This document shows positions 1 through 40,353 of a stretch of DNA of 40,353 nucleotides, in pieces. Made by a program: the position numbers and the translations under genes. A model generated the notes under the pieces. It searched no databases, was not told where the DNA came from, and saw nothing but the letters and a program-made list of their open reading frames with translations. Each line of letters begins with the position of its first letter. Positions within the stretch are counted from its first letter, which is position 1. This DNA is from a virus, in IMG/VR virus record IMGVR_UViG_3300006030_000044, positions 1-40,353 of that record; one strand, 5' to 3'.

Positions 1-50
1 TTTGGGTTATTACTTGTACCCCTATTTGGAGTTATGACGATGTCTGGCAT
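1..50 (-). CDS. 5' end of a gene cut by the window edge
   Basis: Only the first 16 codons are visible, beginning MPDIVITPNRG. The start ATG follows an AT-rich stretch and a GTGTAAA element whose TAA is the stop codon of the upstream LamG gene. The first residues resemble the start of the structural protein encoded at 11389-12108 (MPDVVEIIVSG), so another virion appendage protein is likely. Function cannot be told from this fragment. Confidence 0.55.
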   Translation of the reverse strand, partial: MPDIVITPNRGTSNNP

Positions 51-70
51 AATTTAAATTCTTTATATAT

Positions 71-1339
71 TTACACGGAATAACGGCTTCTCTGGGAGTT
101 AAAGTTCTTAAGAATTTCAGTGTCCGAAAGCGCTCTATTATAAATTGCTGCTGCATATATATCACCTTCAAACATATTGCCATTTCCCCAAGCCAATTCA
201 TACCCTGTTCCAACATATATTTGACCAGTATTCAAAGAAATTGCACTTGTAACACCTGTATTAATGGTAGACACTAATTGAGCATTTATATAAATTTTCA
301 CAACTCCAGTAGATTGGGTCCATGTTCCAGTAAACATTTTATTGACACCATCATTTATATTACCAGCATATAAAGCTTCATAATTACTAGAGCCAAAACC
401 AAGCCATAAACCATAACGGCTATTATTTTTATAATTCATTAATTTTATACCGTATTGATAACCAGGATCAGTACAGATTACGGTATTGTGCGGCCCAGTA
501 TTTGCACCTGATTTTGTTGGTTTTATCCAAGCAGTTAAAGTTTGATCACTAGTTAAGTTGCAATTATTTGCTGTTGTTATGTAATTATTACCAGACCAAT
601 TTAAACCAGAAGTATTGGTGTAAGTGGTCATTGTGGATAAATTTAAAGTAGAATTACCAGTTAAATCAAGTAAACCTTGAGTGTTAGATCTAGTTCCAAC
701 TGTAAATTTTGTTGGTGCAACTTTATATTCATATTGAAGTCCAGTAATATAAAATGTTTTATATGGCGTTGTTGGAGTGTAGCTTGAATGTGTACTTATG
801 CCTACACATCCAACCCAACCTCCAGCTCTGCCTTCTATATTTGCGCCAACATACAACCAACCAGGAAAGCCACTGACTTCAACACAAAATGCATTTCTAT
901 TACTAATGCCTCCGCCATATGTAATAGCTTTAGTGGAAAGATTAAAAGAAACTTGATTGCTGCCATCACCTAACATACCAATTGTAAAATCAGTTATAGA
1001 ATTTAAAGGTTTAACATAACAAGATATAGAATGCGCTCCTGATTCTTCTCCTCCTCCCATTGAGCTTAAATGATGAAATCCAGCCGTTCCACTTTCAGAG
1101 CATAATGTCGCGCCAAATCCTATTGGAGTAATTATTGAGCCATTGTATGTTTTTGTAAATCTTGTGGGATTAGATGTCCATTCTCCGCCATGTGAACCAT
1201 CTGCATAATTAGTCCCAGTATAATTTGAAATTTGCTGATTGCGATTTGTCGTTGGCTCACCCACATAACTTTTTGGCTCTTTTGTATCAAAATAAAATAC
1301 AAGTCCATTATTATTAGTTTGAATTGGACCTTCTATCAT
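71..1339 (-). CDS. LamG/concanavalin-like adhesin (tail-associated)
   Basis: A 422-residue protein probably displayed on the virion for receptor or glycan binding. The N-terminus has the NGLVFYFDTKEP pattern typical of phage LamG-type (concanavalin-like jelly roll) proteins. The second half (about residues 235-415) has the features of a LamG fold, including SGLNWSGNNYITTANN, a TLTAWIKPT strand and an NGNMFEGDIYAAAIYN segment. It ends with YNRALSDTEILKNFNSQRSRYSV-like residues, a terminal motif shared with the next two genes. Its ATG overlaps the stop of the upstream gene (ATGA), so translation is probably coupled. The middle third resembles a second carbohydrate-binding-like beta domain, which I cannot name. 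No signal peptide is seen, as expected for a virion protein. Confidence 0.8.
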   Translation of the reverse strand: MIEGPIQTNNNGLVFYFDTKEPKSYVGEPTTNRNQQISNYTGTNYADGSHGGEWTSNPTRFTKTYNGSIITPIGFGATLCSESGTAGFHHLSSMGGGEESGAHSISCYVKPLNSITDFTIGMLGDGSNQVSFNLSTKAITYGGGISNRNAFCVEVSGFPGWLYVGANIEGRAGGWVGCVGISTHSSYTPTTPYKTFYITGLQYEYKVAPTKFTVGTRSNTQGLLDLTGNSTLNLSTMTTYTNTSGLNWSGNNYITTANNCNLTSDQTLTAWIKPTKSGANTGPHNTVICTDPGYQYGIKLMNYKNNSRYGLWLGFGSSNYEALYAGNINDGVNKMFTGTWTQSTGVVKIYINAQLVSTINTGVTSAISLNTGQIYVGTGYELAWGNGNMFEGDIYAAAIYNRALSDTEILKNFNSQRSRYSV

Positions 1340-2016
1340 AAACCAAAGCGCCCCCTTAGCGCGTTGTAATTTTGTAAAATTTCTCCATCAGAAAGAATTT
1401 TATTATAATGAGCAAAACAATAAAAATTACCCAGCATATACTCGTTAGTTCCTCCAGCATCATAACCTAAATTTAAAACTGTATTATAAGCCGATACCCA
1501 TCCGGTTCTTGTTGCAGAAGTTTGTTTAGAGCCATTAATTGTAGTTGTTATACTATTTCCAGAATAATTTAATTCTATAGCTACAATCGCTATTGTATTG
1601 TCAGTGATACTTCCAACTGTATATCCAGGATTATTCAGTTCATTATAATAGCAAAATATACCACCAGAACCTTTTCCTACATATAAATTACCACCACTTC
1701 CGCCTCTATAAGAAAATATACAACGCTGACCTCCAGAATATAAAGGTAGTTTTACTACAAAAAATATTGTGGAATCATACAATCTTATTATGTTGCTAGG
1801 AACAGATATTGGTATATAATCATTTGTGCCATCTAAAACTATACTGCCACCGTTAGCACTATTAAATGTTGGCCCATTTGTTAATGTTCCGTTAGCTCCA
1901 CTACCACTTAAATCTGTCCAAGCAGTTCCACTTCCTGGATAACTATTAAGATTAGCCGCATCCAGCAACATTACCAAACCATCTGTGGTTATTTTTGGCC
2001 CATTATGATAACTCAT
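1336..2016 (-). CDS. LamG-domain tail protein
   Basis: This 226-residue protein is a single LamG-type jelly roll. It opens with ITTDGLVMLLDAANLNSYPG and a WTDLSGSGANGTLTNGP segment, followed by the VLDGTNDYI strand that is typical of phage and bacterial LamG domains. It ends YNKILSDGEILQNYNALRGRFGL, nearly the same as its two neighbours, which marks the three as tandem paralogues. A role in receptor or polysaccharide binding on the tail is inferred from family and position. It sits between two related genes with a 4-bp overlap downstream and only 0-1 bp upstream, so the three should be cotranscribed. Confidence 0.82.
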   Translation of the reverse strand: MSYHNGPKITTDGLVMLLDAANLNSYPGSGTAWTDLSGSGANGTLTNGPTFNSANGGSIVLDGTNDYIPISVPSNIIRLYDSTIFFVVKLPLYSGGQRCIFSYRGGSGGNLYVGKGSGGIFCYYNELNNPGYTVGSITDNTIAIVAIELNYSGNSITTTINGSKQTSATRTGWVSAYNTVLNLGYDAGGTNEYMLGNFYCFAHYNKILSDGEILQNYNALRGRFGL

Positions 2017-3291
2017 TTATAATCCAAAGCGTCCTTTCGTCGCGTTGTAATTTGAAAGAATTTCAGCTGTAGTAAGCGCTTTATTGTAAATTTTAACACT
2101 ATAAACCCTTCCATTAAACCATCTTTCAGCTGATGTAGAAAAACCTCTACCTATCTGAACGTTGCCAAAAGAACCAGAATGTGTATACGTCTGATTTGCA
2201 GATTGAACTTGCGCTCCATTATAATAAGATGTAACAAGATTACCAGATTTAGTTATAGAGGCGCAATGAATTGGCGTAGCGCTCATACCAGAAGATATAA
2301 CTGTTCTACTCTCATAATTTCCAGATGTATCACCAACTACCCATACTAGATTGCCAGAATTATTCTGTTCAAGTCTTGGTCCTATGTTACTATAAGATCC
2401 GTTATAAACTAGCCAATTACAGTCTATTGGATTTCTGTAATTAGCTACATTATCGGATTTAAAACAAATCTCAACAGTATAATTTGAAAATTGAGCGCCC
2501 AAATTTCCTGCGCTAATATAATCATCTACTCCATCAAATAAAAAATAATTATCTTTTGAACCGAAAAGCGGTAAACCAAAATTTAAATGGGCAACTTGAG
2601 ATGGGTTTGTAGTGTAATTTTCATACGCCCAACCATAATAATTACCCGCTCCCAATCCGGGCTTTCCTATTAGTATCCATTCTGGCGCAGCAATATAATC
2701 AGAATCAATATATCCGGCTGGCTTGCCAAGATCGGTTAAAATATCTCTTACGGCTTGAGTATATCTATCTGCTCTGTGACTTCCAATCACAATGAATGTA
2801 ACGTCTGGATACTTTGTTTTTACATTGTTGTAATCGGTAACAAATTTTGCTAATTCATTTGCATATCCAGTTTCTGCGCCGGTATAATTATCATAACAAT
2901 GCCCAGACAAACGAGCACCATTAAACTCTCCTTCAATCCAAGTATTTGTTATATTATTCCAAGCGTATAAATGAAGCGCTCTACTTGTATCATATGTTTT
3001 AGTTCCAGATCTTACATTATATCCGGGAGTAATGCCATGTCTTCCTGCCGCATCTCCTCCATAATTTCCTTCTGGATAATCAATGGCAAACGCTGTATAA
3101 TAAGTTAAATTTCCTAGTCTTACTCCACCCGCATCAGTTATAACGTCAGATGGCGAAGCCATGTTTTTGACCAGCTGGGGAGCGCCATTAAATCCCCCGC
3201 ACCCAAGCGCGGATATTCCATTACGACTCGCAGCGTCCAAGCAAAAGACCAACCCATCCGTGACAATTTTCGGTGAATAATAAGTGGCCAT
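2017..3291 (-). CDS. LamG tail protein with inserted ILEI-like domain
   Basis: The protein has 424 residues. The N-terminal LamG opening (TDGLVFCLDAASRNGI) is followed by an insert of about 200 residues before the LamG domain resumes (YFLFDGVDDYISAGNLG) and ends in the shared terminus (EILSNYNATKGRFGL). The insert carries LHLYAWNN, a GHCYDNYTGAETG segment, FIVIGSHRADR and a PEWILIGKPGLG stretch. This order (a strand, a DTY-like acidic motif, a hydrophobic strand ending in alanine/serine-Asp, then a 'lig.kG' motif) resembles the ILEI/FAM3-type domain occasionally found in phage fibres. That assignment is my inference. The gene abuts the 2155-residue fibre gene upstream and its paralogue downstream. 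Confidence 0.78.
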   Translation of the reverse strand: MATYYSPKIVTDGLVFCLDAASRNGISALGCGGFNGAPQLVKNMASPSDVITDAGGVRLGNLTYYTAFAIDYPEGNYGGDAAGRHGITPGYNVRSGTKTYDTSRALHLYAWNNITNTWIEGEFNGARLSGHCYDNYTGAETGYANELAKFVTDYNNVKTKYPDVTFIVIGSHRADRYTQAVRDILTDLGKPAGYIDSDYIAAPEWILIGKPGLGAGNYYGWAYENYTTNPSQVAHLNFGLPLFGSKDNYFLFDGVDDYISAGNLGAQFSNYTVEICFKSDNVANYRNPIDCNWLVYNGSYSNIGPRLEQNNSGNLVWVVGDTSGNYESRTVISSGMSATPIHCASITKSGNLVTSYYNGAQVQSANQTYTHSGSFGNVQIGRGFSTSAERWFNGRVYSVKIYNKALTTAEILSNYNATKGRFGL

Positions 3292-3293
3292 TG

Positions 3294-6200
3294 TTATGCA
3301 TCTATTTCAACTTGGAGCTTCTCGACATCTGCACGTTCAGCTAAGATATAGAAGAAGCAGTTAATGTTCTTCGCCAGCAGATTCTCGTTGGCAATATATA
3401 CTTTATTATCTTCAATCTTCTCAACGTAAAGTTTTTGGTGGGAGCCAATTGGGGTAAGTTGAACAGAAATAGACTCTGGATCAACAAGTTTAGTCCAGTA
3501 ATCCGGGAGTTCAATTACTTTTGATGTTGTTTTACCACGAATATAAACGCCATTTTCTGGGCCTTCAAGTGAGCCATAGCGCAACTTCTTTCCTTCTTTA
3601 GTGGGGTGAGAGATTACGAAGCTCTTTGTTGTGGCTGCGAATGATCCGTTGACTTCGAGTTTGTATGCTGGAGCTTGAGTTCCAATACCAACATTACCAT
3701 TTGCCAGATAAGTTATTTTATATGCCCAAGCGCTTCCGTCGTATGTAAAGAAATCTAATCCATTGCCAGATGCATTTAGCTGCCAATTATATGCCCGAGT
3801 ATTTGCCGCGTTAGCAATATATAGAGTACTTGTTACCGATGCTCCACCGTCTTTGAAAATTCTCAATCCATCGGTTGTTCCATCAATTCGAACAGTCCCC
3901 GAAACATGAAGTTTTTCTCCTGGAGAAGTTGTTCCAATACCAACACTTCCACCATTGAGCAATACCATCAACGCACTGTCGGCAGCACTTCTCCATTCAT
4001 AACCATCTCCAGAGCCAAAGTATGTTCTGCCATTAGAAGTAAAGTTGAATCTGTTGTATCCATCCAAGCTTTGGTGCCACATTCCATAGTTCAACAGTAA
4101 TCTTCCGTTTGCCGATATTCTCAGTCTTTCAACAAACCCGCTTGAAGTATTACCGAATGAGAAGTAATCGTTGTCGTCATTGTCATCACCAACGCTGAAT
4201 CTCATTCTGCCGTTATTATTTGTTGACTCTTCGTGCTGAATATAACCAGGATCATTAAATCCTGCTGGAAATGTGATAGTCGAGATACCAGAGGACTTTG
4301 CTACAGTTATTCCAGTCGCGGCAAATGAACCGTTAACTTCAAGTTTATAAGCTGGATTTGTTGTTACTCCGATTCCAACGTTACCACCGCGAGGATTTAA
4401 TAATAATCTATAATAATTATCTAATGCTGATTTATCTGTTGCTTGAATCCATGTATCAACGCTATTAGCTCCTATGTCAATTACAGCATTATCTCCACCC
4501 TCTACACGCAATCCAGCGCCAGCCTGCGCGGTTCCAGTTGTTGCTGGAAGAGAATTTGTGCCACTTCTTGTAGTAAGTTTTACACCTGGGGAAGTTGTAT
4601 TAATTCCAAATCCATTAGCATCAAGAGCCATTCTTTGAACCCAACCACTAGAATATCTCCAAAATCCTGTAGTTCCGCCAGCAGAATCTATTGCAAAACT
4701 TGGAGTTCCGCTATCGCACCACCAAACAGATGAACCGCCAGTTCCATTGAATGCTAATGTTCTTGTATCGCTTGAGCCTATTGCTGAATTAAACGTTGTG
4801 CTTGCAAATGTTCTTGTGCTGTCTTGGGTTGAAATACCGCCAGAAGAAATTTGTAATTTTGCCGCAGTTGGTGTTGTAGTTCCGACGCCAACATTTCCGC
4901 TTACAGGAACAAAAAACAGATTTCTGTTTGTTCCAACCTGCATAAATGTCTGCATTGTATCATTAGCAGATCCATTCTGATATCCGAAATATAAATCTCC
5001 ACTTACGCCAATAGCCCAAGATTTTCCAGTTCCATTGTTTCCGCCAATAGCCGCACCAACTCCCCATCCGCCTCCATCAGCAATATTACCAGCAATAGTA
5101 GTATTTCCATATGCATCTGGATCTATAGAAGTATTATTTGCTAATATAGACGAGCCAACGACGTGTAATTTTACAGATGGACTCGTTGTTCCGACACCAA
5201 CGTTGCCACTGCTATCTATACGCACCCTTTCAGTATTATTAGTTGCAAAATATATTGGATTTGCAGTTTCAACGGCAAGAGTCATTCCACCATTACGATT
5301 TGTATAAATATACATACCGTCTTGGCGATAAAGATTTGATGTAGTCCAACTACCACCGAATAATACTACTCCAGCGCCATTTGAACTATTGCTATTCGCA
5401 AAAGATAATGAAGAATGAGCACCAGTTCCAGAATTTGGATTATTTATCTTTATTCCACCTACGGCATTTGTCGAGTCGTAAACTTCAAGTTTTGCGTTTG
5501 GAGTAGTTGTTCCAATACCAACATTACCAGAGGCGTTAATTCTTACTTTTTCAGCACCATTAGTATATAATGCGGTATATCCATGAGTAAACGTTGCGCT
5601 GTTTTTATTTGTCTGACCTATAATCAAAGATCCGCCCACCGCACCAACTGTTCCTGGAGTATAAGTAAAATCGCAGGAAGTATCCCAATTCCAACTTGTT
5701 CCAAGAGTAAATTGATTATAACTTCCATTACTAATTGCCCAAATATTTGAGCCGGCATATCCGAGCAAATCATAACCATTAAATCTTACCCTTCCATAAT
5801 CAGGCGTGAGTCTTACGCCGATCTGATCACTTCCTGCACCAGCAACATCAAGCTTATAAGATGGCGTTGTTCCTATACCGATATTTCCCGCAGTTACAAA
5901 ATTATCATCTGTCTTTAACGTATCTGCGGCGCTTCTATAAAGATTTGTATCGCCATTTGTTCCTAGAACTAATTTACCTGTATCAGCTTGCCATACCCAT
6001 CGATTTGCAGTATTTCCGAAGATATGAACGTTCTCACCGGCCACGCTTTTATTATATTGAAGTTCTACTGCGCCGCCACTTCTATTAATCTGGGCCAACG
6101 TGAATGTATTGTATCCATCAGTAAAGCTAGATGCTGTAATTGTTCCAGCGCTAAAGTTGCCAGATGCATCACGCGCTACAACTTTACTTGCAGTATTTGC

Positions 6201-9200
6201 GGATGTTGCATCAACCGCAAATGTAACCGCCACTGATCCATTATAACTTGAAGAAGGACTTCCGGTCAAATAAGATCCAGCTGTCAAAGCATTACTAAGA
6301 GAACCAATTAATGTTCCACGGAAGTTAACGGCTTGAATATCGCCTTGAGTTCCGCTAAATACCTCACTACTATTCGTAGCGTCTGGAATAAAAGTAAAAT
6401 ATCCAGTGCTATCATCAAATCCAAAGAATCCTACTTTAGCAGCAGTTCCATTATGCCATCTAAATTCTACGCCACGATCTTTATTATCATCTGTTGTTGG
6501 GGCGGTATCGCCGCCTAAAGTGATAATTGGATCATCAATTGTGGTTACTGTGGAATTTACAGTAGTTGTGGTTCCGTTGATGATTAGATCACCGCCAATT
6601 GTAACATTACCATAAAAAGTTGAACTTTTATCTGGAGCAATATAAAGAGCTTTATCACTAGCGTATGTTGCACTTGTTCCATCGGTTGTATTATTAACAC
6701 AAAATGCTAATCCACGACGATTCCAAGATCCTCCGTGTGGATCATAAGCAATGATTGCTGCTTTGTAATAAGTATTATACTGTTTTGAAGTAAATGCTAT
6801 AATTGAAGCTTCTCCAGCGGCAGACATATCAGCATTAACTGCAAATGTTGCTCCAGCTGACGCTTTAGCTACTTCAAGATTATATGATACTGATGTGGTT
6901 CCGATGCCTACTCTTCCAGTTCCATTAGTCAAATAAACGCTACCGTTGTTTTGATTATTAATATATATACCACTTGCATCTTCAGCATTTAACCAAAGTG
7001 GCCCAGAACCAGAATGTATATGAGCATTACCATCATCAAATAAATATACGCGTTGTCCATTTGTGCCAATTCTGGCATCTCCTACAACATGGAGTTTATA
7101 AGTTGGAGTAGTAGTACCAATACCAAGACTTCCAGCTTCCGTTAAAACCATTTTTTCACTTGTATTGGTGTAATTGTACCATCTTAAATTGTCATCCCCG
7201 CTTTCTCTCAATCCGACGAACCATTTGGTTGAATTTGCCGTGGAGTATCCTATACCATTCCAAACATTTGTGGCACTTCTATTTAGTTTAACACCAAGCG
7301 AATTATCTACATTTGCAGCAATGTCTCCACTGACATATAATTTTGATGTAGGACTTGTTGTTCCTATACCAACATTGCCAGAACTGGTAATGCGCATTTT
7401 TTCACTTTGCGCGTCTGTCTCAAATGCAATATATGCACCAGTGCGATTTGTAGCGATTCTTAAACGATTAGAATTATAATTTCCATCCAAGAAAGCAATT
7501 TGACTTTCGCCACTATTTAATTCTAAATATGAACTATATGATATAGTTTGAGAAGCAACGGTTATTCTTCCTCTGCCAGTCGTCGTCGTTACTTTGAGAC
7601 CAGCCATATCTAAATCGCCTAAAACTTCTAAACGTTGCGAAGGTGCGCTTGTTCCTATACCAACCCAACCTCCAACTGAAACTCCATTATATGTTGAATT
7701 TGATTGCGCTATAAATAATCTGCTATTACCAGCTTGTCTTATATCTATTGCATCTGTTGTATCATTTGTATCAATAACTCCTCCCCCACCAAAAAATTTT
7801 ATAGTTGCTCTGTATATATCTGTCCAAACACCGTTAGCAGAGTCTCTAACTCTAATACCAGTTGTGGCAGAATTTCCTGTCGCAATTTCTAATTTGTTAG
7901 TGGGATTTGTTATGCCAATACCAACATTGCCATTATATTTCGCAACAGATGTCTCATTTGAGAAATAGAAATCGGTATTGTAGCCAGTTACAACAGAACT
8001 TCCAGTTGCAACAAGTTGAAGTCTTCGACTCGTCACCGTTGCGTTAATATTTGTTCCGTCATCGGTAAAGGCCAATTTTGAACCAATGAGTGTGAGTTCG
8101 CCATCAAACGTCGTGCTACCAGAAGTATTAATTGTCATTCTGGTGACAGCTGCTACAACATCTCTAATATAGAAAGCGTCAGTTGTAGCGTTTAATCCAA
8201 TGTCCCAATTTCTAGTTGAATTATCGGATAAATTAATAACTGGGCCAGCGGCATCAAGAACTCTAATTGATCCTCCTTGGATATCAAGTTTATATCCAGG
8301 AGAGGTTGTTCCAATACCAACATTACCCGATGTTGTAATCCGCATCTTTTCATCGGTGGAAAAACTTCCATTTTGACTTGAAAATCCAAATACTAGTCCG
8401 CCACCGTTTTTCCCAACATATCCGTGATGATATGCGTTTGTAGTATCAGTGAATGTTTGATATACCGGACCGTTTCCCCCAGAAATAGATAAATTTAATG
8501 TTGTTAATGGACTTGTTGTTCCAATTCCTAAATATCCACTTGTGCTAACGTGTACATTTTCAGATCCATTGATGCCTAATGAAATTCCATTAGCATAAGA
8601 TGTTAATAAAAGTTTTCTTGTAGAAGATTCAATGCGATTTGTTGTGCCGTCCCACTGACCAAGAACAAGCGCCGCATTGTCTGTTGTCGAAGTAATAATC
8701 TGTCTTTTATCTGCGCCAAAAATATGAAGCTTTGCACTTGGCGAAGCGATACCAATTCCTAAATCTCCAGAAATATAATTCGCGCCAGTTCCATTAATCG
8801 CCAGTGTATCGCTATTATACCAAACGCCAGAAGGCGCATGATACCTAATAATATCATTATTTTGCTTGTTTAATATTCTAACATCGTGAAGCTCATCAAT
8901 CTCAAGACCATTTTGAATTTTAACGAGAATCTCACCCGCGCTCTGGTGTGAACGAACACAGAAACCAACTAATACACTATGCTGTGGAGCTTGTGGTTTA
9001 GTTGAAGTGATCGCGCCAGAAACTGTTGGTGAAAGATAAAGGGCTGCGCCTTCTGCAAATCCAGTTGTATTAAGATTAGTGAGCAAGCCATTTGTGATAG
9101 CATAACCGTCTGCCATCGAAGCGATATCTTCAGCGGCCAAACCAAATGTATTTGCTGAAGTAGTATCTGCTGCTCCAAGAGCTAAAGAAATTGATGGGCG

Positions 9201-9761
9201 ATTACCTTGCGCGCCACTAACATAAATAACTGAACCTTTTGAAATTGTAGATGCAGTACGATTTGTTACATACTCATAATTTTGTAAGCCAACACGCAAA
9301 TCAACATTGCCTCCTTTAAGGCCAAGATTCATTGTGCCTACCCCATCTTCCCAACTTAATTCCGCAGGATCAGGATTAATTCCTAATCCAGAGTGAAATG
9401 TAATCGAATCAGTATGGGTGATAGTACCACTGAATGCGCCAGTATAATAACCTGTAAACGTTCCGCTTAAGGCAACAGTTCCAGTAATATTCGCGCCATT
9501 TAAAAAATAAGAACTATCAAGACCATCAAGAAGTTCAGAATCAGCAGCTTTACCGCTAACTGATCCTGTGTATGTTCCAGTTAAATTTGCCGCGTTTCTA
9601 AAAAATGAACTATCGTAATTATCTAGTTTATCAGCATCGGTGGCTTTGCCAGTGATACTTAGATACAGGCCGCTTAAATTTAAATCATTTATAACTCCCG
9701 TCGAGTCAACGACTTGGAAATTAATCTGTTGATTACCTGTGCCTAGATAATACTTACCCAT
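3294..9761 (-). CDS. giant repeat tail fibre protein
   Basis: At 2155 residues this is the largest protein in the window. The N-terminus begins MGKYYLGTGNQQINFQVVD and carries two 'GTYTGSVSGKA...LDG.DSSYF' repeats. The body contains about 16 copies of a G(I/V)GTTSP...KL.V repeat separated by 50-150 residues of beta-rich sequence, which is the usual pattern of long trimeric phage fibres. A central segment (GDLIINGTTTTVNSTV) recurs in the next upstream gene. The last 110 residues (KSFVISHPTKEGKKLRYGSL, then EGPENGVYIRG and ELPDYW) match the conserved C-terminal domain of many marine and T4-related fibre proteins, probably a trimerisation or chaperone domain. A good Shine-Dalgarno (AAGGA) lies 7 nt before the ATG. 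Confidence 0.88.
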   Translation of the reverse strand: MGKYYLGTGNQQINFQVVDSTGVINDLNLSGLYLSITGKATDADKLDNYDSSFFRNAANLTGTYTGSVSGKAADSELLDGLDSSYFLNGANITGTVALSGTFTGYYTGAFSGTITHTDSITFHSGLGINPDPAELSWEDGVGTMNLGLKGGNVDLRVGLQNYEYVTNRTASTISKGSVIYVSGAQGNRPSISLALGAADTTSANTFGLAAEDIASMADGYAITNGLLTNLNTTGFAEGAALYLSPTVSGAITSTKPQAPQHSVLVGFCVRSHQSAGEILVKIQNGLEIDELHDVRILNKQNNDIIRYHAPSGVWYNSDTLAINGTGANYISGDLGIGIASPSAKLHIFGADKRQIITSTTDNAALVLGQWDGTTNRIESSTRKLLLTSYANGISLGINGSENVHVSTSGYLGIGTTSPLTTLNLSISGGNGPVYQTFTDTTNAYHHGYVGKNGGGLVFGFSSQNGSFSTDEKMRITTSGNVGIGTTSPGYKLDIQGGSIRVLDAAGPVINLSDNSTRNWDIGLNATTDAFYIRDVVAAVTRMTINTSGSTTFDGELTLIGSKLAFTDDGTNINATVTSRRLQLVATGSSVVTGYNTDFYFSNETSVAKYNGNVGIGITNPTNKLEIATGNSATTGIRVRDSANGVWTDIYRATIKFFGGGGVIDTNDTTDAIDIRQAGNSRLFIAQSNSTYNGVSVGGWVGIGTSAPSQRLEVLGDLDMAGLKVTTTTGRGRITVASQTISYSSYLELNSGESQIAFLDGNYNSNRLRIATNRTGAYIAFETDAQSEKMRITSSGNVGIGTTSPTSKLYVSGDIAANVDNSLGVKLNRSATNVWNGIGYSTANSTKWFVGLRESGDDNLRWYNYTNTSEKMVLTEAGSLGIGTTTPTYKLHVVGDARIGTNGQRVYLFDDGNAHIHSGSGPLWLNAEDASGIYINNQNNGSVYLTNGTGRVGIGTTSVSYNLEVAKASAGATFAVNADMSAAGEASIIAFTSKQYNTYYKAAIIAYDPHGGSWNRRGLAFCVNNTTDGTSATYASDKALYIAPDKSSTFYGNVTIGGDLIINGTTTTVNSTVTTIDDPIITLGGDTAPTTDDNKDRGVEFRWHNGTAAKVGFFGFDDSTGYFTFIPDATNSSEVFSGTQGDIQAVNFRGTLIGSLSNALTAGSYLTGSPSSSYNGSVAVTFAVDATSANTASKVVARDASGNFSAGTITASSFTDGYNTFTLAQINRSGGAVELQYNKSVAGENVHIFGNTANRWVWQADTGKLVLGTNGDTNLYRSAADTLKTDDNFVTAGNIGIGTTPSYKLDVAGAGSDQIGVRLTPDYGRVRFNGYDLLGYAGSNIWAISNGSYNQFTLGTSWNWDTSCDFTYTPGTVGAVGGSLIIGQTNKNSATFTHGYTALYTNGAEKVRINASGNVGIGTTTPNAKLEVYDSTNAVGGIKINNPNSGTGAHSSLSFANSNSSNGAGVVLFGGSWTTSNLYRQDGMYIYTNRNGGMTLAVETANPIYFATNNTERVRIDSSGNVGVGTTSPSVKLHVVGSSILANNTSIDPDAYGNTTIAGNIADGGGWGVGAAIGGNNGTGKSWAIGVSGDLYFGYQNGSANDTMQTFMQVGTNRNLFFVPVSGNVGVGTTTPTAAKLQISSGGISTQDSTRTFASTTFNSAIGSSDTRTLAFNGTGGSSVWWCDSGTPSFAIDSAGGTTGFWRYSSGWVQRMALDANGFGINTTSPGVKLTTRSGTNSLPATTGTAQAGAGLRVEGGDNAVIDIGANSVDTWIQATDKSALDNYYRLLLNPRGGNVGIGVTTNPAYKLEVNGSFAATGITVAKSSGISTITFPAGFNDPGYIQHEESTNNNGRMRFSVGDDNDDNDYFSFGNTSSGFVERLRISANGRLLLNYGMWHQSLDGYNRFNFTSNGRTYFGSGDGYEWRSAADSALMVLLNGGSVGIGTTSPGEKLHVSGTVRIDGTTDGLRIFKDGGASVTSTLYIANAANTRAYNWQLNASGNGLDFFTYDGSAWAYKITYLANGNVGIGTQAPAYKLEVNGSFAATTKSFVISHPTKEGKKLRYGSLEGPENGVYIRGKTTSKVIELPDYWTKLVDPESISVQLTPIGSHQKLYVEKIEDNKVYIANENLLAKNINCFFYILAERADVEKLQVEIDA

Positions 9762-9801
9762 ATTCCTTTTATATTAAATTTTTTAATCCGTCATTCAACC
9801 A

Positions 9802-11355
9802 TTAAACTACAACAGTGCTAATTACACTTGCTGTCCATTTAATAGTCGCTGACGCTTGACCTTTTACTTGCAATTTTAAGGAATCAAAAGTATTATCGGC
9901 ATCAACATAAACTTCCCAAACATTATTAGAATCATCGCCAATTTTTGTCACATGCGCATAGCCAACAATTGCAGAATTTCCAGCCTTATTAGCGACCAAA
10001 CAATCATAATTCCAAGAAGCTGCTTTTTGATTTACAAGATCAAAAGCTGTTATTTGACCCTTAAAAGATACGGCAGAATTTGAAGCTAATGTAATTCTAC
10101 CATTAGTGCCATTTAAAAACATTTCTGTAGTAGTGTTATCTGTGGTTGTGCAATATACTACAAGATGATCACTTTTTGCCTGAGCAGATCCAGAAACAGT
10201 CAATCCTCCAATCGTAATGTCGTTTGCTGTTGATGCTCCATTTGTGGTTGTCGCATCAAGAGTTAATTCTGATGTTACCGGAATATTATAATAAACTGTA
10301 CCGTCGTTAGTAAATGTCCAACGATCAGTTCCTTCGTTCCATAGTAAAGCTGTATTAGTCTGTGTTCCACGCTCAACTTCGACGCCAGCATTTTCACTAG
10401 GAGCAGATCCAGTATAATCTCCATTGAGAAGAACTATACTATCACCAACCGAAACTGTATTACTGTCAATTGTTGTTGTTGTGCCTTGTACAGTAAGATT
10501 TCCAGTGATAATGAGTCCGCCATCAATTCTTAAAACTGTTGGGTCTGATTTATAAACTGAAACTTTATTCGCATCATTAAGACCAAAAATAAGAGCATCA
10601 GCAGAACTTGTTGCTGCTTCCAAAATAACTGGACCAGATTTTACTGTTACTGAATCAGATGCGTCACTACCAAGAATTGTATTACCGCTTACAACCAGAT
10701 CGCCGCCAATATTAATTCCATTTGTAGTGCTATTTCCACTGTTTGTTACGCTTTGTAAATCTCTGCCAAGAGCTTGATCAATAAGAGGTCTCAGCATTCC
10801 AGAGAGACCGTAAACGGCATTTTCGCTAGGAGCAGTAGTTGTTACTCCGCTTGCAATTTGATCACGAACAATGACGGCTGTTGTTCCAGTAGCAGTTAAA
10901 ACGTGACCGTATGTATCATAAGTAAAAGCAATTCCTGTGATCGCTGAACCTGCAAGGGCATTTACTGTAAGATCTGCAACGCTTGATGTATCAGTGTGCG
11001 AAAGTACAATCGCATCATTTGAAACTGAAAGATCTAATGCCGCGCCACCCGAAATTGTTACACTATCAATGAACGAAGTGCCGCTTACTCTACCTGTTAA
11101 ATTAATTGCGGCAATATCGGTTCCAGTAGATAATGCTGAAATTTGATATAGTCCACCAGCGTTAACGTAAAGATAACCAGAGAGACCTGTGCCAAAATCA
11201 AAAACGGCTTTATTGCTTGGAACAGTTCCAGTTGTATTACCAGTAACACTTTGTTCAATAAAGTGCTGCTTAACATCAGCGGCAACTACTGACGCATCGC
11301 CAGTAGTGAAATTGATTTGATTGCCGATTTGTATTCCTGTATAATAAATTGCCAT
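9802..11355 (-). CDS. tail fibre/appendage structural protein
   Basis: The protein has 517 residues and is rich in Thr, Ser, Gly and Val with no predicted membrane segments. It shares with the giant fibre a conserved block (GGLIITGNLTVQGTTTTIDS, then SVGDSIVLLNGDYTG), a motif widely seen in phage fibres and probably a beta-helical segment. The C-terminal 120 residues (DHLVVYCTTTDNTTTEMFLN onward) form a separate beta domain ending in KGQASATIKWTASVISTVVV. That ending resembles the ending of the next upstream protein (GKTDTTIRWVGYLNLTEVR), which suggests a shared C-terminal fold. The start is supported by a GGAG ribosome-binding site and by a GTGTAAA element 22 nt upstream. Confidence 0.78.
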   Translation of the reverse strand: MAIYYTGIQIGNQINFTTGDASVVAADVKQHFIEQSVTGNTTGTVPSNKAVFDFGTGLSGYLYVNAGGLYQISALSTGTDIAAINLTGRVSGTSFIDSVTISGGAALDLSVSNDAIVLSHTDTSSVADLTVNALAGSAITGIAFTYDTYGHVLTATGTTAVIVRDQIASGVTTTAPSENAVYGLSGMLRPLIDQALGRDLQSVTNSGNSTTNGINIGGDLVVSGNTILGSDASDSVTVKSGPVILEAATSSADALIFGLNDANKVSVYKSDPTVLRIDGGLIITGNLTVQGTTTTIDSNTVSVGDSIVLLNGDYTGSAPSENAGVEVERGTQTNTALLWNEGTDRWTFTNDGTVYYNIPVTSELTLDATTTNGASTANDITIGGLTVSGSAQAKSDHLVVYCTTTDNTTTEMFLNGTNGRITLASNSAVSFKGQITAFDLVNQKAASWNYDCLVANKAGNSAIVGYAHVTKIGDDSNNVWEVYVDADNTFDSLKLQVKGQASATIKWTASVISTVVV

Positions 11356-11378
11356 TTTATTTTTCTCCGGTTATATAA

Positions 11379-11385
11379 TTTACAC
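11379..11385 (-). promoter_or_regulatory. GTGTAAA element (candidate late promoter)
   Basis: GTGTAAA followed by TTATATAA lies 3 nt beyond the stop of the upstream gene and 23 nt before the ATG of the appendage gene. It is one of about nine copies of this element that do not depend on a stop codon. No -35 box is evident. A promoter role is inferred. Confidence 0.45.
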
Positions 11386-11388
11386 GAT

Positions 11389-12108
11389 TTATCTTACTTC
11401 TGTTAAATTTAAATAACCGACCCAACGTATAGTTGTGTCGGTTTTTCCTGCTACTTGTATTTTTAAGTAGCCATAGGAAGTATCCGCTGAAATAGCTATG
11501 CCGCTGCACCCAATCTCATCTGCAAAACGGATAGTTTGCAAGTTTCCTACTATTTGCGTAAAGCCAGCGCTTGCGCCTTTTTTGATACCTCCATCTGAAT
11601 TAAAAATAGCTGTATTGTTGTTAGTGTCCTTAGCTATAACTCTTAATTTAAAATACCAAGAAGAATTATCTGGCAAAGACAATTTTTTAGTAGTATTTGC
11701 GAACTGCAATTCTTGCAGCGAGTCGTTTGCGGTTTCTCTTTTTAAAATAAACTCTGAAACTTGAGCGTCTCCATCAGTAGAGAAATTTCCATCTGACATT
11801 ACTCGCAAACCAGTAAGATAATTATTATATCCAGAGCCTTGTAAAACTGTTCCGCTTACAGTTAGATTTTTTTCAAATATTACATTATTGCTTGGGTCAA
11901 TTTTATCTTCCCACAGGCCTGTAACAAATGAATATTGGCCACTTGTTAAATGGAAATACTCTCCACTCGTTCCACCTTGTAAGTCAGGCGAAGAATTATG
12001 CAATAATTGATCAGTTTCAATTAAAGATACTGGACCTTCAGCACCAGAAACAATAACTTCTGTTGGTGATTGAATTCCCGAAACTATAATTTCTACTACG
12101 TCTGGCAT
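11389..12108 (-). CDS. virion structural protein, fibre-like
   Basis: A 239-residue protein beginning MPDVVEIIVSGIQSPTEVIV. It carries LTSGQYSFVTGLWEDKIDP and an EKNLTVSGTVLQGSGYNNYL segment, both typical of short beta-rich segments in phage fibre proteins. The C-terminal 80 residues (ISADTSYGYLKIQVAGK, then DTTIRWVGYL) parallel the C-terminus of the downstream appendage protein, so the two may share a tip domain or be paralogues. The gene begins 1 bp after the stop of the Ig-like gene upstream and should be cotranscribed with it. I cannot assign a more exact role than tail or baseplate appendage. Confidence 0.68.
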   Translation of the reverse strand: MPDVVEIIVSGIQSPTEVIVSGAEGPVSLIETDQLLHNSSPDLQGGTSGEYFHLTSGQYSFVTGLWEDKIDPSNNVIFEKNLTVSGTVLQGSGYNNYLTGLRVMSDGNFSTDGDAQVSEFILKRETANDSLQELQFANTTKKLSLPDNSSWYFKLRVIAKDTNNNTAIFNSDGGIKKGASAGFTQIVGNLQTIRFADEIGCSGIAISADTSYGYLKIQVAGKTDTTIRWVGYLNLTEVR

Positions 12109-12109
12109 T

Positions 12110-12451
12110 TTATGATAATGTGGTTATGTTTGTATCAACATATACCGTACCCTTCATAATTTTTTGAAAGGTATTATTTTGATACTTAACCAGCACATCA
12201 TATTTTAAAGGACCAGGATGAAGAACAGCAGTTTGAGCGGCAGTCAAAGAAAGAGTAATTTGACCAGAAGCGGGAGAAGTTTTTGTAACAGTAAAAGTCT
12301 GTATTGTTGGAAAATAATAATCTTGCTTTATTTCAGCATCTATAGTTGCATTAGTGACATCAATTACACTACCGTTGCTGTCTTTTAATACTAATGTTAT
12401 TGAGAAATCCGTATTTCTTTCAATAGAAAGATTATATGTTGATGCGGACAT
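12110..12451 (-). CDS. Ig-like (BppU-type) tail protein
   Basis: This 113-residue protein reads as a single Ig-like beta sandwich: a short strand (YNLSIERNTDF), LVLKDSNGSVIDVTNATI, then TKTSPASGQITLSLTAAQT and YDVLVKYQNNTF. That layout is common in small phage proteins of the BppU N-terminal type, in which a 'built from ligand-free' beta domain attaches receptor-binding parts to the baseplate. The family name is an inference by eye. The gene has a 73-bp intergenic region upstream holding a GTGTAAA element, so it may begin a transcription unit with the two fibre genes after it. Confidence 0.62.
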   Translation of the reverse strand: MSASTYNLSIERNTDFSITLVLKDSNGSVIDVTNATIDAEIKQDYYFPTIQTFTVTKTSPASGQITLSLTAAQTAVLHPGPLKYDVLVKYQNNTFQKIMKGTVYVDTNITTLS

Positions 12452-12470
12452 GATGGTGGCTACTAATCAA

Positions 12471-12477
12471 TTTACAC
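12471..12477 (-). promoter_or_regulatory. GTGTAAA element (candidate late promoter)
   Basis: GTGTAAATTGATTA lies in the 73-bp gap upstream of the Ig-like gene; 19 nt separate the 7-mer from the ATG. No upstream stop codon or gene overlaps it. Confidence 0.45.
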
Positions 12478-12524
12478 AAAAAGCGCACCGTAAAGATGCT
12501 CTTAAAAACAATTATTTTAGGCTT

Positions 12525-13019
12525 TTAGCCTCTCACATAAGTATTATAAAATCCTGTGCCAGTCAAAGTTAATACGTCATTAAGCATATTTTTCGCACCA
12601 ACCTGTAATGGCGCAGCTTGATATGAATTATAAGATGCTACAAGACGATTAAGCTCATCAAAATTATCTTTGGACATTTGACGAAATTGTTTGCTAATTT
12701 CGTTGCTATTGACGAATGTTACGGAACTATCTTCATCTCGGATCGAAATAATAGCACTGCCAGATCCACCAGCCGCAGCTTTAATGGCATTTCTAGACTT
12801 TTTCTTATAATAATGACCTAAATATAAATGCTTATAAATATTCGCTTGCTCTTGAGTCAATTCTGCCGCTGCGCCACTAAGATCAGTATAAATTAAATTA
12901 TTTAACTCTCCTAGATTAGCCTCCATCCAGCCAGAAATTGAACTGAGATTTACCTCTGAGGTATCAGCGTCAAATTCGTAGAAAAAAATGCCACTTGCGA
13001 CTTGAAATAAATTAGCCAT
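12525..13019 (-). CDS. putative connector/neck protein
   Basis: A 164-residue, mostly helical protein with no membrane segment. It begins MANLFQVASGIFFYEFDADT and includes ELTQEQANIYKHLYLGHYYK followed by a basic patch (KKKSRNAIKAAAGG). The C-terminal half has FRQMSKDNFDELNRLVASYN. The size, the position between the capsid genes and the tail genes, and the small overlap with the preceding gene (8 bp) fit a head-completion or neck protein. I recognise no family motif, so this is inference from context only. Confidence 0.6.
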   Translation of the reverse strand: MANLFQVASGIFFYEFDADTSEVNLSSISGWMEANLGELNNLIYTDLSGAAAELTQEQANIYKHLYLGHYYKKKSRNAIKAAAGGSGSAIISIRDEDSSVTFVNSNEISKQFRQMSKDNFDELNRLVASYNSYQAAPLQVGAKNMLNDVLTLTGTGFYNTYVRG

Positions 13020-13407
13020 TTAAAATTTTAGTGAGCTTTTCTTTTTGCTCTTTTGAGAACATCTCTTTTTGTTGTGGTTGAGGGGAGAAATATCCTCTGG
13101 ACTGCACATTCTGAGTATCAAATTGACGTAAAAGACGGGTTTTGATAGCGGCCATAGTGCCTGACCCATCTATCTTGAGTTTTCGTGCAAAATCTTGCAA
13201 CTGTAACTGCGACATATTATCAATATCTTCTTCAAAAATTTTACGATTAGCTGTGCCAAAAATATTAACTTCTTTAATGCCAAGAACTACTTCTAACTCT
13301 CTTACTTTTGAGCGATATTCGGATGAATTTTTATCCGCGATAGAATTAAGCTGATCTAACAGACTAGCTTTGCTGACTTCAGTAGACTGTCCAGTTGAGA
13401 TTTCCAT
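13012..13407 (-). CDS. SAP-like small virion/DNA-associated protein
   Basis: About 131 residues. I chose the ATG at 13407 (MEISTGQSTEV) because the longer reading would need a TTG start inside the GTGTAAA element. Residues near 74-100 (MSQLQLQDFARKLKIDGSGT then IKTRLLRQF) resemble a SAP-type helix-extended-helix motif, which often binds DNA. The C-terminus is charged and helical. The gene lies just after a strong terminator that ends the capsid gene, so it needs its own promoter; the GTGTAAAT 18 nt before the ATG is the best candidate. Its stop overlaps the next gene by 8 bp. It could be a head-tail connector component; the function is unproven. Confidence 0.62.
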   Translation of the reverse strand: MEISTGQSTEVSKASLLDQLNSIADKNSSEYRSKVRELEVVLGIKEVNIFGTANRKIFEEDIDNMSQLQLQDFARKLKIDGSGTMAAIKTRLLRQFDTQNVQSRGYFSPQPQQKEMFSKEQKEKLTKILNG

Positions 13408-13426
13408 ACTAAATACTATCGTAACA

Positions 13427-13433
13427 TTTACAC
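13427..13433 (-). promoter_or_regulatory. GTGTAAA element after terminator (candidate late promoter)
   Basis: GTGTAAAT lies between the capsid terminator (13457-13486) and the ATG at 13407; 19 nt separate the 7-mer from the ATG. Because the terminator should stop read-through, some promoter must lie here. This is the strongest positional argument that GTGTAAA is a promoter element. Confidence 0.5.
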
Positions 13434-13456
13434 ATTTCAATGATTTAAATGAAATA

Positions 13457-13486
13457 AAAAACCCGCCCCTTTCGAGGCGGGTTTTT
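13457..13486 (-). terminator. Rho-independent terminator after the major capsid gene
   Basis: An 11-bp perfect stem (AAAAACCCGCC pairing with GGCGGGTTTTT) with an 8-nt loop CCTTTCGA. On the minus strand the GC-rich stem ends in a T run, giving an intrinsic terminator 16 bp after the capsid stop codon. Because the stem has A/T tails on both sides, it may work in both directions. Confidence 0.9.
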
Positions 13487-13502
13487 AACAGGTTTTTAAA
13501 CC

Positions 13503-14642
13503 TTAGACGATCTTGCCGAGCAGAGCGCGAACATCAAGAACTACGCGACCTTCCTCAAGGGAGCCGAAGTAGCCAATCTTGTTCTGACGGATGCTGTATT
13601 GATCATCAGCGACCAGCGAGAATTCCGAATTGGAATCTGGATCAGTTGCTACAACACGGAGGAGTGAATCGCGAGTGCGATCAATACCTACGATGATTTC
13701 TTCAGAAGCGGCGGTGAAACCGTTAGAGCCTGTGCCATCAGCTTTTGTGTAAGCTGTAGCGCCAGCGGCTGTGCCGAAGATTGTGTTGAATTTCTGACCT
13801 TTTCCAAGCTCGCTGAACTCAAGGATGGAAACACCGTAGAAGCTGGGAATGCCAGCGGCACCATAAATGGCGCTGCGCATCTCATCAGTAGCGGTGATAC
13901 CAACTGTTGAGCCTGTGCCGCCAGAAGCTGTAACTCCAGCAACAGTGTTGATGGGGTTATAAGCCATAGCGCGAATCTGCTCAACAATCTCTGGAGAAAC
14001 CAGAAGATCAGTTACACCAACACGCGAACCAGTAGCGGGTGTGCCTTTGGCCCATGATGTGTTAATGCGCTTTGCGAGTGTGAGCAGTTCGTTCAAATCG
14101 GCAAGAAGGAAACGTCCAGAGGTATTTGAGCGCTGGATATGTTTCTTACCGTTTGTGGAGGCGTTAGCCAGAGCAGTCATTGCCAGTGTGGCAGAGGTGC
14201 GCTCCTGCTTGAGCAGGATTTCCTGAGCCATACGGGTGAAGGTTTTGGCGACGACATCCATACGATGCTTGGCAGCGTAACGGCGGTCAAAGGAGAGGGC
14301 GCTGTCCAACGAATAAGTTGTCAGCTTCATCTCTGAGACTGTGGGAAGAACCTGATTGGTGGGAAGACCACCAGCTACGGACTGCGAGTATACAGTGATG
14401 TAGTCCTCGTCAGTTACGTCGTAGTACAGGTCAAGAGGAATGCTGGGATTATCATCAGCGTTATAGGAGAGGCTTGTGAACAAGTTGCTCAGTGTGGGAG
14501 CATTGTTGATAACCTCTGCGAGAACGGGTCCGATGAACTCAGCGAGTGCGACTTGAGCATCATAAGCAACAGTGCGATTGCGGCTAGCCATTGCTTTGAT
14601 AAGCTCAATCTGTTCTGGGGTGCGCTTTAATGTGATTTTCAT
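13503..14642 (-). CDS. major capsid protein
   Basis: A 379-residue protein that forms the icosahedral shell, inferred from its position after portal, protease/scaffold and decoration genes, its size and its sequence style. It begins with a helical region (KRTPEQIELIKAMASRNRTV), passes through VINNAPTLSNLFTSLSYNAD and PLDLYYDVTDEDYITVYSQS, and has a long helix (MDVVAKTFTRMAQEILLKQE) typical of the HK97-fold spine. The C-terminal part contains a VVATDPDSNSEFSLVADDQY strand pair. Codon choice is clearly more GC-rich than in the flanking AT-rich genes, as expected for the most abundant protein. A strong AAAGGA ribosome-binding site precedes the ATG and a strong terminator follows the stop. Confidence 0.88.
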   Translation of the reverse strand: MKITLKRTPEQIELIKAMASRNRTVAYDAQVALAEFIGPVLAEVINNAPTLSNLFTSLSYNADDNPSIPLDLYYDVTDEDYITVYSQSVAGGLPTNQVLPTVSEMKLTTYSLDSALSFDRRYAAKHRMDVVAKTFTRMAQEILLKQERTSATLAMTALANASTNGKKHIQRSNTSGRFLLADLNELLTLAKRINTSWAKGTPATGSRVGVTDLLVSPEIVEQIRAMAYNPINTVAGVTASGGTGSTVGITATDEMRSAIYGAAGIPSFYGVSILEFSELGKGQKFNTIFGTAAGATAYTKADGTGSNGFTAASEEIIVGIDRTRDSLLRVVATDPDSNSEFSLVADDQYSIRQNKIGYFGSLEEGRVVLDVRALLGKIV

Positions 14643-14662
14643 TTAAGTTGTTTCCTTTCTTA

Positions 14663-15283
14663 TTACATGCGCAGACCTACTACTGCGAAGTTGCCCGCAT
14701 AAGCGTCAGAAACGCTTGTGAGTGCGGTGCGTGAACCTGTGCCGAGAACGATGCCGAGTTTGCCAGCATCACTGTGGGCGCAGCCGGTAACTTTACCACC
14801 ATTGGCGGAAAGCTTGAAGCCTGAGCCAACGGTAAGAGTACCGTCGATAGCCGCAGATCCAAGAGTGAAGATGCCGCGAGTAGCGACTGGAACGGCTTGG
14901 CCGGGCAGTACGCACATCAGCTCTTCAGCTTTTTGGCGATAATAGAGAAGTTTTTCACCATTCTCGTCGTACTTTGCAGTCTGACGGAGAGTGAGACCAA
15001 GGCAGTTGGTCAAGTCACCCGAGGCAGCAGGGGTGATCTTGAGGTTTACCTTTGGATATTGGTTAACACCGACATGGGGGAAGTCGGTCTTGCCGAGATA
15101 AGAGTCGGAAGAGTATGAAACAGGGTCAAGGTCAAAGTTGCCAGCGGAAACTTTGACAAATACCCCTGCGTCACCAGTTCCAACGCCGGTTACGTTTTCG
15201 TTGACAGCTTCGTCAACGAGAGCGTACATGTTTACCACATCATTCTCGTTATATTGACGGAATGGTAGGAGACGATTAGCCAT
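14663..15283 (-). CDS. putative capsid decoration/stabilising protein
   Basis: A 206-residue protein just upstream of the major capsid gene. It has no membrane segment and is beta-rich in the C-terminal half (GIFTLGSAAIDGTLTVGSGF then KLSANGGKVTGCAHSDAGK). Capsid decoration or head-stabilising proteins are commonly found directly beside the major capsid gene. Its codon usage resembles that of the capsid gene, suggesting similarly high expression. It has a strong AAAGGA site, and a CTGTAAAC element lies 19 nt upstream of the ATG. The role is inferred from position and composition; I see no diagnostic motif. Confidence 0.68.
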   Translation of the reverse strand: MANRLLPFRQYNENDVVNMYALVDEAVNENVTGVGTGDAGVFVKVSAGNFDLDPVSYSSDSYLGKTDFPHVGVNQYPKVNLKITPAASGDLTNCLGLTLRQTAKYDENGEKLLYYRQKAEELMCVLPGQAVPVATRGIFTLGSAAIDGTLTVGSGFKLSANGGKVTGCAHSDAGKLGIVLGTGSRTALTSVSDAYAGNFAVVGLRM

Positions 15284-15302
15284 AATAGTTGTCCTTTGAG
15301 TT

Positions 15303-15310
15303 GTTTACAG
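15303..15310 (-). promoter_or_regulatory. CTGTAAAC element (variant of GTGTAAA)
   Basis: The variant CTGTAAAC lies 19 nt before the ATG of the decoration gene, after the stop of the scaffold gene. It matches six of seven positions of the GTGTAAA element. Confidence 0.35.
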
Positions 15311-15320
15311 TTAATTATTA

Positions 15321-16025
15321 TTATTTAGAATAGCTTACGCTAATATTTTCGCGAGAGAACGCTTTGGCGAACTTCTCACGGAAAGACTGCTCAACAGCAA
15401 CCTTGCTGTCAGGAGCTTTGTTGGTAGCCGTTGCGTTTTCAAGCGCAGCAGCAACGTCAGCCTTCTGTTCCTCGACTTTTACTTCGGGGGTTGCAGAAGC
15501 TTTGCTGACTTCTTTGAGACGAGCTTCAACCTGCTCGGAGATTTTCTTTTCAATCTCGGCGGCTTGAGCTTTGATAAACTCTTTGTTCTTATGCTTCCAA
15601 ACGGCAGAGAACTTCTCTTTATAAGAAGCAAATGCCTCTTCGGTAGTCTGAAGAGCTTGAACCTCACCAATGATCAATTTGCGATCTTCGTCGCTGAGAT
15701 CATAAGCGGCATCAAGTTCACCAACGCGAGCATTAAGACGAGCAACGGCCTCTTCTTGGGCTTTTGCTTCTTTAATCTTATTAAGCTCTTCTTGTGTTTT
15801 GGCAAGTTCTGCCTTCATTGATTCTACTGAAGCGACTGTCTCATTGTAAAGCTTCTCGGCTTTGTCCTTAGCGGCCTTCTCGGCTGCAATGGAGTCGCGA
15901 TACTCTGCGTCTTTTTGTTTGATGGCTTCAGCGAAATGGCTGGTCATTGAAGCGACAGCCTCTTCACCAAACTTTTTCTCAAGAAGAGCAGACTTTAACT
16001 CTGTGATAAGTTTTTCTAAGTCCAT
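15321..16025 (-). other. possible independent scaffold product from an internal start
   Basis: An in-frame ATG at 16025 (MDLEKLITELKSALL) would give a 234-residue free scaffold. A TGTAAAA sequence lies 12 nt upstream at about 16038-16044, like the element before other late genes, and codon style changes at this point. No close Shine-Dalgarno is seen, so a separate product is an inference, comparable to nested scaffolds such as lambda Nu3. Confidence 0.4.
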
Positions 16026-16904
16026 ATGGTTTATTGTTTTTACATTTTTTCTCTCTAAAATGGAATTTGATTTTTTATTCGACAAAAACGCTTGAACTTC
16101 TTCGATGCAATTTTCAGTCGCTTCCACCTCTTCATTTTTGTTTTCGTCCTCTTGTAATGAGAATGACGGAGCATCTTCAAATGCTACAACGCCATTGACT
16201 TGCGCAGCTGGATTTGTAGTAAATCCACCACCTAAAGGATAAATTTCTCCAACTATTAATCTATAAACTGGAGTCCCATCTTTTAATTTACCGGAGCCAC
16301 CTTTTGCTTTTAAAAATGGAGCAAACTCTTCAATTTGCTTTGGATCAGTAATAATATCAGCCTCTTTTAAAGATTGACTACCAACCGCTAAATAATAATT
16401 GCTGAAACCAATTTCCCAGCTTGCAGAAATTGAATTATAAAAAGAATCTTTTGGGTCAGAATTTCTCAACATCAGCGATGTAAATTTTTTATCAACAGTT
16501 TTGTAAATAACGCCAGCAACTGATAAATAAACAGGATCAAGACTTTTACCAACTTCTTCTTCTGTCAAAAATTTGTTATCGGAAATTCTATTGAAAGAAT
16601 AATTTGTAATATGGCCAACGACACGTTCTTTGTTGTGCTCAATATTAAGATATTTATTCATAAAGCGCTTTGCAATTTTTGATGCGGTAGCGCCAGAAAT
16701 ACCGTCTCCATTATTATTGATCATATTCGGAACCGCAAGATTAAAAGAAACTCCAAGAAGATCGGGATTATCTTCAAAATCTATTTTTGGAGAAAGCTTT
16801 TTAAGCTCGTCCAAAGAGGCTTTGGATACTTTGAAGCGTTCATCCGAAATACCATAACAAGCGACAGCAACATTGTCCAAAATCGTGCTATACTTGAATG
16901 CCAT
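15321..16904 (-). CDS. fused prohead protease and scaffold
   Basis: A single 527-residue ORF. Residues 1-235 look like a prohead serine protease: ERVVGHITNY supplies a candidate catalytic His, and FYNSISASWEIGFSNYY a candidate Ser. Residues about 294-527 are a charged, Ala/Glu/Lys-rich coiled coil (AAEKAAKDKAEKLYNETVAS onward) like a scaffold core. In T4 these roles are separate genes (21 and 22). A Met at residue 294 (position 16025) begins the scaffold part, and base composition shifts there from AT-rich to the GC-richer style of the capsid gene. The order protease/scaffold, decoration, capsid follows the portal gene by 3 bp. The protease assignment rests on context and motif style; the exact catalytic residues are uncertain. 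Confidence 0.8.
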   Translation of the reverse strand: MAFKYSTILDNVAVACYGISDERFKVSKASLDELKKLSPKIDFEDNPDLLGVSFNLAVPNMINNNGDGISGATASKIAKRFMNKYLNIEHNKERVVGHITNYSFNRISDNKFLTEEEVGKSLDPVYLSVAGVIYKTVDKKFTSLMLRNSDPKDSFYNSISASWEIGFSNYYLAVGSQSLKEADIITDPKQIEEFAPFLKAKGGSGKLKDGTPVYRLIVGEIYPLGGGFTTNPAAQVNGVVAFEDAPSFSLQEDENKNEEVEATENCIEEVQAFLSNKKSNSILERKNVKTINHMDLEKLITELKSALLEKKFGEEAVASMTSHFAEAIKQKDAEYRDSIAAEKAAKDKAEKLYNETVASVESMKAELAKTQEELNKIKEAKAQEEAVARLNARVGELDAAYDLSDEDRKLIIGEVQALQTTEEAFASYKEKFSAVWKHKNKEFIKAQAAEIEKKISEQVEARLKEVSKASATPEVKVEEQKADVAAALENATATNKAPDSKVAVEQSFREKFAKAFSRENISVSYSK

Positions 16905-16907
16905 ATT

Positions 16908-18830
16908 TTATTTTACAGCAGAATGATGCAAAATGGCCGCAGAATATTCATCAAGTAAAAATTCATCAGCTGTATCAAGAACAGACTGCATTGGTTGCAG
17001 CTTTTCGATTTCGTCAAGATTAGCCATACATTTCTGAACACTCGCGACCCAATCTTCTCTTGAACTTGACGCAATAACTTTCTTGCAAAGATTCGCTACA
17101 TTTGATTTTTGTTCATCGCTTAAAGAAGCTACAGCAAATTTCTTTGCTGCAAAATCTTCAGCAGCTTTCATAAAAGCATCTACTTCATAAATTGTAGTTT
17201 GAATATCTTTTCTTGATGCTGTTGCGCCAACAGGTCTACCAGCGCCAGATTGTTTAGGTGCTGCGGTAGGAGTTGGTGTCGCTCCTTGCACCATCGGTAC
17301 ACCACCAACGATTGGATTATAATATCCTTTCTCTCGGTCAGCAACAAATTTCTCCTGCGCAGAAGAAAGATCAGCAACATTAGGTAATTTACCATTATTA
17401 ATAGATTCGATACCTTGCTCTGGAGTAAGAATTCCAATTTCCATCAAACGGCTGATGGTTCTCATATATTGAGTTTCATCTTTCAAATCAATCTCAGTAA
17501 ATTTGGCGGTTGGCCAAGCGCGGAATCCTAAATCTTTTGAAATGCGAATAATTTCTGGCTGAAGAACATCATTAAGGAATGCGTTTCTAGCTTCTTTCAA
17601 GCGCTCCATAAAGAAACTAATTTTAGCGCTTTGACCATTATACTTTTCATTTCCAAGCATAACATTCATCAAACCCTCTTTGATATCTTCATTCAAAACT
17701 TCATATTTTTCCTTGCCAACAACTTTCTTTAAATCAGGAATAACGAAATCAGCTTTTGTAGTATAATCAGAAACTAATACGCGACCAACACTTTCATTTA
17801 AAAATAAAGTTTGCATTGCAGCCATATTGGCAGGATTAATGCCACCCTTATCTGGCTCTGCGCCCATTGTAATTAAAAGAATTACATTCTCTACAGTACG
17901 GGCAATAGCTTGATCAATGCGTTTTAATTCAATTTTAGCATTAATGTCTTCAAGAACAGGATAGGCGAATGGAACTGCGAATGGCTCGTAATCTTGCTTT
18001 TTGTAAAAAGAATAAAGCAAATATTTTGGATCAAGCTTCATGTTCAAACCGTCTCTAAAATATTGTTTATCTTTAATTTTCTTTTGGATTTCTGGCTCAA
18101 AACCATTTAAAAGTTCAACGTCGGCATCATCCTTTGGATTTTTCAAACGCTCCAACTCATATTCGGAAAGAACTTTTTCATAAACAGCTTCGGCAAAAGA
18201 ACTAGAAATTTTTGCCACTATTTCATAGGGATTAATCAAAATATAACGCAATGGAACTTTATTATTTTTGATTCCATTCTCACTTAAACCAGAAAGAAGC
18301 TTAAAATCTTCTGCATTAAATTTCCCATCGATACGATAAAGAAAAATATTACCACTGCGATAATATTCGCGGAAATATTGATCTTTAAGTTTCCAAAGTT
18401 TAATTTTTTCAAACCATTTTTGAAAAAACTCACGACTACGCTCAGTTCCGCCTTCAAGATAAACATCTGTATTTGCAAATTCTGTGGCGATATCAATTGT
18501 ATTTCTAACAATAGCTACATTAGCATAAGCTTTTTGGCAAAGCATAATGGCATCGCGTACATCAACGCCATCTTTTGTATATTCATAAGGTAGAAGCCCT
18601 TGGCTGAGTAAAGAATATCTACCTACATTAACGTCAGTTCCATTTCTTGGAATTTTTATTTTTGTAGAACCGCCAGTTTCTTTTGATCTTGAATAAGAAG
18701 CTTGAGAAACTTCTTTATAAAACGGTTCGCCAAGAAGTTTTGGCTCATAGGAAGCCTGAGAAACTTGAACTGGTTGAACTTTATTAAATCTGGTCCAATA
18801 ATCAGACTTTTTATTATATTGGCGTGCCAT
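16908..18830 (-). CDS. portal protein
   Basis: A 640-residue protein placed between terminase and protease/scaffold, the normal site of the portal gene. The N-terminus carries a basic, disordered start (MARQYNKKSDYWTRFNK), followed by helices with IVRNTIDIATEFANTDVYLE and FFQKWFEKIKLWKLKDQYFR. A long helical clip/stem region (FMERLKEARNAFLNDVLQPE) fits the T4 gp20-like portal fold, the twelve-subunit ring through which DNA enters. The C-terminal 150 residues (SGAGRPVGATASRKD, then a helical tail) look like an extra domain. The gene begins with a short intergenic region containing GTGTAACTTT and TATATAATAAA before the ATG. Confidence 0.85.
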   Translation of the reverse strand: MARQYNKKSDYWTRFNKVQPVQVSQASYEPKLLGEPFYKEVSQASYSRSKETGGSTKIKIPRNGTDVNVGRYSLLSQGLLPYEYTKDGVDVRDAIMLCQKAYANVAIVRNTIDIATEFANTDVYLEGGTERSREFFQKWFEKIKLWKLKDQYFREYYRSGNIFLYRIDGKFNAEDFKLLSGLSENGIKNNKVPLRYILINPYEIVAKISSSFAEAVYEKVLSEYELERLKNPKDDADVELLNGFEPEIQKKIKDKQYFRDGLNMKLDPKYLLYSFYKKQDYEPFAVPFAYPVLEDINAKIELKRIDQAIARTVENVILLITMGAEPDKGGINPANMAAMQTLFLNESVGRVLVSDYTTKADFVIPDLKKVVGKEKYEVLNEDIKEGLMNVMLGNEKYNGQSAKISFFMERLKEARNAFLNDVLQPEIIRISKDLGFRAWPTAKFTEIDLKDETQYMRTISRLMEIGILTPEQGIESINNGKLPNVADLSSAQEKFVADREKGYYNPIVGGVPMVQGATPTPTAAPKQSGAGRPVGATASRKDIQTTIYEVDAFMKAAEDFAAKKFAVASLSDEQKSNVANLCKKVIASSSREDWVASVQKCMANLDEIEKLQPMQSVLDTADEFLLDEYSAAILHHSAVK

Positions 18831-18847
18831 TTTATTATATATTAAAA

Positions 18848-18854
18848 GTTACAC
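18848..18854 (-). promoter_or_regulatory. GTGTAAC element (candidate late promoter)
   Basis: GTGTAACTTTTAATATATAA lies 17 nt before the portal ATG, in the 54-bp gap after the large terminase stop. It is not part of that stop codon. Confidence 0.4.
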
Positions 18855-18884
18855 TAAAAGTATCAAAAGTACTTTCAATAACTT

Positions 18885-20753
18885 TTACCTAGCGAAAAAT
18901 GGCACAAATGTAGAAGTTGTTTTCTCAACTTTTACATCCATCATATCGAAATATACCTTGGTCATCCAATTACCAAGGACCAAACAAGAATAGGAGTCTT
19001 TTCTTGTTTTTTCTGCTCCACTCTGTTTTCTTAATTCTGGCGGCAAATCAAAGCTTTGATGCCCATTAGCTGTTGTTGTGGGCATAATAAGAGAGCATTC
19101 TGCCTTAACAAGTTCAATCATATCGGCCTGATGATCAACGAAATCAACCATTTTTGCTTCAGCGCTTTGACCATCTTCTTGATCTCGGATAAACTTAAGT
19201 CCTTTAATTGGAATATTTTTGCTTTTTTGCGTTGTAAAATCATTATCTACGGCTTCGGCTGCGAAAAGAATCTTTCTGTGATCAAAGTTAGACTGAAGAA
19301 GTTCATTAGCGTATCTTATCCAACCGCTAGTTGGAATGCGTAAGTAGCAAATTTTATTAGTGCTTTTATTATATGTATTTCTTGCTTTTCTTAACTCATC
19401 TTGGTAAGTTTCTGGAGTATCAAAGTCTGCCTCAAAAATTTTAATTTCAATTTTATTGTTTTTAAAAAGTTCGCTTTCATTTGCAGCGTTTATAAACTGC
19501 AAGCCTCCGTTATAGTCACCGCACATTGCAACAATATTAAAATGAGTGAACAAATAATGAAGATACTCAATATGCTTTTTTAAGTTTGTTCCAGAAAGCG
19601 CATAATTATGTACAAGAATTCCTTTACGAGTTGTTTTATCCAGTTTGATTACGTTCATTGCAAAATCGTCAGAAGATTCGTTTTCTGCCCAAGATGGGTC
19701 AAAGCTTAAAATATATTCTGCATTCTTTTCTCCCGCCAATTCAATAGACTGCCCCTCTCCAACTTTAATTGTACATTCATGCATTTTACTAAGTTTGAAA
19801 TAACCAGAAGAGTCGTCAACAAATTGTGAGCCGAATTCTCTTTTAAATTGTGATTCGGACATCGTTGCCTTAGCTTGCGTCAACAAACTTTCATCATATA
19901 AGCCATGAGGCGCAATATCATAAGAAAAGTGCAATATAGCTCTTGTCGCTGCGCCTTTAGCGTTTCTTTCTGGCGTGACAATCAAATCCTCGTACTGTTT
20001 GTACAGTTTATACATGTATTCAAACTGATAAGATGCAGAGGATAGAACAATAATCTTATTATTGGGCCAAGCAAACCTATCTTCCTCTTTCATTTCTCCG
20101 CGCTTAATTAGTTCAGTCTCTAAATCGTAAACTTGTTTTCTTTCGGTTGGGTTTTGCACAACGGAAAGGAACGGAATAATAACTTCATTAAAAATGCGAT
20201 CAGGCATCAGCAAGAATTCATCGATCATCATGCGGTGAAAACGAAAACCGCGCAGCTTTTCACCGTCTCCAAGTGGCAAACAAGTAATTTTACTACGCCC
20301 AATTTCCATTGTCCATTCGTCTGAGCTTTTGGAAACTTTGGTTATGCATTGTTTCAAAAATACAGCGTTAGGCTTTTCTGCAATTTCTTCTATCTTACGG
20401 AAAATCATTTTAGCCTGACGGAATGTTTTACTAACAATGCCGATATGCACACCCTGATTTAATATTGCGTCGAGAGACGCAAATACTGCACAGGTAAAGC
20501 TCTTTGAGAGTCCACGACTCCACACCATCATAGAATAATCCGTTTCAAACATGGTTTTAATTGCCATATGTTGAAATGGGAACAACTTAACGCCACAAAT
20601 AATCTCCGAAGAAAATGAAATATTTGAACGCAAGAATTTGTAGAGAAGAATTTTAGCTTCTCTTTCTTCCAAGAATCCTTTCTTTTCAAGGATCTCTTGA
20701 TTTACGTTACGGAATAAGCTTTTTCTTTTTTGGTTTCCTTCGATCCAAGCCAT
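18885..20753 (-). CDS. terL: terminase large subunit
   Basis: This 622-residue motor packages phage DNA into the prohead. An ATPase domain comes first: Walker A SRGLSKS at about residues 79-85, Walker B RMMIDEF at about 174-180 and a coupling motif IIVLSSASYQ at about 234-243. A nuclease domain follows: ILSFDPSW with Asp at about 352, MCGDYNGG with Asp at about 413, and MVDFVDHQADMIEL near the end. I chose the ATG at 20753 (MAWIEGN) over an upstream ATG that would add 14 residues without family likeness. The start lies inside the end of the nuclease gene upstream, a 52-bp overlap. Confidence 0.93.
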   Translation of the reverse strand: MAWIEGNQKRKSLFRNVNQEILEKKGFLEEREAKILLYKFLRSNISFSSEIICGVKLFPFQHMAIKTMFETDYSMMVWSRGLSKSFTCAVFASLDAILNQGVHIGIVSKTFRQAKMIFRKIEEIAEKPNAVFLKQCITKVSKSSDEWTMEIGRSKITCLPLGDGEKLRGFRFHRMMIDEFLLMPDRIFNEVIIPFLSVVQNPTERKQVYDLETELIKRGEMKEEDRFAWPNNKIIVLSSASYQFEYMYKLYKQYEDLIVTPERNAKGAATRAILHFSYDIAPHGLYDESLLTQAKATMSESQFKREFGSQFVDDSSGYFKLSKMHECTIKVGEGQSIELAGEKNAEYILSFDPSWAENESSDDFAMNVIKLDKTTRKGILVHNYALSGTNLKKHIEYLHYLFTHFNIVAMCGDYNGGLQFINAANESELFKNNKIEIKIFEADFDTPETYQDELRKARNTYNKSTNKICYLRIPTSGWIRYANELLQSNFDHRKILFAAEAVDNDFTTQKSKNIPIKGLKFIRDQEDGQSAEAKMVDFVDHQADMIELVKAECSLIMPTTTANGHQSFDLPPELRKQSGAEKTRKDSYSCLVLGNWMTKVYFDMMDVKVEKTTSTFVPFFAR

Positions 20754-21679
20754 GATGAGTTCTTGTCTATAAAATATTGAACGTCTACATCCCAAAGTGC
20801 GCTACCAATGGCAGTTAGCTTTGGAATAATAATTTCACTATTGGTTCTGTTACCCGAAAATATAAATTGGCAGCTTTTTGCAAACTCATGCTGCAATAAT
20901 CTCATATTATGATATATAAATTTTAAATTCGCCTTATGAGGAGTAAAGTCGTTGTTACTACTTATACGTTCTAAAGTAGATTCTACCACAATAAATAAAT
21001 AACATTCCATATCTTTGCATCTTTGCAGTTCACGCCTAAATCTATCCAGATTTTCACCAACTAATGTACCTTTAAAATCAGATTCTGACTTTCTATCTAC
21101 GAATGTTTTTGTATAATTTGAACCGCTAGCGGTATAATCGCCAAAATCTAACTTTACTTTCTTTTCGCTTTTAAAGCTTAAAGGCTGCTGTTCTCTGGTA
21201 TCAACAAATATATTAATATTAGAATAATCTTCGTAAAACTTTTTGGGCAAACTCTTTTTAAACATAGGCTCAATTCCTATTTCTGCACAAACATTAGAAT
21301 AAGACCCAAAATGTTTCTTGTACAAATCAACTGTCGGCATTTCACTAGTTTCCAACTCTAAATGACATGGCGCATATTTTAAATCTTTGCTTTTTATTCT
21401 ATAAGCCAGCATTTTTTTAATTTGAGCTTTAACAGTTTCTGGCGATTCTATCTCACACCATCTCAAAAGCTGATTTCTGTTTTCAAAGTCCTTTTCAAAA
21501 TAAGACTCCTTGTCCTTAAATTGCAAATAAGTGCCTGTTAGCAGGTTTTTTCTAGGATAATGTGCAAGATAATACTCATCAAGACCAATCTTGTGCTTTT
21601 TTAAATGCGCATGTAGGCTCCTTTCGGAAGGAAAGGAACTGTGGCATATTTTGCAACAGTTGGAATTGTCAGACTGCAT
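20702..21679 (-). CDS. zinc-finger ERCC4-type nuclease with homing-endonuclease-associated repeat
   Basis: This 325-residue protein has three recognisable parts. Residues 8-29 hold a C2H2 finger (C9, C12, H25, H29). Residues about 114-138 (MPTVDLYKKHFGSYSN, then VCAEIGIEP) match the small repeat associated with homing endonucleases (HNH_repeat type). Residues about 155-300 carry an ERCC4/XPF nuclease signature: VDTREQ, GDYTASG at 180-186, and VDRKSESD at 194-201. XPF-type nucleases cut branched or flap DNA. The gene overlaps terL by 52 bp and the upstream gene by 11 bp. It could be a resident repair or packaging nuclease or a free-standing homing-type enzyme; the sequence does not decide between them. 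Confidence 0.8.
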   Translation of the reverse strand: MQSDNSNCCKICHSSFPSERSLHAHLKKHKIGLDEYYLAHYPRKNLLTGTYLQFKDKESYFEKDFENRNQLLRWCEIESPETVKAQIKKMLAYRIKSKDLKYAPCHLELETSEMPTVDLYKKHFGSYSNVCAEIGIEPMFKKSLPKKFYEDYSNINIFVDTREQQPLSFKSEKKVKLDFGDYTASGSNYTKTFVDRKSESDFKGTLVGENLDRFRRELQRCKDMECYLFIVVESTLERISSNNDFTPHKANLKFIYHNMRLLQHEFAKSCQFIFSGNRTNSEIIIPKLTAIGSALWDVDVQYFIDKNSSWLGSKETKKEKAYSVT

Positions 21680-22733
21680 CTTCTAATGATATTCCTAATA
21701 TACGAGCCTTCCACTCCACCATAGTTTCCATTTTTTTACCTTCTTCAGTGACAAGTGACTTTTGCATCTCTGCAATTTTAATCATATTAGCGCGCTCTTC
21801 TTCGTCTTGAAAGAGTTGGACAATAGAAAGAATAGAGGCGTTTTCTTTTTGCCTAGATGAAATTCTTTCGCGCCTATCGCCTTGCAATTTTTTAATTAAA
21901 CTTTCCACTCTGCCTTCGCATTGGTGATACTCGCTGCTTTTAGCCTTGATGATTTCGGCCAAACGAATGCTCATTTCATTCTGTTCTTGAGTTTCCTCAA
22001 ACATTTTATTCAACTTATCTAAATGCCTTGAAGTGGTTTCTAAATTAATGATTTCTTTGCAAACGTTCATGTACAAATTAACCTCATCAGCGGTCAAATC
22101 AGGCTTGTCCCATGTCATGCGGATAAATTCTTGCTCAAATATATTCCTATCATCTTGTGATGTATAACAATTAATAATTTTTTGAAATCTTGAGTTAGAC
22201 AAATTGATGGCGAGTTTCTCAGCGCATACTTTATGGTGTCTGGTGAGCCTATCTTTATCTATTTTCTCTCCCGTGGCTTCATTAATTCTATTAATTACTC
22301 TCTCTAATGATCGGGGTGTTTGGTATTTTACAAACATCGCATCATCAGATACGGCATTATTTTCACAACCAGAATTTCTGATATGAGCGGCAACAGTTCT
22401 GTGTTCCAATCCCATTGCAGAGATTGGGCGGTCTGGATAAAGAAGCTCTGCAATTCTTAGTGCCGAGATTCCGTTAGCAGCCTGATCCTCAATGAACTGT
22501 TCTTGTTCTGGAGTGAGAGGGAGTTCGCCAACTTTTTCGTACTTAGATGTTTTGTATTGTATTTTATTAGAGGCAAGCAAAGATCTGATCGCAATTCCTT
22601 GCTTTGTTCTGCCGTCAAGATTTTCATCGTTAAAAAATTTGCGCGTAATAGTATTTAGATCTGGAAACTCCTTGGCGATTTCCATAATCCTCTTTTTGTC
22701 TTCGTCACTGAAACTTATTTTATTGTTGGCCAC
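21669..22733 (-). CDS. candidate terminase small subunit (HTH and coiled coil)
   Basis: A 354-residue helical protein. The N-terminal half has helix-turn-helix-like segments (FPDLNTITRKFFNDENLDGR; DQAANGISALRIAELLYPDR then EHRTVAAHIRNSG), suggesting DNA recognition. The C-terminal half is a charged coiled coil (HLDKLNKMFEETQEQNEMSI onward). It sits two genes before terL in the transcription order, overlapping both neighbours. DNA-binding plus coiled-coil architecture beside terL suggests the small terminase subunit, but 354 residues is long for that family and no signature motif is seen. An alternative is a phage DNA-binding regulator. Confidence 0.5.
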   Translation of the reverse strand: MANNKISFSDEDKKRIMEIAKEFPDLNTITRKFFNDENLDGRTKQGIAIRSLLASNKIQYKTSKYEKVGELPLTPEQEQFIEDQAANGISALRIAELLYPDRPISAMGLEHRTVAAHIRNSGCENNAVSDDAMFVKYQTPRSLERVINRINEATGEKIDKDRLTRHHKVCAEKLAINLSNSRFQKIINCYTSQDDRNIFEQEFIRMTWDKPDLTADEVNLYMNVCKEIINLETTSRHLDKLNKMFEETQEQNEMSIRLAEIIKAKSSEYHQCEGRVESLIKKLQGDRRERISSRQKENASILSIVQLFQDEEERANMIKIAEMQKSLVTEEGKKMETMVEWKARILGISLEDAV

Positions 22734-23430
22734 CTAAAATATCCTCGTCTTGTAAGATTTTAGTCGCTATCTGTTTAAATAACTTTTTAAGATTTTTAAT
22801 TTGTTTATAGCCAGCTTTCTTACCCTTTTCATTCGTTTTGTATCCCATTTCCATTGCAACTTTTTCCTCATCTGCGCCATCGATATAAAGCCTTGAATAA
22901 ACTTTATATTGTTTGGGCGCCAAACGATGTTTCATTTCTTCGTGAAGTCTCTGTGCGCTTGATAAAACATCAAAGTTTAAATCTTTCATCCCCTGTACAG
23001 ACTCTGAATGATTTTCTATAGAGACAGAAAGCTTCACATCATATGCACACTTTTTTGTCTTTTCCCATTTTCTATACAAGGGGCATTCGCCACATTGTTT
23101 TCCGCTTGGAGTTATTGAACAAGCTGGAGGTTCGTTGCCCATGCTGAACTTACAAGATAAACAAGGGCGAACATAATTAGAGTAATTATTGCGCAGAAGA
23201 TTCTTGATCTGGTTTACGGTAATACGCGCAATCCAAGGTTCAAGTGGGCGATCTTGCTTCCACATTTTCCATTTTTTTGAAATGTGAAAACGAATGATTT
23301 GAGCAACATCCTCATAATCCATCCAAGCAATAGCTTTAAGCTGCCAGATATATCTGTGCTTTTCTATAATCCTATCGATAACTTCTTGCTTGTCTTCGTA
23401 TTTAATCTTCTCGCGCCTTTGTGCTTCCAT
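22720..23430 (-). CDS. phage sigma factor with a cysteine-rich insert
   Basis: A 236-residue ECF-like sigma factor. Residues about 10-80 match region 2: DRIIEKHRYIWQLKAIAWMD, YEDVAQIIRFHISKKWKMWK and RPLEPWIARITVNQIKNLLR. Region 4 lies near 165-225 (RLAPKQYKVYSRLYIDGADE, then EEKVAMEMGY). Between them is a cysteine-rich insert (CLSCKF, ACSIT, QCGECPLYRKW, KKCAY) likely to bind zinc. In T4 the late-gene sigma gp55 performs this job; the family here differs and is only inferred to be functionally similar. The gene overlaps the zinc-ribbon gene upstream by 29 bp and the candidate small terminase downstream by 14 bp. It is a likely reader of the GTGTAAA element. Confidence 0.82.
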   Translation of the reverse strand: MEAQRREKIKYEDKQEVIDRIIEKHRYIWQLKAIAWMDYEDVAQIIRFHISKKWKMWKQDRPLEPWIARITVNQIKNLLRNNYSNYVRPCLSCKFSMGNEPPACSITPSGKQCGECPLYRKWEKTKKCAYDVKLSVSIENHSESVQGMKDLNFDVLSSAQRLHEEMKHRLAPKQYKVYSRLYIDGADEEKVAMEMGYKTNEKGKKAGYKQIKNLKKLFKQIATKILQDEDILGGQQ

Positions 23431-23773
23431 ATTTGGTGGGGGACAAGCTGTCTATCCCACCAACTCTTTTTGGAGCGAATTTCCTTGCTCCAGCTTGAGG
23501 GTTACGCGATAAATCTTCTAAATTAAAAGCCCTAAAGCCCCCTTCCATTTCGATTTCTACATCAAGCTTATCGATATCGGGAAGTTCGTCGACACTTGTG
23601 TTGTCTTCTGATTCATCCTCTATATCTTCAGAACTTGCAGTTCTAACTGGCTTTTTCTGTAATTGAGTCGAAACCTTCCCGTTCATGGGACTTCCACATT
23701 TTGAACAAAAGTTTGGGGCAAATCCAACATATTCATGCTTGCCTCCACAATTTGTACAGAAAACGCTTGCCAT
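23402..23773 (-). CDS. zinc-ribbon protein
   Basis: This 123-residue protein starts with a CxxC...CxxC zinc ribbon (CTNCGG, then FCSKCGSPMN), followed by an acidic linker (EDIEDESEDNTSVDELPDID) and a basic tail ending in KFAPKRVGGIDSLSPTKYG. The gene overlaps the sigma factor gene downstream by 29 bp, so the products are probably made together. A regulatory or transcription-accessory role (for example a partner of the sigma factor or a nucleic-acid adaptor) is inferred from this pairing. It has no other domain that I recognise. Confidence 0.7.
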   Translation of the reverse strand: MASVFCTNCGGKHEYVGFAPNFCSKCGSPMNGKVSTQLQKKPVRTASSEDIEDESEDNTSVDELPDIDKLDVEIEMEGGFRAFNLEDLSRNPQAGARKFAPKRVGGIDSLSPTKYGSTKARED

Positions 23774-23776
23774 ATA

Positions 23777-24121
23777 TTACTCTTTTTCTAATTTGTTAAG
23801 TTTATCGCTGAGATTTTCTAGCTTTACCAATATTGTAGCTATATCTCTTTGAATTTCAACCATCTTATCAGTATTTACTGGCTTGCCCTCGTCATCTACA
23901 ATCTTTGACAAGCGACGCGATATGCTCTTAACCTCTGCATTGACATAAGAAAGCTGCTCTGCTTGAATAGTAATCTCTTTAGCTACTGGTAAGAAATCGT
24001 CTCTTTTTACATAGGTCGCGTTCAAATAAAATAAAAGGGCGGCAATAGCCATGCCGCCCATAATTTTAATTAAATTAGCCCAACTGCTCAAAAGGGACAG
24101 CTTTTCTTCTTGTCTCTTCAT
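23777..24121 (-). CDS. membrane-anchored coiled-coil protein (spanin- or holin-like)
   Basis: The protein has 114 residues: a basic N-terminus (MKRQEEK), one transmembrane segment (about residues 17-35, NLIKIMGGMAIAALLFYLN), then a charged coiled coil to the end. This topology is shared by Rz-type inner spanins and by many unrelated phage membrane proteins. Its gene overlaps the end of phoH by 47 bp. No lysis partner is adjacent, so a lysis role is only one possibility. Confidence 0.55.
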   Translation of the reverse strand: MKRQEEKLSLLSSWANLIKIMGGMAIAALLFYLNATYVKRDDFLPVAKEITIQAEQLSYVNAEVKSISRRLSKIVDDEGKPVNTDKMVEIQRDIATILVKLENLSDKLNKLEKE

Positions 24122-24845
24122 GATTATTAATATTTCTAATCTTCTTTACAATGAATTTTAGAATTTCGCTTCTTTTTATATCTTCTTCTGTAAACTCAAA
24201 CGAGAAGATGCCATGTTGCGCGGAATCCTCGTCTGAAAATAGATCGTAAAAGTCGATAAATCCATTTTTACCTTTGATGTCTGACTGCATAAAGTCTCCG
24301 CATAAGAAAATTTTACTCCCATCCCCGACTCTAGTAAGTAGGGTTGTGATTTCTTTGAAGGTAAAATTTTGCACTTCATCTGCGATTACGATTTTATCTG
24401 TTAAAGTGCTGCCCCTTAAGAAGTTAATGGGAGTTGCAGAAATTCTTCCGTCATCTTTTAAACGATGTACATCAGTTGGTTCGATTATTTCTTGAATTTT
24501 GTCTTCAAGAGGGAGCAGATATGGCTGAAACTTTTCGCCAACTGTTCCTGGCAGCGAACCAAGAGATTTTTCACCGCTTTCAGCGATGGTTCTAATATAG
24601 ATAATATCTTTTTCATTGTGGTTGATAAGGTTAAGGGCTGCATAGACTGCCATAAAAGTCTTTGAAGTCCCCGCTGGTCCAGCGATAAAGACTATTTTGG
24701 TCTCGTCTCCTAAAAGTATTTTTAATAGTTGTTGTTGTTTCTCAGTGAATTTGAATTTGCGTTCTTTGAATTTTATTTCTGTTTTCATCTGCGGAATAAT
24801 TACTTCCGTAGATGCCGATTTTGTTTTCTTGGGCTTTTTTGCCAT
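24075..24845 (-). CDS. phoH: PhoH-like ATPase
   Basis: The protein has 256 residues. Walker A is GPAGTSKT (56-63), Walker B lies in DKIVIADEVQNF (about 152-163), and the family-typical stretch LRGSTLTDKIVIADE and the sensor-like GDGSKIFLCGDFMQSDIKG follow. PhoH-family proteins are ATPases, often with RNA-helicase or RNase-linked activity, common in T4-related and marine phages. The first 30 residues are basic and probably disordered. The gene begins 4 bp after the tail-tube-like gene; a GTGTAAC sequence at 24849-24855, which includes that gene's stop codon, precedes its ATG. Its 3' end overlaps the membrane gene. Confidence 0.92.
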   Translation of the reverse strand: MAKKPKKTKSASTEVIIPQMKTEIKFKERKFKFTEKQQQLLKILLGDETKIVFIAGPAGTSKTFMAVYAALNLINHNEKDIIYIRTIAESGEKSLGSLPGTVGEKFQPYLLPLEDKIQEIIEPTDVHRLKDDGRISATPINFLRGSTLTDKIVIADEVQNFTFKEITTLLTRVGDGSKIFLCGDFMQSDIKGKNGFIDFYDLFSDEDSAQHGIFSFEFTEEDIKRSEILKFIVKKIRNINNHEETRRKAVPFEQLG

Positions 24846-24849
24846 AAAG

Positions 24850-25671
24850 TTACACCATCTCTTCGACTATCTGTAGCCCTCCTTTTGCTACGCCATTGCC
24901 ATCTACTGAGAAACTTTGTGAACTCAGTACTCCAGCAACTGAAAACGAGTTGCCGTCTGGCATTCCTACTGTCACAGAGACAGTAGTGTTAGGTTGATAG
25001 TCAGAAAGCCAATCAATGTTGGATATACCGTTAATTTGCAATGATTTTGTAATTTTAGAAACACTCACTTTAGCAGGATAAGTTCCACCTATTTCAAAAT
25101 TTGGAGCACGATCAACTTCAACGTTAAAATTTAAATTTTCGTATTGATTTATTGTTTGAGTAAAATTTGGAGCAGAAAGAGTAACACTCATTCCTCTTAA
25201 CGGAGAAACAATTCCTGTTTGAGCGCCAGTTGGAAAGTCTTGTCCAGCATAAGAATTAATTCCGTCTCCAGTAGCTAACCCATAAGAATCAAATTGCATT
25301 TCTACCGCAATTGGTTTCCAAGGCTCCATAGAAAACCCAAATGATTTTAAGAAACATTTATCAAATCTGTAATTAGGAACTTGAATATACGAACCGCTTG
25401 TAAAATCTCCAGTTAAAGCTAAAAATCCAGTAAACTGATTAAAGTCAGCGCCAGTGACGGGTATAACCGAAGTTGAAATTGATGCGCTTTTTGGACCTGT
25501 TTGAATATAATAATCAAGCTCTTGACCAATTCTTTTAATCCTTTTTAATTGAGTTGTGTTGCTGGCATTAAAATTTAATGCATACAAAATATCATATGAT
25601 CCTGTCGATAAACTTTGTGAATCGCCAGCAGAAAGAAAAGCCCTGATGTTATTGTACGAAACGTAAGCCAT
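24850..25671 (-). CDS. putative tail tube-like structural protein
   Basis: A 273-residue, beta-rich protein beginning MAYVSYNNIRAFLSAGDSQS. Its middle has alternating beta strands with DYYIQTGPKSASISTSVIPV, SGSYIQVPNYRFDKCFLKSF and MSVTLSAPNFTQTINQYENL, resembling tail tube or related major structural proteins in which each subunit forms part of a stacked ring. It ends with KGGLQIVEEMV. It lies 9 bp after the MscS-like gene in the same direction. I cannot exclude a capsid vertex or baseplate role. Codon usage is AT-rich like the other minus-strand genes. A good AAAGGA site lies upstream of the ATG. Confidence 0.6.
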   Translation of the reverse strand: MAYVSYNNIRAFLSAGDSQSLSTGSYDILYALNFNASNTTQLKRIKRIGQELDYYIQTGPKSASISTSVIPVTGADFNQFTGFLALTGDFTSGSYIQVPNYRFDKCFLKSFGFSMEPWKPIAVEMQFDSYGLATGDGINSYAGQDFPTGAQTGIVSPLRGMSVTLSAPNFTQTINQYENLNFNVEVDRAPNFEIGGTYPAKVSVSKITKSLQINGISNIDWLSDYQPNTTVSVTVGMPDGNSFSVAGVLSSQSFSVDGNGVAKGGLQIVEEMV

Positions 25672-25680
25672 GACAAATTA

Positions 25681-26043
25681 TTATTTGTCCTTTTTAAACA
25701 TTTTCAAGTCAGCTTCATCAATCATAGACAATCTCTTCAACAACTTAACATTCTCAAGTTTAACATTTTGCATAGTTATTCTGTGTCCGCCAGTTACTAT
25801 ACCTTGCTCATTTACATCGTAAAGAAACAAAGTTGTTGACATCCAACCAATCCGAACAATTCTCGCTGGGTTTTTAGAACCGTCCCAGAAGATAAGAACA
25901 TCATCCTCTTTTAAGCCAGAAGTCATTCTAAAAATAAGACTCTTGACAATATTGATTATAAATTCTTTAAAAAGCAAAGAGGCTACGCCAGCGACAAGAA
26001 GCACTGAGTTCTCAGAAATGAATGCATTAAATTCTTTTTCCAT
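25681..26043 (-). CDS. minimal MscS-like membrane protein
   Basis: A 120-residue protein: one or two hydrophobic stretches (about residues 13-40, SVLLVAGVASLLFKEFIINI) followed by a beta domain with LKEDDVLIFWDGS, ARIVRIGWMSTTLFLYD and HRITMQNVKLENV. The order, 'ddvI.w.g..g.V..I.wm.T.l...d...i.iPN..l', closely follows the middle (Lsm-like) domain of MscS mechanosensitive channels, with the pore helix just before it. Full MscS is about 280 residues, so this would be a minimal version lacking the C-terminal cage. It is the first gene of the minus-strand block, preceded by GTGTAAA and divergent from the phosphoesterase operon. A membrane role is inferred. Confidence 0.6.
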   Translation of the reverse strand: MEKEFNAFISENSVLLVAGVASLLFKEFIINIVKSLIFRMTSGLKEDDVLIFWDGSKNPARIVRIGWMSTTLFLYDVNEQGIVTGGHRITMQNVKLENVKLLKRLSMIDEADLKMFKKDK

Positions 26044-26051
26044 CTAAATCT

Positions 26052-26058
26052 TTTACAC
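26052..26058 (-). promoter_or_regulatory. GTGTAAA element before the MscS-like gene
   Basis: GTGTAAA lies 8 nt before the ATG. A TTGTCA-N17-TGTAAA reading is also possible, so this copy may have a -35 box, unlike most others. It opens the minus-strand block. Confidence 0.45.
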
Positions 26059-26073
26059 TTTTCTCAAAACCTA

Positions 26074-26101
26074 TTGACAAATGAAAAAAATTAAGTAAAA
26101 T
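26074..26101 (+). promoter_or_regulatory. promoter, predicted leaderless (26109 gene)
   Basis: TTGACA, 16-bp spacer, TAAAAT. The ATG of the phosphoesterase gene begins 7 nt after the -10 box, where transcription is expected to start. It is close to the sigma-70 consensus and is the best-matching member of the 16-bp-spacer series. Confidence 0.85.
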
Positions 26102-26108
26102 AATATTT

Positions 26109-26798
26109 ATGACTAGATTAGTCGTAATGTCAGACACACATGGCTCTCATCTTGGGGTACAAGTTCCAGATGGAGATGTTTTAATCCATTGCGGAGATTT
26201 CTGTTCTCATGGCCAATACATTGATGCATTAAAATTCGTCAATTGGTTTGGCACGCACCCGCACAAGCATAAAATTTTCATTGCTGGTAATCACGATCTT
26301 TATTTTGAACAAGGCAACCCTTCTGACATAGATTCTTTTTTGAGGACTATGCCTGACGGAGTTCACTATCTTCAAGATTCTGGAATTGAACTGGAGGGTT
26401 TGAAGTTTTGGGGTAGTCCTGTGCAGCCCACTTTTTTTAATTGGGCTTTTAATCGTGATCGTGGCGAACCAATTAAAAAGCACTGGGACATGATCCCTAA
26501 AGGAACTGATGTTCTTATCACTCATGGTCCACCGCATAAAATGTGCGATGTCGCTCCTCAAGCAAAAGGTTTCTATAAACATGTTGGCTGCGTCGATTTA
26601 TTTGAGGCTACTTTAAGAGTCCAACCAAAACTTCATGTATTTGGACATATCCACTTTTCTGGTGGAAGTAGTTTTGTTATGCCAAAAACAATTTACGCAA
26701 ATGCTTCTCTTCTCGACGAATCGTATATGCCAGCCAATAAACCTTTGGTAATTGATGTTGACAAAGACAAAAAATTCTCTATAGTAACCGTAACATGA
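26109..26798 (+). CDS. calcineurin-like metallophosphoesterase
   Basis: The protein has 229 residues. All the usual metal-site motifs are present: MSDTHGSH (D9, H11), DVLIHCGDF (D30), AGNHDLYF (N61, H62), ITHGPPH near residue 140 and FGHIHFSG near residue 178. The family hydrolyses phosphomonoesters or phosphodiesters with two metal ions. The substrate cannot be read from sequence; nucleotide or RNA end processing is common in phages. It is the first gene of the plus-strand operon, directly after a strong promoter and with no leader. Its TGA overlaps the next ATG. Confidence 0.9.
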   Translation: MTRLVVMSDTHGSHLGVQVPDGDVLIHCGDFCSHGQYIDALKFVNWFGTHPHKHKIFIAGNHDLYFEQGNPSDIDSFLRTMPDGVHYLQDSGIELEGLKFWGSPVQPTFFNWAFNRDRGEPIKKHWDMIPKGTDVLITHGPPHKMCDVAPQAKGFYKHVGCVDLFEATLRVQPKLHVFGHIHFSGGSSFVMPKTIYANASLLDESYMPANKPLVIDVDKDKKFSIVTVT

Positions 26799-26995
26799 AA
26801 TCCAAAAAGAAATTAAAAGTCAGCCGCGAAGTTTACATGGAAGACCTTGAGGCGATCCACAATAGAGTCTTTGAAGAACTGCAAAGACGAGATATTTGGT
26901 TTGATTCCGTAACGGCAGACAATAAATTCAGCGATGGCTTGATGGAATTTCTAGAAAAATCTTTTGATTCTCCAGATTATAAGAATTACAATTAA
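26795..26995 (+). CDS. small hypothetical protein
   Basis: A 66-residue, charged and helical protein beginning MKSKKKLKVSREVYMEDLEA and ending FDSPDYKNYN. Its ATG overlaps the upstream stop (ATGA), which supports translation. No domain is recognised. It is a small cytoplasmic phage protein of the early operon. Confidence 0.6.
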   Translation: MKSKKKLKVSREVYMEDLEAIHNRVFEELQRRDIWFDSVTADNKFSDGLMEFLEKSFDSPDYKNYN

Positions 26996-26997
26996 GC

Positions 26998-27231
26998 ATG
27001 AACGGTAAAGGATCTAAGCCCAGACCATTCTCAGTCTCTCAAGAGGAATTCCAAAAAAACTGGGATGAAATTTTTGCTAAAAAAGCTACTGTTCCAGTAA
27101 AAACTCTTGACAACGGCGATCAATTCATTGAGATTCCTCAAGTCTTGATGGATGGTTTAGGTTGGAAGGTTGGCGACGAAATCATTTGGACCGACCAATC
27201 TGACGGGACATTCAAATTAACCAAAAAATAA
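26998..27231 (+). CDS. small protein with AbrB/MazE-like C-terminus
   Basis: The protein has 77 residues. The N-terminus (MNGKGSKPRPFSVSQEEFQK, then NWDEIFAKK) is a recurring start in T4-related and marine phage proteins. The C-terminal 40 residues (DQFIEIPQVLMDGLGWKVGD then EIIWTDQSDGTFKLTKK) match the swapped-hairpin AbrB/MazE-type DNA-binding fold, in which two copies form one domain. A regulatory DNA-binding role is inferred. The gene follows the previous one after 2 bp and precedes the next by 1 bp. Confidence 0.65.
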   Translation: MNGKGSKPRPFSVSQEEFQKNWDEIFAKKATVPVKTLDNGDQFIEIPQVLMDGLGWKVGDEIIWTDQSDGTFKLTKK

Positions 27232-27232
27232 T

Positions 27233-27814
27233 ATGGGCATGTTCGACACTATCTCTGTTTCGGGTGATCTTCCTTTCTCACAGGAAATGATCGACCTTGG
27301 TATTGATAAAAACAACTTGTCATTCCAAACAAAAGATTTGGACTGCACCATGTCGCATTACATCATTCAAAATGGCGAACTGTTTGAGGAAAAATACAAG
27401 ACAGAAGAATGGATTGCTGGAGATCCTACTGCAAAAAGCATTATGGATAGAATTGGCTTCATGGAAAGAAAAGGTCCATATTTTGATAAAGTAAATTTCC
27501 ACGGAGAGATTTATTTTTATGAATTTCTAATGAATGTTCAAGATAAATGGGATTGCTGGGTGGAATTTAAAGCGGTATTCACTGACGGCAAACTGCAAAA
27601 GCTTGAACTGTTTAAGTTTGATAAGACCGACAATGCAGAAAGAAAAGCTCGCGATGCTGAAATGAAGGAAAAAATAGAAAAAGAACAAAAGCGTTGGATC
27701 AATAAATATTTCTTTTATACTAAATTCTATCGTTTCTTGCATTATAAAATATGGATAAATTTTTGGGATATGGTCGAAAGATTCGCCAGCAAAATGAGGT
27801 GCTTATACATATGA
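27233..27814 (+). CDS. hypothetical protein of the 'MGMFDTI' phage family
   Basis: A 193-residue protein. It begins MGMFDTISVSGDLPFSQEMI and contains LSFQTKDLDCTMSHYIIQNG, a start and motif seen repeatedly in phage proteins of unknown function. The middle has FHGEIYFYEF and WDCWVEFKAVFTDGKL, likely beta-sheet, and the C-terminus is a basic/aromatic helix (WINKYFFYTKFYRFLHYKIW). It overlaps the next gene by 4 bp (ATGA). The C-terminal 50 residues contain many aromatic residues, so membrane association is possible. I cannot give a function. Confidence 0.65.
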   Translation: MGMFDTISVSGDLPFSQEMIDLGIDKNNLSFQTKDLDCTMSHYIIQNGELFEEKYKTEEWIAGDPTAKSIMDRIGFMERKGPYFDKVNFHGEIYFYEFLMNVQDKWDCWVEFKAVFTDGKLQKLELFKFDKTDNAERKARDAEMKEKIEKEQKRWINKYFFYTKFYRFLHYKIWINFWDMVERFASKMRCLYI

Positions 27815-28407
27815 AAGATATAAAAATAGAAACAAAAAGGGTTTGGTATTGGCCAACTGAGACTTACATTAAACCATTCGCTCTTTCTATGGAAGATTGG
27901 GAAACGTTTGATAATAAGATCAAAAAGAATTACCCAGTTCAATATTTCTTTAGAGAATTTATTGCTATGGAGTATTGGGTATTGAAAACAAAAATCAATG
28001 ATTTTTGGTGGAAGTTAAAACATTATGTCAAAAACCCAAGAACAGAGATGAGGAACATTGTGTTTCCTTCTCGCTACGAAGACTTGCCAGAAATCATTAT
28101 AAATTTTAATATCCAAACTATAAAAGAGCTTGTTGAGCGCGAAAAGTATTTTGAGCATTTCGAATCTCAACTTAAAGCAAGGAATAAGAGGGGTCAATTC
28201 GAAAGAGACTTAAAAAAATATTATCATTATGTTACCATAACCAGAGAAGAAATGATGAAAGAAGTTTCTGATCTGCTTAACGAAAATTACGAATTACCTT
28301 TTGAGAAAAGGCGCGACACATGGAGTAAAAAAATAAAAAAGATTGAAAAGCTTGATGAAGAAATGATCATATGGGTAGCTAAGTATAGACAATATTTTTG
28401 GACATGA
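27811..28407 (+). CDS. hypothetical aromatic-rich protein
   Basis: A 198-residue protein from the ATG at 27811, chosen because it overlaps the previous stop (ATGA) and has a GAGGTG ribosome-binding site 9 nt upstream; an in-frame ATG at 27751 would overlap the previous gene by 64 bp. It has many Trp, Tyr, Phe and Lys residues (KRVWYWPTETYIKPFALSME; INDFWWKLKHYVKNP) and a helical, charged C-terminus. No family motif is recognised. Confidence 0.6.
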   Translation: MKDIKIETKRVWYWPTETYIKPFALSMEDWETFDNKIKKNYPVQYFFREFIAMEYWVLKTKINDFWWKLKHYVKNPRTEMRNIVFPSRYEDLPEIIINFNIQTIKELVEREKYFEHFESQLKARNKRGQFERDLKKYYHYVTITREEMMKEVSDLLNENYELPFEKRRDTWSKKIKKIEKLDEEMIIWVAKYRQYFWT

Positions 28408-28589
28408 CCCAGCATATAATTAGATATCTTTTTATGCCAGTAAGGGCTTGCATTGGTCTAGTTTTAGCCGCTATAATGACAGTAGTATTTTTACTTGGAG
28501 CTTGCCTGTATCCTAATGCTGGCAAAGATTACAAAGAATCGCTATATTCAATTTTAAGATTTGTAAGGAACGGCATAGAAAGCTACTAG
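28404..28589 (+). CDS. small membrane protein
   Basis: A 61-residue protein starting at the ATG at 28404, which overlaps the upstream TGA. One clear membrane segment (about residues 9-33, LFMPVRACIGLVLAAIMTVV then FLLGACLY) is followed by a short basic tail ending RFVRNGIESY. It could be a membrane effector, superinfection or lysis accessory protein, but nothing in the sequence decides this. Confidence 0.6.
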   Translation: MTQHIIRYLFMPVRACIGLVLAAIMTVVFLLGACLYPNAGKDYKESLYSILRFVRNGIESY

Positions 28590-28602
28590 TGTAAACTAGT
28601 AG
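28583..28602. repeat. perfect inverted repeat at the HAD-gene promoter site
   Basis: CTACTAGTGTAAACTAGTAG: two 8-nt arms around GTAA. It ends 1 bp before an in-frame ATG (28603) and contains the GTGTAAA element. The symmetry suggests an operator or a hairpin at an RNA 5' end. Confidence 0.6.
28589..28595 (+). promoter_or_regulatory. GTGTAAA element inside the inverted repeat
   Basis: GTGTAAA lies within the inverted repeat at 28583-28602, 91 nt before the chosen start of the HAD phosphatase. A transcript starting near 28603 would carry a leader of about 85 nt. It is one of the nine element copies that do not depend on a stop codon. Confidence 0.35.
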
Positions 28603-28686
28603 ATGGCCCAGTTACAATATCCTACCATCTACATCGATCCGAGAGATGGATATAATATTTATCATTTTTATTTAAGGAATAAAGAC

Positions 28687-29235
28687 ATGAAGCCATACAT
28701 ATTCGTTGATTTAGACGAGACGTTAATTCACACTTATGATTATCATGAAACACCATGCAAGTGTGCGGTGCCAGTGACAGTTGAAGACAATGAGTATAAA
28801 ACATCCCTGAGACCCGGCGCAAAGGAGTTTCTCGCTAAACTGCGCGAGATCGGGGAGGTTCGCATGTTGACTATTGCTACTTATGAGTATGCAAAGGTGA
28901 TGAATGCGCTTTTTGAATTTAATTTCGCGCTGGATGACATTTATGCTCGCGAGCATATCCAATCTCCATCAATTAATTTGGAGCCAGCAGAGTTTGTTTA
29001 TCTGTTTGATAATTTGCCACTTAGAGAGAATCGCCGCAAGGTAGAGTTTCTCCGTTGCGTAACCATAAATAAAGTCCCAAGCTATATTCAAGTTAAGGAA
29101 TATCGCGGGGGCCAACGCTTTCCCCTTGACCAAGAAGAAATTGACCGTTTAACTAAAACTTTATATGGATCTAACTCAATTACTACAGAGGATACCGAAG
29201 GAACATTACACACTTCACGAAGGGAAACTGATTAA
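28687..29235 (+). CDS. HAD-superfamily phosphatase (FCP1/NIF-like)
   Basis: A 182-residue protein from the ATG at 28687, preferred because AAGGA lies about 9 nt upstream and the HAD motif then sits at the N-terminus as usual: VDLDETL with D8 and D10 as nucleophile and acid/base. An upstream in-frame ATG at 28603 would add 28 residues. LRPGAKEFLAKL and FVYLFDNLP (motif 4-like) complete the FCP1/NIF-like pattern. Such enzymes remove phosphate from proteins or small molecules; here the target is unknown. The gene is preceded by a palindrome and a GTGTAAA element. Confidence 0.82.
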   Translation: MKPYIFVDLDETLIHTYDYHETPCKCAVPVTVEDNEYKTSLRPGAKEFLAKLREIGEVRMLTIATYEYAKVMNALFEFNFALDDIYAREHIQSPSINLEPAEFVYLFDNLPLRENRRKVEFLRCVTINKVPSYIQVKEYRGGQRFPLDQEEIDRLTKTLYGSNSITTEDTEGTLHTSRRETD

Positions 29236-29264
29236 GGTTGAAGATTTACTGAATCAAAAAAATA

Positions 29265-29813
29265 GTGAACTACAAAATAGTAAGCGGATATACAAAAAAC
29301 ACTCCTTACGAAAAAGAAATAAATAATTTAAGAATTTCTTTAAAACAGTTTGGATTTACTGATGAACATTTAGTGCCTTTTGAAAATAAAGGCACATGGG
29401 AAAAAAACTGTCAATATAAAGCCTATATAATAAAAGAAAAGCTTAAACAGTTAAATACCCCGGTGGTTTGGCTTGACGCAGATGCTGTTTTAAAAAAATC
29501 TCCAGACATTTTCTGTCAAATCAATGAGGATCTTGGTTTGTGTTTTTATCGCCAAGAGTTAATGTCTGGGACATTATTTTTTAAGCCCACTGAAAATAAT
29601 TTTAAATTATTAGACGAGTGGATAAAACTAAATAATGAAAATCCCCAAAAATGGGATCAAAAAGTTTTGCAGCAAATCGTAAATAATTGGAAGATAAATT
29701 ACTATAAACTTCCGCTTTCGTATTGTAAAATAGACTATATCAAGACTAATGAAATTGTTATTGGGCAAAATCAAGCTAGTAGAAGATTTAAAAAAATAAT
29801 AAATAAAAAATGA
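29265..29813 (+). CDS. glycosyltransferase-like protein
   Basis: The protein has 182 residues and a GTG start at 29265. A DxD motif lies in VVWLDADAVL (residues 71-73), followed by SGTLFFKPTENNFKLLDEWI and a WDQKVLQQIV segment. This order matches GT-A-fold nucleotide-sugar transferases, which transfer a sugar to an acceptor such as DNA or a glycan. The acceptor cannot be inferred. The stop TGA overlaps the next ATG. The gene starts 29 bp after the HAD phosphatase stop and is AT-rich, like the rest of this operon. Confidence 0.75.
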   Translation: MNYKIVSGYTKNTPYEKEINNLRISLKQFGFTDEHLVPFENKGTWEKNCQYKAYIIKEKLKQLNTPVVWLDADAVLKKSPDIFCQINEDLGLCFYRQELMSGTLFFKPTENNFKLLDEWIKLNNENPQKWDQKVLQQIVNNWKINYYKLPLSYCKIDYIKTNEIVIGQNQASRRFKKIINKK

Positions 29814-29911
29814 AATTCGACACTAAGAGTGAGCGCTTTCAATTTGTTTTAATGATTTTAGCAATCATCGCTGATGTTGCCCTTATAATTAATATTATTC
29901 ATCATTGGTAA
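29810..29911 (+). CDS. 33-residue membrane peptide
   Basis: The ATG overlaps the upstream stop (ATGA). It encodes MKFDTKSERFQFVLMILAII, then ADVALIINIIHHW, one likely transmembrane helix. It is too short for most ORF callers. Small membrane peptides of this kind are frequent in phage operons; a specific function is not visible. Confidence 0.55.
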   Translation: MKFDTKSERFQFVLMILAIIADVALIINIIHHW

Positions 29912-29954
29912 AATGACCCTCCCCGGTTTCCCGGTTCACCTAAACAAATAGAAT

Positions 29955-29970
29955 TGGGGAATTTTCCCCA
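29955..29970 (+). terminator. weak hairpin, possible terminator
   Basis: TGGGGAATTTTCCCCA followed by TTTTC. The same 15-nt core (GGGGAATTTTCCCCA) recurs at 38171-38185. The stem is short (5 bp), so terminator activity is uncertain. Confidence 0.3.
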
Positions 29971-29993
29971 TTTTCTATAAATGGGGGCGTGGG

Positions 29994-30000
29994 GTGTAAA
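29994..30000 (+). promoter_or_regulatory. GTGTAAA element before a 30-residue peptide gene
   Basis: GTGTAAATATCCCC lies directly before the GTG start at 30008, with 7 nt between. A TATAAAT sequence, similar to a T4 late promoter, lies a further 12 bp upstream. Confidence 0.4.
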
Positions 30001-30007
30001 TATCCCC

Positions 30008-30100
30008 GTGAAGAAGAACAACGATCTAGAAACAGATTGGTTGATTATTGTTCTTATATTGATGCTTACAGTAGGCTATCTTGCGATAGTTAAGAAATAG
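30008..30100 (+). CDS. 30-residue membrane peptide (GTG start)
   Basis: From the GTG at 30008: VKKNNDLETDWLIIVLILML, then TVGYLAIVKK, one membrane helix flanked by lysines. The stop abuts the stop of the opposing gene (0-bp gap), so the two genes converge. The start choice rests on the GTGTAAA element just upstream and the lack of an ATG. Confidence 0.45.
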   Translation: MKKNNDLETDWLIIVLILMLTVGYLAIVKK

Positions 30101-30310
30101 TTACGCTTTAAGAGTTTGTAACTGTTTAAGTATAAACAAAGCTTTATCGAAATTGCCGCAATCAATTGCCATTATTAATGCTTTTTTAAGTTCATCTATC
30201 TTCTCCACATCCCCAAACCAATCAGCGGCCTTTGATACTGAACCTAAAGTTGAGTTCTTTTCATACATTCTTGCTACTGCTCCTAAACCCATGTCCGAAT
30301 TGATTCTCAT
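30101..30310 (-). CDS. small helical protein
   Basis: A 69-residue protein from the ATG at 30310 (MRINSDMGLGAVARMYEKNS), preferred because a GTGTAAA element lies 7 nt upstream; the longer reading frame adds a low-complexity N-terminus with no ribosome-binding site. The middle WFGDVEKIDELKKALIMAID is helical. No domain is recognised. It converges with the peptide gene at 30100. Confidence 0.6.
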   Translation of the reverse strand: MRINSDMGLGAVARMYEKNSTLGSVSKAADWFGDVEKIDELKKALIMAIDCGNFDKALFILKQLQTLKA

Positions 30311-30535
30311 ACTTCTTTTTACACCCCCAATAACGTATCGTATATAACACATTAAGCCCCCACAGCCCCCATAGATGCATAGTATAGTATACATATAAAG
30401 GGATAAAGATAGATATAGAAGAAGATAAAGAGATAGTTTAGGGTATTTAAAATTGGGGTAGAGCGGACTAAATACCACCCCCCCCGCGCCCCCACGGAAA
30501 CGCGGGTCGCGATTTTTAATTAATGGGGGAGGGTG
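30311..30535. other. intergenic stretch with one GTGTAAA element
   Basis: It contains GTGTAAA at 30318-30324 (minus strand) for the preceding gene, then AT-rich sequence with TATAAAG and TATAGTATAC repeats, and a CCCGCG/CGCGGG dyad near 30483-30506. Nothing else is supported. Confidence 0.4.
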
Positions 30536-30718
30536 TCACCTACCCCACACCAAGTCGGGCAAGTAAACTTTTTCGAATTCGAATAGCTCTTCACCTTCTA
30601 GCTCTGTTCCATCTTCGAACTTCGCCCACTCAATCCAAGAGCCATCACCGCAATCACCTTCGACGTGCAGCTTGTAATCTTCGACCACCTTACCGTTGAT
30701 AATCATTTTGTTTTTCAT
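30536..30718 (-). CDS. small acidic protein, leaderless
   Basis: A 60-residue acidic protein from the ATG at 30718 (MKNKMIINGKVVEDYKLHVE), chosen because it lies exactly 6 nt after a -10 box. An ATG 18 nt upstream would fall inside the promoter. It contains GDGSWIEWAKFEDGTELEGE and ends VYLPDLVWGR. No family is recognised. Confidence 0.65.
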   Translation of the reverse strand: MKNKMIINGKVVEDYKLHVEGDCGDGSWIEWAKFEDGTELEGEELFEFEKVYLPDLVWGR

Positions 30719-30724
30719 GCTGCT

Positions 30725-30752
30725 AAGATAGCACACGCGCCCCGCATTGCAA
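30725..30752 (-). promoter_or_regulatory. promoter, predicted leaderless (30718 gene)
   Basis: TTGCAA, 16-bp spacer, TATCTT, then AGCAGC and ATG. Transcription should start at the first base of the start codon. Confidence 0.8.
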
Positions 30753-30774
30753 GGAATTTTTTATCTTTTTCTTC

Positions 30775-30799
30775 GCCCTTGCGTAAGTAACGCAAGGGC
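30775..30799. repeat. strong hairpin after the GP88 gene
   Basis: GCCCTTGCGT and ACGCAAGGGC flank a 5-nt loop, a 10-bp stem 39 bp after the stop of the 30838 gene (minus direction). No T run follows on the minus strand, so it is not a classical terminator; it may still fold and stall or protect the RNA 3' end. Confidence 0.5.
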
Positions 30800-30837
30800 A
30801 AGGACTAAGAACAAAACAAGAGGGAAAAGCTCGGCGT

Positions 30838-31536
30838 TCACAGCGTTGCGGTCACGACAAACCCAGTTGCATCTTTTTTGCCTGCGCCTTTCGCCTTGAG
30901 GCCAACCACCACGTTGCGCTTGTCAAGGAAACGCAAGTCGCTTTCGTCACCGTTCACCACGGGAAACCCTTCCCACGTTGGGGGAAGGTAGTTCGCGAAC
31001 ACAACCGCCACGTTGCCACCTGCGCGGAGAACGTCGATTGCTTGCGCTTCGTTGCTTTCGCTGCGCGAGAAAGTCAAATGGTAATTGCTCGGCATTGCGC
31101 CCTTGGCAAATTGCAAGGCACGAATCGGACTCTTCGAATAGTCATAGAACTGCACGGAAGGGAACGCAGCGAACACGCCCAGCCGCTCCCACGCAATGTC
31201 GCTTGTACCGTTCAAGCGAACACAAGCGCGCATCCCTTGCTTTTCACAGTTTGCAACGAATGCGCGGATGTCAGCGAAGAGAAGAGCCTTGAAGGTCGCG
31301 AAGTCATCGAAAAATAATTGAGTGCGCCGAATGCGCGCTTGCTGCACGTTGGACATCTTACCACGCCCCGCCGTGTAGAGGCACGCAAGCGTGCATCCAG
31401 CTGACCGATGCGTGCAAACTTCGCCGCGCCCAGCTTGGCGCGCTGGCGCAAGGTAGAGAATAGCCGTCAGCCATCCGAAAGCCTCGCCCTTGCTTGTCTT
31501 GGCATCTGCACCTACTGACAGGAGATTGAGTTTCAT
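30838..31536 (-). CDS. GP88-family phage protein
   Basis: A 232-residue protein from the ATG at 31536 (MKLNLLSVGADAKTSKGEAF). Its body, ILYLAPARQAGRGEVCTHRS, AGCTLACLYTAGRGKMSNVQ and VRLNGTSDIAWERLG, matches the 'GP88' family known from mycobacteriophages and many other phages, whose function is not established. The cysteine-rich start and the SDIAWERLG block are characteristic. The longer frame to 31812 has no family match and covers the promoter. The ATG sits 6 nt after the -10 box, so the mRNA should be leaderless. The family's role is unknown. Confidence 0.8.
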   Translation of the reverse strand: MKLNLLSVGADAKTSKGEAFGWLTAILYLAPARQAGRGEVCTHRSAGCTLACLYTAGRGKMSNVQQARIRRTQLFFDDFATFKALLFADIRAFVANCEKQGMRACVRLNGTSDIAWERLGVFAAFPSVQFYDYSKSPIRALQFAKGAMPSNYHLTFSRSESNEAQAIDVLRAGGNVAVVFANYLPPTWEGFPVVNGDESDLRFLDKRNVVVGLKAKGAGKKDATGFVVTATL

Positions 31537-31542
31537 GCGGGA

Positions 31543-31570
31543 AAGATACACGCAGCGCGCACACTTGCAA
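31543..31570 (-). promoter_or_regulatory. promoter, predicted leaderless (31536 gene)
   Basis: TTGCAA, 16-bp spacer, TATCTT, then TCCCGC and ATG. The TTGCAA box is a palindrome. The divergent plus-strand promoter for the gene at 31648 lies 43 bp away. Confidence 0.82.
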
Positions 31571-31571
31571 G

Positions 31572-31612
31572 AAAAAAATGCGAAAAAAAATCGAAAAAAA
31601 TGCGAAAAAAAA
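31572..31612. promoter_or_regulatory. four phased A-tracts between divergent promoters
   Basis: A-tracts of 7, 8, 7 and 8 nt begin at 31572, 31583, 31594 and 31605, an exact 11-bp period separated by TGCG or TCG. Phased A-tracts bend DNA toward one side, and the array ends 1 bp before the -35 box of the gene at 31648. Confidence 0.75.
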
Positions 31613-31613
31613 C

Positions 31614-31641
31614 TTGCGCGGGGCCGTTTTTCTGGTAAGGT
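31614..31641 (+). promoter_or_regulatory. promoter, predicted leaderless (31648 gene)
   Basis: TTGCGC, 16-bp spacer, TAAGGT, then AGCAGC and ATG. The A-tract array sits directly upstream, as an UP-element or bend would. Confidence 0.8.
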
Positions 31642-31647
31642 AGCAGC

Positions 31648-31842
31648 ATGAAAAAACAAATGCACTACGGTTGGGCGTCTCAGATAATTGCTCGCGGCGC
31701 GGATTGCGCTGCGGCCTTCGCTACCCAGCAAGCAAACGCAATGAGTGGCACCCACTTCGAAATTGCTAAAGCGTTGGGCGAGGAATATATAGTTGTTATA
31801 CCGAAGGGCCATATAACAATTGTGCGCTGGTTTCGTAAATAA
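31648..31842 (+). CDS. small paralogous protein A, leaderless
   Basis: A 64-residue protein (MKKQMHYGWASQIIARGADC, then AAAFATQQANAM; it ends IVRWFRK). It is a clear paralogue of the 61-residue protein at 32839-33024, sharing the Y.W.S.IIA.G..C, the central NAM/RAM helix end, EYIV and the RWFRK/RWFKK terminus. No known domain is recognised. The leaderless promoter just upstream fixes the start. Confidence 0.65.
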   Translation: MKKQMHYGWASQIIARGADCAAAFATQQANAMSGTHFEIAKALGEEYIVVIPKGHITIVRWFRK

Positions 31843-31852
31843 TATATAAGGG

Positions 31853-31967
31853 TTTATATAGCGCTATATAAATCCGGGCCAGGCCCGGTGAAAAACCCAA
31901 AATTTCGCGAGACGGTAAATTTTTTATTCGCCAGGTGCACCAGGCTAAGATTCCGGGCCAGGCCCGG
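31853..31967. repeat. cassette-end repeat, copy A (AT dyad plus paired GC palindromes)
   Basis: Begins with the perfect 20-bp palindrome TTTATATAGCGCTATATAAA, then CCGGGCCAGGCCCGG at 31874-31888 and again at 31953-31967. The 64-bp interior (including TTTCGCGAGA, TTTTTTATTCGCCAGGTGCA and CCAGGTGCACCAGG) is highly similar to copy B at 34081-34215, which has the same 79-bp palindrome spacing. Confidence 0.85.
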
Positions 31968-31998
31968 CCCCGCGCCAGGCGCGTGTCAAGAAAAAAAA

Positions 31999-32059
31999 AT
32001 GTTCCACGCAGAAAAAAATGTTCCACGAAAATGTTCCACGATGCGCGAAATGTTCCACA
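31999..32059 (+). promoter_or_regulatory. four TGTTCCACG boxes (parS-half-site-like)
   Basis: TGTTCCACG occurs at about 31999, 32018 and 32031, and TGTTCCACA at 32051, all in the same orientation, spaced about 19, 13 and 20 bp. They lie between the palindrome and the A-tracts of the 32132 promoter. Each is identical or nearly identical to the left half of chromosomal parS sites. Confidence 0.7.
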
Positions 32060-32096
32060 CTCTGAAAAAAAATCTGAAAAAAATCTGAAAAAAAAG

Positions 32097-32124
32097 TTGA
32101 CCGCACCGAAAAAAGTTTCATTCT
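32097..32124 (+). promoter_or_regulatory. promoter, predicted leaderless (32132 gene)
   Basis: TTGACC, 16-bp spacer, CATTCT, then CTCTCTC and ATG. Three A-tracts (starting 32065, 32077 and 32088) lie immediately upstream. The weak -10 suggests a need for an activator or another sigma factor. Confidence 0.75.
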
Positions 32125-32131
32125 CTCTCTC

Positions 32132-32302
32132 ATGAACCTCATCAACTCCCTCCCCAGCAACGCCGCCGCCGAGTACGCCAATCTGACCGACGCTGACCGC
32201 GCCGATCTGCACGCTTGGTTTGATATGGTCAACGCCATCAACGACGAAGTTGACGCCGCTTGGGATCGCCTCGCGGCCCTTGTCGATTCGGGGGCGCTCT
32301 GA
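32132..32302 (+). CDS. 56-residue acidic protein, leaderless
   Basis: MNLINSLPSNAAAEYANLTD starts the protein, which ends VDSGAL. It is a compact acidic helical protein (ADLHAWFDMVNAIND). Its stop codon lies inside the terminator stem that follows. The start is set by the promoter 7 nt upstream. It is shorter than most ORF callers report, but the GC-ending codons and exact promoter fit support it. Confidence 0.65.
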   Translation: MNLINSLPSNAAAEYANLTDADRADLHAWFDMVNAINDEVDAAWDRLAALVDSGAL

Positions 32303-32316
32303 GCGCCCCTTTTTTT
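32291..32316 (+). terminator. terminator overlapping a stop codon
   Basis: GGGGCGCTC and GAGCGCCCC form an 8-9 bp stem followed by seven T residues. The stop TGA of the preceding gene is in the hairpin loop region. Confidence 0.85.
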
Positions 32317-32330
32317 CTTTCACTTTTTTC

Positions 32331-32358
32331 TTTACCTGCACGAATTTTTTCTTACTTT
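32331..32358 (+). promoter_or_regulatory. promoter, predicted leaderless (32366 gene)
   Basis: TTTACC, 16-bp spacer, TACTTT, then TATCCCC and ATG. It begins 14 bp after the terminator's T run. Confidence 0.75.
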
Positions 32359-32365
32359 TATCCCC

Positions 32366-32635
32366 ATGAACCAGATCAACCTCGCCCTCACCCTCACCGA
32401 AGCCTCCCTCGTTCTCGCCGCGCTGCGCGATGCCGCCGACGCGATGAACGCGCCGCAGCTTGATGCGGTCATCGACACCCTACAGGCGTCCTATAACGCC
32501 GCCAACGAGGAGGAGCCGTTTGACGGCTTCCGCACCGATGCGGAGGCGGATGCGGATGCCCTCGCGTCTGCTGGCCTCGGCACCGACGAGGACTACGGGT
32601 CCGCCTATGATGACCACTATAGTATGGGCGAGTGA
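32366..32635 (+). CDS. small acidic protein, leaderless
   Basis: An 89-residue strongly acidic protein (MNQINLALTLTEASLVLAAL; later FRTDAEADADALASAGLGTD and DDHYSMGE). The acidic nature may mark a mimic of nucleic acid or an inhibitor; this is speculative. It begins like the 56-residue protein (MNxIN) and also has a leaderless promoter. It ends just before the next repeat module. Confidence 0.6.
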   Translation: MNQINLALTLTEASLVLAALRDAADAMNAPQLDAVIDTLQASYNAANEEEPFDGFRTDAEADADALASAGLGTDEDYGSAYDDHYSMGE

Positions 32636-32636
32636 T

Positions 32637-32705
32637 ATATAGACTCTCTATATAGGGACTCTACATCCCTTTATATAGTGTTATATAAATCCGGGCCAGG
32701 CCCGG
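32637..32705. repeat. cassette-end repeat (TATATAG dyads plus palindrome)
   Basis: Four TATATAG/TATATAA units after the stop codon lead into CCGGGCCAGGCCCGG at 32691-32705. GTCAAG follows at 32715-32720. The layout matches the modules at 31853, 34081, 36365 and 38013. Confidence 0.8.
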
Positions 32706-32749
32706 CGCCCTGCCGTCAAGCGAAAATGAACTTTCAATTTAAAATGAAA

Positions 32750-32777
32750 TGTTCCACGACGCGCAGAATGTTCCACG
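32750..32777 (+). promoter_or_regulatory. two TGTTCCACG boxes
   Basis: TGTTCCACG at 32750-32758 and 32769-32777, 19 bp apart, upstream of the 32839 promoter. Same orientation and spacing as in the 31999 and 36471 arrays. Confidence 0.7.
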
Positions 32778-32803
32778 CTCCAAAAAAAAATCTGAAAAAA
32801 AAT

Positions 32804-32831
32804 TTGACTTCACGGATTTTTTCGTCATTCT
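32804..32831 (+). promoter_or_regulatory. promoter, predicted leaderless (32839 gene)
   Basis: TTGACT, 16-bp spacer, CATTCT, then CTCTCTC and ATG. A-tracts begin at 32782 and 32795. The -10 to ATG segment is identical to that of the 32132 promoter. Confidence 0.75.
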
Positions 32832-32838
32832 CTCTCTC

Positions 32839-33024
32839 ATGAAAAACTACCGCTGGTCTTCAATCATCATCGCGCAGGGTTCGGGTTGCGAACTCGCTTG
32901 GAAAGCGTGCCAAGCTCGCGCCATGAAAAACGACGTTTTCCAAATTGTCCCCGCTACCTTCACGGAGTACATCGTCGAATTTTCCTCCGCGAATCGCACC
33001 GTTTTCCGCTGGTTCAAAAAGTGA
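32839..33024 (+). CDS. small paralogous protein B, leaderless
   Basis: A 61-residue protein (MKNYRWSSIIIAQGSGCELA, ending FRWFKK), paralogous to the gene at 31648. Shared positions include the W-S-x-I-I-A-x-G, the Cys, the AM at the helix end, EYIV and RWF-K at the terminus. The start is the ATG 7 nt after the -10 box, not an upstream ATG in the operator region. No family is recognised. Confidence 0.65.
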   Translation: MKNYRWSSIIIAQGSGCELAWKACQARAMKNDVFQIVPATFTEYIVEFSSANRTVFRWFKK

Positions 33025-33034
33025 AAAAAAGTTG

Positions 33035-33062
33035 TTGACGAAACAAAAAAAATCTCCACACT
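33035..33062 (+). promoter_or_regulatory. promoter, predicted leaderless (33070 gene)
   Basis: TTGACG, 16-bp spacer, CACACT, then CTCTCTC and ATG. It lies only 10 bp past the stop of the previous gene. Confidence 0.72.
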
Positions 33063-33069
33063 CTCTCTC

Positions 33070-33258
33070 ATGAACAAAAACGAACTCAAAGAAATCTACC
33101 TCAAGGGCGGCATGGAAAGCCTCCTCAAGAGTATCGACCTTTACCTCCCCGTGAATATGAGCCGCAAGGCTGTCGCGGAATTCCGCGCCAAGATTGACCG
33201 CGAGCTTGTTGAGATGGAAAAGCGCGCAGAAGAATACGCCACCAAGGTCACCTCATGA
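33070..33258 (+). CDS. small helical protein, leaderless
   Basis: The protein has 62 residues (MNKNELKEIYLKGGMESLLK, then a charged helix ending EEYATKVTS). Its C-terminal part resembles the end of the 36572 protein (EMEKRAEEYATKVTS against ETDRNAAEFAAKINQ). It overlaps the next ORF by 4 bp (ATGA). No domain is recognised. Confidence 0.6.
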   Translation: MNKNELKEIYLKGGMESLLKSIDLYLPVNMSRKAVAEFRAKIDRELVEMEKRAEEYATKVTS

Positions 33259-33479
33259 AATCAGTAAATGAAAGACAATTCGCATACCTCCTGCAAAAAT
33301 ATGAATGGAACACCGAGCTTGTTGAAAAGCATCTTGCTTTGCGCGGTTTTTCGGTTGTTACTGCTGACGCTGCTTTTTGGGGCCGTCTTATCGCTGCGGG
33401 GGCAGACCACCACGGTCACCGTCTCGCGTGGGGAGATTGTGGCGGCGACTCTGATCTTGGAAGCGGGTGGGGAGGCTGA
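33255..33479 (+). CDS. small ORF overlapping the endolysin gene
   Basis: A 74-residue reading (MKSVNERQFAYLLQKYEWNT, then ELVEKHLALRG). Its ATG overlaps the previous stop, and the first 45 codons look natural, but the rest (GADHHGHRLAWGD onward) is Gly/His-rich as expected for a shadow frame. It overlaps the endolysin in another frame by 179 bp or more. It may be a true short gene, a shadow, or the start of a frameshifted product; I lean toward a real N-terminal part. Confidence 0.4.
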   Translation: MKSVNERQFAYLLQKYEWNTELVEKHLALRGFSVVTADAAFWGRLIAAGADHHGHRLAWGDCGGDSDLGSGWGG

Positions 33480-33774
33480 TCCCCGCGCAATGGCGGCGGT
33501 TCGCGAGGTGATCGCGAATCGCGCCAAGAATAAAACGGAACTTGCCGTCATTCTCGCGCCGAAACAATTTTCGTGTTGGAATGGAAAAAACGTCGAGGAC
33601 GGAATCGCGAAAGCAAAGCGCCATCCGAAATGGTCACAGGCTCTCGCTTTAGTTAATCAGAAAACGAATTACACCAACGGCGCGACGCATTATCACGCCG
33701 AAAAAGTTTCCCCGAGTTGGGCGAAAAAGCTTGTCAAGACGGTTCAAATCAATCATCATATCTTCTACAAATGA
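33301..33774 (+). CDS. SleB-type cell-wall hydrolase (endolysin)
   Basis: A 157-residue protein from the ATG at 33301; a start at 33268 would add 11 residues. Residues 8-33 form a hydrophobic segment (SILLCAVFRLLLLTLLFGAV) that may be a signal or signal-anchor sequence. The enzyme domain shows LILEAGGEADPRAMAAVREV, IANRAKN, PKQFSCWN, NGATHYHAEKVSPSWAK and a C-terminal NHHIFYK, matching SleB-type (Hydrolase_2) peptidoglycan hydrolases; the Glu in LILEAGGE is the likely catalytic residue. It would degrade host peptidoglycan at lysis. Its TGA overlaps the next ATG. Confidence 0.8.
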   Translation: MNGTPSLLKSILLCAVFRLLLLTLLFGAVLSLRGQTTTVTVSRGEIVAATLILEAGGEADPRAMAAVREVIANRAKNKTELAVILAPKQFSCWNGKNVEDGIAKAKRHPKWSQALALVNQKTNYTNGATHYHAEKVSPSWAKKLVKTVQINHHIFYK

Positions 33775-33998
33775 AAAACGGTCAACTGTGGTATAATACA
33801 AGGACGCGCCGAGTGGAGCGCGTGATTGCAACGGGTCCGCGTGTATGCGCGACCTCTTATCATCGGGAAGATCTTGTGGGGTGGCCTAACTCTTATATGC
33901 GCCTCGCCACTAGCGCGGAGGTTATAGAGTATCTAGAGGGAGCCGAAGGTCGCCGCCCTCTAGTGACTACAGAAGGCCGCTTGGCTTATGCTAACTAA
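33771..33998 (+). CDS. small protein downstream of endolysin
   Basis: A 75-residue protein from the ATG at 33771, which overlaps the endolysin stop (ATGA). It includes MKNGQLWYNTRTRRVERVIA and HREDLVGWPNSYMRLA and ends GRLAYAN. No membrane segment is seen, so it is not an obvious holin or spanin. The start was chosen on the overlap; an upstream ATG would extend into the endolysin. Confidence 0.55.
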   Translation: MKNGQLWYNTRTRRVERVIATGPRVCATSYHREDLVGWPNSYMRLATSAEVIEYLEGAEGRRPLVTTEGRLAYAN

Positions 33999-34005
33999 AT
34001 AATTT

Positions 34006-34080
34006 TTTCGGTGGAATAGTACGCAAGGAGAGCTTGCGGCATGGGGAGGTTTCGTTGCCCTTCATTAAACACCACCGAAA
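34006..34080 (+). ncRNA. candidate structured RNA (three-way junction)
   Basis: A 75-nt stretch closed by TTTCGGTGG (34006-34014) pairing with CCACCGAAA (34072-34080), nine perfect pairs. Inside are a hairpin CGCAAG/CTTGCG (34022-34038, loop GAGAG) and a second arm ATGGGG...CTTCAT (34041-34064). It follows the 33998 stop by 7 bp and precedes a repeat module. It could act as a 3' end or processing element. No ORF is seen in it. Confidence 0.45.
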
Positions 34081-34215
34081 CTATATAGTGATTGTATAGT
34101 GCTATATAGGCGCTATATAATCCGGGCCAGGCCCGGCAGAAAACCGAAAATTTCGCGAGAGCGCAGATTTTTTATTCGCCAGGTGCACCAGGTGAGGATT
34201 CCGGGCCAGGCCCGG
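34081..34215. repeat. cassette-end repeat, copy B (AT dyads plus paired GC palindromes)
   Basis: TATATAG units (34082-34119) lead to CCGGGCCAGGCCCGG at 34122-34136 and again at 34201-34215, the same 79-bp spacing as copy A. The interior shares TTTCGCGAGA and CGCCAGGTGCACCAGG with copy A. Confidence 0.85.
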
Positions 34216-34269
34216 CGGGTTGTCAAGCATTATTTCGTATTTATTTATTTGTTGTTTCTTCTTTTGCTG

Positions 34270-34297
34270 TTGCACTCACGGATTTTTTATTCACACT
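34270..34297 (+). promoter_or_regulatory. promoter, predicted leaderless (34305 gene)
   Basis: TTGCAC, 16-bp spacer, CACACT, then CTTAACC and ATG. Confidence 0.75.
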
Positions 34298-34304
34298 CTT
34301 AACC

Positions 34305-34523
34305 ATGCAACTAACCAAACGATGCCAATTCAACGGGCAAATCTACACGATGGATTTTCCCACGATGACTGAAGAGCAATACGCCACGGCTTTGATGAAA
34401 TGCGATCTTGGCGCGCTGATTCAAGAAGCATTTTTTTTCTTGACCGCTGATGAGCGCGAGTTCATCATGACTGGTACTCCTCCCCATGTCTGGGAAGAAA
34501 TGTTTGCTGAACAAGAATCATGA
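34305..34523 (+). CDS. small hypothetical protein, leaderless
   Basis: A 72-residue protein (MQLTKRCQFNGQIYTMDFPT; later FFFLTADEREFIMTGTPPHV). It looks like a compact, slightly acidic cytoplasmic protein. The TGA overlaps the next ATG. No family is recognised. Confidence 0.6.
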   Translation: MQLTKRCQFNGQIYTMDFPTMTEEQYATALMKCDLGALIQEAFFFLTADEREFIMTGTPPHVWEEMFAEQES

Positions 34524-34879
34524 AAATCAAAACGGAAGTCTACTTCAACCTGCATAAACACATGCTGTCGATTCGTGTCAATGGGAAAGTGATTGCCCAC
34601 GCCCCTGCGATTACCCTCGACAACCCCACGTTCCACGTTAGTGAGGCGGGGCGGCAGCGTGTGCTGAAGAACAAGCGCAAGAATGTTCACGCATGGGTGC
34701 GCGGCGATTGGGACAATTATCTCCGCACAGCAATCAGCCAAGTTATCCCCGAGAATTCTGTGGAGGTGACTTACAATCCCTACAAGTATTCCACTTTTGT
34801 GCTTGCAAAGGATGGGTCGCCAATTAAAAATGCCCGTTACGTTGCCATCTACGGGAAAAGAATCTTTGCTCAAATATGA
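34520..34879 (+). CDS. conserved-looking phage hypothetical protein
   Basis: A 119-residue protein (MKIKTEVYFNLHKHMLSIRV) with a VNGKVIAHAPAITLDNPTFH segment, a KNKRKNVHAWVRGDW block and a C-terminal YVAIYGKRIF strand. The KNVHAWVRG block recurs in uncharacterised phage proteins as far as I recall, but I cannot name a family. It is likely a single alpha/beta domain. It overlaps both neighbours by 4 bp (ATGA), so it is probably translated with them. Confidence 0.62.
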   Translation: MKIKTEVYFNLHKHMLSIRVNGKVIAHAPAITLDNPTFHVSEAGRQRVLKNKRKNVHAWVRGDWDNYLRTAISQVIPENSVEVTYNPYKYSTFVLAKDGSPIKNARYVAIYGKRIFAQI

Positions 34880-35058
34880 AACCAATGATTGAACCTACCT
34901 ACGCATACCTGCGCGGTGTGCTTGATGCTTACAACAAAGGCTCATACGATTACGAGGCTGTGAAAAAAATGAACAGCCCCAACGCTGGCAGCGATTACAA
35001 GGCTGGTTACGACAAGGGAATGACAATCTATTGCGACGATAATAACCTAAACGATTAA
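34876..35058 (+). CDS. 60-residue hypothetical protein
   Basis: It begins MKPMIEPTYAYLRGVLDAYN and ends YCDDNNLND. The ATG overlaps the previous stop, which supports translation. Acidic, probably helical; no family is recognised. Confidence 0.55.
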   Translation: MKPMIEPTYAYLRGVLDAYNKGSYDYEAVKKMNSPNAGSDYKAGYDKGMTIYCDDNNLND

Positions 35059-35063
35059 ATCCT

Positions 35064-35579
35064 ATGCCTAACTGGTGTGCCAATAACCTGTATGTCAGCG
35101 GTGACTTCACGCGCTTTAATGAGTGGATGGGTGACGTTTTCTCGTTCAATAAAATTCTCCCAATGCCCGAAGAGTTGAAAGACTCTGAACCATTCAACGA
35201 CAAGCACGCCAAACGTAATGAATTCAAGGAGAAGTATGGCGCGTATGATTGGTATGATTGGCGCGTTCAGAATTGGGGAACCAAGTGGGACATTGATGAA
35301 GTTGACATCCAGCAGTACGACCCGACGTTGATGGTGCTGTGCTTTACAACTGCATGGTCGCCGCCTCAAATGGCGATTCAAGCATTGTCAGCCAAGTTCC
35401 CCGAATTAAAATTCAAGCTTGCTTATCTTGAAGAGGGAATGGGCTTTGTTGGCTACAGCATTTGGGAAGGTGGCGAGTATCAAACCGGAGAACACGAAGA
35501 CGACTCTTCAACTGATGCATGGAAAAAGATTGCAATTGACGAGTTTAGTTGGGAGGAGGAAGTCGAGGAAGAAAGCTAA
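35064..35579 (+). CDS. Api92-like protein (ferredoxin-like fold)
   Basis: A 171-residue protein starting MPNWCANNLYVSGDFTRF. The MPNWCxN.L.V.G start, the acidic EPFNDKHAK region and the YDWYDWRVQNWGTKWDIDEV block are typical of the Api92-like family found in phages and plasmids, with a ferredoxin-like C-terminal part. The residues after WSPPQMAIQ agree with this. Function is not known for the family. The gene starts 5 bp after the previous stop and ends before a palindrome at 35626. Confidence 0.82.
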   Translation: MPNWCANNLYVSGDFTRFNEWMGDVFSFNKILPMPEELKDSEPFNDKHAKRNEFKEKYGAYDWYDWRVQNWGTKWDIDEVDIQQYDPTLMVLCFTTAWSPPQMAIQALSAKFPELKFKLAYLEEGMGFVGYSIWEGGEYQTGEHEDDSSTDAWKKIAIDEFSWEEEVEEES

Positions 35580-35625
35580 TAAAAAATCGGAGCCTTGCTG
35601 TAACTTTTTGGTTGCGGCTTGGCAT

Positions 35626-35640
35626 CCGGGCCTGGCCCGG
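35626..35640. repeat. CCGGGCCTGGCCCGG palindrome (inverse centre)
   Basis: A copy with T at the centre instead of A, so read on the other strand. It is followed by GTCAAG at 35649-35654 and lies in the 235-bp gap between the Api92-like gene and the next gene pair. It lacks the TATATAG dyads. Confidence 0.8.
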
Positions 35641-35695
35641 CTGTGCGTGTCAAGCAAAATCTCTCTCGCAACTGAAAATAAATTCAAAATAAATG

Positions 35696-35723
35696 TTGCA
35701 CACCGCGCACACTCTGTCATTCT
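35696..35723 (+). promoter_or_regulatory. promoter of the same family before the 35815 gene
   Basis: TTGCAC, 16-bp spacer, CATTCT, then CTCTC and a TTG codon. A TGTTGCACA box overlaps the -35. It may drive the mini-ORF and the gene at 35815. Confidence 0.6.
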
Positions 35724-35728
35724 CTCTC

Positions 35729-35818
35729 TTGCTGACGGGGAGAAACCAAAGCCGTGAAGACTCCCTAATCACTCATCATATAGGAGATGAGCAGCGCGGC
35801 TCCAATTTACTACTATGA
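35729..35818 (+). CDS. 29-codon TTG-start mini-ORF (possible leader peptide)
   Basis: Starting 5 nt after the -10 box, a TTG-initiated frame (MLTGRNQSREDSLITHHIGD, then EQRGSNLLL) runs to a TGA that overlaps the ATG of the next gene. The promoter position and the overlap suggest a coupled leader peptide, but TTG use and short length make it uncertain. Confidence 0.3.
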   Translation: MLTGRNQSREDSLITHHIGDEQRGSNLLL

Positions 35819-36027
35819 TCATTGCTGACACTCCCTCCGCTATTCTCGCATATCGCTTGCTCGCTTTCAGAAGCGCGCTTAAGCTTGAAACTCTGGGCAT
35901 GACTAATTCACGCGGTTCTGTTTCCAACCATGTTCGCAAAATGTGCAGTTCCCGCACTCGCGACAAAAAGAAATTGCTTGCAGAGTATGAAAATCTCCTC
36001 AAACATCACGGCTTCCTCAAATCATAA
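35815..36027 (+). CDS. small basic protein
   Basis: A 70-residue protein (MIIADTPSAILAYRLLAFRS; later SNHVRKMCSSRTRDKKKL). Its basic C-terminal half suggests nucleic-acid binding. An AGGAGATGAG stretch lies about 25 nt upstream, too far for normal initiation. Translation may be coupled to the mini-ORF before it. The next gene begins 4 bp after the stop. Confidence 0.55.
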   Translation: MIIADTPSAILAYRLLAFRSALKLETLGMTNSRGSVSNHVRKMCSSRTRDKKKLLAEYENLLKHHGFLKS

Positions 36028-36031
36028 TACT

Positions 36032-36364
36032 ATGAAACTCGTCATCAACAGAACCGACATCATCGATGCTTTCGCCGCCAAAACTGGGCTGGAGCATCAT
36101 CAGATCGAAATCGACATTGTGTCACAGCCTATTGTCCCTTCGATCCCGAAGATCAATTCGCTTCTCGATTTCGAAGTTCGCAATGCAATTGCATCGATTT
36201 ACGATGAAGCTATGAACATTCAAGAAGAGTATCGCGCTGGCAAGGGCATTTGCCCCAACAAGATTGCTCTGATCAAAGCGGTCCGCACTCTTGTCCCCAA
36301 CACTTCGCTCAAGGATGCAAAGGATTATGTAGAGAATAATCTTCTTGCTCGACGCTCATTTTAA
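36032..36364 (+). CDS. protein with ribosomal L7/L12 C-terminal-like domain
   Basis: A 110-residue protein from the ATG at 36032 (MKLVINRTDIIDAFAAKTGL). The last 40 residues, NKIALIKAVRTLVPNTSLKD, then AKDYVENN, follow the L7/L12 C-terminal pattern KI.VIK.VR..TGLGLKEAK.LVE. Several phages encode such domains, which in ribosomes contact elongation factors; here the function is unknown. The start was chosen to follow the previous stop closely; an upstream in-frame ATG would give a longer overlap. A repeat module follows at 36365. Confidence 0.7.
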   Translation: MKLVINRTDIIDAFAAKTGLEHHQIEIDIVSQPIVPSIPKINSLLDFEVRNAIASIYDEAMNIQEEYRAGKGICPNKIALIKAVRTLVPNTSLKDAKDYVENNLLARRSF

Positions 36365-36428
36365 TATATAAAGTCTGGTTGATATAGCGCTCTATATAGG
36401 GTGCTGTATCAAACCGGGCCTGGCCCGG
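36365..36428. repeat. cassette-end repeat (TATATA dyads plus palindrome)
   Basis: TATATAAAG, GATATAGCGC and CTATATAGGG units lead to CCGGGCCTGGCCCGG at 36414-36428, followed by GTCAAG at 36436-36441. The layout matches the other modules; the palindrome here has T at the centre. Confidence 0.78.
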
Positions 36429-36470
36429 CCTGGCCGTCAAGCCGAAAAGAGAGTTCATTCCAAAATGAAA

Positions 36471-36498
36471 TGTTCCACGACGCCAAAAATGTTCCACG
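36471..36498 (+). promoter_or_regulatory. two TGTTCCACG boxes
   Basis: TGTTCCACG at 36471-36479 and 36490-36498, 19 bp apart, before the promoter of the 36572 gene. The third array with the same spacing. Confidence 0.7.
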
Positions 36499-36536
36499 CT
36501 CCGCGAAAAAAAATTCAATTTAACGCAAAAAAAAGT

Positions 36537-36564
36537 TTGCAAGTGTAACTGCACCTTGTAGACT
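36537..36564 (+). promoter_or_regulatory. promoter, predicted leaderless (36572 gene)
   Basis: TTGCAA, 16-bp spacer, TAGACT, then GCTCGCG and ATG. An A-tract precedes the -35 box. Confidence 0.78.
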
Positions 36565-36571
36565 GCTCGCG

Positions 36572-36763
36572 ATGAATAACGATTATCCTATCATGTACGG
36601 TTCGATGCGCGGCGCTCTCACCAGCATCGCCTTCTATCACAAGATTCCTGGTGTCGAGATCAAGGACCACCAAGCGTTCCAGAAGTGGCTCAACGAAAGG
36701 GCCGACGAAACGGATCGCAACGCCGCCGAATTCGCCGCGAAAATTAATCAAAAAAGTTCTTGA
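36572..36763 (+). CDS. small helical protein, leaderless
   Basis: A 63-residue protein (MNNDYPIMYGSMRGALTSIA; ends AAEFAAKINQKSS). Its C-terminal end resembles the end of the 33070 protein. The start is the ATG 7 nt after the -10 box. No family is recognised. Confidence 0.6.
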   Translation: MNNDYPIMYGSMRGALTSIAFYHKIPGVEIKDHQAFQKWLNERADETDRNAAEFAAKINQKSS

Positions 36764-36787
36764 ACTCTGCGCAAATCTCTCCAAACT
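36760..36787 (+). promoter_or_regulatory. promoter with longer leader (36818 gene)
   Basis: TTGAAC, 16-bp spacer, CAAACT. The ATG is 30 nt after the -10 box, so this is the one member with a leader; the leader has no Shine-Dalgarno but is A-rich near the start. Confidence 0.55.
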
Positions 36788-36817
36788 TCTTTTCGTCAAC
36801 CTCAACCAAATAAAAAA

Positions 36818-37582
36818 ATGAACAGCGTAAACCTCCATGTCTGCGGCGCAGACAATTCCCAAATCAGCCTTGCCGATCTCGCCAAGGTTCCGACACCCAA
36901 TGCCACCGAGACGTATCAGCCGATCCCTCACGCGAACCTCGTTTCGATCTTTCGCGAGCAGATGAAGGTTGCGGGTCTTGCGATCAAGCAGGAACTGCAC
37001 ACGACTGCCCGTTTCGGTCAGCGTTACTTCGGTCTTTTCGAGATCGACATGGGCAAGCAGGGTTCCTCTGGCACCGTTGTCGGTCTGCGCAACTCGCATG
37101 ACAAGTGCTTCCCTGCTGGCTTCTGCGCTGGCAATGCGCCGTTTGTCTGCTCCAATCTCGTTTTCCATAACGAGATCGTGTTTGCCCGCAAGCACACGAC
37201 CAACGTCCTGCGCGATCTGCCGCAAATCGTTTCGCGTGGAATCGGCGCGCTCTCCGATATGTGGAACAAGCAGGAGGCTCGCGTTGCCAAGTACGAGGCG
37301 ACCCCTCTCACCGATGACGAGGCTGGCACCCTCATCCTGCGCGGCTACCGCGCTGGCGCGGTTGGCAAGACGATGATTGCCGACGTTCTCGACCAATGGG
37401 AGAAGCCCGCGCATGAGGAGTTTGCCCCGCGCAACCTCTGGTCCCTGCACAACGCCTTCACCGAGGTGTACAAGGGCAACCTGATCGCGCTGCCCAAGCG
37501 TAGCCAAGCCCTGCACAGCATCCTCGACCCCTTCGCGGGTCTGAACTTGACGGTTGACATCAAACCGGAGGTTGCGGTCTGA
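36818..37582 (+). CDS. DUF932 phage/plasmid-like protein
   Basis: A 254-residue protein (MNSVNLHVCGADNSQISLAD). The run YQPIPHANLVSIFREQMKVA, VVGLRNSHDKCFPAGFCAGN, then NLVFHNEIVFARKHT matches DUF932, widespread in phages and plasmids and of unknown function. Codon choice is strongly C/G-ending, like the capsid gene, so high expression is likely. A strong terminator follows, so the gene is a clean unit with its own promoter. It sits in the cassette starting at the 36414 palindrome. Confidence 0.85.
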   Translation: MNSVNLHVCGADNSQISLADLAKVPTPNATETYQPIPHANLVSIFREQMKVAGLAIKQELHTTARFGQRYFGLFEIDMGKQGSSGTVVGLRNSHDKCFPAGFCAGNAPFVCSNLVFHNEIVFARKHTTNVLRDLPQIVSRGIGALSDMWNKQEARVAKYEATPLTDDEAGTLILRGYRAGAVGKTMIADVLDQWEKPAHEEFAPRNLWSLHNAFTEVYKGNLIALPKRSQALHSILDPFAGLNLTVDIKPEVAV

Positions 37583-37588
37583 TCAAAC

Positions 37589-37617
37589 GGGGGGCGGTGA
37601 CAGCGCCCCCCTTTTTT
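37589..37617 (+). terminator. Rho-independent terminator after DUF932
   Basis: GGGGGGCG (37589-37596) and CGCCCCCC (37604-37611) form an 8-bp stem with loop GTGACAG, followed by six T residues. It starts 6 bp after the stop codon. Confidence 0.9.
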
Positions 37618-37682
37618 CCCTTGCTTTATCAAATTGCGCTTTTCTTAATACTTTTGTTTGTTTTGCTCAAAAAAAAATTGCG

Positions 37683-38009
37683 ATGAATACCAAAACCAAG
37701 TTGGAGTGGATGCGTACCCGTTATCAGATTCAACAGAAGCGAATCGAAAAGGCTCTGAAGAATCTTGAAGAATACAGCGACAAGACACCGGAGGAAGCCG
37801 AGAAGATGTTTGCGCGTGAGTCTGCCGTGACTCTATACAGGCGCAACGGCTGGCTGAATGAAGATGAGCGCTGGAAGATTGCGTTCTATGCTCAGAAGCT
37901 TCCCCGCCGCACTCGCCGCAGGGATTGCGCCCTGCACCTGTACGAGATCGCCGCAAAGTTTGCGGTCAGTCTCCCGACTGTATATACATACGCTCACTAC
38001 GAGGGATGA
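37683..38009 (+). CDS. helical protein with C-terminal HTH-like motif
   Basis: A 108-residue protein from the ATG at 37683 (MNTKTKLEWMRTRYQIQQKR). The first half is a basic helix pair; the C-terminus LYEIAAKFAVSLPTVYTYAH resembles a helix-turn-helix, so DNA binding and regulation of the cassette region are plausible. A GCG-rich frame upstream adds no family match. The promoter for this gene is unclear; a TTGCTT box lies at 37621. Confidence 0.58.
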   Translation: MNTKTKLEWMRTRYQIQQKRIEKALKNLEEYSDKTPEEAEKMFARESAVTLYRRNGWLNEDERWKIAFYAQKLPRRTRRRDCALHLYEIAAKFAVSLPTVYTYAHYEG

Positions 38010-38012
38010 TAT

Positions 38013-38168
38013 AACTAACCCCCCGCCTATATAGTGCTGACTATAGCGCTATATAGAGCCGGGCCAGGCCCGGTGTAACTCGTTGAATACCAGCGCTTCA
38101 CCAATCCGGGTTGTCGAGTTTTGTAACTCATTGCGTGCCAAGGGTTCGTGAATCCGGGCCAGGCCCGG
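38013..38168. repeat. cassette-end repeat with two palindromes
   Basis: TATATAG units (38031-38056) precede CCGGGCCAGGCCCGG at 38059-38073; a second copy lies at 38154-38168, 95 bp on. The interior differs from copies A and B, with two GTAACTC-type repeats and a half palindrome AATCCGGG. Confidence 0.78.
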
Positions 38169-38311
38169 CTGGGGAATTTTCCCCAATCCTACCATATGTT
38201 ATTTATTTACTATTAACTCGTTATTGATTCACCTTTTATTTATTTAAGACTAAGTCGTTAATGTTACGTTTCCTCCCCACTTATAAGCAAGTAGGGAGGT
38301 TTCGCAACAAA

Positions 38312-38327
38312 TGTTCTACGTGGAACA
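38312..38327. promoter_or_regulatory. parS-like palindrome
   Basis: TGTTCTACGTGGAACA differs from the bacterial parS form TGTTCCACGTGGAACA at one position. It sits 4 bp beyond the minus-strand stop at 38332. It could be a ParB site, an operator, or a hairpin acting as a weak terminator on the plus strand. Confidence 0.5.
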
Positions 38328-38331
38328 ATTT

Positions 38332-38493
38332 TTAATGTGTCTGATATTCTTTGTGTTCAACTTCCTCAAATTGGAATGCGGTAGCATCCCCATACTCTGC
38401 ACAGTCACGGAGATAACGAAGCAGAACTTCGTATGCATCTTCTTCTGTCTTGGCAGTGATTTCGTCAACGAATTGTACTCGGAATGTTTTCAT
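38332..38493 (-). CDS. small acidic protein
   Basis: A 53-residue protein (MKTFRVQFVDEITAKTEEDA, ending EHKEYQTH). Its ATG overlaps the stop of the next gene upstream (ATGA). Acidic, with a YEVLLRYLRD helix. It is too short for many ORF callers, but the overlap and the opposing shadow frame on the plus strand support it. No family is recognised. Confidence 0.6.
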   Translation of the reverse strand: MKTFRVQFVDEITAKTEEDAYEVLLRYLRDCAEYGDATAFQFEEVEHKEYQTH

Positions 38494-38660
38494 ACAGTGT
38501 TAAAAGGTAATTCAGTTTGATATTGTTCCCATTTCTGTTCAGCAGCGTCCCTGTCTACGCCTTCCCAATCGATATCAATAATCTCTATGTCAATGTCTAC
38601 GGAGGATCGAATCCCCTGTATCATGCCACCTTCTATCCATATTGCGACTTTGTGTTTCAT
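38490..38660 (-). CDS. 56-residue acidic protein
   Basis: It begins MKHKVAIWIEGGMIQGIRSS and ends QTELPFNTV. It starts 3 bp after the RuvB-like stop and overlaps the next gene, so it should be cotranscribed. Acidic and amphipathic (VDIDIEIIDIDWEGVD), probably a small domain. It is not in common size ranges for ORF callers. Function unknown. Confidence 0.6.
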   Translation of the reverse strand: MKHKVAIWIEGGMIQGIRSSVDIDIEIIDIDWEGVDRDAAEQKWEQYQTELPFNTV

Positions 38661-38663
38661 TTG

Positions 38664-39599
38664 TCAAGCCTTCTTCTGAAGATTCTCTAAGACTTTGGAC
38701 CCTGCGGCGGTTAGCTTGCGGGAGCCTTCGATCTTCATGTAGCCCTTCTGGAGCAGGAAGATTTCAGCGTCACGCTGGAGCGAGGAGCGACTCATGCCAG
38801 TAATGGCCGACAGCATATTGAGCGAGCAGTCCCCACGATCTTTAAGAGCGCGCAGGATTTGAATCTCGGTGTTGTTAAGACCAGATGCGTTGATACCAAT
38901 CTTGTTGCAAAGATCAGTCCACTCTTTGACACCAAACTCTTTGATTGCTTTGGTCTCGCAGTAGAGTTCAATCTGCTTTGCACGCTGCACGGAAGAGCGA
39001 GCATTGCCACGAACTGTGGAGGCGATCTTCTCCAAGACATCACCCTTGAAAGCGATGTCAGGGAGCATCTTCTCTACGATCTTAGCAACATCCGAAACTG
39101 TGTACGGCTGGAAGTCAACAGGCGTGAGGCGATCCTTGAGCGGCGCGAACAACTTGTCAGCCTCAGTAGTCGCAAGCATAAAACTTTGCAACTTGAAGTT
39201 GAACTCGTACATACCGTCGCGCCAAGTGATCTGCTTCACATCTGCCTTCTCGGTATTGAAAGCAGAAAGTAATACAGTCATCAAGTCCTTGGGGAGCGCA
39301 TGGCATTCGTCCAATAGAACAGTAACCTCGTTGCCTTGAATCACTGGGGCGAACACTTGCTCAAAGAACACTTGCGCGTTCTTGATCGTGCCGCAGTTGA
39401 TTTCAAGGAAAGAGCGAGGCGCACCGTCCTTGGCATTAATGCCACGCGCAGTCTCCTTGGCGAATTCGGTCTTGCCCATTCCCTTCGCCCCCGTCAGCAG
39501 GAGGAAGGGAAACTTCTGGGTCTTAGAGAAGGCGTCGAGGTAAAACCCCAACTTCTTCTTGACATCTTCTTGCCCGACTAGTTCAGCAAAACGTTTCAT
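38664..39599 (-). CDS. RuvB-like AAA+ branch-migration ATPase
   Basis: A 311-residue protein. Walker A is GAKGMGKT (37-44), Walker B EVTVLLDECHALP (about 91-103), a sensor-1 region FMLATTEADKL, and an Arg-finger segment LKDRLTPV. The C-terminus, TEIQILRALKDRGDCSLNML then SAITGMSRSSLQRDAEIFLL, is a winged-helix domain like that of RuvB. RuvB drives Holliday-junction branch migration; a phage copy could assist recombination-dependent replication. Slightly shorter than bacterial RuvB. RuvA and RuvC were not seen in the window; the ERCC4-type nuclease could supply the cutting step. A clamp-loader role cannot be excluded but the winged helix favours RuvB. Confidence 0.82.
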   Translation of the reverse strand: MKRFAELVGQEDVKKKLGFYLDAFSKTQKFPFLLLTGAKGMGKTEFAKETARGINAKDGAPRSFLEINCGTIKNAQVFFEQVFAPVIQGNEVTVLLDECHALPKDLMTVLLSAFNTEKADVKQITWRDGMYEFNFKLQSFMLATTEADKLFAPLKDRLTPVDFQPYTVSDVAKIVEKMLPDIAFKGDVLEKIASTVRGNARSSVQRAKQIELYCETKAIKEFGVKEWTDLCNKIGINASGLNNTEIQILRALKDRGDCSLNMLSAITGMSRSSLQRDAEIFLLQKGYMKIEGSRKLTAAGSKVLENLQKKA

Positions 39600-39610
39600 G
39601 TGAGTATAGG

Positions 39611-39850
39611 TTAGAGCTTGGAGATCTTGAACTCCACCTTCGGGGTCGAGTCCTCACCTTCAGCTTCTTGAATAGTGCGCGAGATCGGCTGGATTGTCAA
39701 GCCCATCTTTTGAAGCCAAACACGCGACACGGGAATGGCACTAGCAGTGCCAACGAACTGATCAAGGTCAGCAAGACTGACGTTGACGAAAGAGGTCGAA
39801 CCCGCAGGGCGACCACGACCACGCTTAACTACAGTAGATGTGTTATTCAT
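39611..39850 (-). CDS. AT-hook DNA-binding protein
   Basis: A 79-residue protein from the ATG at 39850 (MNNTSTVVKRGRGRPAGSTS). The KRGRGRPAG core is an AT-hook, which binds the minor groove of AT-rich DNA. The rest (FVNVSLADLDQFVGTASAIP, then VSRVWLQKMGLTIQ) resembles a small helical DNA-binding domain. An ATG 21 nt upstream lies in the promoter and is rejected. It lies 11 bp before the RuvB-like gene and may share its transcript. Confidence 0.72.
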   Translation of the reverse strand: MNNTSTVVKRGRGRPAGSTSFVNVSLADLDQFVGTASAIPVSRVWLQKMGLTIQPISRTIQEAEGEDSTPKVEFKISKL

Positions 39851-39859
39851 ACGAGGGGA

Positions 39860-39887
39860 ACTGTACCACATTTTAATCCCCCGTCAA
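39860..39887 (-). promoter_or_regulatory. promoter (39850 gene), near-leaderless
   Basis: TTGACG, 16-bp spacer, TACAGT, then 9 nt to the ATG. The start of transcription would fall at or within 3 nt of the start codon. Confidence 0.75.
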
Positions 39888-39907
39888 GCGGTTTTTGAAA
39901 AAAATTT

Positions 39908-39943
39908 CAAAAAAAATCACCCCAAGATTTCTCAAGGGGTGAT
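39908..39943 (-). terminator. terminator after the partial membrane-protein gene
   Basis: ATCACCCC (39916-39923) and GGGGTGAT (39936-39943) form an 8-bp stem; on the minus strand a T run follows. It lies 24 bp after the stop of the gene at 39968. Confidence 0.75.
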
Positions 39944-39967
39944 CTGAATTTTAATTAATTTTTAATC

Positions 39968-40353
39968 CTACGCCTTTTCAGTATCTTTGTTGGATTGATT
40001 TTCGGGTGCGGTTTCGGTTGCCACCTTGGGGGTCTCTGGGGCGGTGGGGGCTGGGGTTTCATTGGACGCCTTCTTCTTGATGAAGAAGAAATATCCTACA
40101 GTTAAGATGAATGCTAAGATGATTAGTGTTGTCATAATGAATGCGAAAAATGGGTGAATTGCCGGGGCATTAGATGGTTTTTCGGGTTCAACAACAGGAG
40201 CTAATTGGACAATTTTTGGCGTTAAACTAACGGATGGCTGTTCAATGGTTTTTTTTATGTGGTTGTCCAGCGCCGCATCTAACTCCTTATTTGGTTGTTT
40301 CTCATTCGCGTTTGATTTTTTAATATTTAATAAAACCTCATTCGTCTTTTGGT
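39968..40353 (-). CDS. membrane protein, 5' end beyond the window
   Basis: The visible C-terminal part (about 127 residues) has a soluble region (DAALDNHIKKTIEQPSVSLT), one membrane helix (FIMTTLIILAFILTVGYFFF) and a KKK-flanked, Pro/Ala/Thr-rich tail (ETPAPTAPETPKVATETAPE) ending in EKA. It may be a membrane anchor with an extended cytoplasmic or periplasmic tail. The gene enters from the right edge; no family is recognised. Confidence 0.65.
   Translation of the reverse strand, partial: QKTNEVLLNIKKSNANEKQPNKELDAALDNHIKKTIEQPSVSLTPKIVQLAPVVEPEKPSNAPAIHPFFAFIMTTLIILAFILTVGYFFFIKKKASNETPAPTAPETPKVATETAPENQSNKDTEKA

Follow-up and report, generated by a model that had tools for sequence, protein, structure and literature searches.

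Why should a tailed phage keep, directly in front of its large terminase gene, a nuclease of the ERCC4/XPF type, a kind of enzyme typical of archaea and eukaryotes? The question is raised by a minus-strand gene at positions 20,702 to 21,679 of the window, which is the whole 40,353-nucleotide stretch of viral DNA analyzed here. The gene starts at an ATG and encodes a protein of 325 amino acids, for which the open reading frame list, Pfam, and PHROG together indicate a nuclease combining a zinc finger, an HTH-like region, and an ERCC4 domain. Its neighbors lie on the same strand: terL, encoding the large terminase TerL (18,885 to 20,753; 622 amino acids counted from the ATG at 20,753), and, immediately upstream, a gene of 354 amino acids (21,669 to 22,733), which overlaps the nuclease reading frame by 11 bp and which we call a putative small terminase (TerS). 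The upstream protein has no family match in Pfam or PHROG, and its proposed homology to the gene preceding terL in the phages Stahl and MaeS was unsupported by hhalign (probability of 0.3%); the TerS label is therefore given by position only. With slightly better than even confidence, we propose that the nuclease is a resident, catalytically competent endonuclease of the XPF/ERCC4 fold at the core of the terminase locus, where it most likely debranches concatemeric DNA for TerL.

Three Pfam families match the window protein at non-overlapping positions, each weakly and under its curated cut-off: zf-C2H2_6 at amino acids 8-30 (E 2e-3), HNH_repeat (PF18780) at amino acids 98-137 (E 4e-4), and ERCC4 (PF02732) at amino acids 175-246 (E 2e-3). 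The corresponding features, all on the minus strand, begin with a C2H2 zinc finger (21,590 to 21,658) whose ligands are C9, C12, H25, and H29. This is followed by a linker or helical segment without a family name (amino acids 33-77; 21,449 to 21,583), recognized by its conservation and by a model pLDDT of 93, and then by the HNH_repeat (21,269 to 21,388), which lies inside a three-helix, HTH-resembling region (amino acids 79-136). The ERCC4/XPF nuclease core, delimited by Pfam, structure, and conservation, spans amino acids 154-295 (20,795 to 21,220) and carries the motifs VD160TRE, GD181Y, and VD195RKSxxD201. For ERCC4, the window protein scores 18.4 bits and a relative in G003 scores 34.2 bits, the gathering score being 24 bits; PHROG 3490, “ERCC4-type nuclease,” matches the window protein at 3e-11. 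Among 15 relatives scanned, ERCC4 and the finger were each found in all 15 and the HNH_repeat in nine, while a set of 94 diverse N-terminal halves contained the finger in 92 cases and the repeat in 63. Because the domain matches recur across relatives, the weak Pfam matches in the window protein are not due to chance, and the combination of C2H2 finger, HNH-associated repeat, and ERCC4 domain given in the preliminary description is borne out by these profile searches.

The same searches delimit what the protein contains. Pfam detects neither an Endonuclease_7 domain (PF02945) nor an HhH match in it, and the approximately 30 residues after the core, which are partly disordered, leave no room for (HhH)2. 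A PDB sequence search with the family profile returned zinc fingers only, and a defence-system library gave no matches. In bacterial and archaeal genomes, just six weak matches appeared, each of them to the ERCC4 core and not extending into the finger half. Similarly, the finger-repeat half was not fused to another domain in any of the collected loci, nor convincingly in sequenced phages.

Conservation was assessed in 207 distinct full-length proteins that are 38-100% identical to the window protein. All four finger ligands are invariant (207/207), and D160, R162, E163, D181, R196, K197, and D201 are likewise unchanged in every protein. Position 195 is aspartate in 198 proteins and glutamate in the remaining nine, and the family conforms to the active-site pattern GDXn(E/D)RKX3D, the XPF nuclease motif being GDXnERKX3D (PMC6320978). 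The replacement of the ERK-motif glutamate by aspartate in most members is a point against the reading proposed here. Within the unnamed segment at amino acids 33-77, Y36, Y60, and F65 are invariant, and W74 is present in 204 of the proteins. The preliminary description had also considered a gene conserved as a structural partner devoid of nuclease residues; because the active-site residues never change across the 207 proteins, that case is excluded.

An AlphaFold model built from a 15-row alignment (mean pLDDT 79.5, pTM 0.66) agrees with these assignments. Residues 149-295 of the model align by VIA-align with A. pernix XPF (2bgw; Z 12.9, rmsd 2.6 over 124 residues), and about the same residues align with Hef (1j24; Z 11.8) and also match FANCM, XPF, and MUS81; Foldseek recovers the ERCC4 fold at an E-value of 8.5e-6. 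In the model, the three core motifs sit at the places of the XPF motif. The N-terminal half modelled alone reaches a pLDDT of 93 and has no significant Foldseek match, and its three-helix region bears a modest likeness to HTH proteins (best Z 5.6, to SauUSI; Z 4-5 for TetR/LuxR types). As modelled, the nuclease is a protein of the XPF/ERCC4 fold with a conserved active site and finger.

How constant is the place of this gene beside terL? Relatives were drawn from IMG/VR contigs, and each locus was scored with three profiles, one built for each of the nuclease, terL, and the upstream gene. The resulting clade is a large group of uncultured tailed phages, with records of up to 203 kb. Wherever a relative includes the sequence upstream of terL, the nuclease is located there, adjacent to terL in 353 loci and one gene apart in 10; these loci include some contigs more than once, and 225 are distinct by terL-start sequence. 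A comparison of terL regions with and without the gene, as suggested in the preliminary description, found no empty site among clade members with enough upstream sequence. The only nuclease-less records with terL and enough upstream sequence belong to two distant phages, MaeS and Stahl. Their terL shows about 25% identity and is directly preceded by a gene not recognizably related to the 354-amino-acid upstream gene.

The nuclease is a single-copy gene in all 16 long records (69-203 kb), with no copies elsewhere in the genome. Pairwise tree distances correlate at 0.79 between nuclease and terL, 0.81 between nuclease and upstream gene, and 0.80 between terL and upstream gene, values that none of 999 permutations reached. 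The dN/dS of the nuclease is 0.04-0.12, compared with 0.02-0.03 for terL, and its frame is internally broken in only two loci (L283 and L335), a further one, L384, being split at a contig edge. Taken together, the constant position, single copy, congruent distances, low dN/dS, and few broken frames constitute the record of a core gene: the nuclease is a fixed member of the terminase locus, vertically inherited and under strong purifying selection.

The overlap with terL is less constant. The 52 bp shared by the nuclease 3′ end and the terL start (20,702 to 20,753, minus strand, counted from the terL ATG at 20,753) had been reported correctly in the preliminary description, but a long overlap is restricted to the clade of the window. 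Among the 225 distinct terL starts, the two genes overlap by at least 40 bp in 76 and by 1-39 bp in 111, and the rest have a gap; as only these 76 reach 40 bp, the long overlap is a clade feature. It encodes the low-confidence C-terminal tail of the nuclease, modelled with a pLDDT below 50.

Several further features were noted at these loci. In the window, a gene two positions upstream of the nuclease (22,720 to 23,430) encodes a sigma-70 region 2-like protein according to Pfam, which suggests bacterial hosts. The nuclease of L335 (2436-3545) and that of L384 (4833-5417) are each divided between two reading frames in the vicinity of residues 250-275; about 120 additional bases are present and the profile ranges overlap, which may reflect an insertion, a duplication, or a frameshift. 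In one subclade, a gene for a beta-helix-like protein of approximately 225-240 amino acids separates the nuclease from the upstream gene (L114, 5282-6001; L144, 5327-6001; L133, 5321-6001), and an SNase/thermonuclease-like gene stands between the same two genes in L113 (4019-4387). In L245 (2893-3981), L256 (2946-4004), and L263 (2781-4004), a gene for a subtilisin-like serine protease, with what looks like a membrane segment at its C-terminus, stands between nuclease and terL; in some relatives, the nuclease is followed by a 121-amino-acid open reading frame or a HAD phosphatase. In some relatives, TerL itself carries an intein-like in-frame insertion at or next to its P-loop, at two different points: the insertion in L078 (5903-9043), also found in L079, is LAGLIDADG-like by eye, and that in L133 (6915-10019) matches intein-containing proteins in NCBIfam.

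Of the roles offered in the preliminary description, the trimming of branched DNA before packaging best fits the data, and from these data we infer both the likely substrate and the packaging role. The nuclease would be produced from the late packaging operon along with the putative TerS and TerL. Its N-terminal C2H2 finger and HTH-like HNH_repeat may stand in, as the DNA-binding part, for the (HhH)2 of cellular XPF/Mus81, and its C-terminal ERCC4 domain is predicted to cut at branch points such as flaps and Y or X junctions; for this it would probably form a dimer and use a divalent metal. By stripping branches off concatemeric, recombining DNA, the enzyme would keep TerL from stalling. In T4, a comparable task falls to endonuclease VII (gp49), which binds to the portal and releases packaging that has stalled at Y- and X-DNA (PMC9958956). 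In the TerL of this clade, the acidic residues D351, D412, and D545 (A5 reference numbering), putatively assigned to its nuclease domain, are conserved; because TerL retains them, a debranching helper fits better than a replacement cutter. Against the debranching role, proximity to terL indicates co-expression, not a function in packaging, and the sequence appears to lack (HhH)2, the usual junction binder of XPF and Mus81.

A candidate partner is encoded at 38,664 to 39,599 on the minus strand, in the form of a full-length RuvB-like AAA+ ATPase with matches to NCBIfam RuvB (E 2e-26), RuvB in the PDB (E 2e-15), and the RuvB_C winged helix in Pfam. PHROG labels this protein a clamp loader; we prefer the RuvB identity because of the RuvB_C match. 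The gene is neither adjacent to nor linked with that of the nuclease, and a RuvB homologue occurs in 8 of the 16 long records, all four of the largest among them. The two proteins may act together, as the preliminary description had suggested, in which case junctions cut by the nuclease could be migrated or opened by the ATPase. The listed Pfam families for RuvC, RusA, RecU, and Hjc, which gave matches in control genomes, gave none in these 16 long and possibly fragmentary records. Endonuclease_7 produced two matches there, both below the cut-off, and T7 endonuclease I produced none in a search run without a positive control.

Other roles for the same protein were considered. The alternative that survives best, although we regard it as unlikely, is a site-specific packaging nuclease, whose finger and HTH region would bind a cos- or pac-like sequence at which the ERCC4 domain cuts or stimulates cutting by TerL. 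The fixed place between the putative TerS and TerL and the invariable retention of two candidate sequence-reading modules are consistent with it, as is the promotion of cos cleavage by HK97 gp74 (PMC9410871); the XPF fold, however, is typically structure-specific, and TerL keeps putative nuclease-domain acidic residues of its own. We find it somewhat harder still to credit a general nuclease of recombination or repair, engaged in replication-fork or flap processing, for which adjacency to terL would merely reflect late co-expression. The XPF/Mus81/Hef family does work in repair and fork restart (PMC6320978), and the presence of a RuvB homologue speaks for a recombination pathway, but the link to terL persists while surrounding genes come and go, a pattern that co-expression alone explains less well. 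Finally, the homing nuclease of the preliminary description, whether free-standing or a recently domesticated past invader of the terS-terL junction, is, like a nuclease directed against co-infecting relatives, very improbable, and a present-day mobile element is strongly disfavoured: the HNH_repeat is associated with homing endonucleases, Stahl and MaeS carry a gene directly before terL without the nuclease, and inteins mark this terL region as a target for selfish elements, but the lack of empty sites in the clade, the single copy, the trees congruent with those of terL and the upstream gene, and the low dN/dS leave this reading unsupported.

On the debranching role that we prefer, the nuclease family connects XPF-type DNA processing with genome packaging. 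ERCC4 family matches were confined to archaea among 14 control genomes, and here a nuclease of this archaeal and eukaryotic type belongs to the fixed core genes of a clade of tailed phages. Our searches of open-access text found no description of a phage ERCC4 nuclease tied to the terminase. According to a survey of jumbo phages, several are still without a recognized Holliday junction resolvase, and the RuvC of phages has no RuvB coupled to it (PMC7824862); the family described here is a concrete, testable candidate for a missing enzyme of this kind. Much more tentatively, it may constitute a class of phage branched-DNA resolvase that has not been described before: an XPF nuclease with finger and HTH swapped in for the junction-binding domain, dedicated to the packaging motor and aided by RuvB, that would fill the missing Holliday junction resolvase role in a large-phage clade.

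Comparison with known systems places the nuclease near several of them. With archaeal XPF (A. pernix), Hef, and XPF/MUS81 (PF02732) it has the fold and a GDXnERKX3D-type motif in common; in contrast, the cellular XPF/MUS81 enzymes carry (HhH)2 where the phage protein has an N-terminal C2H2 finger and HNH_repeat, their ERK motif mostly reads with D for E in the phage family, and the phage gene sits in a terminase locus. Among PHROG 3490 and the halovirus ERCC4-type nucleases, HRTV-8 gp87, for example, shares the ERCC4 core (32% identity over amino acids 153-243) but, unlike the window gene, is a standalone open reading frame of 154 amino acids without finger or repeat and with no terminase annotated nearby. 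With T4 endonuclease VII, the proposed likeness is debranching for packaging, the folds being unrelated. HNH packaging nucleases of the HK97 gp74 type are likewise tied to the terminase by their gene, and stimulation of TerL, as described for the HNH protein gp74 (PMC9410871), may be a further likeness; their fold is HNH, whereas the phage nuclease has the ERCC4 fold and no HNH catalytic domain. Finally, homing endonucleases with the PF18780 repeat share the HNH_repeat module but differ in catalytic fold, and the phage nuclease, in contrast to them, is fixed and vertically inherited.
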